DNA of 64,000 nucleotides from Clytia hemisphaerica (Eukaryota > Cnidaria > Hydrozoa > Leptothecata > Clytiidae), in the NCBI GenBank assembly GCA_902728285.1, contig CACVBU010000078.1, positions 113,438 to 177,437 on the forward strand. The letters run 5' to 3'. This document shows positions 1 to 64,000 of the stretch, in pieces. The position numbers and the translations under genes are program-made. The notes under the pieces were generated by a model, which saw only the letters and a list, made by a program, of their open reading frames with translations, did not search any database and was not told the origin of the DNA. Each line of letters begins with the position of its first letter. The stretch's first letter is position 1.

Positions 1-814
1 TAGTTTCTCTTGGAATTTGGGAAGAAATAAACGATAACATGAATAATACCGAGAAGTTCTGCATGAATTTTGAAAGTGGGAAATTTCAAGTAGTGGTAAG
101 TTTTAGTACTAGTCAAGCACAAGTAAATTTTCAAGTAAACTCTCTAGGTCAATAAACTCTTCCTGATTAACAATACTCATGGTTCATTGTCCTGATTTCA
201 GCCTGAACGGTCAGGTCCAAAGTCAAGACGTCTTAAATGGTTCTTTTTTTCAATTTCAGCCTGAACAGTCAGGTACAAAAAATGAAGTAATCTCTCCTTT
301 ATAATCTCCTTTAACTTCTGAACAGTTTGAACGTCTTGAACAAATTGGAGGTGACAGTGTTTAACCCAGTCTGAATGTCTAAGACAGATCTGGACAGTTT
401 GAATGTCTAAGACAAACTGCTAGCCGAAATAAAGTCAATCTGAATGTCTATAAGAGACAGTAGACAGATTGAAAGTTGTCAACAAACTTCACTGATAAAA
501 ACACACAAATTGCTTAAAAAGATTTGAAAAAGAAGAAACAGACTCCCTAAGGTTGTGAAAACTGTGAAGGCCAAAGCAAAACTGTACCAAGCATCAACAA
601 ATCAAAATTTTCTTCTAGAATTTCGTGCTACACTTTCGGTTTTGCAAATTGTTGACAGACCAATCAGATAGACCAATCAGATACTTTGCTCTCATCCGGA
701 TAGCTTTTTAAGGCTAGTTTCAGTCACCTCCACTTCGTTTTTAGTTTCTTTCAACTTTCGTTTTTGTAGGCCATTCTTTCCATTTTCCGTATATAATCTA
801 ACTAGATGTATAGG
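1..814. other. non-coding flank with short direct repeats
   Basis: No gene is visible. A 22-bp unit beginning ATTTCAGCCTGAAC occurs at 195-216 and 253-274 with one mismatch. The word GAATGTCTAAGACA occurs at about 372 and 400. The flank ends where recognisable Ty3 reverse-transcriptase sequence begins, so it probably marks the 5' truncation point of that element. Confidence 0.5.
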
Positions 815-821
815 CTACGGA

Positions 822-3554
822 ATGAGAGAAAGAGTGGTTGATGATACCTTGTTCCATGACGAAAGCCTTGAGGAGCACTGGAAAAGAACAATCGATATCC
901 TCTCTCTTCTAGGAGAGGCCGGTGTTGTCCTAAACCCTGAAAAGTTCCAATTTGCCAAGAGAGCAGTTGACTTTGCTCCCGGGGGGGGGGGGGTACTAGG
1001 GCAAAATGGGTTACGGGGATGCTCCGCTGGTCAGGGTACCTTTTTTAACCTCCACGAGTCCCAGGTAGGGTCGCAAAAACACCAAAATAGAAAAATCAGT
1101 CCCTCGTAGGGTGCCTATTTTTGGAAAATTTGGGGAAAAAGTAGAAAATTTGAGAAAATTTTGGAATTTCAGTCCCATTCAGGGTCACTTTTTTCGCAAA
1201 TTCGAGTCCCACGTAGGGTCCATTTTTCGAACCTCAGCGGAGCACCCCCGTCGGTCGACAAGGGTAGTACCCCCCCCGGGACTTTGCTGGTTTCCGTATT
1301 TCAGAGGACCGCATAGAGCCCCTCCCAAAGTATTTTGATTCGATTAAAAACTTTCCTACTCCGACCTCGACAACCGATGTGAGAAGCTGGTTTGGTCTCG
1401 TTAATCAAGTGGCAAATTACGCTCAACTAAGAAAGCATCTTGAGCCCTTTCGACGGTTTTTGTCTCCCAGATTTCAGTTTCGGTGGACCCCAGATATTAA
1501 ATCTGGAGTTGAAATTTTTGATCTTGATAAAACAACCTGTGTCAGAACTGATTGGTCGAAGAAAGGCATGGGCTACTTTCTCTTCCAGAAACATTGTGAA
1601 TGTGATGCTATCGTTCCGTCATGCTGCGAGGATGGCTGGCGCATAACTCTTGCCGGCTCCCGATTCCTTCAATCTTCCGAGGAGAACTATGCTGCTATTG
1701 AGGGGGAAGGACTAGCCATTGCTTGGAGTTTAGAACAGTCGAAGTATTTTACAATGGGGTGTAATGATTTAACCGTCGCCACAGATCATGAACCCTTGAC
1801 TAAGATATTTTCCGACAAGACGAGTCTCGATGAAATCACAAACACCAGATTGCTACGTCTTAAGCGTCGTACCCTGCCTTGGTATTTCCGCATTGTCCAT
1901 CTACCAGGCAAAACTAATCTAGCTGCCAACGCCACATCGCGCAAACCCTCTGGAAACGCACATGATCAAGTCGAAGAAGACCGTGTTGAAGCATTCATTG
2001 CAGCTGCAATTCGTTGTGACACAGAGTCGGTTATATCCTTGACCTGGGACCGAATCGCCAACGCAACTTCACAGGATCCTGGGATGAGTGCCCTAGTAGA
2101 TGCAATCTTGTGTGGTTTTCCAGAAGAAAGTCGCTCAAACGAGACAGTAGCCTCCTACTGGAGATACCGGCATGGCTTATACCTAACTGACGGTGTAGTA
2201 GTTTTCGATGACCGTGCTGTTATCCCACCATCTCTTCGCCCGGCTACCCTTGCAGTTCTCCATTCAGCACACCAGGGAGTATCGACAATGGGTGCCCGCG
2301 CTAGAACAATCATCTTTTGGCCTGGTATCACAGAGGACATTGAACGTGTGCGACAATCCTGTCAAGACTGCAACAAAAACGCTCCGTCTAACCCGCCACT
2401 TCCAGCAATTCTCTCTAACCCACCATCAACTCCGTTCGAGATGATTCATGCCGATTACTTTGACTCTGCAGCCCAACACTACCTGGTCGTCGGTGATAGA
2501 CTGTCAGGATGGTCAGACGTATTCAAAGCTCCGCACGGCTCTCCTCAATCTGGATCAGAGGGCCTCATCGCATGCTTTACGTAACTATTTTTCCCGATTT
2601 GGCGTGCCAACTGAAATCTCGAGTGACGGTGGTCCTGAATTCATATCCAATGCTACGGAGACCTTTTTGAAGAAATGGGGCGTCAACCATCGCATCTCCT
2701 CAGCCTACAATCCCCAGTCGAACGGACGCGCTGAGGTTGCTGTAAAATCTGCTAAACGTCTGCTACGATCAAACACTGGAACCGGTGGTAGCCTTGATAC
2801 TGATCGCTTCCTCCGCGCCATGATGCAACTTCGCAACACCCCTGATCGTGATTGTGAGTTATCTCCAGCCCAAATCGTATTCGGAAGACCTATCAGAGAT
2901 GCATTTGCCTTCGCCAGTCGCCTGGACAAGTTTACCAACCCTAATATCCGACCCTTGTGGCGAGACGCATGGGCTAAGAAAGAAGAGGCACTTCGGGAAC
3001 GCTTCCACCACTCCGCAGAGAAGAGGAACGAGCATGCACACGCACTACCGAATTTGACTCCTGGAAACCGCTGCTATATTCAAAACCAAAGCGGTAACCA
3101 TCCAAAACGTTGGGATCGATCAGGGACTGTTGTTGAGACACATGGCAATGACAGTTACTCTTTGAAGAGGGATGGTACCGGAAGAGTGACACGCCGTAAC
3201 AGACGCCATCTACGGCAATTTCTTCCAGCATCTGCAGACATCACCAGTAAGAACTTCGTCCACTTGCAACCTTCGCAGCAACCTCGTCCAACGGCCCCGC
3301 CGCTCGTCAATCAATCAGCTCCTACGCAGACAACCTCCCGTACAGTCACCATGGTGGTACCTCCTTCTCTACCAGACGCGTCAAGCTCGGACCCTTGTGA
3401 AATACCAACCCCTCCGGCCCCACTATTGGTCGAACCGCCGTCAACGTCAACTCAGGTGATGACACCTCCGGCCACACTAGACGTCCCTTCCCGTCCCACT
3501 CGATTTAGACGACCCCCTCCCAGATATGAACCGGAATCAGGACATTGGATTTGA
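822..3554 (+). pseudogene. Ty3/gypsy pol polyprotein (RT end, RNase H, integrase), disrupted
   Basis: RT residues run from 822 around VVDDTLFHD, break at 978-1280 (MITE), and resume with GFRISED and YFDSIKNFPTP. RNase H follows, with DWSKKG, an E in AAIEGEG and TDHEPLTK. The fourth acidic position normally found in AADATSR is an asparagine here (AANATSR, about 1930). A short stretch between the RT connection and RNase H (at about 1495) seems to be missing in frame. Integrase shows an HHCC zinc motif (HSAHQG, then CQDC) and a D,D,E core: HADYF (about 2448), SDGGPEF (about 2620) and GRAEV (about 2730). A one-base frameshift near 2570 separates the first and second catalytic aspartates. The end is a basic GPY/F-like module and a Pro/Ser/Thr tail. 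Confidence 0.88.
978..1280. mobile_element. hAT-like MITE (303 bp) inside Ty3 RT
   Basis: The element is flanked by an 8-bp duplication, ACTTTGCT, at 970-977 and 1281-1288. Its ends are inverted: CCCGGGGGG...GTACTAGGG on the left and ...GGTAGTACCCCCCCCGGG on the right. Removing the element plus one duplicate restores the RT frame exactly (VDFA to GFRIS). An 8-bp duplication with short TIRs is the hAT signature. It has no convincing coding capacity. Confidence 0.85.
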
Positions 3555-3697
3555 TTTACTAGTATTTTTTTTTCTTTACGATATTTTACTCATGAACCTT
3601 ATAGAGGACATTTGATGTGCACATTCACAGACTGTTATTTACCTGATCCCGGACAGACAGTTGATTATGAGTTCAGTGACTTTTATTTACGCCATGA

Positions 3698-3986
3698 ACT
3701 GGAGGGGGATGTACGATAATGGAGTCATAGTTATGTTACTGTACATATATTTATCTTATCGTTTAGATCAATACATTCGTTATACTAAATAGAAATTAAC
3801 TGAATGATACTTTTATCCAAGTACTTGTTGTATTCTAATACGGGCAATCATGTTTTGTTCCTGAGAAAGATCATCCATTAAGGGGGCTAGGCTTTTGCAA
3901 AATTGTATATTAGGACCTTCTTCTTTAGGTTCAACGGTTTTGCGGGTGACTTGGAATAGACTGATTTTATTGCGAATTAACGTTTT
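3698..3986 (+). repeat. probable polypurine tract and 3' LTR remnant
   Basis: GGAGGGGGA at 3701-3709 sits directly before TGTACG, as expected for plus-strand priming and an LTR beginning with TG. No upstream LTR copy survives for comparison, so the LTR's right edge cannot be placed. The sequence to 3986 is otherwise featureless. Confidence 0.45.
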
Positions 3987-4333
3987 TCAACGATTGTAGG
4001 AGGTCCTTATCAATTGCTTATGATGTTTAAACAATTGAGGGTATGGTGGTTTATGATTTTGCTTACCCTCTGCAGAGGTGGTGGTTTTTGAAGATGATGT
4101 ATGCGACTTTGATGATGAAGGAGGGTGACAAGATGGTGGTTTCGATTTTGACGAAGAGGGAGTAGATGCTAACATTATATTGTCGCTCAAAGCTGGAGGG
4201 ACGTAAGGGTCTCCCAAAAACTCTAACTGCTCAAAGAATTGACATGTAGGTAGCTTCCCACCACCACTTCGCTTGGTTTGACATTTGGTCCACCCATCTT
4301 TTAAGTTTTTCCAAGCATTCTTTAGGTCATCAG
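3987..4333 (-). CDS. 3' exon of a MADF/Myb-SANT-like domain protein
   Basis: Read on the minus strand, a splice acceptor (TTATTTCAG) at 4334 opens an exon beginning DDLKNAWKNLKDGWTKC and continuing to CQFFEQLEFLGDPYVPP. This is the second half of a MADF (Adf-1-type Myb/SANT-like) DNA-binding domain: the W-K-N-L-K helix and the final FFEQL-FL helix. A Ser/Lys/Pro-rich tail of about 70 residues ends at the stop at 3987. MADF proteins act as transcription regulators and as DNA-binding partners of Harbinger-type transposons. The first half of the domain was not found nearby, so this is either a partial gene or one with an unrecognised upstream exon. Confidence 0.6.
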
Positions 4334-4573
4334 CTGAAATAAAATGAAATAAAATGAGAAATAATGCTGTTATGAAGATACGAGCTCTGAAGCTGTGGAC
4401 TGCAAAATATGTATTAATAAATAACAGCCAGTTGTTATCAATAATAGTTTTGTTGTTAATGTTTTTCTATATTGTCAGAAAAGCGTTATACAACCAGATA
4501 CAACTGCAAGCTTACCGTTTGATTAGGGAAATGCTGTGTCCCTTATGTATATCCAAATTATTTTTTCTTCGTA

Positions 4574-5004
4574 TTATTTTATATTTTGGATGACTGGCTT
4601 GCCATAGCTCCGGACGGGGCCGAGCCGCTTCAATGAGAAGTTCCTTATCAACACTTTCATTAGAACAGCTCTTCTTTCTAGCATTTCATCATCGGCTGCG
4701 TCGTTATATAGATCTTCGTCTCTACTTCCATCCTGAAATGAATCTCTCGTCGCCGTAGCGATTCCAGGACTTAAAAACTTCTTCTGGTGTGGTAGGACAG
4801 GTTGTGGAGTGTAGGTCAAATTGCGATATGGTTAAACGATGATGCTAGTGTAAAGTCAAAAAAATGGTGTTGTTGTTGTTGTTGTTGGTTGTGATATTCA
4901 TAGTTAATTCTTTGTCTTTGGTCATTTACAGAAAATTTAACACTTTCGTCATCTACGTCAGGAGATAAGTTGTTAACAGCAGAATCAGAAAAATTACTCT
5001 CCAT
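4574..5004 (-). CDS. hypothetical protein segments, possibly 5' exons of the MADF gene
   Basis: Two minus-strand open segments lie upstream of the MADF exon. The first (5004-4816) begins MESNFSDSAVNN, is acidic, and carries a glutamine run encoded by CAA repeats. The second (4819-4574) contains DEDLYNDAADDEMLERR and a basic stretch. They overlap in different frames; a candidate acceptor (TTCATTTCAG) precedes DGSRDED, so splicing could join them. I do not recognise the family. Position and strand suggest they belong to the MADF gene, but no exon chain was proven. Confidence 0.3.
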
Positions 5005-6744
5005 ATTTTTTAATTTCTACCTAAATACATCAACATAACACACAGAAATGAAAAAAAACGTATTATGGTAAAAGAAAAAGTTCGTGACTATCGATTTACG
5101 CACATCTGTACATTTTCATATTTTATTTGCTTAATCAGCAGATTTTCTCTCTTCTGATTGGTTAATCAAATTCTGGGCGCAGAGAACGCTTTTGGGAGTT
5201 GAAATCTTTCAGCTCCTTCAGAATGACTTAGGCTTTTGCGAGGATAACCTGAGGATCCTCACTTTTTTTTTTTTTTCATCAAAATATGAACCTTAGGATC
5301 CTAAGGATCCTTGGGAAATTAAAATATTGATGTTTTATCGAGCTGTATCCAAGGTAGCCTGGATATCCAGACCGTAAACTTTTTCACCGTCTAGTTTTTT
5401 ATAATCTTGTCTCAGGTTTACGGTCTGGTCCAAGTAACTCCTCTGCAGGGATATCTGTCCCTGCATATGCGAGTGTCTCTAATTGGTCAGTACGCGCCCC
5501 AGTCACTGAGCAGAATTTTCGCGGGGTTTGTGATATTTTTCGATGCGCGCGCATAATTTATGGAAAAAGCTGACCTTGCAAAAAAAGAAAATGAAAACGC
5601 AGGTTCATTTCTAAACAAAATGGCTGATGGAAAGGAGCCTTTATGAATGTGGCTGACGTTTGGATATAGTTTAAAGTAGTTTTGAAAGTTTATTGAGTTT
5701 GTAAAAGAGGTTTTGTGGTAAGTAATTATGTGTGTCTGCCTGGGTTTCCACAGTTTTGAGATTCTGTCAACAAGGGTTTACTCACAGACTGTGTCATTCA
5801 AAACTGTATCAGACTTTTTTAGTTGCACCAGACTCTATAATTTTAGAAACTTTGTTTTGTATGTTGAGGTTAGAGTGTTTTTTTCTAAAATTTTGAGTCT
5901 GGATACCCAGGCTATATCCAAGGCAAAACAGAGGATCCTAAGGATATCCTCTAAAAGCCTGAGGATGCTCAGGACCCTAAGGATATAAGTGAAAAATCCG
6001 TGCCTGAGTGAATTTAAAGTAAAATTTCTTATTTTCAAACTTTATGATATATTTTTTTATATATTTCATAAATAATTTTTTACCATGCTAAACTTTTCTT
6101 TTTATTATTACAGGTCATTTGATGTTTGAATAAATATCTTTAAGGATGATTTTTTTTTACTTTTGCTTACCTTATTACAATTATATAACTACTACTTACT
6201 AGTCAAGTAAAAGTACGCGGGTAAAATGAGTGCGAGAATTTATTAACGCGAAAGGCAGGGTTTTCGAAAATAACCATGGCTCGAATTTTGTTTAAACATT
6301 TGTAATTAACGTGAGGTAAGCAATTCACGTTATTAACATGAGTAGCTATATAAGTGTAATAAGGTATTTTGAGAAGCACCAAAATGTAAGAAATGGAAAT
6401 ATACATATACGAATAATTACCACAGTAAAATAATGATAAAAACTAGACTTACATAATGTGAACAATACGCAAGAAATATTTTTGCTCTTATTTTTAACAA
6501 TCATAATCGTATATTGACGAACAATGTTTTGCGGACCTTAATGTACGAAGCAAAAGACGGGTTCTGTATTAAGAAAAATTTTCTTTCGGTAAACAATTCC
6601 CCTACTGTATATTGATTCAAGTTAGAAATTTTGTAAAGAAATTTTGTTTTGTTCCTCGAATTAGTATATTTTTTTTGTTTTTAGCTGGGATCTGGGTGTC
6701 TGGGCTGAAGGTGGGAATTTTAGGATAAGGTAGGACCTGAATTT
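5005..6744. other. AT-rich intergenic region with one MITE-like element
   Basis: No supported gene. Two flanking blocks rich in AGGATCCTAAGGAT words (about 5235-5320 and 5930-5990) surround a TIR element at 5354-5918. The remainder is AT-rich filler. Confidence 0.4.
5354..5918. repeat. MITE-like TIR element, copy A
   Basis: The left end TAGCCTGGATATCCAGAC is matched in inverted orientation on the right by GTCTGGATACCCAGGCTA. The left end continues CGTAAACTTTTT, the same extension seen at the edge of the related element at 56777-57231, so the two belong to one family. No ORF of note. Confidence 0.55.
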
Positions 6745-7483
6745 TCAGGTGGGACCTGGAACTTCCTTGCACACTATGCAGTTCGCATATTTTCCAGCTT
6801 CTCTGACCTGCATAATTTCTTTAAAAAGACGCCTTCTAATTGTCATTGTTTCGTCAGAGTAATCTTCATTAATATAAATTCCCGTATTCTTCAATTTATT
6901 TGATTTCTTTATTATTATTTCTTTCTGCTTCCATGATTGTAGTTTGCAAACGATCGACCTCTTTTGCCCATTTTCCTTTCTTCCAATTCTGTGTTCACAT
7001 TCGATAACTATCTCCTCGTTAACACCCAACCTTGCTCTGATTATGTCTTTCACTTTTCTTTCGCTTTCTTCCGAAGTTTCATTTTAATTTTTTACCACAC
7101 CGTCTACTCGTATGTTGTTTCTTCGGTTGCGATCCTCAAAGGTTCTAAGTGTGGTAAAAGCATTCGTTTAGACCGTTTATTTTTTGCTGTAAATTGTTGT
7201 TCCATTGTTGGTTGAGATCCTTGATCTTATCATCCAAAAGTTGTTGTGTAAATTCTAAGGATTTCTCAAGGTTTTTGATTTATAAATTTTGGCCTTCAGC
7301 AGTTTCCTCAACCTTCGTGACTCTGGCACCGATAGATTCAACTGAAATCTTTATCTCATCCAAAGTTTTGTAAATTAGGGTTGAATTAGATGCGATAAAC
7401 TTCTGGACATTTGCATCGTGTTTGTTCAGTGCGGTGTCACTGAATGTTTTGATTTTACTTTCCATATTTTTATCCATGATCAA
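6745..7483 (-). pseudogene. LINE (L1-type) ORF1p fragment, decayed
   Basis: The minus strand encodes a coiled-coil start (MIMDKNMESKIKTFSD) and, further on, RTFEDRNRRNNIRVDGV, KDIIRARLGVNEEI and ERRIGRKE-type sequence ending EIMQVREAGKYA. This is the order of an L1 ORF1 (Transposase_22) protein: coiled coil, RRM, C-terminal domain. These proteins are nucleic-acid chaperones of non-LTR retrotransposons. An in-frame TAA between VVKN and NETSEES and a break near 7280 show decay. No endonuclease or reverse transcriptase follows, so this is an isolated fragment. Confidence 0.7.
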
Positions 7484-10014
7484 TTAATAACACCAACAGA
7501 CAATCAGTAATAACAACAATAAATAAAAATAAATGAATGGTAGCAAAAGAATAGTTTTCGAGTTCTTGAATAATTTTTTTATTTTATTTATATTTATTTT
7601 TTTCTCTCTTAAAAGACGTCCGTTCTGCTTTGCTGCTTCGTCTTATGTCCAACAGGTAATAAAACTACATCTTTGCGTGTTGTCACTACTTTTGATGGCT
7701 TTGGTTTCTTCTTCTTGCCTTTTGTGTCTGGTTTTGATGATCCTGCCAGACAAAGCGGGAAACAAATTTTGCATTTCTCTGGAAGTTGACTGGAAGGGTA
7801 AGACTGGAAGAGGAAGAGGTTGGACGTGTTGATGATACAGATGGCATAGATAACGTTGTAGGTGATACTGGATTTAGTGTCCTCAGTAGCTCATTTGCTG
7901 AATTAGCTATCGAAGTTAGACACGTCAACTTGTTTCATCAAAGATTTATTATACACCGGATAATCGACTCATAAAACGATGGAGAGCGATCATTGTATTT
8001 TTATTGTTTCATTAAACAATTGATGTTCAAGCTTTGTCCGCAAAGGACAACTGTCATGACGGCTCGAAGATGTCTGATTTAAAAAAATGTTTATCAGTCT
8101 TATTTTAAAAAAGTTCTCTAGCTATTTCTTTTTGTATATTTGCAGAAAAAAAGTTTGAAAGTAAGGCTAAATACCAAGCTGGATATATTTGTGAAATCTG
8201 GTGTGAGAAAATCATCATTAGACAAGAAATTCAGACAAAATGCTTATAGTGACACGAAATTTTCAATTGGAAATATCTTTCCAAGACTGTCCCCAGAAGA
8301 GCTGAAATTAGCATACATAAGACTTGAGTGTCTTAGCTCCACTGTGGTATGAAAATCCTTTAGAGGCACGTGGTGGCAAGGTGGTTTTTATGAGGTTAAA
8401 GTTTGAAAATTTCTGGTGTCAACATTCAATTTCTTATACACAACACGTCTTCTGCATCTTTCTCACAGATTGAAACGTCACAACGACTTATAATTAGCAA
8501 TTAAGTGGAAGAATCTAACTCTCACAGGAAAGTTTTAAGTCTCTTTAGAGAATTGGATGAGTGGTTTTCGATAAGAAATGCAATAAAAATCCTTCGAAAA
8601 AACATTCAATGAGGGAAGGAGAGTGAACAATAATATCATCACTGCGGACATAGCTAGTACACGAGAAATCGGCAAAAATCTGTTACTTGTATATCCAGTG
8701 TATAATAAATCCTTGGTTTCATCATTCATGGTTCAGCCTTGGCTGCTGGCATCCAATAACGGATGCGTGCTCCTTATGGAGGATGCTTAATAAGCGATAT
8801 TTCCTTTGTCCAGAGATTTGCCGCCTTTAGCCGATATACGGCTAAAAACATTTTTAGCTGGCGAGTGTCTACAAATATAACATTCATAATGTTTAAATTT
8901 TCTGTGAGGCACCAAATCATAGATTGGAAAATATATTTGGACTTCGAAAAAAAAGTAGGCGGAAGGAAGTTTGCTTTTTTTTTCTTCCTCCTTTCTTGTT
9001 TAATGTGGAGATTTTGTAATGATGAGAAGTTAGATTTATTGAATTTAAGTGCCCTGATGTATCTTCTGTGTGAACCAACAAAATTTTGCTTCATAAAACT
9101 AAATTTTGATGCTTGAATTTGGACTTGTATGAGTGTATAATTTTTTACCACACTGGATTTGTTGATCACTTTGGCTCCAGATAATTGTTTTGTCAGTTCT
9201 ACAGATATGTTGCAGATTATTTCAAGGTATTTCAGTTATGTTTTTGTTTACATTTTGATATTGAATATTTCTGAGATTACTTCTTTATAATTCTACAAAA
9301 GGGAGTGTTGTTGTCCCTTGTTAAATGTTAAAACAAAACAAAGAACTTTTCTTCAGCTTTGGCATTTCACTTTTCAATACTGTGTGGCCTTTGTGTTTAT
9401 CTTTTTCATGTACTTGGCATCAATTCTTTTGAAGAAATTGGAGTGTTTTTGGTTGTTTTCTTTCACTTTTTTGTTCATATTTGTATTTTTTAGCTTCGAC
9501 CGAAGAGCTTAAGGAAAAGATGAATATACAGACCAGATATCTTATAAAAGCTAAAGTCAAAAATAATCTACAGACTGTACAAAATACGCGCATCAGATTG
9601 TTTTTTATGTTTCCTTCTGTTTTGTTTTTCTGGTCTGGGATTCGAATTTCGAATGTAAACATTCTATTGAAAACGTTCGAAACGATCGTTTTTACGTGCA
9701 CATCAATGTCAACCAAATTATTAACTCGCCAAGATTCTGTAAAATACACCGAATTAAAAAAAACGAACCGGAAAGCGGTTGGTAGGTTAAGCAGACCTAT
9801 ACTACCTAAGGTTTTGTAGAGGTCTGCGATTCAGACTAGGTTCAGCCTTCAATCTCACTGTACACTCACTCAATTTCGACAAAATCGGGAAAATCAGGGA
9901 TTTTTTTCGCGCAATGTATTATGTAATATATATTTTTGTAAAACAATTACCCATTCAAACAAAGATATCTACCAAAATATATTTGTAAAAGGGTTACGCA
10001 CGATACGAAAGTCT
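7484..10014. other. AT-rich intergenic region, no supported gene
   Basis: Short open frames occur on both strands (for example 8763-9169 and 9420-9819) but none shows a recognisable domain or splice structure. They mirror each other across strands, as expected of low-complexity AT-rich DNA. Nothing else stands out. Confidence 0.4.
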
Positions 10015-10703
10015 CCTCAAGTGAGTTACGGCATGTCCGAAGTAAAAGTGAAGCAGTTCCACTCACTTTCAAAATGTCAATTATATCTGGAAAGAAGCGC
10101 CTTATGATGTAGATTAACGCGATAGCTGTATGAAAAATTTAACCTGAAGCTATAAGAAGTTATAGCCCAAAAACCTCTATTATGACGTCATATACATTAC
10201 CTAACATTACGTCATTAAACTAAAAATTTGAATAACTCAAAAACTGTTTATGATATCAATATGAAATTTTGACAGAACAAATATATCGTAATTCTCTAGA
10301 TTTAAAAATTTCAAAATCTCCTGAAAAATGATGACGTCAGCGTTTTTAAGCTATTTTCGATTTTTGGCTCTAAAAAATGACGTTATCATTTTTTTCAAAA
10401 GATTTTCAATTCAAAATTTTTCTTACATCAATATCTATTTATGGTCAAAATTTGAGGTGTATATGACTTTAAGTTCACGAGATATTCAAATTTTTAGTTT
10501 AATGACGTAATGTTACATAATGTTTATGACGTCATAATACAGGTTTTTGGGATATAACTTCTTATAGCCTCAAGTTAAATTTTTCATACAGCTATCGCGT
10601 TAATCTACATCATAAGGCGCTTCTTCCCAGCTATAATTGACATTTTGAAAGTGAGTGGAACTGCTTCACTTTTACTTTGGACATGCCGTAACTCACTTGA
10701 GTC
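10015..10703. repeat. 0.69-kb foldback element with long inverted arms
   Basis: Arms of about 220 bp (10015-10237 and 10483-10703) are near-perfect inverted copies. The left arm starts CTCAAGTGAGTTACGG and the right arm ends CCGTAACTCACTTGAG. Both carry repeated TGACGTCA words. The 245-bp centre is AT-rich and non-coding. This fits a non-autonomous foldback/MITE element. Confidence 0.8.
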
Positions 10704-12501
10704 GTGTTCGCAAGCGAAAGTTTTTTTACACTACATACTAGTACCGTACGATCTTCCTTTATTCCCAGCGCAAAACTTTCCGATTGCTAGTGTACAACGG
10801 AAAAGGACCAAAACGCTACAAAAGTATATTTAACACTGATTTTTGCAGGAGACGCCTAGATAAAACAGCGAAAAGATCTCGGAGATGGGGCATGTATGTT
10901 TTCCCGGGAATGAACAAACCTCTTTTGTTATTTTCATGATCGTCACAAGGGCAAGGAAAATTTCTATCAATGAATTATAAACATGTACAGACTCTGGTGA
11001 AAAAAAGAAAGTTGATATTCTATTTTCAAAACAAACTGCTTTTTTGAATTGAAGTTTTTTTAACTCAAATATCTTAAATTATTTTTTCGTGAAACTCATA
11101 GGTAGGCCTAGGATTGAGATATCAAGCAATTAAAGGATGGAACAGTTAAAATCGGGTATTGAAATACGGCTTTAAACACAAGAAGCCCTCCCTAGGGGAA
11201 CCAAAGAAAGTTGGGCAGAGACAAGGCATATCAGTGATCATATCAGTTCTTCGAAAAATAGTGCACACGTAAAATAGGAATAGACTACGAAAATAAAAGG
11301 TAAACACTGTGATAAGACTAATTTAAATAGCAATAAAACACAAACCTATAAAATGAAAGCTCCATATAAATTTTCAAACGCGGCCAAGCTAAGTTCTGTA
11401 ATGTAAACCTTCCAGATGTTAAAAATTTTCCCGACCTTCAAAACTTTAGCTAGCCTGTTAGACAAAAACTGCTTTTTTATCGCGATTTTATAAAACAAAG
11501 AAAAAATTGGTTTGTGGGATATCAGGGGTCGTTGGGTTCATAATTCAATGTATGTTATTGAAAGACTCTAAGAGATCGTGCTGTTATTATAGCCCTTGAT
11601 CAGGCAGGCTAGCTCAGTCGTTGAAAGAAATTGGTTTTACTTCTGCTTTTATGCACTATGAGGACTACCGAGAAATGCTATTGAAGCCCTTGCTCATTTA
11701 TGTTGATTATGCTTTTACGCACTAATGGGGAATCCGTGATCCATTCAGTAATGTTTTAGTCTGGGGGAAATGTATACGTACTTGTTAGTATTTGTCATCT
11801 TAAAATGTTTATTTTGCTTTGTTTAGATACATACATAATTTTGATTAGTAATAAAGAAAATGAAACAATAACAATATGTTCATGAAGAAAAAACATTAAT
11901 ATGTTAAATCAAGTCAAAATACTATGAAGCATGTTCATGCATAATTTTCTTTTTAATACATATTCCCCAAGTACACCCAAATTCTAGCTATTGTGCCCAA
12001 TTGAGGTCCAAAGTGGAGCAGAGAAATTTTTTTTCTACAAAAAGGAATAGCAAAATACCTACAATTTAAATTGGTTGAATAGCACTTTTCTACAAGATCT
12101 TCATTTTTTTCTTCTTCCTTTTCATCTTCATTTTTAGAATTATTTTAAAGATTTTTTTATTTCAAATTGTTCCACTCACAAATATCTCACCAACGATACC
12201 AAATTTATAAAGATTGAAGAATTCCTTCGAAAGTTATAGGTAAAAGAAAAAAGAGTGCACACTAATCGTGAATAGACTTTAATTCGCGAGTTTCCACCAA
12301 AAAAAGTTAGTTCTAAGATGTGTGTCACGAAATGAAACATTTATCGACCTCAGCAGCGGGACTATTTCATGGAGCAGATTGTGAACATTTTAAGTTACGA
12401 ATAAGGCTTTTTTGTATTTGTGAGTATTTAATATTGTGATAATTTTCCTTCAGAGTTAAAATATGAAAAAATAATACATGGTGATATAAACAGTATTAAA
12501 T
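10704..12501. other. AT-rich region upstream of the FEN1-like pseudogene
   Basis: No gene, tRNA or clear repeat is recognised. It may include the promoter or 5' end of the transposon whose coding sequence starts at 12502, but no terminal repeat could be matched to the far side of that element. Confidence 0.35.
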
Positions 12502-14235
12502 ATGGAGATGGACCAGTTTTGTATAATATGTGGTGAAGGAGCTGATAAAGAAGTTTTGAGTCAAGCGGGTAAAATGAAAAATCGAGAAAACCTAAAGGAA
12601 AATCCCTTAAACTCACTTATAACTTTAGCCAGAAAATGTGATTCGGACGAACTAGTAGCTAAGCTCACAAGGAACAAAGAAAATAACATTTTAACGTACA
12701 ATCATCAATCTTGCAGAACAAACTTGAGGAACGCAGCTCGAAAAAGGAAATCGTCAGATGAAACCACAACAAGGTCAAGCAAACGTGTTTGTGGCAAACC
12801 TTTTGACTTTAAGAAATTATGCTTTTACTGTGAAAGTCTGTGCGAATTCGATGACAGACACCCTGATAGTTTTAAAGAATATTGTAAAGTTGAAACGATA
12901 GATACAGACATCTTTAAGGTGTCAATCGCGTAATGATGACCACGCTATGAATGTTCAAAGACGTTTGATGTCTGTTGTTGATCTCGTGGCACCAGAAGCA
13001 AGGTATCGTGTTGCTTGTAGAACGGCGTTTGAGGTTCCTCCTGACCGTAAAACACCTGGTCAGCCAGTTTGCACAACGAAAAGCGATTTGTTCGAGAAAG
13101 CGTGTACTGATTTTCTTCAAGATGATGTCTTTCCTTGGCGATGAAGTATATTCTGTGAAAATGACCAAAAATAAATTGGAAGAAAAGTACAAAAATTGCA
13201 TTAACTTTGTTTCCAGAGAAGGAAAAAGCAACATTATATTACTGAACAGAGCTGCTGAAGTACTATCGGAGAAGTGGTACAAAGAAAGACAAAATGGAAT
13301 CGGTGATGAAACTATTCGTATTGTAACAGCTGGAGTTTTGTTAAAAGAAGCCATCAAAAATTAGGAAAATGAATCAAAAACTTACCCAACATGCGACGAT
13401 ATAAGATCACCAATGAATCACGTACCCAATCTTTTGAAAATGTTTTTGAATCAACTTTTCACAACTGAAATCAAACAAGCAATAATATCACATGCAATCG
13501 TCGCTACAACAAGACCAAGAACTATCATGCCACTACAGTTCGGACTTGCAATCTCCACAGACTGTTATCGAGATTGGGGCTATCAAGGAGCCCCTTACTT
13601 CTTTGCATTTAAACACTTTTACCAGTTCACAGTAGATGACCAATTCTCTAACGAGAATAAATACTTTGGTTTCAGAGCTGGTTTGATGACCGAAACCCAT
13701 TTACCATCAGTAAAGATCTCATTTCACTGGACACAGGGCTGGTAGGCCTAGAAAACCGATTGACATGTGACAAAGCCGGCACAATCGGGGCTGCTATCCA
13801 CAAAGAATTAGAAGATCAATCGTATTCTGGTTGTACCATAAAACGAAGTAAACAAATTACTAATTTGCAAAGCTTGTATTCCAACGTCAGCATCGAGAAA
13901 GAAAAAGTATCCGTCGACCCGCTGACTCTCTTCCTACGTCTGATCGTCCTGAAAGCCTGAGAATGATATCGTTGATTACTTCAATTACGAGTTATCGCCA
14001 TATCCAATGTCCTTGTTTAAAGATGGCACCATGCGAACATCGCCGAAATCAGTTTTAAAACCATACCTTAGAAGTTGGAATCTGGCTGTTAGCATTCCAG
14101 AAACAATTCGTATTGTTGATGGTGGTGGTCTGCTGTGGTGTTGTGGAAAAGAGATGAATCATTCCGCGTAATTTTTCAAAGGTATGCAGTATTTCTCACA
14201 AATCACAACATCGATACAATAGTTTTTGACGGATA

Positions 14236-14930
14236 GTCCCGGCAATACGGGGCATGAGGTACCACCTTGACGGCGAAAAAGGTTTGAAACTGTTTTTGGG
14301 CTCCAACATACCTATATTTTGAGAATCACGATGGTTTTCAGGCTAACCAGGGGACTATAAGGCTCCATGGGGGCTTGTAGGGGGTAGGTAGAAAAAGTTT
14401 GGTCAAATCTGTTCCCTGGGGTAGGTCACTCATTTTTTACATTTTTCTAAAACTAGTGTAGCTATGATGATGGAATTTTGCATGATGATAGTCAATATAT
14501 TGAAAAACATTTCTACAAATTTTTGAGTCATTTCATTGTAATTTGTGTATTTTACAGACCAGAATATGGAAAATTCTTCAAAAAATAGCTGTTTTTGAAA
14601 AAAACGAAGTTATTTTTTTTTTTTTGAGTTGAATTAAGAAGCATGAAATTCTCAAAAAGTGGATCTTTATGAACTATAATGTTTACTGAGACACTTTGGA
14701 GGTTTCTGTGAATTTTCAGGGCTTTATTGGTATTTTACAGACCATAAGGATAACTCATTATTTTATAATATTTCTCTAAATTTCACCTCTACCAAGAAAA
14801 TGACACTTAAAAATCACAAATTTATTATAGAAATATTTTAAATACGAACATTGAATATGATTGACCATAATATCACAAATGTTCAGGTTGTTCGGGTGAA
14901 AAATGTGTATTTTGCAGACCAGAATATCGA
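14236..14930 (+). repeat. left terminal inverted repeat (~695 bp)
   Basis: Matches 20255-20965 in reverse complement over essentially its full length with scattered differences. It contains internal subrepeats of the form GTGTATTTT(A/G)CAGACCAGAATAT at about 14535 and 14903, with weaker versions at about 14730 and 15047. Evenly recurring words like this often serve as transposase-binding sites; that role is inferred. Confidence 0.85.
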
Positions 14931-16306
14931 CATTTCTTCAAATCTCGGTTGCATCTTTCTTAAAGAATCGTTTGTGGAGAGTTTCTTATTGTTCAAAAGA
15001 TTTAGATAGGCAATAGATTGTGGTAATGTTGGTCACTTGATTGATGTGTATTTTATATACCGGAAAATTGAACATAAGAAAAGCTCAAAAATCTTCAATG
15101 AACCATAATGGAGATTTTAAATAAATTGAAATGTTGTAAGTGTTATCAAATCATTGACCAGCGTCATTTACACTTATAAAACGTTGCTATCTTAAACAGC
15201 TCATTCATTCAAAGACTTCATCGCCAATATCCCTATTCTCAACATAACCATTATCATCATTATCATTGTCCTCACTTTCTTTACCATCGCTTTCTTCGTC
15301 TCCGTACTCTTCATCGTCAGATTGTTCTTCGCTTTCACTGTCAATCTCCCTGTCACTGTCACGATGTGTTGAGATCAATAATGTTGTTATGTCATCAGGG
15401 AGCATTTGGTCGATCCATTCTATATTTCCATCAATATCCCAACCACGTCCTGCTGGATGAGGGGGGTTAACCATCGCTGTACCTGCCAACTTTCAGTTTC
15501 TTGCTACATAGTTTGCTCTTTCAAACTGAAGATGTAATGATGATTTGCATGGTGGTATTAAGGATAAGTCAACGATGACACCCTTCCTTTGTTTCCGTTC
15601 AAAGAGTTGAAAGCGTGCATCATTGACATTTTTCTTGGTTGATCCGTACAGTTTACAAATGTATCTTTCTAATACCTCCATGACACCATCTGTAATATCC
15701 CAATCTTCTCCAAGCTGAGTAAAAGCTTCGACAACAGCATTATCATCTTTCATCACTTCCCAGCACCTGGATTTACCCTTCCGAAAGAACGAAGAAACGT
15801 AATCATTTCCGGTCAAAGCGTGAAAGCCGATCAATGCTTGACGTTGATCAGCTTGATCAGGAATCTATCAGCCAAAACACTGGTGACTTTCTGGACATAC
15901 TTCTCTGATTTGATGACTTGGGAATTTCGAAGAGGCTTGTACTGTACAGTATTTTCGCCGAAACCACAAAGATCTTTTAGTCTTTGAATAATTTCTGCTT
16001 GCTTTGGGCGATTAAGGCACCATTTGCGCACATTCATCGGATCGGATGCATATCCTTTGATTCCACCTAAAATACAATTTAACATTGATTGTTGGATTTT
16101 ATTTTAAATTAAGTGTATCTCTTGAGCGTTTCGAGCCCTACGGTTAGACTTAAAATATGTTATAAATGAATTAAGTTTTGATTAGATGTCTGAGCACCAT
16201 ATGGACAATTACCTGTAGTTTTAGCGTCTCTATTGATAGTCTGTTCTCCTCTTTGGTCAGCAGCAGTCATGACTTGAAGGTTTTGCTTTTAAATAAAATT
16301 GATATC

Positions 16307-16470
16307 GTTTGCTTACTTATCAATTTTATTTACAAGCTTTTTGATATTAAAAGTTGACACGAATGTGGAACAATAATGGTATATCAACACAACATAACAA
16401 TAGGCAGACACTGTCCTGAAATGAAACACGTGTCTATGAAAAGCGAACACTGATGTAAAAGTAAAACCTT
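16307..16470. repeat. short interspersed repeat (ATCGTTTGCTTAC family)
   Basis: Begins ATCGTTTGCTTACTTATCAA and continues with GACACTGTCCTGAAATGAAA. Related copies lie at 55408-55612, 60027-60062, 61189-61345 and 61411-61620. This one sits in the intron between the 17000-16538 and 16277-16213 exons of the transposon gene. Confidence 0.6.
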
Positions 16471-17732
16471 TAAGACTCTTTATTGCCTTCCAAGACAAGT
16501 TAGCTTCCAGAAAAATAAACAACAGAAAACCATGTACCTCGCATAATTTCGTTTGTTCAATATGAAATACATGGGCCGAAATTCCTTCCAACAATACATA
16601 AGAGATTTCCAGTCATTTTCCTGGATGGCAGTGTGCGCCATCGTTTGAGCTTTAATCAAATCAACGTAGATCATCCAAAACTGGGCGGTCTTGCCGATCT
16701 TTCCAGTTGAAACTTTTTTTCTGTAGTGTACGTATTTGTCAATGAATCTGTTCAATGCTACGGAAGATCGGTTATCCAGCTTGGACAATTCGAAGTTGAC
16801 TTCTCTCAAAGCAAAAGGAAGACGAGGGTTTTTATCAAATACGAAGCGTCTTAGTAGAAATCTTTCCAAAGACTCTGAGAAGGCTTCATGTATCACCCAA
16901 ACACGGTTATAATGCGATCCAGCTAAGACCCCCTCAAGACTTCCCATACGACACAAGTCCGGCTCAAAAATGATATCTCTGAAGCCAAGTCACCAAGAAC
17001 CTAAAAAGACAAGAAAGCAATGGACTGATAAAAGGTTCGGAGACGTTGTATTATAAATACAGATAGTTTTCATCGATCTCATAAGTATGTTACTTTTTTG
17101 ACTTGGAATTGCACTGTTTTTATTCTGTAAAAAATAAAATGCTATACCTGGAAGTTTTCTTTCAAGAAATGGAAGCTTCCAAGATGAACAATGACGTTTT
17201 TGAATAAAACAGGATTGTTCCATAACATGATGAAACAATTGATAGCAGCTCCAACATCCATCGTAACATGGACATATTTCATATTCATCGTCACGGTTAG
17301 ATTTTGAAGGTACTGGAGGTATCGAAAGATTGTTCTGAACTCAGTAACTTTGGCATTGATTAGTGGAAGATATGTCTCAGTGGTCTTAATGGGATTTCCT
17401 TTCGCATTTGTCATATTCTGCTTGAGATTCCACCCTTTGTAAACTGGTATCTGCTGGTCCATACTTGATTGGTGTCTCAATACGATCCAAATGAGGTATT
17501 TCTTATCAAAAGATGAACTGTCACACAAGTCGACCTGTTGTTGGAAACTGGCTGATGGATTTTTCTTCCTGTCAATAGTGATACTTTCAACACTTACATC
17601 ATCGATGAAAATCTTGCGATTTTTAGGCTTTTGAACTGGTAAGGCTTGTGTGTCTTGATATCGAAATTGTCGATCCAATAATAATAATAATGCTATACAA
17701 GTTCGCAGGCCACCGTGCGAGCACATGAGCCT

Positions 17733-18776
17733 CTATGAACCGCTCTTTGTTCGGTTTACAATTTTCTTAAGATAGAGTTTTTTCCTAGGGCTCCCCCTGA
17801 CTTTGAATTTAAAGTTTGCATCCTTTAGTGACGTGTTCATTTCTTGGGCTTTCATACACCACTCTTTGATTGTCTTCCTTTCACTTTTCGTAAGATCTTC
17901 TGTCACACAGAAGGGCAATCTCTCTCCTTTAGTGATTACTCTTAACACTGTATTTTTGTCTTCTTCGTTTGCAAATCGGACTTTTATTGGTCGATAGCGT
18001 TTTTCATCTTCCTTTTCCTTCGAAAATTTTCCGATTCTTTGAGTTTCTTCAATCTTTATATTCCTTAAGCTTAGTTTCTAGGTAAGACTTTTTCATTTAG
18101 ATATTCTTCGTCGTAGATTTTGGTTGACTCCTCTGAATCTTCAGTGGATTCGTCAACACCATGAAGAATTAGATTGCACGCCGTGGATTGAATCTGTCGT
18201 TCCTCCTGTTTTTCCCTTCGAAGTACGTTTTCTATGTTTTTCTCGATTTGCCTCGACGCGACTGCTGCGTAGCTTTGTGATTTATTTTCTCCTTTCTTCT
18301 CAATGATGTCTTCCATCTTCTTTTCGATCGTTGCCATTCTGGTCTCAAAGCTATCCTTTATTTCGCTGATCATTGTATTAACGTCTTTGGACTTTAGTTG
18401 AGTGATTTCTACGTCCTGGGCTTTCATTATATTTTCGCAAGCTTTTATCTCCTTTCGGAATCCTGAAACTGTTGATGTTTCACATGAATTGACCCGTTCC
18501 AATAGATCAGGGGTGATCACGACACAGTTTTGACAGACAAAAGCTCTCGATTTGTATGTTAGACATAACTGGATTTGATAGACGGGGAGCTTTGAACAAA
18601 TGTAGTGTACGATTCGATTGCACTTTTTACATTCAAGTCTTTGGATCTTCCTTCTTCACTTGTAACACATTCAGATGGGCTGCTTCACTTGTAACACATT
18701 CAGATGGGCTGCAAAGGTCGTAAATTGATGCTGAATTCGGTATTTTTCTTAGATTTTCCTGAATTTTCTCCGCCAT
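17733..18776 (-). pseudogene. PHD-finger/coiled-coil LINE ORF1-like protein, copy 1
   Basis: Starts MAEKIQENLRKIP. A tandem duplication of about 29 bp (around 18655-18712) breaks the frame. A Cys/His cluster follows (LECKKCNRIVHYICSKLP, then FVCQNC), resembling a PHD-type zinc finger. Next come a coiled coil with Lys/Glu runs, an RRM-like part (NLILHGVDEST, RPIKVRF) and an end motif VRGSPRKKLYL. A second frame break lies near 18072. No endonuclease or RT follows. It splits the gene at 15205-20143, whose coding sequence stops at about 18790 and resumes at 17726. Layout matches the plus-strand copy at 24111-25180. Confidence 0.65.
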
Positions 18777-20254
18777 CTTTACATCTTTTAACAACACATC
18801 CGTTCAGTTAATGAGCAAACAGTGCTGTGATGGTATTTGGTTGGTATGGCAACACAGGTTGATTTTGCTGCCTCTTGAGCCGCTTCAGATTGTGCAGTTT
18901 CTATGTTGCAAACACTATTGTAATTTATACAATGCCCAAGTCGATGAAGAAAATCAATCACCAAACGTGATCCAGTCAAATTATGAATGCCGAGACCAAG
19001 AAGCAAGTGCTTTGTTTGAAATACTGTTGTTCCTTTCATGCAACTAAAGACGATGTCCTCTGCAATCGAGTTGGTTAACCGACCTATCGAAGTAGATCTT
19101 GACGCTCTGTTTTTTGCTGTGTTTAGAATTGTTTCGATGAGCTTTAATAGGATTTTCGGTGGTTTGAATACCTCGCTATCTATCACATCGGGGCTAGGAG
19201 GCCAGGCAGGCTCTGGTATATCTTTGAATTTCTGTTGGATTGCATCTTGAATAATTTTCCCTGCTTTCAAAACAATGCGCTCAGGGTCTTGGTGGAAGCT
19301 TGTTGATGTCAGCGACTCGGTTGCAACAACTATTTCCGGTTTATTTTCTTCAGATGTTAAGAAAGATATCCTATCACCGAATTCATTTTTCAGCCGTTCT
19401 TTCAACTTGGCTCTGTAGCGAGTGTCTCCGTAAATAGAAAATGAATACATAGCCGTTAAAACTCTAGAGGTCAAACACATCACGTCCATTTAGCTTTTAA
19501 CAAAGTATTGTGCCATTTTTGATAATTTAAATACCTCAATTACGATAAAAAGATGCAACAATACATCAACACTATAACAAGACTTTTGACTTATTTTTGT
19601 TGTGATCTATCAAAAATATTACTGATAGTTACCTATTCCTAATCTATAAAGTTCATGCAAAGAGCCAATTGATATCGCACGTTGATCCCCAAAGACGATA
19701 TCATAAACGAACTTCTTGACGTCATCAAAGTTTGACGTATCGTATGACGAGCCACTGATGTTTGCTTCTTGATTGACAGTTTCCCCTACTGTTCTTTTGT
19801 CTGCGAAAGCCTTAGCTGTTGAGAGTTTGACGAATTTTTTGTAGCACTGTGCATGGACTTTGTATTCCTTGACAACCAAATCAACATTTAGGATATCGAA
19901 ATAATGGGCAGGGTCTTTCGATTTTGCCGCGTTCTTGATTGCAGCCTCTGCATCTCTCGTTAGAATTTTGTATGGTATAAATTTTCCCCCTTTACTTTCT
20001 TACTTTCTTTGTTGCAAATTTGACATTCTGGTTCAAAGAAACCGGGAATGGATGGCTCTGGACTTGAAAGTCTAGGTTTTTTTCTTTGGATTGCTGTTTC
20101 GTTGGTTTCCGAAAATCTACTGTTGCCAAGGATAACGGTGAACCTAGAAATAATTTGTTTTGAGTACTAAATTTTATCCTTTTAATGGCTTGCTGACTTT
20201 TAGTGGTTATTCAAATGATGAGCTAAAATTAAACCAGCGCAAAAATTAATATTG

Positions 20255-20965
20255 TCGATATTCTGGTCTGCAAAATACACATTTTTCATCCAAACAACCT
20301 GAACATTTTCTGATATTATGGTCAATCATATTCAATGTTCGTATTTAAAATATTTCTATAATGAATTTGTGATTTTTAAGACATTGAAAAATCGAAAGTG
20401 TCATTTTCTTGGTAGAGGTGAAATTTAGAGAAATATTATAAAATAATGAGTTAACCTTGTGGTCTGTAAAATACCAATAAAGCCCTGAAAATTCACAGAA
20501 ACCTCCAAAGTGTCTCAGTAAACATTATAGTTCATAAAAATCCACTTTTTGAGAATTTCATGCTTCTTAATTCAACTCAAAAAAAAAATGACTTCGTTTT
20601 TTTCAAAAACAGCTATTTTTTGAAGAATTTTCCATATTCTGGTCTGTAAAATACACAAATTACAATGAAATGACTCAAAAATTTGCAGAAATGTTTTTCA
20701 ATATATTGACTATCATCATGCAAAATTCCATCATCATAGCTACACTAGTTTTAGAAAAATGTAAAAAATAAGTGACCTACCCCAGGGAACAGATTTGACC
20801 AAACTTTTTCTACCTACCCCCTACAAGCCCCCATGGAGCCTTAGAGTCCCCTGGTTAGCCTGAAAACCATCGTGATTCTCAAAATATAGGTATTTTGGAG
20901 CCCAAAAACAGTTTCAAACCTTTTTCGCCGTCAAGGTGGTACCTCATGCCCCGTATTGCCTGGAC
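20255..20965 (-). repeat. right terminal inverted repeat (~711 bp)
   Basis: Reverse complement of 14236-14930. Carries the same TCTGGTCTG(C/T)AAAATAC words as the left arm. Confidence 0.85.
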
Positions 20966-21370
20966 TAGCTTGTCGACTAAAGATTCAACACACCAAAAGC
21001 GATCTGGGACTGCTTCTCAAGAAGTCGAAATCAAAGAGGCGAATCCTTGTCCAGCCAACAGAAAAACCTTTCTTGGGAACTACCATAACAAAGAAAGATT
21101 TTTTGCATGCCTGGCAGGTTACCTAAGAGAGCGCAACTTCAAAGTGGTCGAGTATCCAAGCGATGCAGACACTACCATTGTCAAAGAGGCGTTGAATGCT
21201 GCTAAGGATTCGTCTGTTGTTATCTACTCTGACGACACTGATATTTGTTGTTTGCTGTTGCATCACATCACCAAAGATTCGTCACTGAAGGAGATTTTCA
21301 TGGTCGATATGACTAAAAAGAAAGGCAAGCAAAGAGAATGCTACAACGTATCAGAAATTCTTCAAAGCAA

Positions 21371-23518
21371 CTCGAGTGTGTCAATGAGGTGAATTTTCTG
21401 GTCTGTAAAGTTTATCAAATTTTGCGATTTTCATAATGAAGGGTATTGAGCTCAAATTTAAACGTATAAACAAGTTCAGAATATTGTGTAATTGATTAAT
21501 TGTGAAAATATAACCTTTTAACTGAAGTTTAGGGCAAACTCTTTTGTTAAAACTGTCAAAAAACTCGAGTAAACGACCACTGAAGTAAGGTCCCAAAATT
21601 GCTGTTTATCAAAAAAAGCAACGACTCGACCGAGAGTTAAGGGTAAAAAACAACTGTTTAGGGTGACCTGCACATAGGGGCACCTGATCTAGGGTCGGGG
21701 CTAATTTTATGGCTTAAATATTTTCTTCAGGAATTTATTTTGTCCAAGGAAATTTCGAAGTCCAGACTTTGATCTCCTGTTATTCGAGATAGGGACCATG
21801 AAAAAATAGCCCCGACCCACGGTTTGGTCCGCAATTTATCTGGCTTTCAAGAAAATCTAAAATGGCTTTTTGATAGCCAATACAATCGCTGCATTTGCAG
21901 GTTTAGTGGGCCCCATTACTCTGCTAAAGAAAATTCATTGGATTCGAGAAAACATCAAAATTACAGACCAGACAAAAAATTACGTAATGCCCTCTACAAG
22001 CCACTGTGATTGGCTGATCGGGAAAAAGACGTGAAATCTGATTGGCGTAGAAAAAAGTGAATTCTTTTTAAGAAGGAGGCGGGGAAGAAAAAACAGGTGA
22101 AATGTCCCAAAGTGAACTTCAAAAATCAAGAAACTTGCAAAAATTGAAAGGAAAGAAATGAATTTTATTCTTCTTGTGAAATATTTTATAGCTCATTCAT
22201 AGGACAGGGATGCATCTAAACTAGAAGGACTAGATATCAGATTTAGAACAACGAGACAAGGTGACTTTTTGATACACAATGCACAATATATTTTAAACTT
22301 TCTGTTACTCAGACATAAAAAATCCAGAAAAAAATGACTCCAAAACCAGCTGAAAATCCATTTTTTTCTACATCCTGAAGAAAAAGAAAGAATATAAATA
22401 AATCTAATATAAATCAAGATTTGTGTCATCAATCCTTAACCTTAGAGATAAAGAAGATACTTTCAGTGAGACAGGGATGGTTAGCATAAAATACCCATCT
22501 TTTACTTCCATTCTCTTTAAAGACCATAATAATAATAGCATATAATATTGCATTTTAATCTACATTCTGCCAGAACAGGGATATTAGAAAATGAAAGAGC
22601 CTTAGCTCATATGTAGGGAAATTAAATATCTAAAGTGAGGAGAGTGAAGGGGGTTTAGCATTTGCCAGCAAATAATAATGAGCTGTGTCAGGCTGGGTTC
22701 TCCATGAATTTCGACCAATTTTGAGGTGGTAGAAGTTTCACAACTCCTTCTTCAGATGACAGTGAGAGAATTCTCTTGTTCTTGTCATCTGCGTCTTGAA
22801 TAATATCAAGAATCCACAATTAATAAAAGTTAACTAACCTTTGTTTTATTGCAGTTGAGCTCCAGCACGCATTTCAAATTCAAAAACATCTCAAAACTGA
22901 AGAAAGTTCGGTTTTTTCTTCTTCCCATCTTCTTCGTTCTTAAATTGCACTAACATCATCATCATCATCATCATTGACAACACCAAAAAAAATCTAAAGC
23001 TTTTTGGAGAATAAAATAAAGAATTGTAAACAACAAAGAAGTGAATAAAAATGAAAACTGAAGCTAAAACTCTGGGCAAAAATAATGCCCTTCCAATAAA
23101 CTTGTGCATCCAAAATACAGTTGAAATTACTAAGAAGTGTTTCCTGATTATCAATCATAATTCTTTGAAAGAAAATACATTTTGACTCTGTTTAATGAAA
23201 AGAATACCGATATGCAACATTTAGAAAAAGAAAATATCAGTCCTTCCCCTCTCAGAAAAAAATATTTCAATGATTTCGAAAGATCGAGTGACAAATAACA
23301 TTTTCCAGACTGTCCAGATTGAACGTACTTACTAAAATAAATTATTTCTAAACATTCGAAAACATTTGCGCGCTCGTGTGAACACTAAAAAACATTCGAT
23401 TTTCAAAGCGCTGTTTACATTTGAAAATTCGAATGTATTTTCGGCGTAAAGCTCTGTTTAGACTTAAACACGGAAAAAACTACAGACTCGCAAAATTCAC
23501 CTCATTGATTTCCTCGAG
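21371..23518. mobile_element. 2.15-kb non-autonomous TIR element
   Basis: Both ends start CTCGAG, then four differing bases, then TCAATGAGGTGAATTTT, in inverted orientation. AA flanks each end (21369-21370 and 23519-23520). Removing the element plus one AA restores the host frame exactly (EILQSN to TRIADFILF). The left TIR contains TTTACAGACCAGAA (reverse complement), the same word repeated in the TIRs of the 6.7-kb element. No coding region is convincing; the interior is AT-rich. Confidence 0.7.
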
Positions 23519-24110
23519 AACACACGTATTGCAGATTTCATTTTGTTTGCCCACGCATTCACTGGTTGTGATACGACATCGGCAATTTACAATTTCGGAA
23601 AGACGTCAATCTTCAACAAAATAGAAGAATCAACCGAAATTCAGTCACTCGTCAGAGAATTCTACGAAGAAAATTCTCCCGAGAAAATTGGCGATATCAC
23701 GATAAGGCTGTTTGAACTCTTGTACTCTTCAACGGATACATTGCGGAAGAAGAAGAAGAAGTACGAGCAAATGGTTTTGTCAAATCGTGCTGTCATCGAC
23801 CCTTCAATGCTACCACCATCACCTAGGGCAGCTTATTACCATGGCTTACGCGTGTATCACCAGTTGAAAGTATGGCGAGAGCTCCAAAATACCGACAACA
23901 TGCCACTTAACTGGGGGTGGCAGATGGTTTCTGAATCCTTTACTCCAATCATGACAGATATCGAAGCTGGTCCCTCTGATCTATTGAAAGTTATTCGTTG
24001 TGGTTTAAAGGTATGTTTGATACTTACAGGTGCACGTGTCGTAAAGCTGGATTGAAATTGCATTTTGTGCAGTTCTTCAAAAATGGTTGAAATTTAGCAA
24101 AATCAAAAAC

Positions 24111-25180
24111 ATGAACGAAAAAACCGACAAAAAGCAAGAAAAACAACCATTTGAAGAAGCTAAACAAAACCAAACATGCACTCCCACCTCCTGCTCAGAT
24201 GACGATGACCAAAACCGTCTAAAATGCCGAAAATGCCACCGCACGGTACACTACGAGTGCACACAATTACCGCTTTATCAGCTGCAAATTTTTGCCAACA
24301 CTTATAACGAACAATATCTATGTCAGAATTGCGTGCGGATAACACGATCTCTAATGAGTAAAATAGGTGAGAACTCGTATCATATGATGCAGAGGGAGAT
24401 TGAGAAGAAGGACGACGTCATTAAAAAGCTCAAAAACCAGCTAGCCAAGAACCGCAGCCTTAAGAACGATATCGAAAACATCTTAACCAATAAGATGGCT
24501 GACTTTGAAATAAAAACCAAGCAGATTATAAAAGAAGAAATAAAGCAAACGACGAATTACATAGAGAAAACATCAGAAAAAACATACGCTGAAATAACTA
24601 AGAAACACAAGGATAATTTCAAATCAGCAGTGAGAGAACACCAACAAGAAAACAAGAATGAAGAAAGAGACATCGAATCAAGAAAACGAAATATTATTAT
24701 ACATGGAATGGTGGAATTAGAGGTAGACAACAAAGAGGAACAACAGGAACAGGACAAAATAGATATTGAAGGTATACTAGGTAACATTGGCGTTCAAGAT
24801 ATCAAACCGTCCCACCATCATCGCATTGGACAAACCAAAAAGGGCTACATTGGCGTCCAATCAAGTTGATCTTAAAAAGTATAGAGGAAAAAGAACGGAT
24901 AATGCAAAATCTGCATAAGCTGAAACGATTCAATGAAATTGGTGGCTTTAGCATCACAGACGACTTCACCATCAACGAAAGAAAAATCATTAAAGGTATG
25001 TGCCAAAAGGCGAAAAAAATGAATTCAAAAAATGATGATTTCGTTTGGCATGTAAGAGGAAGCCCTAGAACAAACCTTCGCCTAGTTCGAAAATCTAGGA
25101 CAAAGACCAAAACAACGTCTTCTCTTCTGTCCATATCTTCTGACGACTGGACGACAGATGAAGAATTAGACAATTTATAA
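24111..25180 (+). pseudogene. PHD-finger/coiled-coil LINE ORF1-like protein, copy 2
   Basis: From MNEKTDKKQEKQ the product has a Cys/His zinc cluster (LKCRKCHRTVHYECTQLP, then YLCQNC), a long Lys/Glu coiled coil (about residues 85-200), an RRM-like segment (NIIIHGMVE, HHRIGQTKKG, RPIKLILKS) and a terminal VRGSPRTNLRLVRKS followed by an acidic end. ORF1 proteins of CR1/L2-type LINEs show this PHD-coiled-coil-RRM plan (family knowledge). A one-base shift near 24858 breaks it. No RT or endonuclease follows. It begins 50 bp after the FEN1-like pseudogene, in the same orientation. Confidence 0.7.
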
Positions 25181-25333
25181 ATCTAAAATTATTTCGTAGA
25201 GGTCGATAGACCTGTGAAATATAATTCTATGAATAAAAATGAAATGTACTTACCTTTGTAAGGAGTGCCATGGCACCTCTTGTACGAACACTGATGAAAC
25301 TGACGATACTAACGATTCTGGGGAGGATCTTAA

Positions 25334-25552
25334 AGGGACATTACAGTAGTAAAATGTAAACATTGCACAAACCACGTGTCATTAAAGAGAACAATTAAAA
25401 TCACGTGTCCAAAACAAACTTGTAAAACAATTGAACAATCAAAATTAGCCATATTTGGTTTGATTTTTTATTTTGACATGTGACATTTGTTTTGATTTTG
25501 TATCTGCTGCATACAGTTTGTTTACAAATTTCGCAAGTACTGTTATGTCCCT
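25334..25552. repeat. piggyBac-like MITE with TTAA flanks
   Basis: TTAA at 25330-25333 and 25553-25556 flank ends AGGGACATTACAGTA and its near-perfect inverted copy. TTAA target duplication with short TIRs is the piggyBac signature. 219 bp, non-coding. Confidence 0.7.
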
Positions 25553-25556
25553 TTAA

Positions 25557-27029
25557 TGCTTTATATAATGAAGACGAAGAAAGGAACTTTATGGATATCT
25601 TTAATTTTTTATCTTTGATTTTAAATCTTTAAATTTTGATTGACTACAGGAGCCAGGAAAATTCTAGACTGACTGATATATGACTTTTAAAACATCAGTT
25701 TAATAATAGCTAATTCGTAGCTTCAAGTGTGCTTATAAAAGATTTTCTTATATAAATAAATTCGATTTTCAATTTTCCATGACAAGGCTTGATCATTTTT
25801 TATTTAGATACATTGTCTAGCATAATGTTTTTAGATTTTATTTTGAAGATATAAGCTAGCATGCATATATACTTGTTTCTGTCACGTTTTGTACAAAGTA
25901 TTGCTATTGGTTGTAATTTTTGATGACATCAGCATTTTTGCAGATAAAAAAAAATAATGATCTTTAGCATTATGAAATACTTTTAAATCAGAATAATAAG
26001 AAAACTTTACACTTTGAAATCAAATTTTACCCCAGTCGATTTTTGAAAAATATAGAAGAAGTCTATTTTTGTCTGAAAACGCATTTTTTGACGACGTCAT
26101 CAATTTTTGGGCATTTTTTGTAATTTTTATTTTTTGTCGTATTTTAGTATTTCATTTTCTACCTATTTGCAAAATTTGAAGGTCATACCTTGCTGCAATC
26201 GTAAGTTACAGACGATTTAAAAGATATTTCAAAAACTCATTTTCTGCATTTTTGGGTTTTTACCACCTGTCACTGTTTGGTCTATAACTTTTTTTCCCCA
26301 GGACGAAAAAATTGGCCGGTTTCATTTTTGGAAAGCTGATAAAATTATCTTTCCAACGGTATATAGAAACCTTTTATAATAATTTTCTCTAGGTGGACCC
26401 TTTTTTAGACGAAATTCTACTGGACTAAAATCTATAAATAAAGAAACAAAATTAATTTTTAAATATTTTGGGGACCAGATTTTAAGATTTTTCTCAAAAT
26501 TGCTGACTTTATTTAAAAAATCCAAGATAAAAATCCGACGCCGTCGTAAAAAACGGAGGACCGAGAATAGAAACGGCGACACCGAGAAGCGGAGGCTCCA
26601 AAAACGACGGCATCGACTAAACGGAGACTCTAAGTCTCTAACGGCGACGACTAAACGGAGACTCTAAGTCTAACGGCGACGTCACCTTTCCTTTGAGCCC
26701 GATGACCCCTGATAGGATAGTGGGAAGATATGAGCTTTAGCACCATCTGGGTGCCAGATAAACCTAATACGACACACAGAACTCGTCTCGCAGTTTCTAA
26801 ATTTAGAACCGGTACGGGTGTGAATGGAGTTTTGGCGGCGGGTGGGGCGTCTGAAATGAAACCGAAAGTACCATTTTCGTGTTTTTTAACATGAATCCAT
26901 CATTGCAGATTTTCAAGAATGAAGTTTTTTTGAAAATGTAAACAAAACAAAGCAACTCATGCCGCTCTTTCGTGTAGATATTGGATATAGTTGGTAGTTT
27001 TTGAGAATTTTGTTTACTTTTTAGCTAAA
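25557..27029. other. intergenic region upstream of RUBCN
   Basis: AT-rich with no supported gene. At 26578-26690 a short tandem repeat of AACGGAGACTCTAAGTCT and ACGGCGACG words occurs. The RUBCN promoter presumably lies in the last few hundred bases, but no core element is clear. Confidence 0.4.
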
Positions 27030-30000
27030 ATGGACGAGGAAGAAATCACAAATGAACTATATTCTTGTTTCAATTCTATACGGAGCACAGTTGAGGGAAT
27101 AATTCCTTACAACAGTGATGGTAATATTTGGAACATACCTGGAAGTTTGAAACGAGTGAAGAAAGCTTCATATCAAATTTTGACGAATGGTTTAAGAGAA
27201 AATGTCAATTCAAATAATGTAGATGAAGAAGACAAATTAAAGGTTTGCTTTTTTCATGATAATGTCCAGACTCTCTCACTAGATACCATCGCACCAACAG
27301 CAACGGCTCTAACTTGGTTCTAGTTTCTAGTTCTATTAAGTGATCACATAATACGCTAACGTACATTATCATGATATTGAAAATAAAAAGTTATAAAAAA
27401 TACCTAATAAAATGAAAACAACTAAAGCTAAAAGTGGCTGTAAGAAGAAGTAGTAAGATAGCGAAGTAGCGAGATATGACTGAAGCTGAAAGACACCACC
27501 ACAAGGATTTAGAATAGTATGTAGTAAACGGGAGGCTAAGATGTGATAATGTAGACCTGAAAGACTCCAGTTCATTGATAGAAAAATACAAGATCTACTC
27601 TCACCGATACTAAGAAGCCACGACATTCTGTCAGGTAGGACCCTGCCGACACACCAGACTTAACGAACATTGGACACGTGAAAGTCTGTGTAAAATGTGA
27701 ATTTTTTTACCACCGGACAATCAAAATACCGGCCATGACCAGTACGGTGCGTTAGGTGTTTCTTAATTTTTTTGTTTCATAAATGTCCAGCGTCCAAAAT
27801 TCCCTGTATGCAACACCGGACTGACACCGGACTTATTGCGCTTGGTGTTGCGAAAGGATACTTTTTGCCACCAGACAAATACACCGGACAGTCCGGTGCG
27901 TCGGCAGGGTCCTCCCCAAAATGTCGTGGCTTCTTAGTATCGGTGAGAGTAGATCTTGTATTTTTCTATCAATGAACTGGAGTTTTCTGGAGTTTCTGAA
28001 CCTTTAGGACAGTTAGTCACACTAAACTAGCGTCCCCCCCAAATTGAGTATAAAAGATTAATGCTGCGAAAAGGGTTATATCTTTTACTTGACTCGCAAG
28101 CAAAAAAAAAAGCGCCGCAAAACTTTTAAAGGGATTCATGAAGAAATAAACTGGTGCTTTTAGACCATATTCAGACATTACGATTCCGTTTCATTCCATT
28201 CTGAAACGATTCCAAAACAAGTGTGGATGTCAGAATTCAAAACGTCAAAAAAGAAGAAGTTACTAATTGTACAAAGCAAAACAGATCTAAACAGCTTCGC
28301 TCCGCTTTAGTCATTCGGAATGGAACTGCTCTGTTTTGTTGCCCCCAAACGTCCTAAAACCAATATGAACACCATAGTGTCCGTCAGGGTCTCTACCCCC
28401 CCCCCATGCCTAGAATGAAAATTTTCCATTCCCCCCTCCCACGTTTCCCCCCCCCCTGGCTTCAAAAAAAATTCTCTCCCCCCTATACATCCTTTTGACC
28501 TCAAAACCCATTCCCCCCTGAATCCAGGGGGGAGGACACTATGAACACACTCGATCTGTAACAAAAATCATACCGGAGCAAAACGGAACGGTAACGTGTG
28601 AACATGGTCTTGATGAAATTAACATTTTCAAAATCTAAGGGAGATTACCTGGATTTTGAGCCATAGGTGAAAAATTTTTAACTGAGTCAACCTTGACGAG
28701 TGATTTGAAGAACAAACTTCCCAAGAAAAAGATCTATTGGGAAGATGGAACCCACCTAAATCTGCGAGGCTCGGAAATCCCGAGTTATTGATATATGATA
28801 TACCGTGAGATTGGGTAACTTGCATCAGTGGAGGCTAACATGCATAGCCCTCAAATGAAATACCTGACTGGTCATTAAAATACAAAATTAAATCAAAACA
28901 AAAATGGGAGAGTAATGCTGCAAGCGGAGCTGCGTAGTTGTATTTTAATGACCAGCCAGGTCTTTCATTTGAGGGCTATGCTTGTTAGCCTCTACTGATG
29001 CAAGTTATCCAATCTCACGGTATATATATTCATTTTCATCGGGACCGGCTGGACATAAGAAAAAATAACTAAAAAATGTAAAGGAAGGAAAAATAACTTG
29101 AGAATGTGAAAGAAGGAAAAAATCTAGTTAAAACACAAAATAACTCAAAACTAAAAAAAAGAACAAAAAAATAACTCAAGAAACTACATGGAGCAAAATA
29201 CAGTAGCTCGAAAATTTAAAGGAAGGAAAAAAAACCGAGTTAAAATTATTATTTCTTAATTTTAACTCGGCTTTTTTTCCTTCCTTCCTGAGACATTAGA
29301 AGGAAAAAATAAAGAAACGCAAAAATAACTCGAGAATCTACAGGAAAAAGAATAACTCAAAATTTTAAAGACACAGAAAAAAACTAAGTTACAAAATTGG
29401 AAATGAAGTCATCAGAAGGTACAAAATGACGTCAGATTTTCCAAAAAAAACGTCATAACTCTTTTTTTTGGAACTCGGTTTTTTAACTCAAGAAAAATAA
29501 CTTGGGATTTCCAAGCCTCTAAATCTGCGCAACCATCATGTAGGCTATTTCCCGGAAATTTTGCCAGACTTCAAACACTGGTCCATTTACATATCCAGAA
29601 TTATTTTTACTTTAGCATATAAATAAGGCCTAACAAATCAAAGCGTTATCTCAAAAATTGAATGACAAATTTAGTTGGTTGATTATGGCTGCTGCATGTT
29701 TACGTTTAGCAATCAGTCATTTTGTTTCATTTTAAGTCTTCAAGTTTAAATTAATTGTCTTGGGATCTTGAACTTGATTCAGGTAACTCTCATCCTTGTT
29801 GTTGCAAATAGACCCTGACCCTGTAGAAAGCTTGTTTTTTTCTAAAAGCTTGTTTTCCTAAGTGTGGCTAACTGTCAGTGAAGGTTATTGTGACATGTAT
29901 TGACAGAAAGTATATGACTGATAAATTTGGTGGAATTATTAAAACAAATTTGTTGACAAAGAGATTTAAGAGTCAGTGAAAATACATGCCAGATATGCCA

Positions 30001-33000
30001 ATCATCCCAAGTTAGGGCCGTTGATGGTATAATTGATGCAATAACTTTTTCCATTCTATGACCAAATTAATAGACCTTTTCAGTTTTTCTAGGAGCGATG
30101 TCATTTGATTATAAACTCCAGCATAAATTGAGATAGCTCCAACTTTCAATAGATGGGATGGAAAACTTTGGCTATGTTATTGTTTATGCTGGAGTTTTTA
30201 ACCATTTTAAAAACTTTGAAAATAATAGTCACAATTTGAGGATTTGATTGAATTACCCCAGCATAAAAACCTGCAAACTCCCTAATGGTTGGAAAATTGT
30301 AATCCGTCTATCATTTTCTCAAGCGAAGAGTACGTAAAGCGATTCTAGGCTTCTTTATAGTGCTGCAGATCATCAGGTGATAATACTCAATTATCATTAT
30401 CCCTTTACTTTCTTCATTTCTGAAACATTTTCAAAATAATGGAAAAATAGAAAAGTTTTTATTTTTCAGTGCTCTATTCACATTTATTTGAATTAGAAAG
30501 ATTTTCTATGCTGCATTATTTTGCAAACTTCAAAAAACTGATTACTGATTGAGGGATGGATATAAAGGGGGGATGAAATGATAATGAAAAATTAGCAATA
30601 GAAAATTAGCGATAGAAATATATTTATACAATTTAGAAGTCATTGTAGAGTCTTTTAAGTGTCCAAATTTTTCTTAGCAAAATTCTTCAAAAACAGTTGA
30701 ATACGTATAGCAGACTTTTTAAGAAACAGAACCTTTGTGCCCCTGTCTCTTAGCCACTGCTTTCATCAATTCATTTGTAATTCATGTTAATTATTCAACA
30801 AGGCATCGTGATTTCCATTTTTGGAATTGGAAAGAGAAAAGACAAGTCTACCCCTCTTCTCAGTTTGTATAGCAAAAGAATTTATCAAATTGATTCAGAC
30901 TTGAGATATTGCATTTTAACTGACACTTGGGCCTTAAATGGGCAAAAGATACGGCAATTTCAATGTCAATAGAAAGCCTCGTAACTGCCACCGTTTTTTT
31001 TGTCCATCAAACTCCTTTGAAAACTTGAATAATCGCATTATTAGCCCCAGAAAAAACAATTTCCTCTTCCCTATCAGTTTAGACAGAATTGTGTTATCAT
31101 TTTAAGAAATGACAACAAAAGGAGGCAATAAAAGACCAAAGGTTGTAAGTGAGCAAAAATTATTGTTCGCCAATCTAAAATTCTCAAAACTCAAAATTAT
31201 TTTAGTATCCCAGGAAAAAAATTTATTTACATGTTAAAATACCTAAAAACTATGTTGTGTTATGCACTTAAAAGGATCTGGTCCATCCAGGTGCACACTG
31301 GATGATAATTTTCCAAATGGAACTGTGTTTTTTTTTTAATTTATGATCGTAACTTCCTTATAATGAGAGATATCATGAAATACCATAGCGGTGAAAACAA
31401 TTGTTCAAAAACGTTTGCAGCTTTCAAAGCATAATTAATACTGTCCACATTTGGAATATTGTATATGTAAGCCACTGCACGCATTTCATTAAATAAAGAT
31501 AACAAAAATAAACAAACCCAACTGACCGAATCCAATCGTTTTAAAATGAACATTGATCTCTTGTAAGGGTTAATTCTTTTATGCAGGTACCAAAACAAAG
31601 CGAATAATGATGTGATATACAAGATACGGTAGATAGGGTTTGTTAAAAACACAGATAAACCAGCTATAATGAAACGCTCCATCAAACGCCATGCTTCCCA
31701 CCAGATATATTTTTCTTTGTAAGGTAACTCGAACATCTCAACTAAACGATCGTCAGCTTTCTGGTGAAGATGTCTATTGTCTTTCTTAATGAATTTTTTA
31801 CATGCTATCAAAAAGAATGCACCGCATGGGACGGTTAAAAGCATCATGAATTTCAAACGTGATATCTCTCTGTTTTTCAGCTTTTGATAACCGATTGCAA
31901 CAGCTATGGGGAATGAAAACACCCATAATATCAAGAATACAATATTTACAATCTGCCAGTAGTGAAAACACTCAATACTTCCATCAATGTATAGAAATCG
32001 TCGACCATTCATTGTTTTACAGTTCACGAATGAAAAAGCATTATGGCATACATTTTTATAGCAAAATGCCAAAACAATATAATAACCAACGTAAAATCTA
32101 CCGGTAAATAACGTTCGGTCAGTATCCTTATTACATCTTAATCTGTTTATTAGTTTACAAATAAGTAAGCAAAACACGACAGTCAGGAGCATGATAATAG
32201 GACTTCCATATCCTATTAGGAACATATTTGTTGTAACCGTCATCCCTTTGAAAGAACAGAGATGTTTCAGTTCTTCCCGCCCTTTTGTAATCCACTCGAT
32301 ATTGAAAATTTGATCGATACCTAAATTATTATTATTATTACTCTCATTAACTCCTTTAACAGTAATCAATGCTTTCAATTGATAAAAAGTCATTACTATG
32401 TTAAATATGGCTGTAAAAGAAATCTCCTTTCGAATTGTGTTTGGTTTTTCGACAGTTATGCTTTTTGGTTTCACAACTTGACTGTTCTTATGATTCTCTT
32501 GTTTACAGCAATTCACCCAAAGTATAAATCTGATGACTAAATACTTGAGATCTTTAGCAAATGTCATTAAGAATGAAAGTGTCATTGGGACAGCCAAGAA
32601 CAGTATCCAATAAATATGTTGGCTTTTTTTTGTACATTTCGAATTATGGACACATTGATTATTCAGGTTAAGAAAATGGTCTTTTTCGCAACTCCCACAT
32701 AATAGACCAGTACGATTTGAGCTACAAGTAGTTGGTGTCACGCATGGTGATGTATCCAAGCTACAACAATAACCTTCTGGACATAAAACAAATTCATATT
32801 CTCTGTATTCATTAGCAAAGCCATAAAAGTTATCGCGTGCTTTGATTGCTCCATCTTCACAAATTGCACCAGTTGGACAAGTTTGACATTGGAGTGTTGT
32901 AGTTTGTACATTATCGAGGATGATATTTTTTGTTCTGTCTAGTCTTGTGGTTAAATTCATCTGTTTACCAAGTCTGTTTGTTGGGTAAGTATTCTGTTCA

Positions 33001-36000
33001 CATTTTTGACAACCTAGTCTTAACGAATCATCCGACTTTCTGCTGAATTTTAACACTGGTTTGAAGTTCTGAGGGCATTGAAACATAAATGCTGTCAAAT
33101 TACTATGTGTCTGTTTAGCAAAATCCCATTTCATAATTTGAAATTGTAAAGATTTTGAACCATTTGCATAAAAATTGACATTGTTTGTATATAATTCGGT
33201 ATCAATCAATTCAGTAATTCGTTCGTAACTCATCAAGGCTGCTATGTAAACATACGTTCTGGTGAGGCTTATAATGGAAGATGACTCTGCGATAATGAAT
33301 TTTGTACGCCTCGATTCTTCATTCAAATCTGATATCAAATCCACCATTTTGACTTTGGAGGTTGATGATCTTAATAATGTTGAAAACTCGTTGTTCTTAA
33401 TATAAGTTTTAGTTATTATTATATCAGAGTTGGTTACCAAAAACAGATATAGGTCAATTTTGCAATGAGCCAGAAAGAGATTAGAAATGTTGACCAATGA
33501 ATTTTTCAGAAAATTAAAACCATTCATGCTATCTATACTTTCTGGGTAGCTTCGTTTGAACTTAAGGCTGGTCAGGTTAAGGTTTGCAATATTTAAGATA
33601 GATTCTGATGCCATAAAAATATTTTCCATCGTGATATTATGAAGTTGAAGTCCATTCATATAGACGTCAGTTTTCTGCTTCATGAGAAAGATTGATTTCC
33701 AAAAACTGGAATTGATCATATAAACTCTGTTTAAATGGATGTTTATACATTCTTCAAAAAAGAATCCTTCAGCCAAAAAGTTAGTATTGACTACTGTCAG
33801 ATCAGTTATATTCACAAGATCGGTGTAAAAGAGATAGAACAAATGTTCTGTAATGTTAGTGTTTCGAATTTGTAGATTGTTAACATCTATCTTAGTGTAG
33901 AGTACAGCACGGAAGAAATGTGACTCAAACTGGCACCTGTCAATTTTGGTATTGGTTAAGGAAACTCGACCAATATATGGATTAATAACATCAAAACCAA
34001 AATAGGTATTGATTATTGTTAAGTTAGTTAACAATAGATCTGTACGAGCTAATCGAAAACATTCTCTGTTCGTTATCGAGTCTTGAATACTCAAATTGAT
34101 AGCTTCAATAACACCTTGCCGATAATAGTTTGACGATTTAAAAATTTTGTCATCGATTTGAGCTCTTAGAATTTGTAGATCCACAATTTTGATGTCGGTT
34201 GTATATAACATAAACATCACCGTGGAAACTTGAACATCAGTGATAGTGAAGTTGTTCATGTAAATGAAGCTACGTTTCGATTGAAAAATAGAATGTAGTT
34301 TTTCGTTTGACGAAAGTGATATGTTTTCCAAGGTACCCGTACTGTCTGTAAAATCAAAAGGAATGCAATTTAAAGCCATAAAGAATGCTTCTACTTGGAT
34401 TCCAGTAAGCTTAATGTTGCTCTCACGAGATTCTATTATTTTGTAAAAATCGAGGTTATGATGGAAATGGATATTTTTGATGCTTCCAGATACCTTTTCA
34501 GTTTTAATCATTCTTTTTACAACCAGTCGTTGAAAAGTACAATTTTCAATTAAAACATCTCTGGTGTTTTGTAGGTCTATTAAAGAATGTGGTATGATAG
34601 CTTCAAGTATTGTTGTATTTATTGTATCTCTTGAGTCATTCTGAAATTCAGGAAAACGTGCTTTGAATTCATAAAACTGACTTGACTGAACCACAAATTC
34701 GGTTGGTATCCTCGGGATGTTGTCGTCAATGCGACAGTTTTTCACATGAAATGATTGAACATTCTTTATTTGAAAACGCCCACCACTGATCTTAGTGTCT
34801 GTAATCATAATCTGACTCTGATTATTGGAATCTTCATTCATTACAACATCAAGCCATTGATATTTATCAATGATTATTTGTTGTCCTTCTATGATGAACG
34901 GTGATTTTAAGTTACAATGTTCAATTGTAATGAATGCTTTCTTGGCTTGTTTTAAAGATATGAAATTAGATTGGTTGATGTATATTGATGAAGCTCTGAT
35001 GTTGATCACCACACTTGCATGATTCTCTTTTGAATCCAATAACATCACATTGTATAGATCAATTGAATCGATTGATATTTCAATTTCTCCTTGCCGAACT
35101 CCAATAAATGAATGATTGTTACCATAAATTATTGGATCGGCTCCTTTCGGATCATCCTTTATCAAACTCAAGATGACACTTTTGTTGTTATTGATTTGCA
35201 GTTGATTTGTGAACCTGTACTGTAGACTCTCAACTGGTGATGTTTCGAACACTAGAGAGATATCATTGATATGATCTGTTTGATTAAAGCCGTATTCGAT
35301 TGTCTGACATTTGTGTAATATGTCTCCGCATTCTGGTTCATCTACTCCGTTTGGTGAAAGGTGAATGGTTGAAACATCTCCTGGAAATGATAGAGGTAAT
35401 ACAGCTGGTCAGGGTTACTTTATAAACTTAGAAACTATGGTCAAAATTCCAAATTCAATATTCACTTCTAATGTACACTCGCTATACTCGGCCAGTCGTC
35501 TAAATAAAGCTTATTATCTCGTTGCAGTAGTAACAGTTTTGATTTGGTACTGGCGGGGAGGGAAAATGCGATTTTCAAGTGGTTTATGAGTAAATAATCG
35601 GATTGACTTTCTCAAGGAAAGACCCGGTATAAATCCTTTTTTTAATTGTTGTCGCTTATAATTGTAATTATAATTACCTTCAACTCGAATTAAACAAACA
35701 AGTTGTATCAATATCACTAAACGAAGCATCTTGAGATATACTCCTTAACCGTGATACCGTGAAGAAGGTGTCCGCTGAAGATTGAAAATGAAATTAAAAA
35801 ATAGATTTTTCATATAACTCTGAGACTATAAAAATCAATTAAAATCACCAACCACAAAGAAATCAAAAAGAGAAAAGTTTTAACCAGTGCGATTAATTGT
35901 TTTGCCAAAAAAAAACAATACATCAATAATTAAAAACCATTATGGAAGTGAGAATTTGAAAATAATTCTTAGTGATTTGTTTTTCTTCAGAAAATCTAAT

Positions 36001-39000
36001 TAAGAATTTTAGTTTGACTTGTGTGATATTTCGCAATTTTTACTGAGAATTTTTTTTATAACTAGCACTGCGGGAAACTTTCTCGCAATTATTTGTGTTA
36101 TTGATTAAAGATTTATTCCAAAAAATAATATTGATTAATCTATTTTCATCACTTTGATTTATATTGTATTTTGTTAGGGAAAGGTTCCTTTTAAAAAGCT
36201 TAAAGTCGGCAAAATACTAAAGGAATAAGGGGAGGAAAAAGAAACAGCTAGAAGGAATTAAAATATCGTAAAGAATAGGAAAAATGACAAAAAGTAGACC
36301 CTAATCAAATACATTTTTTGAAAACACTTAAATTTTGCGCCTCGCCCACTAGCAAATTTGATGCCTAAAAAGAGACCATACTATACGACATGTCCCATTT
36401 AACCCTCTCTTCTGCTATCCAACCACCCCAGGGACGACGTTGGACGGAATTTAAAATCTTTCATTTTTAAAGAAAATTATTTCAATTTTAATAGGATTAA
36501 TAAGACAGACATTGGAACGTGCCATGACACTCATAAGATTCGGCCTCGCGTGAGCATCGCTCCTCCAGTGTCATTCGAGGTTCATGGTATACGCCATGAC
36601 TTAGCAGCTTGTGCCTGTCAAGTCGCAGGTCTGTCAGCTCCATGATTCCTACTCCTTCGGGGGGAGAATCTATCGCAAATTCTTTTTCCGTCAGCGGACG
36701 CAGACCTGATTTAGGCGGCCGAAGACCTGAATTAATGGCCGAAGACCTGAATTAACGGCCGAAGACCTGAATTAACGGTCGAAGACCTTTTTCAACGGCC
36801 GAAGACCTGATTTAGCAAGTCGCCGGCCAAATACCTGATACCCGGAGGGCTCATATTTATCTATCAATCTATTTTAATAGGAGTTGTGTTTGAAGCTTAT
36901 TCCATCCTCCGGCAACGATTCGATTGATGATTTGGATAGCAGTCAAGATATGCTTCTGGATTGGTTGGAAAAACACCTCCTCGCTAACAGCATCTTGGAT
37001 TGTGTAAAAAACCTCTTCTTAGAAACTTGGTCTGAAAAGACACTATCTTCTTATAAAGGTATTACAATAAACGTTATTTCATAAGAACAAGTTAAGAACA
37101 TTTTTGCAGACTCTTTATAACACCCATTCCCTTAGGACATTGCATAAAAATACTCACAACATGGCGAAAATAGACATTTTCAGAACATTTTAAGAACTTC
37201 TTTTAGTCTTGGAACCCCCCTTGAAACTCAAATAGCTAAGAACACCCGTAGGTTTCAAAAACCTTTGATGCTCTTAAAAGAAGAAAAAAATTTTTTTTAC
37301 TGGTTGAAAAAAGACTTCAAATTAGGGGTTATGGAGAAAATTCAGAAGTAAATAAGGAGGCAAAGTTTGAAAAGTTGTTGGAATAATTTTTTAACTTCGC
37401 TTTTATATGAATATCCTATTTCTTAAAAAGAACCTCTGATGGAATTTGAGGAGATATGAACGGGCTACGTTTAGTTCTTATTAGCCGGTCACTATCATGC
37501 TTTGCTATTTGCGAAGGCTTTAAAAGCTAAAATTTTGAAAGTTATGGTATCCTGATGATCCAGTTTATTTCTAATACATTATTATCATTTTTGCTACTAG
37601 AATACTCATATGTGAAGAACGAGGATTTGATGCAAGCGTATATAGCATGTTTAGAATCACTACAACAAGGGAATATGAGTGCTTTCATGTTGATCAAGCC
37701 GTCCCTGGTATGTTTATATGTAAACGTTTGTTATTTATTAGAACAATCTTACAATATACAGGAAAAATCTGAGGCTCGACTTTCAAGAACCTATATTTTT
37801 CCTCTCGAAATTCATGAATGATCAATAATTATTGAATTTAATCGATGTAGTGGCATGTTAATACACTTGACATGGTTTCTGCCCCTCTCCCCCCCCTTAT
37901 AGCCTTTTAAAATAAGGGGGGATTCTTTATCAAGGGCTGCAAAAATCTATCAAAACAAGAAAAAAGGGGGGACTAGAATTTGAAAATTGTTGATTGAATT
38001 TCAGATGTCATGTCTTTGGTTTTATTAATGATAATTTTCTTTATCTAATAATATCTTCTTTCCCGTTTTCGTGCTCACAATCTCATGCCCACTTTTTTGC
38101 AGACCATGCTGTATTGAATCTTATGTACATTAGAACAACTTTTAACAGACTAAATCAAACCATAAGAACTATTATATATTATCCTCCCCAATTCGATAAC
38201 GTTTTAAGGTGTTTTGAGGGTGTAAAAAGTGAAAAATAATCTCCCCCCCCACTCAAAATGGATCGCCGGGGCCCATGAATCTGCATCCTCTCTTCCCTCT
38301 CTCTCTCTATTGTAAAAGTTTGTTTGCTGAAAGGGTAATAGTTGGTCGACATCAATGATCTTACTTGTGTTTTACTGCCTAAATTCTCTACTTGGGAAGA
38401 CCTCTTGCTCCTTGACCTTGGTTTTATTTATAAAAAGTTTTATTTGTATCATTTGATTATAGGATCCAGTTTATTTCCAATGATTTCTTTTTATTGAATT
38501 TTATTTAGTCGGATATCATTATGTACCCAATATAATGTTGATAGCATTGATATCAAACCAATCGTTGTACTTTGTTATTGTCAAACTCTAAAGATAAAAA
38601 TCTGAGGGGGGACTACTCTTTTTTTCATTTTAAGGGGCGACATTCTAACAAGGGGTACTGGTAATTTTTGTTCAATTTAAGGGGGAAGTTTTCTTTAAGG
38701 GCAAAATTGCATTTTAAGGGCGACTGAAAAAGTAGGCAGAAACCATGCTTGTCATTGCTGAAAGGTAATAAATCAATTCCACGCAGGAGAAATGTAAAAT
38801 TTTGCCTCGGCGTCTCGCACAAGTGAACTTAGCAGGCCTCTTTTTACCCAAAATCCTTTGTTAACCTCTCTTTTAACCTCCTATTCTTGATATGCGTAAG
38901 TCAAGATAACGTCATATTTTACGGTTTTTGACCTCCGTGTTTCTATTTTTAGTAACAGAGAGAGGTTAAATCCCGGCTTTTTTAGGGTGTTTCCGCTAGA

Positions 39001-42000
39001 AAAATAACTTACGCATATCAAGAATAAGACCACTTTCACGCGGTACGGATCCGTTTCTCTCCAAAGTTATTCTATTGGTTGAATTTAAGGTTTTACGTCA
39101 TTTCTCACCAATAGAATGGCTTCATTTCGTTTTGGAGCGTAACATTGTATTAACCTTTCTTATACCTTTCACAGCTGAACCGATCTACATTCATTGAAGA
39201 ATTGAGACCATGGGTAACATCGAAAGCAATCGAAGAAAACGAATTTCTCAAAGCACAAGAACAACAAATCGAATCTGAAAACTGTTTTGGTCTTTATTCC
39301 CAACAGGAGGATACCGGTGCTATTTCAGATGATAAATTATCAGATCACAAAGACATTGTTTATAATCAGAACCCTATACTAGTGGATAACGCTAGTAATA
39401 AACCTTCTCCTATACCATCTGATTTACTTATGAACAGTGCTTTAACAGCGGTCAATGATATTCAACGTGATGAGTGTCCCGAAGACTGGTATATTGACGC
39501 TAATACTGAAAGGGCTCGTTTACTTTTACGTAGAGAAACCTCTCGCAGCGAATCAAGTATTTACCACGAGGATGAGGACGGAATTAGTTCCCATACCTCT
39601 TCAAATGCATCGGATAGTTTACAAGGGTTACACAGTGATTCGACGTTGGAGAGTCACCAACGTATACAAGGAAGTGCTTCTTTTTCGCATAAGAAACGTC
39701 AACAGCAACAGCAAAGAAAAGGTATGGGTATTTATCCTCTTATTTGGTCTTATTCATGATATGCACCACTGGAGAGTCTTCTGAGAACTTTTAAAATTTT
39801 CCACCCAATACGTCACTTAAACAATAGAAAAAGTGACGTATTGGGTTGAACAAAAACAGAAAAGTTGCATAATTTCTTGAAGTCATTGCAGTGGTGCATA
39901 TCATGAATAAAGGCCCATTCCGGGGAAATGTCATCCACTATTATATTACACCCGATTGAACCTTGTGTTATCATATGGTGCATTGGTCACAACCACTGAC
40001 CTTTATATACAGGTCAGTGGTCACAACGCTTTGTAGTATCCAGTCAAATTTTGAACATGCGACTTAACTTATCGTATCGTCAGTTCTCTGGACTGGCCGT
40101 AAAAATTACGGTTCTATGCAATTTAATAAGCTGCTTTTTTACTTTTTCCAGCACTTTTTGAAAGTAAATAATTGATTCATTTGAACATAACTTTTGATCC
40201 AATTAACAAAATTATACAACAAAATTTAAGTTTTTTTTGTTCCCTTTTCCCATACAACAAAGTTTGTTCTAGAGAGGGCGTTTATTGAAAGGTAGGTGTT
40301 TATTCAAAGTTATATGGTATATTCACTCCCTGCCCCGCCGACAGCAAACCAAACAACTATCTTTATTTTTTAACCTCATGACAAAGACGGTCAAAGTCTG
40401 ACCAGACATGTAACAATGTACAATGATCTTGATGTTAAAATGCTGCTGTTTCAAAGCTGCTTTTATCAACTTTTGTTTAATCCAAGCTGGTATTAAAGTA
40501 ACGTCAAAGTAACGTGTATCTAACACCAATAACGTTGAACCAACATTGTGTGCTCTAACTTCCTAATAAATTTCTTTTGTTTCTTCCTACCTCAGGACAC
40601 AGTCGATCAAAGTCTGACCAGATAGGTATTCATCATAACCAACATCACAACACAATTAGCATGATGAATCAAATGAATATGGAACTGAGCTTGCCTGGTG
40701 TTTCACTATCATTACCTAAAGAGATGGATACCACAGGTTTGTCTGAGAAAATATTAATGTATTCTTAACTTCAGTTGAGCCAGAATCTGAGATTGTCTAT
40801 GCATCTGTCTGTCTATTCCCTCGAAAATTTGGGGGAAATAAAGAAAATGGTCCAAAATTTTGTGCTCTTGATTCCAGAACCGTCTAACTATCAATTTAAC
40901 GAATTTTCATTAATGATCTGCCACCTCTTGAGTGTCTGTTGACAATTTAAAAAAAATTTATACTTAAGATAACTATTTTATGATATAAAAAGGAAGCGCG
41001 CCTTTATGGTCGACAAAGCTGACAAGGACTAGATACGGAAATCTGAGGCATTTCGTGTCTTCTGGTTTAGCGTTGATTTTCTCCCCTGTTTCAGCCATTT
41101 TGTGGACACGCCTTCACGTGAGACACCACTCGTTTGGATGTTGCTCTCTTTGGTCCATAAGTGATGGAGCCTTGGAGTTTTTACAAGATACTTCACTAAT
41201 TGGTCATTTAAAGTGATAGAGATGACGCGTTCTTTAGAAAAAGTAATAAGATTCTTTTATTAAATCTTAACGACCAACCAAATCAAATAAGAGCTTGTAA
41301 AAACTCCAGCTTGTCCCAAGTGATGTGCAGATGTCGAATAACTTTCCAAACGTGTTTATTTCCTCCTTTTCAGACGGACTTTCTTCTTCACAACAATCTC
41401 ACAGCCCTGGTTACTATAGATACGATGATGTTCAACTCGTACCCAGACCCTATGAAGGCCAATCATTGTTCAGTTATTTGGATTCCAGAAACTATGATAC
41501 TGGTGCACAACTCGACAAGGTATGTTTTGGACTTGGAAATTAGTGCACCCGTAGTTTAACGAAATATAAAGCGGCAATTTCTCTTGCTTGCGTTGCTAAA
41601 ATCGACCTATTAGGAACGTGGACGAACTTTTAGGCCAGAGGTATTTAATGTGATATACACAAGTAAAATGAACAAGTCAATTTCGCTGAGGCTCGGCTGC
41701 TGTCATTTTTTTCATGATTTTGATCGCTTTATTAACTTTGAGGAGGCTTAAGATTAGCATTTTTTAGCCATTTGAAAAAATATGTAGGAATGAAAATACG
41801 AATTGACCACTATTGGGCCGTATGCATCGTTCTTACGAACCTAGGATCAAATGGTAGGTCTATAGATCTGATGTCGTCGATCACAGCACTTAGGTTTTTT
41901 CAATGTAGAAGTTTGAAGGATTATCACAGAACTGTTTTTCATTTAATTCCGTCAATTTTTAATTTTTATGTTTGTTTTCAGGAGAATGCACATTTCAGTA

Positions 42001-45000
42001 TATGTGAAGCTCTAATCACTGCTATCGAAGAGGTAACCTGATCACTACTTTGTCATCTTTTCCTAGTATGAAAAAAGTTCTAAATAGCCGACAATGTCTT
42101 TGACCAAATAAAACTACCACAAAAGGTGTTGGTTGACCTAGACAGCAGGACGGTGGCCATGGAAGTCGGAATCCGCTAATTGTCCAACTTTTTGCCTGTT
42201 TCTTAAAACTGCCTTTTTCTTTTATTGAAACTAAATGGTCCCAAATTGTTCTTTCAAGAAATAAAGACCTACACTTTCAGGGGTTGGTATGGTTATTGCT
42301 TGATAAACGACTATAACAGAGACAGGAATAAATAGCCTCTGTGTAGTGTATCCTCTTTTGTTCTAGCCTTTGTTCTCTGAATTTTTATCGAGTCTACTTC
42401 GTTTCTGAAAAAAGTCTAAAATCCGACTAATTTTGCACAAGCGACAAGAAAATGCGCCCCAAAAGATATCATAGGTCTTAAAGGTAGTTGTCACTATTTC
42501 TAACGATTATGCATTATATCTCAACCAACAAGAACAAGAGTAATTAAAAAGTGAAAGAAGATCGCATTGAGAAAATTTCTTGCTGGACCAGATAAATTTG
42601 ATAAAAAAAGTGAAAACTAGAAATTTAATTTTATTCATTATTTTTGACGTTTCGGTGTCTTCTTTGCACCAAGATCACATTGCTGTCAGAATTGTGTCTC
42701 CGTAACTTTATACAATCTTTCACCGATTTCAAACAGATGAGATGTCAAAGATTCGACCGCATGTCTTCTAAACGCAGACGCACTATATTAAACAACGACA
42801 ACGATCTTGCTTACGATAGTGGTTCGACGTCCGTTCTGAGTGACGTCACGGCATCTTCGGGAGCATCATCCTGTCACAACAAATCATCTGCTACGTTACC
42901 TTCCTCTTCTGATGCCCTCACTGGTAAGAGATAATGTTTTTTATTATTCGGTGGGTTTCAACAATGCTGTTAGGTTCTATTTGAATTTTTACCGAGTTTA
43001 TGTATGTGTGTTTTTCTGCGACGGAGACGGTAAGGTTCTAATTTGTCTACATCCTGACTATCTAGGACGACTGTAAATCAGCACTTTAACCGTCCTCGAT
43101 ATTGCGAGTTTATATTCCAAATCGCTTCAGACACTTTACCGTCCTCAAAAGTGCAAATACATAAACTCTCTTTTGTGGGAGGTGTCCTCGCTACGATCTA
43201 GGGCTCGCAAACGCGTGTTTCCAATAAGGTCGATGCCCTCAAAATTGCGAATCTAAGTTTTATCAAGACGGTAGTCCGTAAATACCCTGGTATAGCAAGA
43301 AATTATTTTTTCCTCCGTTTTCCTTTAGAAAATAAAGCAAGTAGCAGGTTTTCTCACATTTTCTAATTATTTAGTCACGTTGCAAAATTTTGGGGTTTCT
43401 AGTTCAAGTTCAAACTCTGCTAACATAAGTATTTAGTTGCAAATCTGACTTGCAATTCGACAAAATGCTCTATACCATATTGGTAGAGCGGTATATCAGC
43501 CAAGAATAGAAAATACCGGGTGCACCAAAAAAAAGTATACAGGTTTGTCGAGATATTGTGAGCTTCAGGATTTAATTTTTTTGTTTATTCTTTTTTTATT
43601 GTATAGAGGATGCTTTAACTTGAATTTTGAGCTATCATAATTAAAATTTGAAAAAGTAGTTCGAAAGTTATTTAAAAAAACTGACTTTTTTTCCATGTCG
43701 AAATTTCAAAAAATCATTAAAAACAGCAATCACGCTATAAGCAAAACAAAATGGCAAAAACACAATTTTATTGTTTTTTTGTTGTTATTTTTTCTTATTT
43801 ATATTTTGCCAACAGTTTCTCCATCTTATTTGCCTGTCCTGAACATTTAGGAATGGTGATATGTACTAGTTATCGCATGATTTCGAGTGCAATACGAGAA
43901 ATATTTTACGAGTTCCGATATTTTTCCGTAATATTTTTCCGAGCCTTTAGGCGAGGAAAAATATCGGTAAAATCTCGGAACGAGTAAAATATCGAGTATT
44001 GCACGAGAAGTCATGTGATAACTAATTTATTGTCGACTCAAAAAAATTGTCCTCTTTTTGTTTCAAAACTTACTTCCGCCTTCTTCTGCCTCAGTGTAGT
44101 TTCGAATGTTTTTATTCGAAAATCTAATTCCAACGTTAGATTCGAACAAAAACATTCGATAACTTCCCGCTGAAAATATTCACACAAAAACAAAACTTTT
44201 CGATCATTTTCGATCCAGAAGTTTTGTTTTGAAAAGTTGCAGATTTTTCAGAGATGCATTTGAAAGTTTCTAGATTGATAATTCAAAATGCAGATGATGT
44301 ACAGTATTGTTTCGATGAAGAAGAAACCTTCCATCATTGGATTAATCAGATTGAATTGATAACATTCAGTCTTTTTCTATTTTCTTGTTTCGATGACATA
44401 TGGCCATGGAAAAGAATAGCAGAGGTAAGGAGTCCCACGATGGAAATGTATGCTTGTAAAAATGGTTAAAGAACAACATTTTTTTCAACAGCAAAACAAT
44501 TTGGATACTTTCTTGATCATCGTCAAGCTCTTAATGTTTCGAATTTCAGAAGGAAGATGTAATGATTGTTGAGTTGAAAAGTCAAGGACCGTACGTTGTT
44601 GTCGAGAAAGAGAATTAGGAGAGAACTTTTATAAAAATCACTCGTCATTTGGTTTAATACAAGACATTACACTTCCCTTGTTATGTTATGAGAATTTTTA
44701 TTGGCAAACATTCAAGAATCTCAAGTTATTTTGTATGCATTGATAAAAAGCTGTTTGGTTACCACAAGGACAAATTTGCCAAAAGTTGAAAATATTTGGG
44801 TGGTGTTAAGTAGTTTTATAATTTCTTAGTTCATCAGATTTGATTTTAGTGTATTTTATGGAAGAACTCCAAACCAAAGTAAAAGTTAATCTGAACATAT
44901 TTTTGTTGCGTTTTTCCCTTTGATTCCCAAGTCAGTTTCTCCGAAGGTCAGTTCTTTTCGGCTGTTTTGTTTTGATTTTTCTCCCGCCCGCTTACCCAGT

Positions 45001-48000
45001 CCCCCAAAAGTCAACCCGGTCATATTTCCAGACTAAAGACATATGAAATATCGCAAATATCTCGATGCTCTCGACCAATCAAAACGCTGATATTTTTTTG
45101 GGTCGGCAATAAATCTTTTTTATTAAAGTTTTCTCACATAGCACACACATAACATCAAAACCTCCTCTCTTGGAGATTTCAAAAACTTTTTATCAGCTTT
45201 TCCAAAAATATTATCCCAATAATATAATAAGCTTGCTTTACCATATTTTTAAATTCTGTAATGAGTTTTGATGAACATAGCTGCATTTTTTGGTATTTTT
45301 ATGTGTAAAGAATAAGTGTCAAGAGAAAAGTTTGCTTGTTGTTTTTGATGATTTGTTGTTTCTTTTAAATAACTTTCGAACTACTTTTTCAAACCTAATG
45401 TATGATAGCTCAAAATTCAAGTTAGGGCATCCTCTATACGATAAAAAAAGAATGAACAAAAAATTTAAATCCTGAAGTTCACAATATCTCGACAAACCTG
45501 TATACTTTTTTTTGGTGCACCCAGTAGATAAATTTTTCTCTACTCTTGACTGATAAAAGCTTATTTTCATTCCTTCTAATATTATCATATTCCCAATCCC
45601 ATCATAGATGACGCATGTATATCCGACTCTGCATTCCCGACGATGGCTGACCAACGACGAAGTATCGGTATGTCATGGGAAAATGTGTCGGTGTCACCGA
45701 GAAGGTTGAAACGAGAAATCTCTGAAAGTGAGAAACCGGAAATCATACAGAGTGAGGAGATTCCACCCAACGATTTTTCAGCAGAAGCAGTCGCTAAATC
45801 TCTTTTGCATGTGAGTGATGCAGTATTCATGATATGCACCATTGCAGTGTCTTCTAACCCAACATATTTTTAATATAAACTACGTAAAACCAATCAATAC
45901 GTCACTTTCAACCAATCAGCTGTTAGGTCCGTGGAAGACATTGCAATCATGAATTGAGATTCTTCCGTCTGCAAAGGAAGTGTGTTTATTTGAGGTTTCT
46001 TACAAGGATTTCAATCACTAGTAATTATCTTTGGAAAAAGCTTTCAGTATTTATGGTATGCACCATTGCAATGTCTTCCACGGAACCAACAGCTGATTGG
46101 TTGCAAGTGACGTGTTGACTGATTTTACGTAGTTTACAACCAATCAGCTGTGATTCGTGATGTAATGTCAGAAGTCATTGCAGTGATGCATATCAGGAAT
46201 AATTCCCGTCTAGTTTGGATAAACACTTATACAACATCTGGTACCAACTAGAACCAATACCCCTTTTTACTATACGAATGAACTATATGAGAACATAAGG
46301 CTTACACGATCAAAATATTACTTTTCGTAGACTCTATATCACCAAATATCTTATGAGGTTGCACAAAAATACTCACATCAAGGAAATAAAGACATCTTAA
46401 GATAAAAGGTGTTTGATGTTCTCATAAATAACGTTTAGGATCAATAAAGGAAAATACCATTTCAAATGATTCTTTTCTTATTGTTTCATTATAGAAATTT
46501 CAAGGCCACAAACTTCCAGCTGCATCCGAGCTGAAATGGATCGTTTCCGAGTTGGAAGCACCACAAGAACTTCTACCCTTACCGACAGCATGGCCTATTT
46601 CGCCGGACAGTCATTTAACGGACAACCCACCTGAACGTCATGTTCAAAGTGGAATGGGAAAATCGATGCCTGTAAGTCAAAGATTTACTCAAATTTCTCC
46701 TTGAAACTGTATTCTTTAAAGAAAATATCGTGCTTTCCAAATCTTTGCGTGTTCGTGTATCGTCCGGATTATTTGTTCACTGTTATGAACGTTGAATTTC
46801 AAGCAATCAACAACATTCATGATTGTTTCTCTATGATTTTATATTTTTGTAGAGTTTATTACGTGGTAATTTCGAATGGGCACCGCCTCGATTACAGATT
46901 ATCTTTGTCCCACACCCGTTTGTAAAGTAAGTGATATCGAGACAAGAGAGTTTGTTTATCCTTAAAATACCACTATTTCCATTGAGGGTGAATTATTTAT
47001 ACCAGAAAAACAATAATTTTATGGAGTTGATTTAGTTTTATATTTTTTCACCATGTAATAAAACAATTACGTGAATATTCTTTATTTTGCTTACAATTTT
47101 TACACTCCCTTCTCACAGACCCACTGGGACACCTTCCCAATGAAAAAATTTGCCAAAATATCGTCCCCAGTGGAGAATTATACTTTAATTTTTTTCCTCG
47201 CTGAAAATTATCAGATAAGGTAATCCTCATCAAATTATTGTGCTATTTTATTGAATTGTATTGCTCGAAAACAATGGAATTAAAATCCCCAGTCATAAGA
47301 AAACATGGGAATATCGATCCCCATCGAGTTTTGGTCCGCTATTTTTAATCCCGAAGGCTGAAAAAATCCCACAGGGTCTGTGAGAAGAGGGTGTACTTTT
47401 TCAACGAATCCTTCAACCTTTACATATCATATACCGTTGCAAAGTTAATTCAGACCACTAGAATCTCTGGGGAAAATAATTAAAACAATTTTACAAAATT
47501 GAGATAAAAAATGTAGATGAAAAAATGAACTTTTTACTAATAAAAAACTCAGTGCACACTTAAAGCAAATTAAGTCCTTCAGTCAGATGCCACATTGCCA
47601 ATCAAGCATAATCAACAATCAAATCAATCGAACAAGTTTCAACGCGATTGATCGATTGAAATCTGATTATAGAATTCAATTCAAAACTGAAAAAGCCCAG
47701 ACAATTATAATACGATTCACAAAATATTTAATTATGCTATTTTGGCTTTTTTTTCAGGCGAAAAGTAATGTTACAAAGACAACATTATCGATGTGCGGGT
47801 TGTGGCTTGAAAGTATCACCAGGTATTGAAAGCGTGAGAATCTTCTAAGCTAAAATTGATTTAGAGTTCTTTCTTTGGTCCTGTTTTTCTGAAAATTAAA
47901 CTTCAACATTTCAAAGTAAACTTGGCCGTGTAGTCATCGTGATTTATCGATTTCTGTTTGTTCGGTTTTAGATTTATCGAAACGATTTCGCTACTGTGAA

Positions 48001-51000
48001 TATCTCGGCAAATATTTTTGTACCAGTTGTCATCAGAAGGCAGAATCTGTTATTCCAGCCAAGATATTGTCCAAATGGGATTTCAAAAGGTATCTCATTT
48101 TTCGTTCGGCTTTGCTTAATTACCTGATATAATTTCAATGTTTTTTAATTGATCCTAACAGCTGAACCTAACATAAACCCTATGGAATTTTTTTCAATGC
48201 CAGCCGACCAAAATTTATTTTTGAAAGTGGTACCCTAATAAAAGAACAAGTCAATAGCGGTTTAATATATCGACGGCGCTGGGTCTACTTTCTTTGGATA
48301 CTTGTGATGTAGCGCCGTTGGACGTTAGGTAAAGTTTTAACCCTTCTTTGCGGGCACCACTTTTAATTCCGATTAAAGACATAGGATAGAGCTTAGACGA
48401 GACTCTACGAAGGTCAGTAGTTTAAAGGCTTTTCCATTCCATGTTTCAGGGTATTAATGGCATGACATTAGGAAGAATTGAGAGAAACTTTAGAGTCATC
48501 TAATTTTGAAGCTTGTTTTGTTTTTATGCGTACCTTATCGGGGAGAACTTTGTCGGGGAAAAGTGACGAAACTCTAGCCAAATGAAGAATATTTTTCCTG
48601 AAGAAGTTTAGGTATAACTTACCCGATAAAGTACGCACGATTTAATTTCTATAATCTCTACCACATACAATAATAACATTTGAAGGTTATTTTTCAGGAA
48701 ATGCATTAATTTTCTGTTTTTCAGATATTTTGTTTCGGATTTTGCACGTGACCTATTGAAGAAGATACACAGGGATCCTTTGTTCAATGTTCATGATATT
48801 TCTCCGAATCTTTACGATCGCGTCCGGCCACTCAACACAACCAAAGTAAGTATTGTGTTTTCCAGGCCTTTAAAAACCTGTGTTTTGCCTCATGCAATTT
48901 TTTGATTACTTTGTATGGTGGAGTACTTCCATCCTAATCCAGATAATCGACTTTTAGTGGGGAAACCTTTTCTTTTTGCTAACGAAAAAGCCTTTTTGTT
49001 TCGCTAACGAAAAGATTGAGAATAAAGTTCTTGGAAAAAAACATTATCATAATTGATAGTGTTAGTGGGCGGGAGACAAGAAATGGAGACGAGAATGAGT
49101 CCGTTGACCCTGAGATTATATATTTCATGTCAATGTAGGCTTATTGCTATATACAAGTGTGGCGGATATATTGGGGTCACTCCTATAGGAAAGTAAGGTA
49201 CACGGTCGGCATATGACAGAGGCCCCGTAAGTACCAAGGCTAACAGGCGACTAAACATGTGGGTACTCGGTCGGCATGCAGGATACAGAGGCCCCGTAAG
49301 TACAAAGGCTATCAGATACGGTACTCGGTCGGCATGTGTAATACAGAGGCCCCGTAAGTACAAAGGCTAACATAGGCCCTAGGAAGAGAATCTAGGCGTC
49401 ACAATCATGTGACCAACCGCCAAATAAAGGAACGGCCAAAGAGCGACCCCAATCCCACACCTACAGGGAGGGAAGAACATTACTAGACGAACTAGTGTGT
49501 GGGATGCCGAAAGAAAACAAACTTGTTAACGTGGAGTAATTAATAAGTTGAGTAAATACTAATATTACGGATGTATATAGAAAATACTTGATTATAAAGA
49601 GCGATTCTGATATGATAACTATATAATATGCTAAAATAAGAACGTAAGTATACCATTGAAATATACTATATGAAAAAAAAACAGGCTACCGCAGAATGTG
49701 AGTACCTAGATATAGTCGTATGGCTAAATGATGCACGAGGAGTAGGCCCGAATGAAAAAGGACGTCGAGTAGTAAGTGACTAGTAAGTGCTAGAAGTGCC
49801 GACGCAGTAGAGCACAGTAGAGATGTAAATAGGGCATAATTGTACGCTTGAATCCGACGAGGTAGATGCAAATAATATAATAAATACTAGAAAGGCTATT
49901 GTTGCTGAGGTGCATCTGGATTCCACAGTCCATGCCCAAGGGTTTTAGTTCGACACAATGATTGTCCTGTTTGCCTGATGGTTTTATCTGGGATACGAAT
50001 GTAAGTCTCAAAACAAGTGCTGTTCCATCTACCAAGTTGTTTAATTAGCCAGCTTGGTAGTCCTGCTGCTGCTGCTGTTGTGGCGGCTCCTATTCTGAAG
50101 GAGTGGGCTGAGATCGGATGTGTTTTGGTATTATGAAGAATAGTGTGAAGGAACTGGTTGAATCTGCGCCTAGTTAGAAACGAAACGTTTGAAAATGCGA
50201 AGAGAGGTCCGGATTTTTTCGGATGCATCCGGCAGAGGTCCTTTAGGTTACGAACAGGACATATTGGGTGACTGGTGGGACACAGGCGTATGACGCAGCC
50301 TTGGCGGAAGGGGTCTGTTTTTGATGCTTTTATGTTGACCAGGGCCATGGATGTCATTACGGTGATGTCATTGTATAATAATGTAGTGGTTGGTTCAAAC
50401 TTATGCGAGGATGGTGAGAGGTATTCTGATGAGCGTAGGAAGCCAAAGAATGCTGTTGTACAGGCGGTCCATAGCATTTGTCGGTCAAAGGTGCAATATT
50501 CTGAATTTAGCAGGTATTTGTAAATCTGAGTAAGTAGTTCAACTGTGATGGGTTGCCGTTTGGGTTTTTTGTATTGCGGGCCCTGGGTGCGTTTTATGCT
50601 GCGTATGAGGAGGTATAGTCGTGGAAGCGGTGGCAGTTGTGTGTGATAACAATATCGAATATCGTGGAACTTTAGTGCTGATAAGTGCATTTTGATGTTG
50701 TTGTATGACGAATATTCAGAGAGAAAAGTGGTGTAAAGCATTAGTACTTCCTCGGTTAATGGGAATGTTTGTAGGTGGAAATGTTGGCAGAAGTTGGAGT
50801 AGTTGGTGGTGCATCGTTTGTATTGTTCGTTGGTGCTTGGGGCCAGGGTGTTAGCCATGAGATGATGCATTTTTGTGGTTAGTCTCTCGATGGTTAGACT
50901 TCCCAAGCGTTGGATGGTAGCGGTGTTGGATGTGCGTCTGCTGATGGTGCTAGCTGCCGGAATCTTACGTCCTGGAAACGAGAAATAGCATCAGCTATAG

Positions 51001-54000
51001 GGTTATCAAGGCCAAATACATGTTTAAAAGAGATGAAACATTGAAGTCTAGCCGCAGTTAAGTATAATGTTCGAATGAGGGTCATGAGTAGGGGTGATTT
51101 CGTAGAGCCAGCCTGCCAAATCTGAGTGATTGGGAGATTGTCTGTTAAGAACACAATACGTTTCCCGGCCCAGTTATGCCCCCAGGTCTTAGTTGCGATG
51201 ACAATTGTAAAGAGTTCTTTAAAATCAATGTCATATTGTACGTTGGTAAACTGCGTGGGCCAAGCTGCTTGGATCCAGGAGTTTTCATAGATCGCCCCGA
51301 GACCAATGTTTGAAGCATCCGTGTTGAGTCTGATGTCACTGGAGAGTATGGTGAATGGGTCAGGAATAATGGATGATTTGTTCCAGGACGGGAGGAAGTC
51401 AATCCACCATTTGATGTCTGCACGTGCCTCGCTGTTTAAAGTAATATGATGATGCAATTTTGTGACTGATGTTGACGTGTCTATGAGTCGGCGTAGAAAA
51501 ATGCGACCAGGTCTAACAACCTTGCAAACAAATGAGAGTTTCCCAATTAGAGATAACAGTTCTTTTTTAGTACATTTTCGACGTGATGTCCAGAATGGCA
51601 GTGAATCTATCAGTTCAATATACTTATCCTCAGGTATGCGAATAATTTGCTCTGCTGAATCTATTTCAATCCCCAAGTAGGTTATCTGACGAGAAGGGCC
51701 TTCAGTCTTATCATCCGCAGTTGGGATTCCGAGGTCATGAAAAGCTGATAGCGCAGTTCCAATCTCATTGTTGGCTATTGATATTGTGGGTTGATGAACA
51801 AATAGGAAATCGTCAGAGTAATGTGTCGATTCAGTAAGATCGTATTTATTCTGAAGGATCCAATGTACTGTGTCTGCAAATGATGTAAATATTGCTGGTG
51901 ATGAACGTAATCCAAAAGGTAAGCGAGTGTCGACAAAGTACATGTCCTGCCAGTGAATGCCAAGTAATACCCATTGGGATGGATGGACGGGAAGGAGGCG
52001 GAATGCGTGCTGGATGTCAATTTTTGTCATCAAACAGTCCTTTCCCATTTTATATACAAGTTCTGTAGCCTGGTCAAAGCTAGCATATTTGACTAGGAAG
52101 TCCTCCTTGGGGATGCCTTCATTAATTGACTCGCCAAGTGGTTGGGAAAGGTCCATAATTAGTCGTCTTGTTCCATCTTTTTTTTTTCTCGCGAGCCCAG
52201 CGGTGAGCAATGTAGATTTTGTATTGGTGGTTCCCGGAATGGCCCAGAAGTGTGTTTTCGTTGTAGTTCTTTGCAGATAGCTGTAGTGACTGCCTCTTCG
52301 TGCTCTAAGGCTGACCGTAGGTTTTTTTGTAGGGATGGTGAATGAGGGCCATGGTAACCGATGTTAAAGCCGTTAGTCAGTCCATTGATTAAATAATTAC
52401 AAAGTTCCTGGTCCGGATGACCTACTAAGGCTAGTGAAAGATTATCTATACTTACAGGAGTTATGATGCCATTTGGTAAGGGATTAGCCGGACGTAGGTC
52501 TGAATGATGTACGGGTTGAGGATGCTGCTGAGAAACATTTGTTGCCGGGGTGACCTGCTGTGTAGCATTTGTTGCAGATATGGCGGTATTGGCAAGGGGG
52601 TTTATTGCAAAAACCGAGTTGATTGTATCGTCCGCAGATATCATTTGTGGCATTAGTTGGTTGACGTGTGTTGTTGGTTCCATTCCTAGAGAATGCGGTT
52701 TGTTGTGGATGATGGGAGTCATTCCGAAACTGTTTTTCTGCTACGTAGCTGTAGGGATTGTGTTTTGACAGATGATCTAGAGTTTGTTTTGTATGGGCAG
52801 GAGGATACGTAGTGCCCGAATGAGTGGCAGTGATAGCATGATGGTAATAAGGTTTCGCGTAAGTAAATATTGAATAGTTCGTCATTAGTTTTGCACCATG
52901 AAGCTGTGCGCAAGTCGGTGGGGAGCGAATGTTGAGCTGCTAGGGTATGACGAAGTGCTTTGTCGTACAGATAAACACTTTCAAACTTGTGTTTCCTGGC
53001 TATGGTGGCAATGTTCTTAAAATAGCTGAAGAGTTTGAAATGCATATCAGGGTGGTAGTGTAGGTAGGCTTGGCAGTATGTGTTCCAGGCACAGATCCAG
53101 GAAGGATAGTCACGGATTTTTGATTTTGTTTGGTTCGGCTTGAGATAGAGATTGTTGTTATCGTCGAGTTGGAAACCCAGTAGCTCGTTGCTGCAATTGG
53201 TTGAGGGTGGAGGGGGCAATATGTCGTCGAAATCAACGTACTCATGTTTCTTTATCTTGTTTAGGGTAGTAGTTTTAAGACCTGGTGGGCTGTAGGGATT
53301 ACTATAATTAAATGTACCTTGTGTTGGTTGTTGTGATAAGCTTTGTTGAAGGTCAAAACCAAAAACATTTTGCTGTTCTTCGATATAGGGCTCATCTTGT
53401 TCGTCATTTGTTATGAGAATGGCAGAATTCTTGTTTCTGTTTTTTTGCTGAGTAAGTGTTGGGTTGTTTTGATTCGGTGTAATTGGGTCTCGACTTTGTC
53501 CAGTCTCGAAATTGACGTGTGTCGGACTTTCGACGGAGGTGATTAGATTGTTTTGAGTAGTTTTATTAATGTTGTTATTATTATGAATGTTGTTCTTAAG
53601 TGTATCTAATTCGGTTCTCATTGATCGGAATTCCTCTAATACGTCTGATAGCTGGATGTTGGTAGTGTCGGTAGGAGGGTTGAAATGTTCAAATAATCGT
53701 GTTTGTAGTTCGATTTTCTTACCAACATGTGAGAGTTGCAGCTCTTTGAGTTTGTTTCTTAAACCAGTGATGGATGATTTCCCCCAGTCGGCTATGGAGT
53801 GGTCACGGTCGGTGTGTTCGTTTGCGTTGGACTTCTTTGTAGGCATTGTTGTAGAATATATGTCTTCGTTAAATAGTAAATTTCTTGTAAATAGTAAATT
53901 TTTTAATAACTAAGAAGAAAACTCACGACCGAAGAGCAGGGTCGAAGAAGAAGAAACCACGCGAGGTCTGGGTCGAATAAACACCGGAACGAGAGGACTA

Positions 54001-57000
54001 GGGAGAGTCGCGGGCGGTCTCTTGTCTACCGCCACTAACCATAATTTCACGCCTTGGCCCGAAACTGCGATAATAAGTAATAGTTATTGCATGGTACAGA
54101 GTACAATATGGGATATATTTTTCGAGTTCAGACTTTTCGTCATATTTTCCAAGCCTTTAGGCTTCATTACTCAATAAATATTTTTCCATAAGAAAATCTT
54201 TTTATAAGCTCAGTTTAATAAGCTCATGGTTTCATTGCCTACTTTATTTTCTTCACTCTTTTGACAGAATTTACGAGTTCAACTACATTACATGAAGAAG
54301 TTTTTAGATAGTTGTCGATACGCTGAAAGGTGTGTATATTTTATTATCAATCTACTTGTCTATTATAATATTCACGTTATAGAGACTTTTTTTATTGAAC
54401 CATTTGATAAAGGGGCCAAAAATCTTACTTTAACTATTTGGAGATTTTACTACAGCAAAGTCTATTTAACTCGAATGTCTCCTTAACTCGAAAGAGTTTT
54501 CTCGTTCCTTCAGTTAACAATACCTTATTAACCAATCTCCGTAATTCGAAATTTCTTCACTCGAACAAATCTGTGTTCCCCACGTGCGTCCTCGAGATAT
54601 GGAGACCCCACTTTATATGAATTTTAACAATATTTTGATAGCTGTCAAAAGGAGGTGATGAAGTTACCGATGCATATTTCGGACGACCCTCATGTTTACT
54701 CCATTGATGACCTGATACAGGTAATAACTTTAGTAAGCAAATGTTAGCATATACATTTGACGTTCTCTAATTCGATGTTTTACTCTTCGATACGCTCCAT
54801 TATTCATGATATGTACAATTGCAATGTCTTCCATTCCACCCAATAGCTGATTGGTTCAAAGTGACGTATTGACTAATTTTACGTCACTTACAACCAATGA
54901 GCGATTGGTTCCGTGATGTAATGTCAGAAGACATTGCAGTGGTGCATATCATGAATTCGACAATATCGAAAGTCATCTTCAACAAGAACCTCTTATAAAC
55001 GACGTTCTACCATTCCATACGATCAAGGTCCGCTTGAAAATCAAACTAGAGAGCGTCAACTGTAGGCAGAACAACCGGCTAGGGTGCACAAGGTTGTGGG
55101 TTCCACTCAAAGGAGGATCATACTAAGGATCTAAAAATGATAATTAATGTCTCTCTACTTGATGCTAAGCGACTAAAGAAAAGGGTCTAGGGTAATTGGA
55201 GAGAAATAAAAGGACTCTCACAGGGTAAACAGCTAAGGTAACTTTGGTATGTCAGCCATCTTTGAGACCCAAAGTTAAGTCTATAGTTATACTTATAAGT
55301 ATTATACTTTTGAAAGAAAAAAGATGTAGATCCTTCAATACTCCGAAGAACACATGCGTTTTCATAACGAAATCTTTTGAATTAAAAGTTTTGTTTTTAA
55401 TTTAAATAAGAGTGTTATCGTTTGCTTACCCATCAGTTTTAATTCACAAGCATTTTTCACATTTGATTGACATGGATGTGGAGCAAGATTGGTCAGAAAG
55501 AGTAAAAGAAAAACATTTTTTGCTTATATCAGGACAATATAACAATAGCAAGGCACTCTCCTGATATATAATATGTGTCTGATATGAAACGGAAACACTT
55601 ATGTAAAGTTTTTCTCCACAGGTGAAGAATGGGGAATTGCACAAGACGTTGAGTGGAGTGATAACACGTGGTGACAAGCACATCAAGGAAGATTGCCAGG
55701 TACCAAAAAACTGATTTTGAATTTTGGCCATAACATTTCTTTTGTTTATGTTGGACGGTGAAAAAGAATGCGGCTATTATATTTTGATTTTTCCCGACAT
55801 GTTTCGGACTCGGTCCGTTCTCAAGGGAATCATTTCTTTTGTTTATAAGCATAACGCTTGTAAACATAGTCAGGTTGAGATTTTGGCTTGGAAACAATTG
55901 GTGTGATATTATAGATAGATAGGTATAGATGGATAGATATGCCTCGAAATGGGTCCTACCCTCGATGAAGTAGGAATCACAGCGCAATCAGACATTGCAA
56001 CCCTGCAGACGCGAGCTGCCGAGCCAAGGCGTATACCATGACACTCGAACTACACGGGAGAACGGATGTCCTCGCAGGTGTAGAGTTGCCTGAGTGTCTT
56101 AGCGCACCACAATGTCCGGAATATCTACCCATACTCTTGTATCAGAGTTATGGTGATATTATAGAACAATAGAAATTTAAGCATATGTCCAGCCTCAGCT
56201 CAAATGAACGCTACGTTAATATTTTTAAAAAGCAGGCTTCAAGTAGAAAAAACCCTTTCCGACTATCGTTCTTCCTCGAATAAGCGCCCTGGCGCTCTTC
56301 AAATTTTCATAGATTTTGGTGTTGTACTCTTTAGAGGTTTTCTTTCCCCTAGTTCCAAGTTTTAATTCTAAGTGTGGTGGTAATTGTAGGACGGTTCTCT
56401 TTCTGTTAATTACCTTTGTTAATCCATATATTCTCCCGTTGGGCTTGTCCAGATAAAAATATTTTTACCACCGCTGTTGAGGATATCCTACTTTATTAGT
56501 AAAGACATTGGAATATCCACTCTTAAAAATATGCTTATCCCCATGAATATCCTCTCTTGATATGATCTTTCTTGATATCGTATTTTTTACTTATCGTATT
56601 ACACTTTACCCCTGGATATCCGAAACACTTTCTTTTTTACATATTTTCATTCCAGGTGTGTCAGTTGAAAGGTTTTATATGCGAAGTATGTTCGTCCGAT
56701 GAAATTCTTTATCCATTTGAACTTAGGAAAGTTCATGTCTGTCAAAGTAAGTTTTTTTAAACTGAGTGCTTATTTTCTAGTCTGGATCTCCAAGCTGTAA
56801 GTCATTTTCTTGTTTCGATGTTACTGCTATTTACGGTTCGGCAAATTAAAATTTACAAAAAGACCGCTAAGAGTCCAGTTAATTTAGCAGTCATTTCGAA
56901 GCACCCGGGCCCAGAAAGGCCTTAATCTACCGGTCGATATCGTTTTTAGATGCAATCGTTACTAATAAACACTATAGAACGGCCATGAACGTCTACCAGG

Positions 57001-59049
57001 AACTTTTCGAATCCAGATTTTTTAGAAGGTCTAAAGGCAGATTTAAAGTAAATAACTGACCGCTATGAGACCGCTCCAAATACCGTACTAAAACCGGTCC
57101 GATTTTCAGGTGCTTTAAATCGCTGGGGGAGTCACATATAAGAATGCAAATCACTTTAGGAAGACAAGACGGTAAACCAGAAACATCAATAATAAAAAAA
57201 GTTTACAGCCTGGATACCCTGGCTAAGTGTTTCCTAGTTTTTCCATATTCGTAAGGAAGGGCGTTATCATTTTACCATGCTTAGAGTGAAAATCTCTCTA
57301 ACGTTGTTAAACTTGCGCGTATTATATAAGTAACTTTCCCAGAATTGTCTAAATCTAAGCTTAAGGCTTATTAATCTGCAGTGGCATAGACACAAAATAT
57401 ATTTTAGGAGGACCCTATATGTCTAGTATCTAAGGAGGGCCCACCATGGTTGGGGCCGACGGGGCAGGAAAATTTTTGGACTTTATACCCTCCAGACTGC
57501 CTCTCCGAAAGTCAATTTTCTACAAAAAGTAAGTAGAAATTGCGTGCATATTAGTATATTTTCAAATCATAAGACTATCCTCTTACATAGTTAGTGCGTT
57601 AGTTAGATATCTCGTTCTGTGGCACGCGTCGGCTCAACGTAAAAAAGGTAAAAAGAGGGAAGAGATTAAGCAAATAAATCAAATAAGTAAATATACAGAC
57701 AACGTTGACGAAATTTACACCTTTTTCAAAAAAACACCATAATCTAAAAAAGCTTTTGGGGGGCCCAGGCCCCCGGCCCCCGCTGGCTACGGCACTGATC
57801 TGGTCCTAGATTATAGGGTTTATTGATGTACTCTTAGGTTCCAAATAAACGCCCCCCCATGTAAAAAACGCCACACGCTTAATTTGGGTCGAATAACGAC
57901 CGTTTAAAGAATTTTTCCACTTCCACAAAAAATAAATCAAAACAGCCAGACCAAAACAATTGACCCCCCGGCACAATCACACGCCAAAAATAAAGCCCCC
58001 CCTATGCTGCATCCCCCCCCTCCCCTTGTTAATTTTTCGAAAATGTTCTATTAATTTTTAAGAATTTTTTCAGCTTTCAAAGAGAAGGTCCCTGATTCTG
58101 CTCTAAATAGCCAGATTTTGACCTATATTTACCTTATTTTGGGGTTTTCGCAAGTACAATTTCCAACCCCCGGTTAGGCCCCCCCCCCTTTTCTTTTTCC
58201 AAACTCCCCCCGCCTATTTGGCCCCTTGACGCTTTTTGTCGCTTTGGTCGCCTATTTGCCAAATGTCTAAAGTTGCTGCATTACTGACTCGTCCCAATCC
58301 CCTTTGTTATGTCATGATTCGTAGGTGTATCCCTTGAATAAGAATTGTCTTAATTCTTAAACGTTCTCTCGGTAGGTTGTAAAACATGTTCACATAGAAG
58401 TTGCTATGTCAAAGGGAGCTGTAAAAGATGTGAAAGGATAAAAGCAAGGTATCGTTTACGTTGTTTTTTCCTATTTCCCTTATCGAAAAACCGACTATCG
58501 AATTAATCAGATTTAATCGAATTTAATCGAACGGTTTAAATGGACTTAATCAAAACCGCAAAGGGTAGACAATTTCTGTCATTATTATTCGATAGATTCG
58601 ATTTTTAATTAAAAACTTCATTAAAAAAACCATTCGGCTACCGATCGAATAATAATCGAATTAATCATAAATATATTACAATTGATTAATTCCACTGCCG
58701 TCCGTTAAATCAATTACAAAATCACAAATCGATTTTGATTATTGTTTGTCATTAGCAAAAACTTCACACGTTTTTTTATAGAGCATCCAAAAATTTTGAA
58801 GCCTTCGGATGTTCTTAACTTTTTGAGTTTTAAGCCTAAAAATGTTCTTAACTTGTTCTCAATATTTTAACCAGCGAAGCCTTATGTTCTTTTTTAGTTT
58901 TTTCTTATAAAAAAAACGTGTATTTGTATAAACTGTCTTGGTTTTGTTAGTAATTCATTCACTTTTTCATTAACATATCTACTCTTTCTCCATTCTTTAG
59001 AAAATTGTTGGTCCAAGCAGACCTGCCAGAATCACCGGAGCTTGAATAA
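27030..59049 (+). CDS. RUBCN: Rubicon (RUN and cysteine-rich domain, Beclin-1-interacting) orthologue
   Basis: Twenty exons with GT/AG introns: 27030-27242, 36881-37058, 37601-37707, 39175-39721, 40596-40736, 41374-41519, 41982-42032, 42737-42923, 45608-45810, 46495-46671, 46853-46926, 47758-47822, 47972-48089, 48725-48845, 54268-54329, 54642-54720, 55622-55699, 56656-56746, 58376-58448 and 59001-59049. Phases agree at every junction and the exons total 2760 nt, a single 919-residue frame, against about 970 in vertebrates. Rubicon binds the Beclin-1/VPS34 complex and Rab7 and restrains autophagosome and endosome maturation, and it supports LC3-associated phagocytosis (family knowledge). A RUN-domain stretch between exons 1 and 2 appears to be missing, so one exon may be unrecognised. 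The start is the ATG at 27030. Confidence 0.92.
27564..27983. repeat. foldback MITE in RUBCN intron 1
   Basis: Arms of about 95 bp (27564-27662 and 27890-27983) are inverted copies beginning ACTCCAGTTCATTGATAG. The centre repeats the word ACACCGGAC several times on both strands. Non-coding. Confidence 0.75.
28801..29022. repeat. mariner-like foldback MITE (TA-flanked)
   Basis: Two inverted arms of about 100 bp begin TACCGTGAGATTGG and end CCAATCTCACGGTA, flanked by TATA-type sequence consistent with a TA target. The arms meet around a 30-bp centre. Non-coding. Confidence 0.75.
29060..29520. repeat. degenerate AAAATAACTC tandem repeat with a hairpin
   Basis: The word AAAATAACTC(G/A) recurs irregularly throughout. 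At 29217-29287 GGAAGGAAAAAA...CCGAGTTAAAATTA is followed by its inverted copy, giving a strong hairpin. No gene. Confidence 0.6.
29521..31340. other. RUBCN intron 1, unannotated stretch
   Basis: AT-rich with no supported exon on the plus strand and no gene on the minus strand. The 3' flank of the nested beta-helix gene lies at its right edge. Confidence 0.4.
31341..35729 (-). CDS. beta-helix, Cys-rich, multi-pass membrane protein (nested in RUBCN intron 1)
   Basis: A signal-peptide exon ([18 protein letters not shown], starting 35729) probably joins a second exon at 35380-31341. The acceptor TCATTTCCAG is clear. The donor is uncertain; ATACCGG|GT at 35624 fits the phase. Exon 2 opens [15 protein letters not shown], a common entry to right-handed beta-helix repeats. 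About 700 residues of N-x-x-I/L-type beta-helix repeats rich in N-glycosylation sites follow. Then comes a Cys-rich region ([29 protein letters not shown]), then about nine hydrophobic segments to the C-terminus. The large exon alone encodes about 1300 residues. It looks like a cell-surface receptor-like or adhesion protein of a type expanded in several invertebrates. Function unknown. Confidence 0.85.
36490..36660 (-). repeat. interspersed repeat, SINE-sized, copy 1
   Basis: On the minus strand it shares GAAGTAGGAATCA-like, GGCGTATACCATGA and GAGTGTC blocks, in the same order, with 55940-56120 on the plus strand. The length and scattered similarity fit a SINE or short non-autonomous element. 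No clear Pol III A or B box was found. Confidence 0.45.
36700..36840. repeat. ~20-bp tandem repeat array
   Basis: Six imperfect copies of GGCCGAAGACCTGAATTAAC run to within about 40 bp of the exon 2 acceptor of RUBCN. GC-richer than its surroundings. Confidence 0.8.
37869..38745. repeat. possible TIR element in RUBCN intron 3
   Basis: ATGGTTTCTGCC on the left is matched inverted (GGCAGAAACCAT) on the right. G/C homopolymer-rich segments (AAGGGGGGA, CTCCCCCCC) occur near both ends. TIRs are short and no target duplication was confirmed. Non-coding. Confidence 0.4.
38881..39028. repeat. 148-bp MITE in RUBCN intron 3
   Basis: ATTCTTGATATGCGTAAGT at the left is repeated inverted (ACTTACGCATATCAAGAAT) at the right. 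Non-coding; lies 150 bp upstream of exon 4. Confidence 0.65.
39750..39910. repeat. MITE family M1, copy 1
   Basis: Starts TTATTCATGATATGCACCAC and ends with its inverted copy; the centre has paired ACGTCACTT/AAGTGACGT words. It begins about 30 bp after exon 4 of RUBCN. Other copies: 45824-45955, 46048-46203, 54799-54958. Confidence 0.8.
43869..44022. repeat. near-perfect palindromic MITE (154 bp)
   Basis: GTTATCGCATGATTTCGAGT on the left mirrors its inverted copy on the right, ending GTGATAAC. The core GAGCCTTTAGGC recurs as AAGCCTTTAGGC near 54150. Confidence 0.7.
44252..44618 (+). CDS. spliceable two-exon ORF inside a TIR element, possible gene fragment
   Basis: Exon A (44252-44424) follows TTTTTCAG and ends AGAG|GTAAGG. 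Exon B (44550-44618) follows AATTTCAG and ends in TAG. The phase matches at the join, giving about 79 residues. Exon A contains [19 protein letters not shown], which resembles the last strand and helix of a PH domain (a W in the final helix), but the match is weak. Exon B ends [13 protein letters not shown]. Intact splice signals inside a transposon suggest a captured host gene fragment. It could instead be an undetected exon pair of another gene. Confidence 0.35.
45824..45955. repeat. MITE family M1, copy 2
   Basis: TATTCATGATATGCACCATT at the left and an inverted copy ending ATCATGAAT at the right, only 13 bp after RUBCN exon 9. Confidence 0.75.
46048..46203. repeat. MITE family M1, copy 3
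   Basis: GGTATGCACCATTGCAATGT at the left and the inverted GCAGTGATGCATATC at the right, with paired CCAACAGCTGATTGG and CCAATCAGCTG words inside. Confidence 0.75.
47101..47395. repeat. 295-bp MITE in RUBCN intron 11
   Basis: TACACTCCCTTCTCACAGAC at the left and its inverted copy GTCTGTGAGAAGAGGGTGTA at the right. Non-coding. Confidence 0.75.
49206..49380. repeat. ~60-bp minisatellite near the DIRS-like 3' end
   Basis: Three copies of a unit containing CGGTCGGCAT and CAGAGGCCCCGTAAGTAC start at about 49206, 49269 and 49327. They lie inside the element, between its recombinase gene and its left terminus. Confidence 0.8.
49896..50906 (-). CDS. tyrosine recombinase (DIRS-like integrase)
   Basis: 336 residues, apparently intact. 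The N-terminal part ([12 protein letters not shown], then [11 protein letters not shown]) is the SAM-like core-binding domain. The catalytic domain has the first arginine in [12 protein letters not shown] (about residue 160), [15 protein letters not shown] (H-x-x-R, about 272), LGRWNS in place of the second histidine, and a tyrosine in FETYIRI. The enzyme catalyses integration of the circular cDNA. It overlaps the RT ORF end by 13 nt. Confidence 0.85.
   Translation of the reverse strand: MGSLTIERLTTKMHHLMANTLAPSTNEQYKRCTTNYSNFCQHFHLQTFPLTEEVLMLYTTFLSEYSSYNNIKMHLSALKFHDIRYCYHTQLPPLPRLYLLIRSIKRTQGPQYKKPKRQPITVELLTQIYKYLLNSEYCTFDRQMLWTACTTAFFGFLRSSEYLSPSSHKFEPTTTLLYNDITVMTSMALVNIKASKTDPFRQGCVIRLCPTSHPICPVRNLKDLCRMHPKKSGPLFAFSNVSFLTRRRFNQFLHTILHNTKTHPISAHSFRIGAATTAAAAGLPSWLIKQLGRWNSTCFETYIRIPDKTIRQTGQSLCRTKTLGHGLWNPDAPQQQ
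50894..52722 (-). pseudogene. DIRS-like reverse transcriptase/RNase H, one frame break
   Basis: The leading part (52722-52159, [17 protein letters not shown]) and the main part (52210-50894) lie in different frames. They meet at a homopolymer A run (about 52180-52190 on the minus strand, around REKKKM / [10 protein letters not shown]). RT motifs: [35 protein letters not shown] and the active-site HYSDDFLF. RNase [12 protein letters not shown], an E in [12 protein letters not shown], and the final D in PIADAISR. The break may be an inactivating indel or a programmed shift at the A run. The main part is otherwise intact. Confidence 0.82.
52484..53846 (-). pseudogene. DIRS-like gag with SAP-like motif and zinc knuckles
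   Basis: From [11 protein letters not shown] the protein has a SAP-like DNA-binding motif ([19 protein letters not shown], residues about 28-46), an Asn/Thr-rich linker and a conserved core ([16 protein letters not shown]). It ends with [14 protein letters not shown], a CCHC knuckle (about 52812). The reading frame of 53846 stops at 52719. A second frame (52885-52484) carries a C-x8-C-x5-C-x3-H-type cluster ([19 protein letters not shown]) plus [14 protein letters not shown], the expected gag C-terminus. A frameshift near 52785 is therefore likely. A SAP motif in gag is unusual. Confidence 0.75.
54799..54958. repeat. MITE family M1, copy 4
   Basis: ATTATTCATGATATG at the left, and GGTGCATATCATGAAT inverted at the right, in RUBCN intron 16. 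Confidence 0.8.
55408..55612. repeat. ATCGTTTGCTTAC-family repeat abutting RUBCN exon 17
   Basis: Begins ATCGTTTGCTTACCCATCAG and ends with ACGGAAACACTTATGTAAAG, 10 bp upstream of the exon 17 acceptor (TTTTTCTCCACAG, 55609-55621). The end matches the inverted copies at 61189-61620. Confidence 0.7.
55940..56120 (+). repeat. interspersed repeat, SINE-sized, copy 2
   Basis: Same block order as 36490-36660 in the opposite orientation: GAAGTAGGAATCA, GGCGTATACCATGA, GAGTGTCTTAG. A flanking ATAGATAGATAGG-type simple repeat lies upstream. Confidence 0.45.
56777..57231. repeat. MITE-like TIR element, copy B (RUBCN intron 18)
   Basis: Left CTAGTCTGGATCTCCAAGCT and inverted right GTTTACAGCCTGGATACCCT share the terminal words of the element at 5354-5918. 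Confidence 0.5.
57379..57797. repeat. CAGTG-ended MITE, hAT-like
   Basis: CAGTGGCATAGACAC at the left and GGCTACGGCACTG at the right, inverted. ATCTG flanks both ends. C/G runs precede the right end. CAGTGGCGTAGCC-type termini are common in animal hAT-derived elements. Confidence 0.55.
57800..58375. other. C-rich part of RUBCN intron 18
   Basis: Contains several CCCCCCC runs in an AT-rich background (57850-58215). No coding or structural feature recognised. Confidence 0.35.
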
Positions 59050-60026
59050 CGATGGATTTTGTTAGGAAAGTTTTCAAATTCAATTAGTTTGACAATTTAT
59101 TTTCTTTACTTTTGCAGAAAAAGGGACGACCTTTCAAAGCATAGTTCTTTTAACATACGTGATATTTTTACTCTCGGATACCTAATAACAAAGTCCGTAT
59201 AAAAAACTATGGTCTGCAAGCTTATTGTTTTAACTTTTAGGTATCCGAGAGTACACGCTTTCACGATGACAATTTCGCAACAACACTAAGCTTTATTTGG
59301 CCAAAAACAAATTATGAATAAAACTGAACCTTAGAAATTAGTAATTACTATTAACGGTTTTTTGTGTCTGAAAGTAAGCTTTTGAATTCGGAAATACGAA
59401 TTGAGCAGATGAGCACCATGATTTGTCTAGTTCTTTCCGTGTATCAACTGCATTCTTCATATCGTTCTTACACCCCTGTTTCTCAGCCCCGAAGGAACTT
59501 TTTCGAACATTTTGGTAAAAAAAACTAACGAAATCCCAACGGGGATAGAAATTCTTTCGTTCTCAAGTCAAAAAAAAATCCAGTGAAAATGATTTTGCTG
59601 TGAAATTTTTTCCATATAATTATAAAATGGGGATGATTAAAAATTTGAATGGTATGGACTTGTTGGGTACTGTATTTTTCTTTCAATAGATTCTCTATGT
59701 GATGAGAGACCTTGATTTGCTGACGATTATTCTTTAAATCTTTAGAATATGACATACATTTTAGTCCTAATTTTAAAACTTCTCTTTGGCATCACATCTT
59801 TCCAAATCTTGTAAAAATTGTTTATAGTAAAGCCTCTAATATTTTTTATATCATTTATATAGAATAAGAAAGCATTTTTTTGGTATAATGTTTATAGGAT
59901 TTTATAAAAAGATTTTATATTAAAGTGTAAAATCTATGAAAAAATATAATTATTAAGATATCGATACAAGAAACTTTACTTTTTTGATCTGGCTTAAAGG
60001 ATTTGTTTTTAAATAAGAATGCTATC
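59050..60026. other. RUBCN 3' flank with a stem-loop
   Basis: A perfect 17-bp inverted pair, TACTCTCGGATACCTAA (about 59168) and TTAGGTATCCGAGAGTA (ending about 59254), with a loop of about 50 nt, may be a small MITE. The rest is AT-rich without genes. Confidence 0.45.
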
Positions 60027-61020
60027 GTTTGCTTACTCATCAATTTTAATTCACAAGCTTTTTGGACCTACCTGGAGGTCCTTTAAATTAACCTGTGTTC
60101 GTCCGTCCGTCAGTCTGTTACCAACTTTTCTCGGGATTGAATCATAGGAATCTTTTGATTTTTGGTACAAAGGTGCAAAATAGTGGTGGGCAAAATGTGA
60201 CGGAGCCCGATTTTTGAAGAAAAAAAATTTTAGGCAAATTTGGGCCAAAAAACGGCTAAAAAACGGGTTTTTTGGACTTTGTGAAAAATTGGATCATTAA
60301 TTTTTTCTGATTTTTTGCATGAAAGTAGGGTACCATCATAGGTAAAAGATGGCTCAAGCAGATTTTTGCAAAAAAAATTTTTTGGCTCAAAAAACGCATG
60401 TTTATCTATAAGAATCACTTTTAATAAGCATACATCAATGTTCTTAGTCAAATTACTCAATTTTTTTATGAGAAAGATGTTTGTTTTGCTCATGAGGGCT
60501 GACTTTTGAAGAATATGTGTGTTTAGACAGGAAATTTGGGTTGCTTGGCGTGTTTTTATAAAAAAACTGGCCAAATTCGATATTTTTTTATTAGCACATT
60601 ATCAATTACTTAGGTATTAGTTTTTCTCGAGATTGGCTATTTCATTCTTTATGATTTTTTGCACAAACATGCATAACTATAAACCCTCGAATGTAACGGA
60701 GCCCGATTTTCGAAAAAAAATGTTTTTGGGCAAATTTGGGCCAAAAAACGGCTAAAAAAAGGGTTTTTTGGACTTTGTGAAATATTGGATCATTGTTTTT
60801 TTCTGATTTTTTGCATGAAAGTAGGTAAAAGAAAAAAGATGGATCAAGCAGATTTTTGTAAAAAAATAATTTTTCAGCTCAAAAAACGCATCTTTATCTA
60901 TAAGAATCACTATTAATAAGGATACATCAATGTTCTTAGCCAAATTACTCAATTTTTTGATGAGATAGATGTTTGTTTTTGCTCACAAAGTCTTGAATAT
61001 GAAAGAATATTTCAAGAGCA
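60027..61020. repeat. tandem duplication of a ~490-bp unit (GGAGCCCGATTTT type)
   Basis: Unit 1 (about 60195-60490) and unit 2 (about 60695-60980) both contain CGGAGCCCGATTTT, GGCAAATTTGGGCC, GGTTTTTTGGACTTTGTGAA and GATTTTTTGCATGAAAGTAG in order. They follow a GACCTACCTGGAGGTCC sequence with GTCCGTCCGT repeats, also seen at 62710. No gene. Confidence 0.75.
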
Positions 61021-61188
61021 TGAAATTTTGGTTTCTAAACATTTTTTCTATAAGAAACAAATGACTAATTTTAATAGATCGTCACTATTTGTGTTCTGAA
61101 TGATTGTTTAATGGTCACGTCACGTAGATATCAATTATAAATGTGTTAAATGCATAACCAGGTAGGTCCATAAAAGTATCACTTGTTC

Positions 61189-61620
61189 ACATTGGATTGA
61201 CACAAATGTGGAGCAAGATTGGTCAGAAAGAGGAAAAGAAAAACATTTTTTGTTTATATCAGCATAATAATAACAATAGGAAGACACTGTCCTATAATAT
61301 GAAATATGTGTCTGATATGAAACGGGAACACTTTTGTAAAAATGAAACCTCTAAACCGCCCAATATAGTTGTCTTCTTCCTGATGACATTTGATGAACAT
61401 CAGCTCACCAAAGGTTTTATTTTTACATAAGTGTTCCGTTTCATATCAGACACATATTTCATATCAGGACAGTGTCTGCCTATTGTTACATTATGCTGAT
61501 ATAAGCAAAAAAATGTTTTTCTTTTCCTCTTTCTGACCAATCTTGCTCCACATCTGTGTCAATCCAATGTGAAAAAGCTTGTGAATTAAAATTGATGAAT
61601 AAGCAAGCGATATCACTTTT
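61189..61620. repeat. inverted pair of ATCGTTTGCTTAC-family repeats
   Basis: The plus-oriented copy (61189-61345) and its inverted partner (61411-61620) share GTGGAGCAAGATTGGTCAGA and ATATGTGTCTGATATGAAAC, giving a 430-bp foldback. Confidence 0.8.
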
Positions 61621-62700
61621 ATTTGAAAACAAAACCTTTAAAGTAATAGACGATATCGGCTTAACGTGAAAATTCAGATTTGACCTCCGAAAATTGCCCA
61701 CAATGCTTTACGCGAAAAAAAGTTCACGATGAAATTTTTTCCGCACAAAGCATTGTGGGGAATTCTCGGGAGCCAAATCTGAGTTTTCATGTGAAGCCGA
61801 TATCGTCTATTAAAACTCCCAGGTAAAAGACCTAATGAAAAACTCTAATTGAAATAGGACAATCGAGGTTTTTTAATGATTTTAAAAATTTAATTCTTGT
61901 TTTCAGCAATAACACGAAAGAAAATCACAGAAAAATTATTTTTGAAAGGAAATGTAATCATGCCAGTTGAATTCATGAGAAGACGTGTTGTGAGTATGCG
62001 TTCCTTTTATCATTTCAAATACTATCAGAGGACAATTAAATATTTCAAAATAAATTCGACTTTTAATATGGGGGCTAGTAACCGGGTGCTTGGAATTTTA
62101 TTATTGAATACCCACGTTAAAGGTAGATATAACAAGAATCGAGATACCTCAGAGAAGAAATTTTGGTGAGAAGAAATTTTGGCGTATGATCCCATTTGCC
62201 AATTTTGGTGCAATTTGCCGGAATTTATTTTGGCGATTTACTGTAATATAATTTCTAAATTTGGCGAGAATTAATTTTGGCGAACGACCGCCATTTTTGT
62301 TCAATATTTTAGCTGAAAAAAAGAAGAAAAAAAGGGTTTTTAGTAGAAATAAAAAACTAAATTGACGGAAATTTAATTTGGTGATAATTTATTTTGGCGA
62401 ATGACTTATAAATTTAAATTTGGCGAAAAGAAAATTTCTATTTCTCTCACTTGTTTTGACGTAGCTGTAATCACCTTTGATGTTTTGATTTGTATGGGTA
62501 GCTCCATTTTTGAGTTTATTTGCTTGTTTTGGAGAAATAAATATTGTGAGATTTCGAAATCGAATCATGAATTTATTGAATTGGACGAGACATTGAATTA
62601 TGTCTAAATAGTCGGAACAGAGTTTTTAAGTTTATCTTCGAGAAAGTCAAATCGGCTAAAGAAGAATAAAAACATGAATATATAAATGTCATCTACTTAT
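61621..62700. other. AT-rich region, short inverted repeats, no gene
   Basis: An inverted pair (GATATCGGCTTAACGTGAAA at about 61651; TCATGTGAAGCCGATATCGT ending about 61808) forms a 155-bp foldback around GCATTGTG words. ATTTTGGCGAA-type words recur at 62170-62420. No coding region supported. Confidence 0.5.
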
Positions 62701-62709
62701 TCACTGTCT

Positions 62710-63760
62710 TTTTGGACCTACCTGGGGCAGGTCCTATAAATTAACCGTTGTCCGTCCGTTCGTTCGTCCGTCTGTTACCAGCTTTTCTCAGGATTGGCTC
62801 ATTAGTTTTTTCTGATTTCTGGCACAAAGATGCAAAATGGCAATGCCCAAAATGTGACAGAGCCCGATTTTTTTTGGCATTTTCTCGAGATTTTAGCATT
62901 AGTTTTTTCTGATTTTTTGCTAAAAGATGCGTATTAACAATGCTAAAAACATGGCCGAGTCCGATTTTTGAGAAAATATGGAAATATGCCGGAAATCACC
63001 GTTTTTCTGGATTTTCATTGGATTTTTTTCTTATAATTGGTTGTTTTCTCATTCAAAAACATTATTAATAGCAATGCCCACCATCAAGCATGTTTAAATT
63101 TTCAACAAAATTGATTTTTGAAGCCGGAACTATTTAAAAACCGCCGGAACAACCTATTTTCGCCGGAAAGACAGTATTTCTTGAATTTCTCGAGCTGTAC
63201 TTTATATTTTTTTATGAAATTTTGCACACTGATGCAAAATGACAATACCTAAAATGTGACGGAGCCCGATTTTCGAAAAACATTTTTTCGGCTGAAAATG
63301 CCGGAAATATGCCGGAAAAACTGGTTTTTGACATTTTCTCGAATTTTCATCCTTAGTTTTTTCTGATTTTTTGCACAGTGATGCAAAATGGTGATTCCCC
63401 CAAAAGTGGAGGAGCTCGATTTTCGAAAAAAAAATTTTCCCACCGAAAATGTCGGAAATATATGCCGGAATAACTGGTTTTTTCGCATTTTCTCGAGATT
63501 TCATCATTAGTTTCTTCTGATTTTTTGCACAAAAATGCGTATTAGCAATGCCCAAAAGATGGCCTATGCGGATTTTTTAGCAATTTTTTTTCCGGCCGAA
63601 AATGCCAGAAATATGCCGGAAATCGTTGTTTTTTTGTAATTTTCATTGGACTTTTTTCCTCAAGCTTTGTTGTTTTTTCAAAAAAAACATTGATAATATG
63701 CCACCATCAAGCATGATTCATTTTCAATAAAACTATTTTTGCAACCGGAACTTTCTTTTT
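62710..63760. repeat. degenerate tandem array, GCCGGAAATATGCCGG type
   Basis: About five diverged units of roughly 160-190 bp. Each carries TTTTTTCTGATTTTTTGCAC, GATGCAAAATG, GGAGCCCGATTTT and AAAATGCCGGAAATATGCCGG-like words. The array opens with the same GACCTACCTGGGGCAGGTCC/GTCCGTCCGTT block as 60063, so both regions derive from one repeat family. Confidence 0.75.
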
Positions 63761-64000
63761 TTCCCTACCCCCCCTTCCCTCTCCCCCAATCAACAATCAA
63801 TGATAAAATTTAAATGTTATGCAATTTCGCTAAACGCTATATTTTCTGACTGATTTTTTCATTTTTTCTCCTTATTGCTATCTAACTTTCGTCATCAGGG
63901 TAGGTCATTTAGCATCTACTTTTTTTTTTCTATGGAAGAGTTGGCTTGGTTCTGAGCTTTTAACTACCATTTAACGACAAATGTGAATAAAGCTGATAAC
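63761..64000. other. right edge, no feature
   Basis: C-rich run (CCCTACCCCCCCTTCCC, about 63763) then AT-rich DNA; nothing supportable. Confidence 0.3.

Follow-up and report, generated by a model that had tools for sequence, protein, structure and literature searches.

A dead, probable Academ-kind transposon copy in Clytia hemisphaerica whose relatives carry a DDE-like region and a FEN1/XPG-like nuclease domain

The window analysed here, a stretch of 64,000 nucleotides from Clytia hemisphaerica, contains a transposon remnant of ~3.8 kb in total, which comparison with relatives from the same genome (including L009, L010 and L011) places in pieces scattered across 12365-26428. The remnant is a dead, fragmented copy of a DNA transposon, very probably of the Academ kind, cut by four insertions. 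From 5' to 3', the pieces and the insertions are:

12365-13562, plus strand: N-terminal coding part with an ATG near 12502 and a Cys-rich, "zinc-type" start, frame broken; 92-93% identical to L009, L010 and L011
13585-13644, plus strand: short remnant directly before the internal deletion; 96.7% identical to L009 1987-2046
13644-13649, plus strand: deletion junction, ~1.87 kb with the DDE-like region gone; L009 2046-3914 has no counterpart
13649-14235, plus strand: pre-nuclease region with VDGGGLL and VFDG (XPG N-region); 95% identical to L009-L011
14234-20967, minus strand: insertion 1, a nested second transposon, broadly similar in kind, with a degraded minus-strand gene; inverted repeats of ~700 bp
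20967-21371, plus strand: nuclease core with STKDSTHQKR, SDADTTIV and YSDDTD (XPG I-region); 97.8-98.3% identical to L009-L011, profile E 5e-57
21372-23518, unstranded: insertion 2, 2147 bp, with inverted ends and a 3-bp duplication, AAC; read against L009
23519-24058, plus strand: HAFTGCDTTSA (H3TH entry), then the C-terminal region and the first part of the Cys tail; 96% identical to L009-L011, profile E 1.3e-37
24059-25239, plus strand: insertion 3, 1181 bp, with duplication TGAAAT
25240-25333, plus strand: remainder of the Cys-rich tail coding part; 98.9% identical to L009-L011
25334-25552, unstranded: insertion 4, 219 bp, MITE-like, with inverted ends AGGGACATTACAGTA... and duplication TTAA
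25553-26084, plus strand: element 3' end; 91.7% identical to L011 over 25553-26428
26085-26428, plus strand: right terminal inverted repeat, ending ...TTCTACTGGACTA at 26427; the last base is perhaps flank

The pieces are collinear with L009, L010 and L011 at 90-99% DNA identity piece by piece, and four plus-strand pieces match the nuclease domain profile (E 1.4e-9 to 5e-57; the two in the pre-nuclease region are 13953-14168 at 1.2e-21 and 14120-14233 at 1.4e-9). Thus, they are not chance resemblances. The initial annotation had drawn the gene at 12502-24060; the motifs do lie inside these limits, but the element continues to the right inverted repeat ending at 26428. No left end was found for the window copy, and the left inverted repeat of L011 matches only the right repeat within the window. 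Against close relatives, the copy also has an internal deletion of ~1.9 kb (about 1.87 kb), and the DDE-like ORF of L009 (2560-3711) lies inside the missing segment. With neither a left end nor a DDE-like region, and with four insertions, the window copy should be unable to move itself.

The motif series that had been read as following FEN1 order is largely present. Six motifs match exactly; all are on the plus strand, but they occupy three reading frames and a span of 10 kb: VDGGGLL (14115-14135), TKDSTHQKR (20976-21002), SDADTTIV (21159-21182), YSDDTD (21225-21242), HAFTGCDTTSA (23552-23584), and CTCRKAGLK (24031-24057). VFDGYS as written has no exact match in the window, where VFDG is split from what follows: it directly precedes the nested insertion at ~14235, and the sequence picks up at 20967 with STKDSTHQKR. 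The same stretch is unbroken in relatives (VFDGYSLSTKDSTHQKR).

The relatives come from a search of the 417-Mb genome of the same animal, which gave 28 loci (L009-L036), all chosen by nuclease match. We aligned the nuclease segments of 26 of them (L014 and L025 were left out, and shorter pieces had been dropped earlier). In 33 alignment columns the most frequent residue is acidic. Conservation reaches 90% or more in just eight of these, which make up the FEN1-type motifs; the next column reaches 67%. The conserved residues occur in the N region, the I region, and the H3TH entry, and by FEN1 residue numbering they are candidate metal-ligand residues. The acidic positions, therefore, do not vary freely among relatives. 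A profile-profile comparison matched the domain to host EXO1/ASTE1/FEN1/XPG-type sequences with 91.1% probability (E 1.1e-6), while 20 column shuffles gave at most 0.2%, the reversed profile 0.1%, and the elements' own DDE-like alignment 0.1%. Single host sequences matched weakly (EXO1 34.6%, ASTE1 13.7%, FEN1 fragment 2.7%, XPG fragment 1.2%). The host nucleases were named as FEN1, EXO1, XPG, or Asteroid type from a reading of their sequences. The element's domain resembles them in the kind and order of its acidic motifs, in the GCD entry to H3TH, and in this profile match; it differs in that identity is 16%, it is fused to a transposon protein, and it falls under the Pfam thresholds. Altogether, the ordered acidic residues and the profile match suggest that the domain is of FEN1/XPG type, as first proposed.

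A domain of this type could keep its fold and motifs and bind only DNA or protein, without catalysis. FEN-like folds without activity exist, and no activity is known for the nuclease of these elements. We consider a binding-only role unlikely, given that the FEN-type columns are the only acidic ones so strongly conserved.

Pfam gave a mixed picture. Across the 26 members scanned, XPG_I matched in seven, XPG_N in six, and XPG_I_2 in four, making them the most frequent of the 18 families matched, bar one tie at four; all of these matches are below the curated cut-offs (for L010, XPG_N and XPG_I, 16.3 vs 22 bits and 16.4 vs 24.9 bits). Unrelated families did as well or better, with PinA inhibitor at a best E of 0.00059 and DUF7108_C at 0.0032 vs 0.0071-0.014 for the XPG families; a Pfam scan of seven ORFs gave a similar picture. 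A Pfam scan of ten window fragments returned nothing relevant. Genome-wide, the Pfam XPG models hit five and seven places, none of them among the fetched transposon loci; those on contigs C649, C207, C338, and C493 look like repair-type genes of the host, and the others are on C796 and C168. Sequence searches of the PDB found no nuclease and only unrelated weak matches. A single-sequence fold of window fragment 20970-21377 alone had low confidence (pLDDT 52.8), and this model gave 386 PDB matches (best E 0.26, so none at 0.001 or better), with no FEN-type nuclease in the best 50 of the 386. Pattern-led scans of viral contigs (53 pattern matches) and of prokaryote genome contigs (40 pattern matches) confirmed no relative. 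The sub-threshold Pfam matches, the negative PDB sequence search, and the lack of fold support from the window-fragment model would all fit a chance resemblance in a domain unrelated to FEN1/XPG. The motif order, the fact that only the FEN1-type acidic columns are so conserved, and the profile-profile match with its controls argue against it, and we regard it as very unlikely.

The initial annotation suggested that, if the layout were confirmed, a nuclease rather than a DDE transposase might drive or aid mobility. What can be recognized of this element within the window is confined to nuclease pieces; the DDE-like profile matches no window piece at 1e-5 and one piece of the nested element at 1e-4. 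This is because the DDE-like region is the very part deleted from the window copy. In 27 of the 28 loci, all selected by nuclease match, a DDE-like region is encoded upstream of the nuclease, and it has near-invariant acidic columns (candidate catalytic residues). Long ORFs carry both regions in L018 (1393 aa), L019 (1263 aa), L020 (1420 aa), and L021 (1101 aa). Both regions are under constraint: dN is low, at 0.17-0.25 for the nuclease (three nearer pairs) and 0.11-0.18 for the DDE-like region (two nearer pairs), with dS saturated. Saturation made dN/dS not computable for five of seven nuclease pairs and all four DDE-like pairs; omega was 0.04-0.08 for the nuclease in pair L013-L011 and 0.51-0.65 in the near pair L012-L011. 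We, therefore, rejected a nuclease-only transposon, and it is highly improbable that a flap-type nuclease alone drives these elements. The dead window copy is of little weight in itself, but it shows that a deletion can mimic a nuclease-only transposon.

The relatives support a transposon-type context. Their terminal inverted repeats are 345-477 bp long, and 3-bp target duplications flank 10 of the 11 elements with placed ends (4-bp duplications, none of 11), the exception being L010. Ends were fixed at the TAG...CTA terminus, some alignment ends being shifted by one to three bases, and L015 was counted with a changed last base allowed. The count covers 11 of the 28 loci; L018, L019, L022, and others have no clean end pair in their stretch, and L029-L036 are short slices outside it. 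An ordinary or domesticated host gene with an XPG-like domain, broken by transposons, would account for long ORFs under constraint in the genome, but it is virtually excluded by the many copies, the inverted repeats and 3-bp duplications at mapped element ends, and the presence on different contigs of copies as close as L010 and L011 (99.2% over 6.4 kb).

The nuclease of AcademX transposons is of the XPG type. The Academ superfamily and its AcademX lineage were reportedly set out in works by Kapitonov and Jurka (2010) and Kojima (2020). One account describes for AcademX an encoded nuclease and target duplications of 3-4 bp, and for AcademH a helicase and duplications of 9-10 bp (PMC10045372); other papers mention a RecQ helicase in Academ (PMC3627910) and a mean Academ consensus length of 5565 bp in bivalves (PMC10294476). 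Our elements resemble AcademX in their 3-bp duplications (within the reported 3-4 bp), nuclease, large size, inverted repeats, and DDE-like region. They differ from AcademH, of the same superfamily as AcademX, in duplication length (3 bp vs 9-10 bp), and no Pfam helicase was found in the seven ORFs scanned, vs the helicase of AcademH. Kolobok lineages likewise combine a DDD/E transposase with an accessory nuclease in one element, but the nuclease folds differ: lambda-exonuclease-like in KolobokE and His-Me finger in KolobokP, where the nuclease has its own gene on the opposite strand (PMC9587614). The window element and its relatives probably belong to the AcademX lineage of Academ. Lineage membership is judged here by duplication length, the nuclease, and the published text, and not by comparison with an Academ reference sequence. 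Among the literature matches listed, none names a nuclease of XPG type for Academ. The idea that no described superfamily has this shape does not survive the AcademX account (PMC10045372); transposons of the Academ kind appear to be already described, and the find appears mostly ordinary.

We conclude that the window very probably holds a dead copy of an Academ-kind cut-and-paste transposon whose intact protein joins a DDE-like region to a FEN1/XPG-like nuclease. The intact element would encode one large protein with a Cys-rich N-terminus, the DDE-like region, the C-terminal nuclease, and a Cys-rich tail. The DDE-like region would cut and join the element ends, and the nuclease may act during excision or integration, trimming or cutting a DNA intermediate that is branched or carries a flap. 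A stronger version, which we think rather unlikely, makes the fused domain a catalytic partner, more than an accessory, in a two-enzyme transposase within one polypeptide: it would make one of the strand cuts, e.g., that of the second strand at the transposon end or one that removes a flap at the target, and would thereby set the 3-bp duplication length. Fusions of repair-type nucleases to transposase-like proteins are seemingly little studied. At least two families in this genome have ~99% identical copies with both DDE-like and nuclease regions, and so the genome offers material to ask experimentally what the nuclease contributes.

Some further observations concern the insertions. The ORFs overlapping insertion 3 include what reads as a PHD-like Cys/His stretch. 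The inverted repeats of the nested insertion (14234-14932 and 20253-20967) are 95% identical, and at each end the terminal TA could also be read as flank. Against the main family, a profile of the nested clade gives a match at 98.7% (E 2.8e-16); that profile alone gave no match to the host nuclease profile (0.14%). The nested insertion in the window has no clear 3-bp duplication, and a reading of the flanks found one in seven of eight other elements of its family, one of the seven with a changed last base.

Window positions 12365-26428 hold a DNA transposon copy in pieces, which keep the order of three loci from the same genome (L009, L010 and L011; 90-99% DNA identity) and are interrupted by four insertions. 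The initial annotation placed a transposon-type gene with an apparent FEN1/XPG nuclease layout here; its motifs are present in the window but do not form one gene.

Features of the window copy
12365-13562, 13585-13644, 13649-14235, 20967-21371, 23519-24058, 25240-25333, 25553-26428: transposon pieces, collinear with L009, L010 and L011
14234-20967: insertion 1, nested transposon
21372-23518: insertion 2, duplication AAC
24059-25239: insertion 3, duplication TGAAAT
25334-25552: insertion 4, 219 bp, MITE-like, inverted ends AGGGACATTACAGTA, TTAA duplication
26085-26428: right inverted repeat

A left inverted repeat of the window copy was searched for and not found. The literal string VFDGYS, reported initially, is absent from the window: VFDG stops at insertion 1, and in relatives VFDGYSLSTKDSTHQKR runs uninterrupted. 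Between 13644 and 13649, the copy has lost the equivalent of L009 2046-3914, the stretch expected to hold the middle, DDE-like region described below.

We searched the genome (417 Mb, 951 contigs) and examined 28 loci, fetched through a match to the C-terminal region. The nearest elements have TAGTCC(A/T)GTAGAA ends and long inverted repeats; in more distant families the ends are TAGTCAGG or TAGTAGAAGG. Both ends could be placed in 11 loci (including L015, scored despite a differing last base), with lengths of 4.3-8.9 kb (6.2-6.5 kb in seven). Identical 3-bp flanks occur in 10 of these 11, the exception being L010, and 4-bp flanks in none. L010 and L011 share 99.2% identity across 6.4 kb, which points to recent movement.

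Long ORFs (L018, 1393 aa; L019, 1263 aa; L020, 1420 aa; L021, 1101 aa) carry the initially noted motifs in their C-terminal region and conserved LPIID, TFDQ, GGFH and SDLxIEQ in a middle region. We call the latter DDE-like from its acidic pattern and its presumed likeness to Academ transposases; Pfam gave zero transposase matches to it. The proposal that the nuclease replaces a DDE transposase is unsupported, as this region occurs in 27 of the 28 loci (all except L033) and is deleted from the window copy. With the L018 middle region as query, 97 of the 326 candidates in the genome were scored, giving at least 105 matches; none of those listed lies on the window's contig. The N-terminal part is separated from the DDE-like region by long low-complexity VEGG/VGDS repeats in L018 (1383-5561) and L020 (3858-8117).

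The nuclease alignment (26 members, one a window piece) has 216 columns occupied in 18 or more members; an acidic residue is commonest in 33, and eight of these are kept at ≥90%, the next reaching 67%. The eight are the D of VDGG (20/20), VFDG (22/23, the other E) and GCD (18/18), two D of SDAD (25/26, 26/26) and three of DDTD (25/26, 26/26, 26/26), which we take to correspond to FEN1 D34, D86, E158, E160, D179, D181 and D233. Against a profile of EXO1- and ASTE1-type sequences plus FEN1- and XPG-type fragments from the same genome, all named by reading the sequences, hhalign gave 91.1% (E 1.1e-6, 136 columns, 16% identity). Controls stayed low (20 column shuffles, ≤0.2%; reversed alignment, 0.1%; the element's own DDE-like alignment, 0.1%), and single host sequences scored below the profile (EXO1 34.6%, ASTE1 13.7%, FEN1 fragment 2.7%, XPG fragment 1.2%). 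Pfam matched XPG_I in 7/26 members, XPG_N in 6/26 and XPG_I_2 in 4/26, all under the curated cut-off; some unrelated families, hit in fewer members, had better E-values. A PDB sequence search returned no relevant match, and the window piece folded alone reached a low pLDDT (52.8) with no useful structural match. Because of these Pfam, PDB and folding results, the XPG-like assignment is sequence-based, not structural; at that level, an XPG-like nuclease in a transposon is a sound reading.

The AcademX nuclease is reported to be of XPG type. Academ is listed among the DDD/E transposon superfamilies, and accessory nucleases are known in other transposons, according to one source (PMC9587614). Another describes AcademX with a nuclease and 3-4 bp duplications (PMC10045372), which agrees with the nuclease and 3-bp duplications here and leaves the claim that no such superfamily had been described unsupported. 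The question of interest is the nuclease's part in transposition.

Synonymous sites are saturated in the nearer pairs, for both the nuclease (dN 0.17-0.25; L011-L016, L018-L020, L021-L024) and the DDE-like region (dN 0.11-0.18; L011-L016, L018-L020), and also in two farther pairs (dN 0.39-0.80). Nuclease omega is 0.04-0.08 for L013-L011; omega lies at 0.51-0.65 for L012 and L011, which are very close to each other. We read both regions as under constraint across the time separating the families.

Insertion 1 is itself a transposon with ~700-bp inverted repeats starting TAGTCC and a degraded minus-strand gene. Matches of its pieces (E 3e-4 and 5e-4) and of a DDE-like piece (E 1e-4) show kinship with the main family. 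In the relatives L060, L061, L062 and L064 the nuclease motifs have a form of their own, I(I/V)DM, VADTY, EEADT, GDTD and GND. Their profile matches the main nuclease alignment (98.7%, E 2.8e-16) and, alone, gave no match to the host profile (0.14%). One such transposon therefore lies inside another. A 3-bp duplication of the nested element's own is not visible at the window site; one is seen in seven of eight examined family members.

ORF sets at 17733-18655 (minus strand) and 24045-25180 (plus strand), in two separate insertions, share similar PHD-like Cys/His and IIHG/ILHG stretches and are possibly ORF1 of a LINE. Elsewhere, 49896-53909 (minus strand) contains ORFs with stretches that we read as reverse-transcriptase-like and tyrosine-recombinase-like, suggesting a DIRS-type retrotransposon; GC skew is strong across 50-54 kb.
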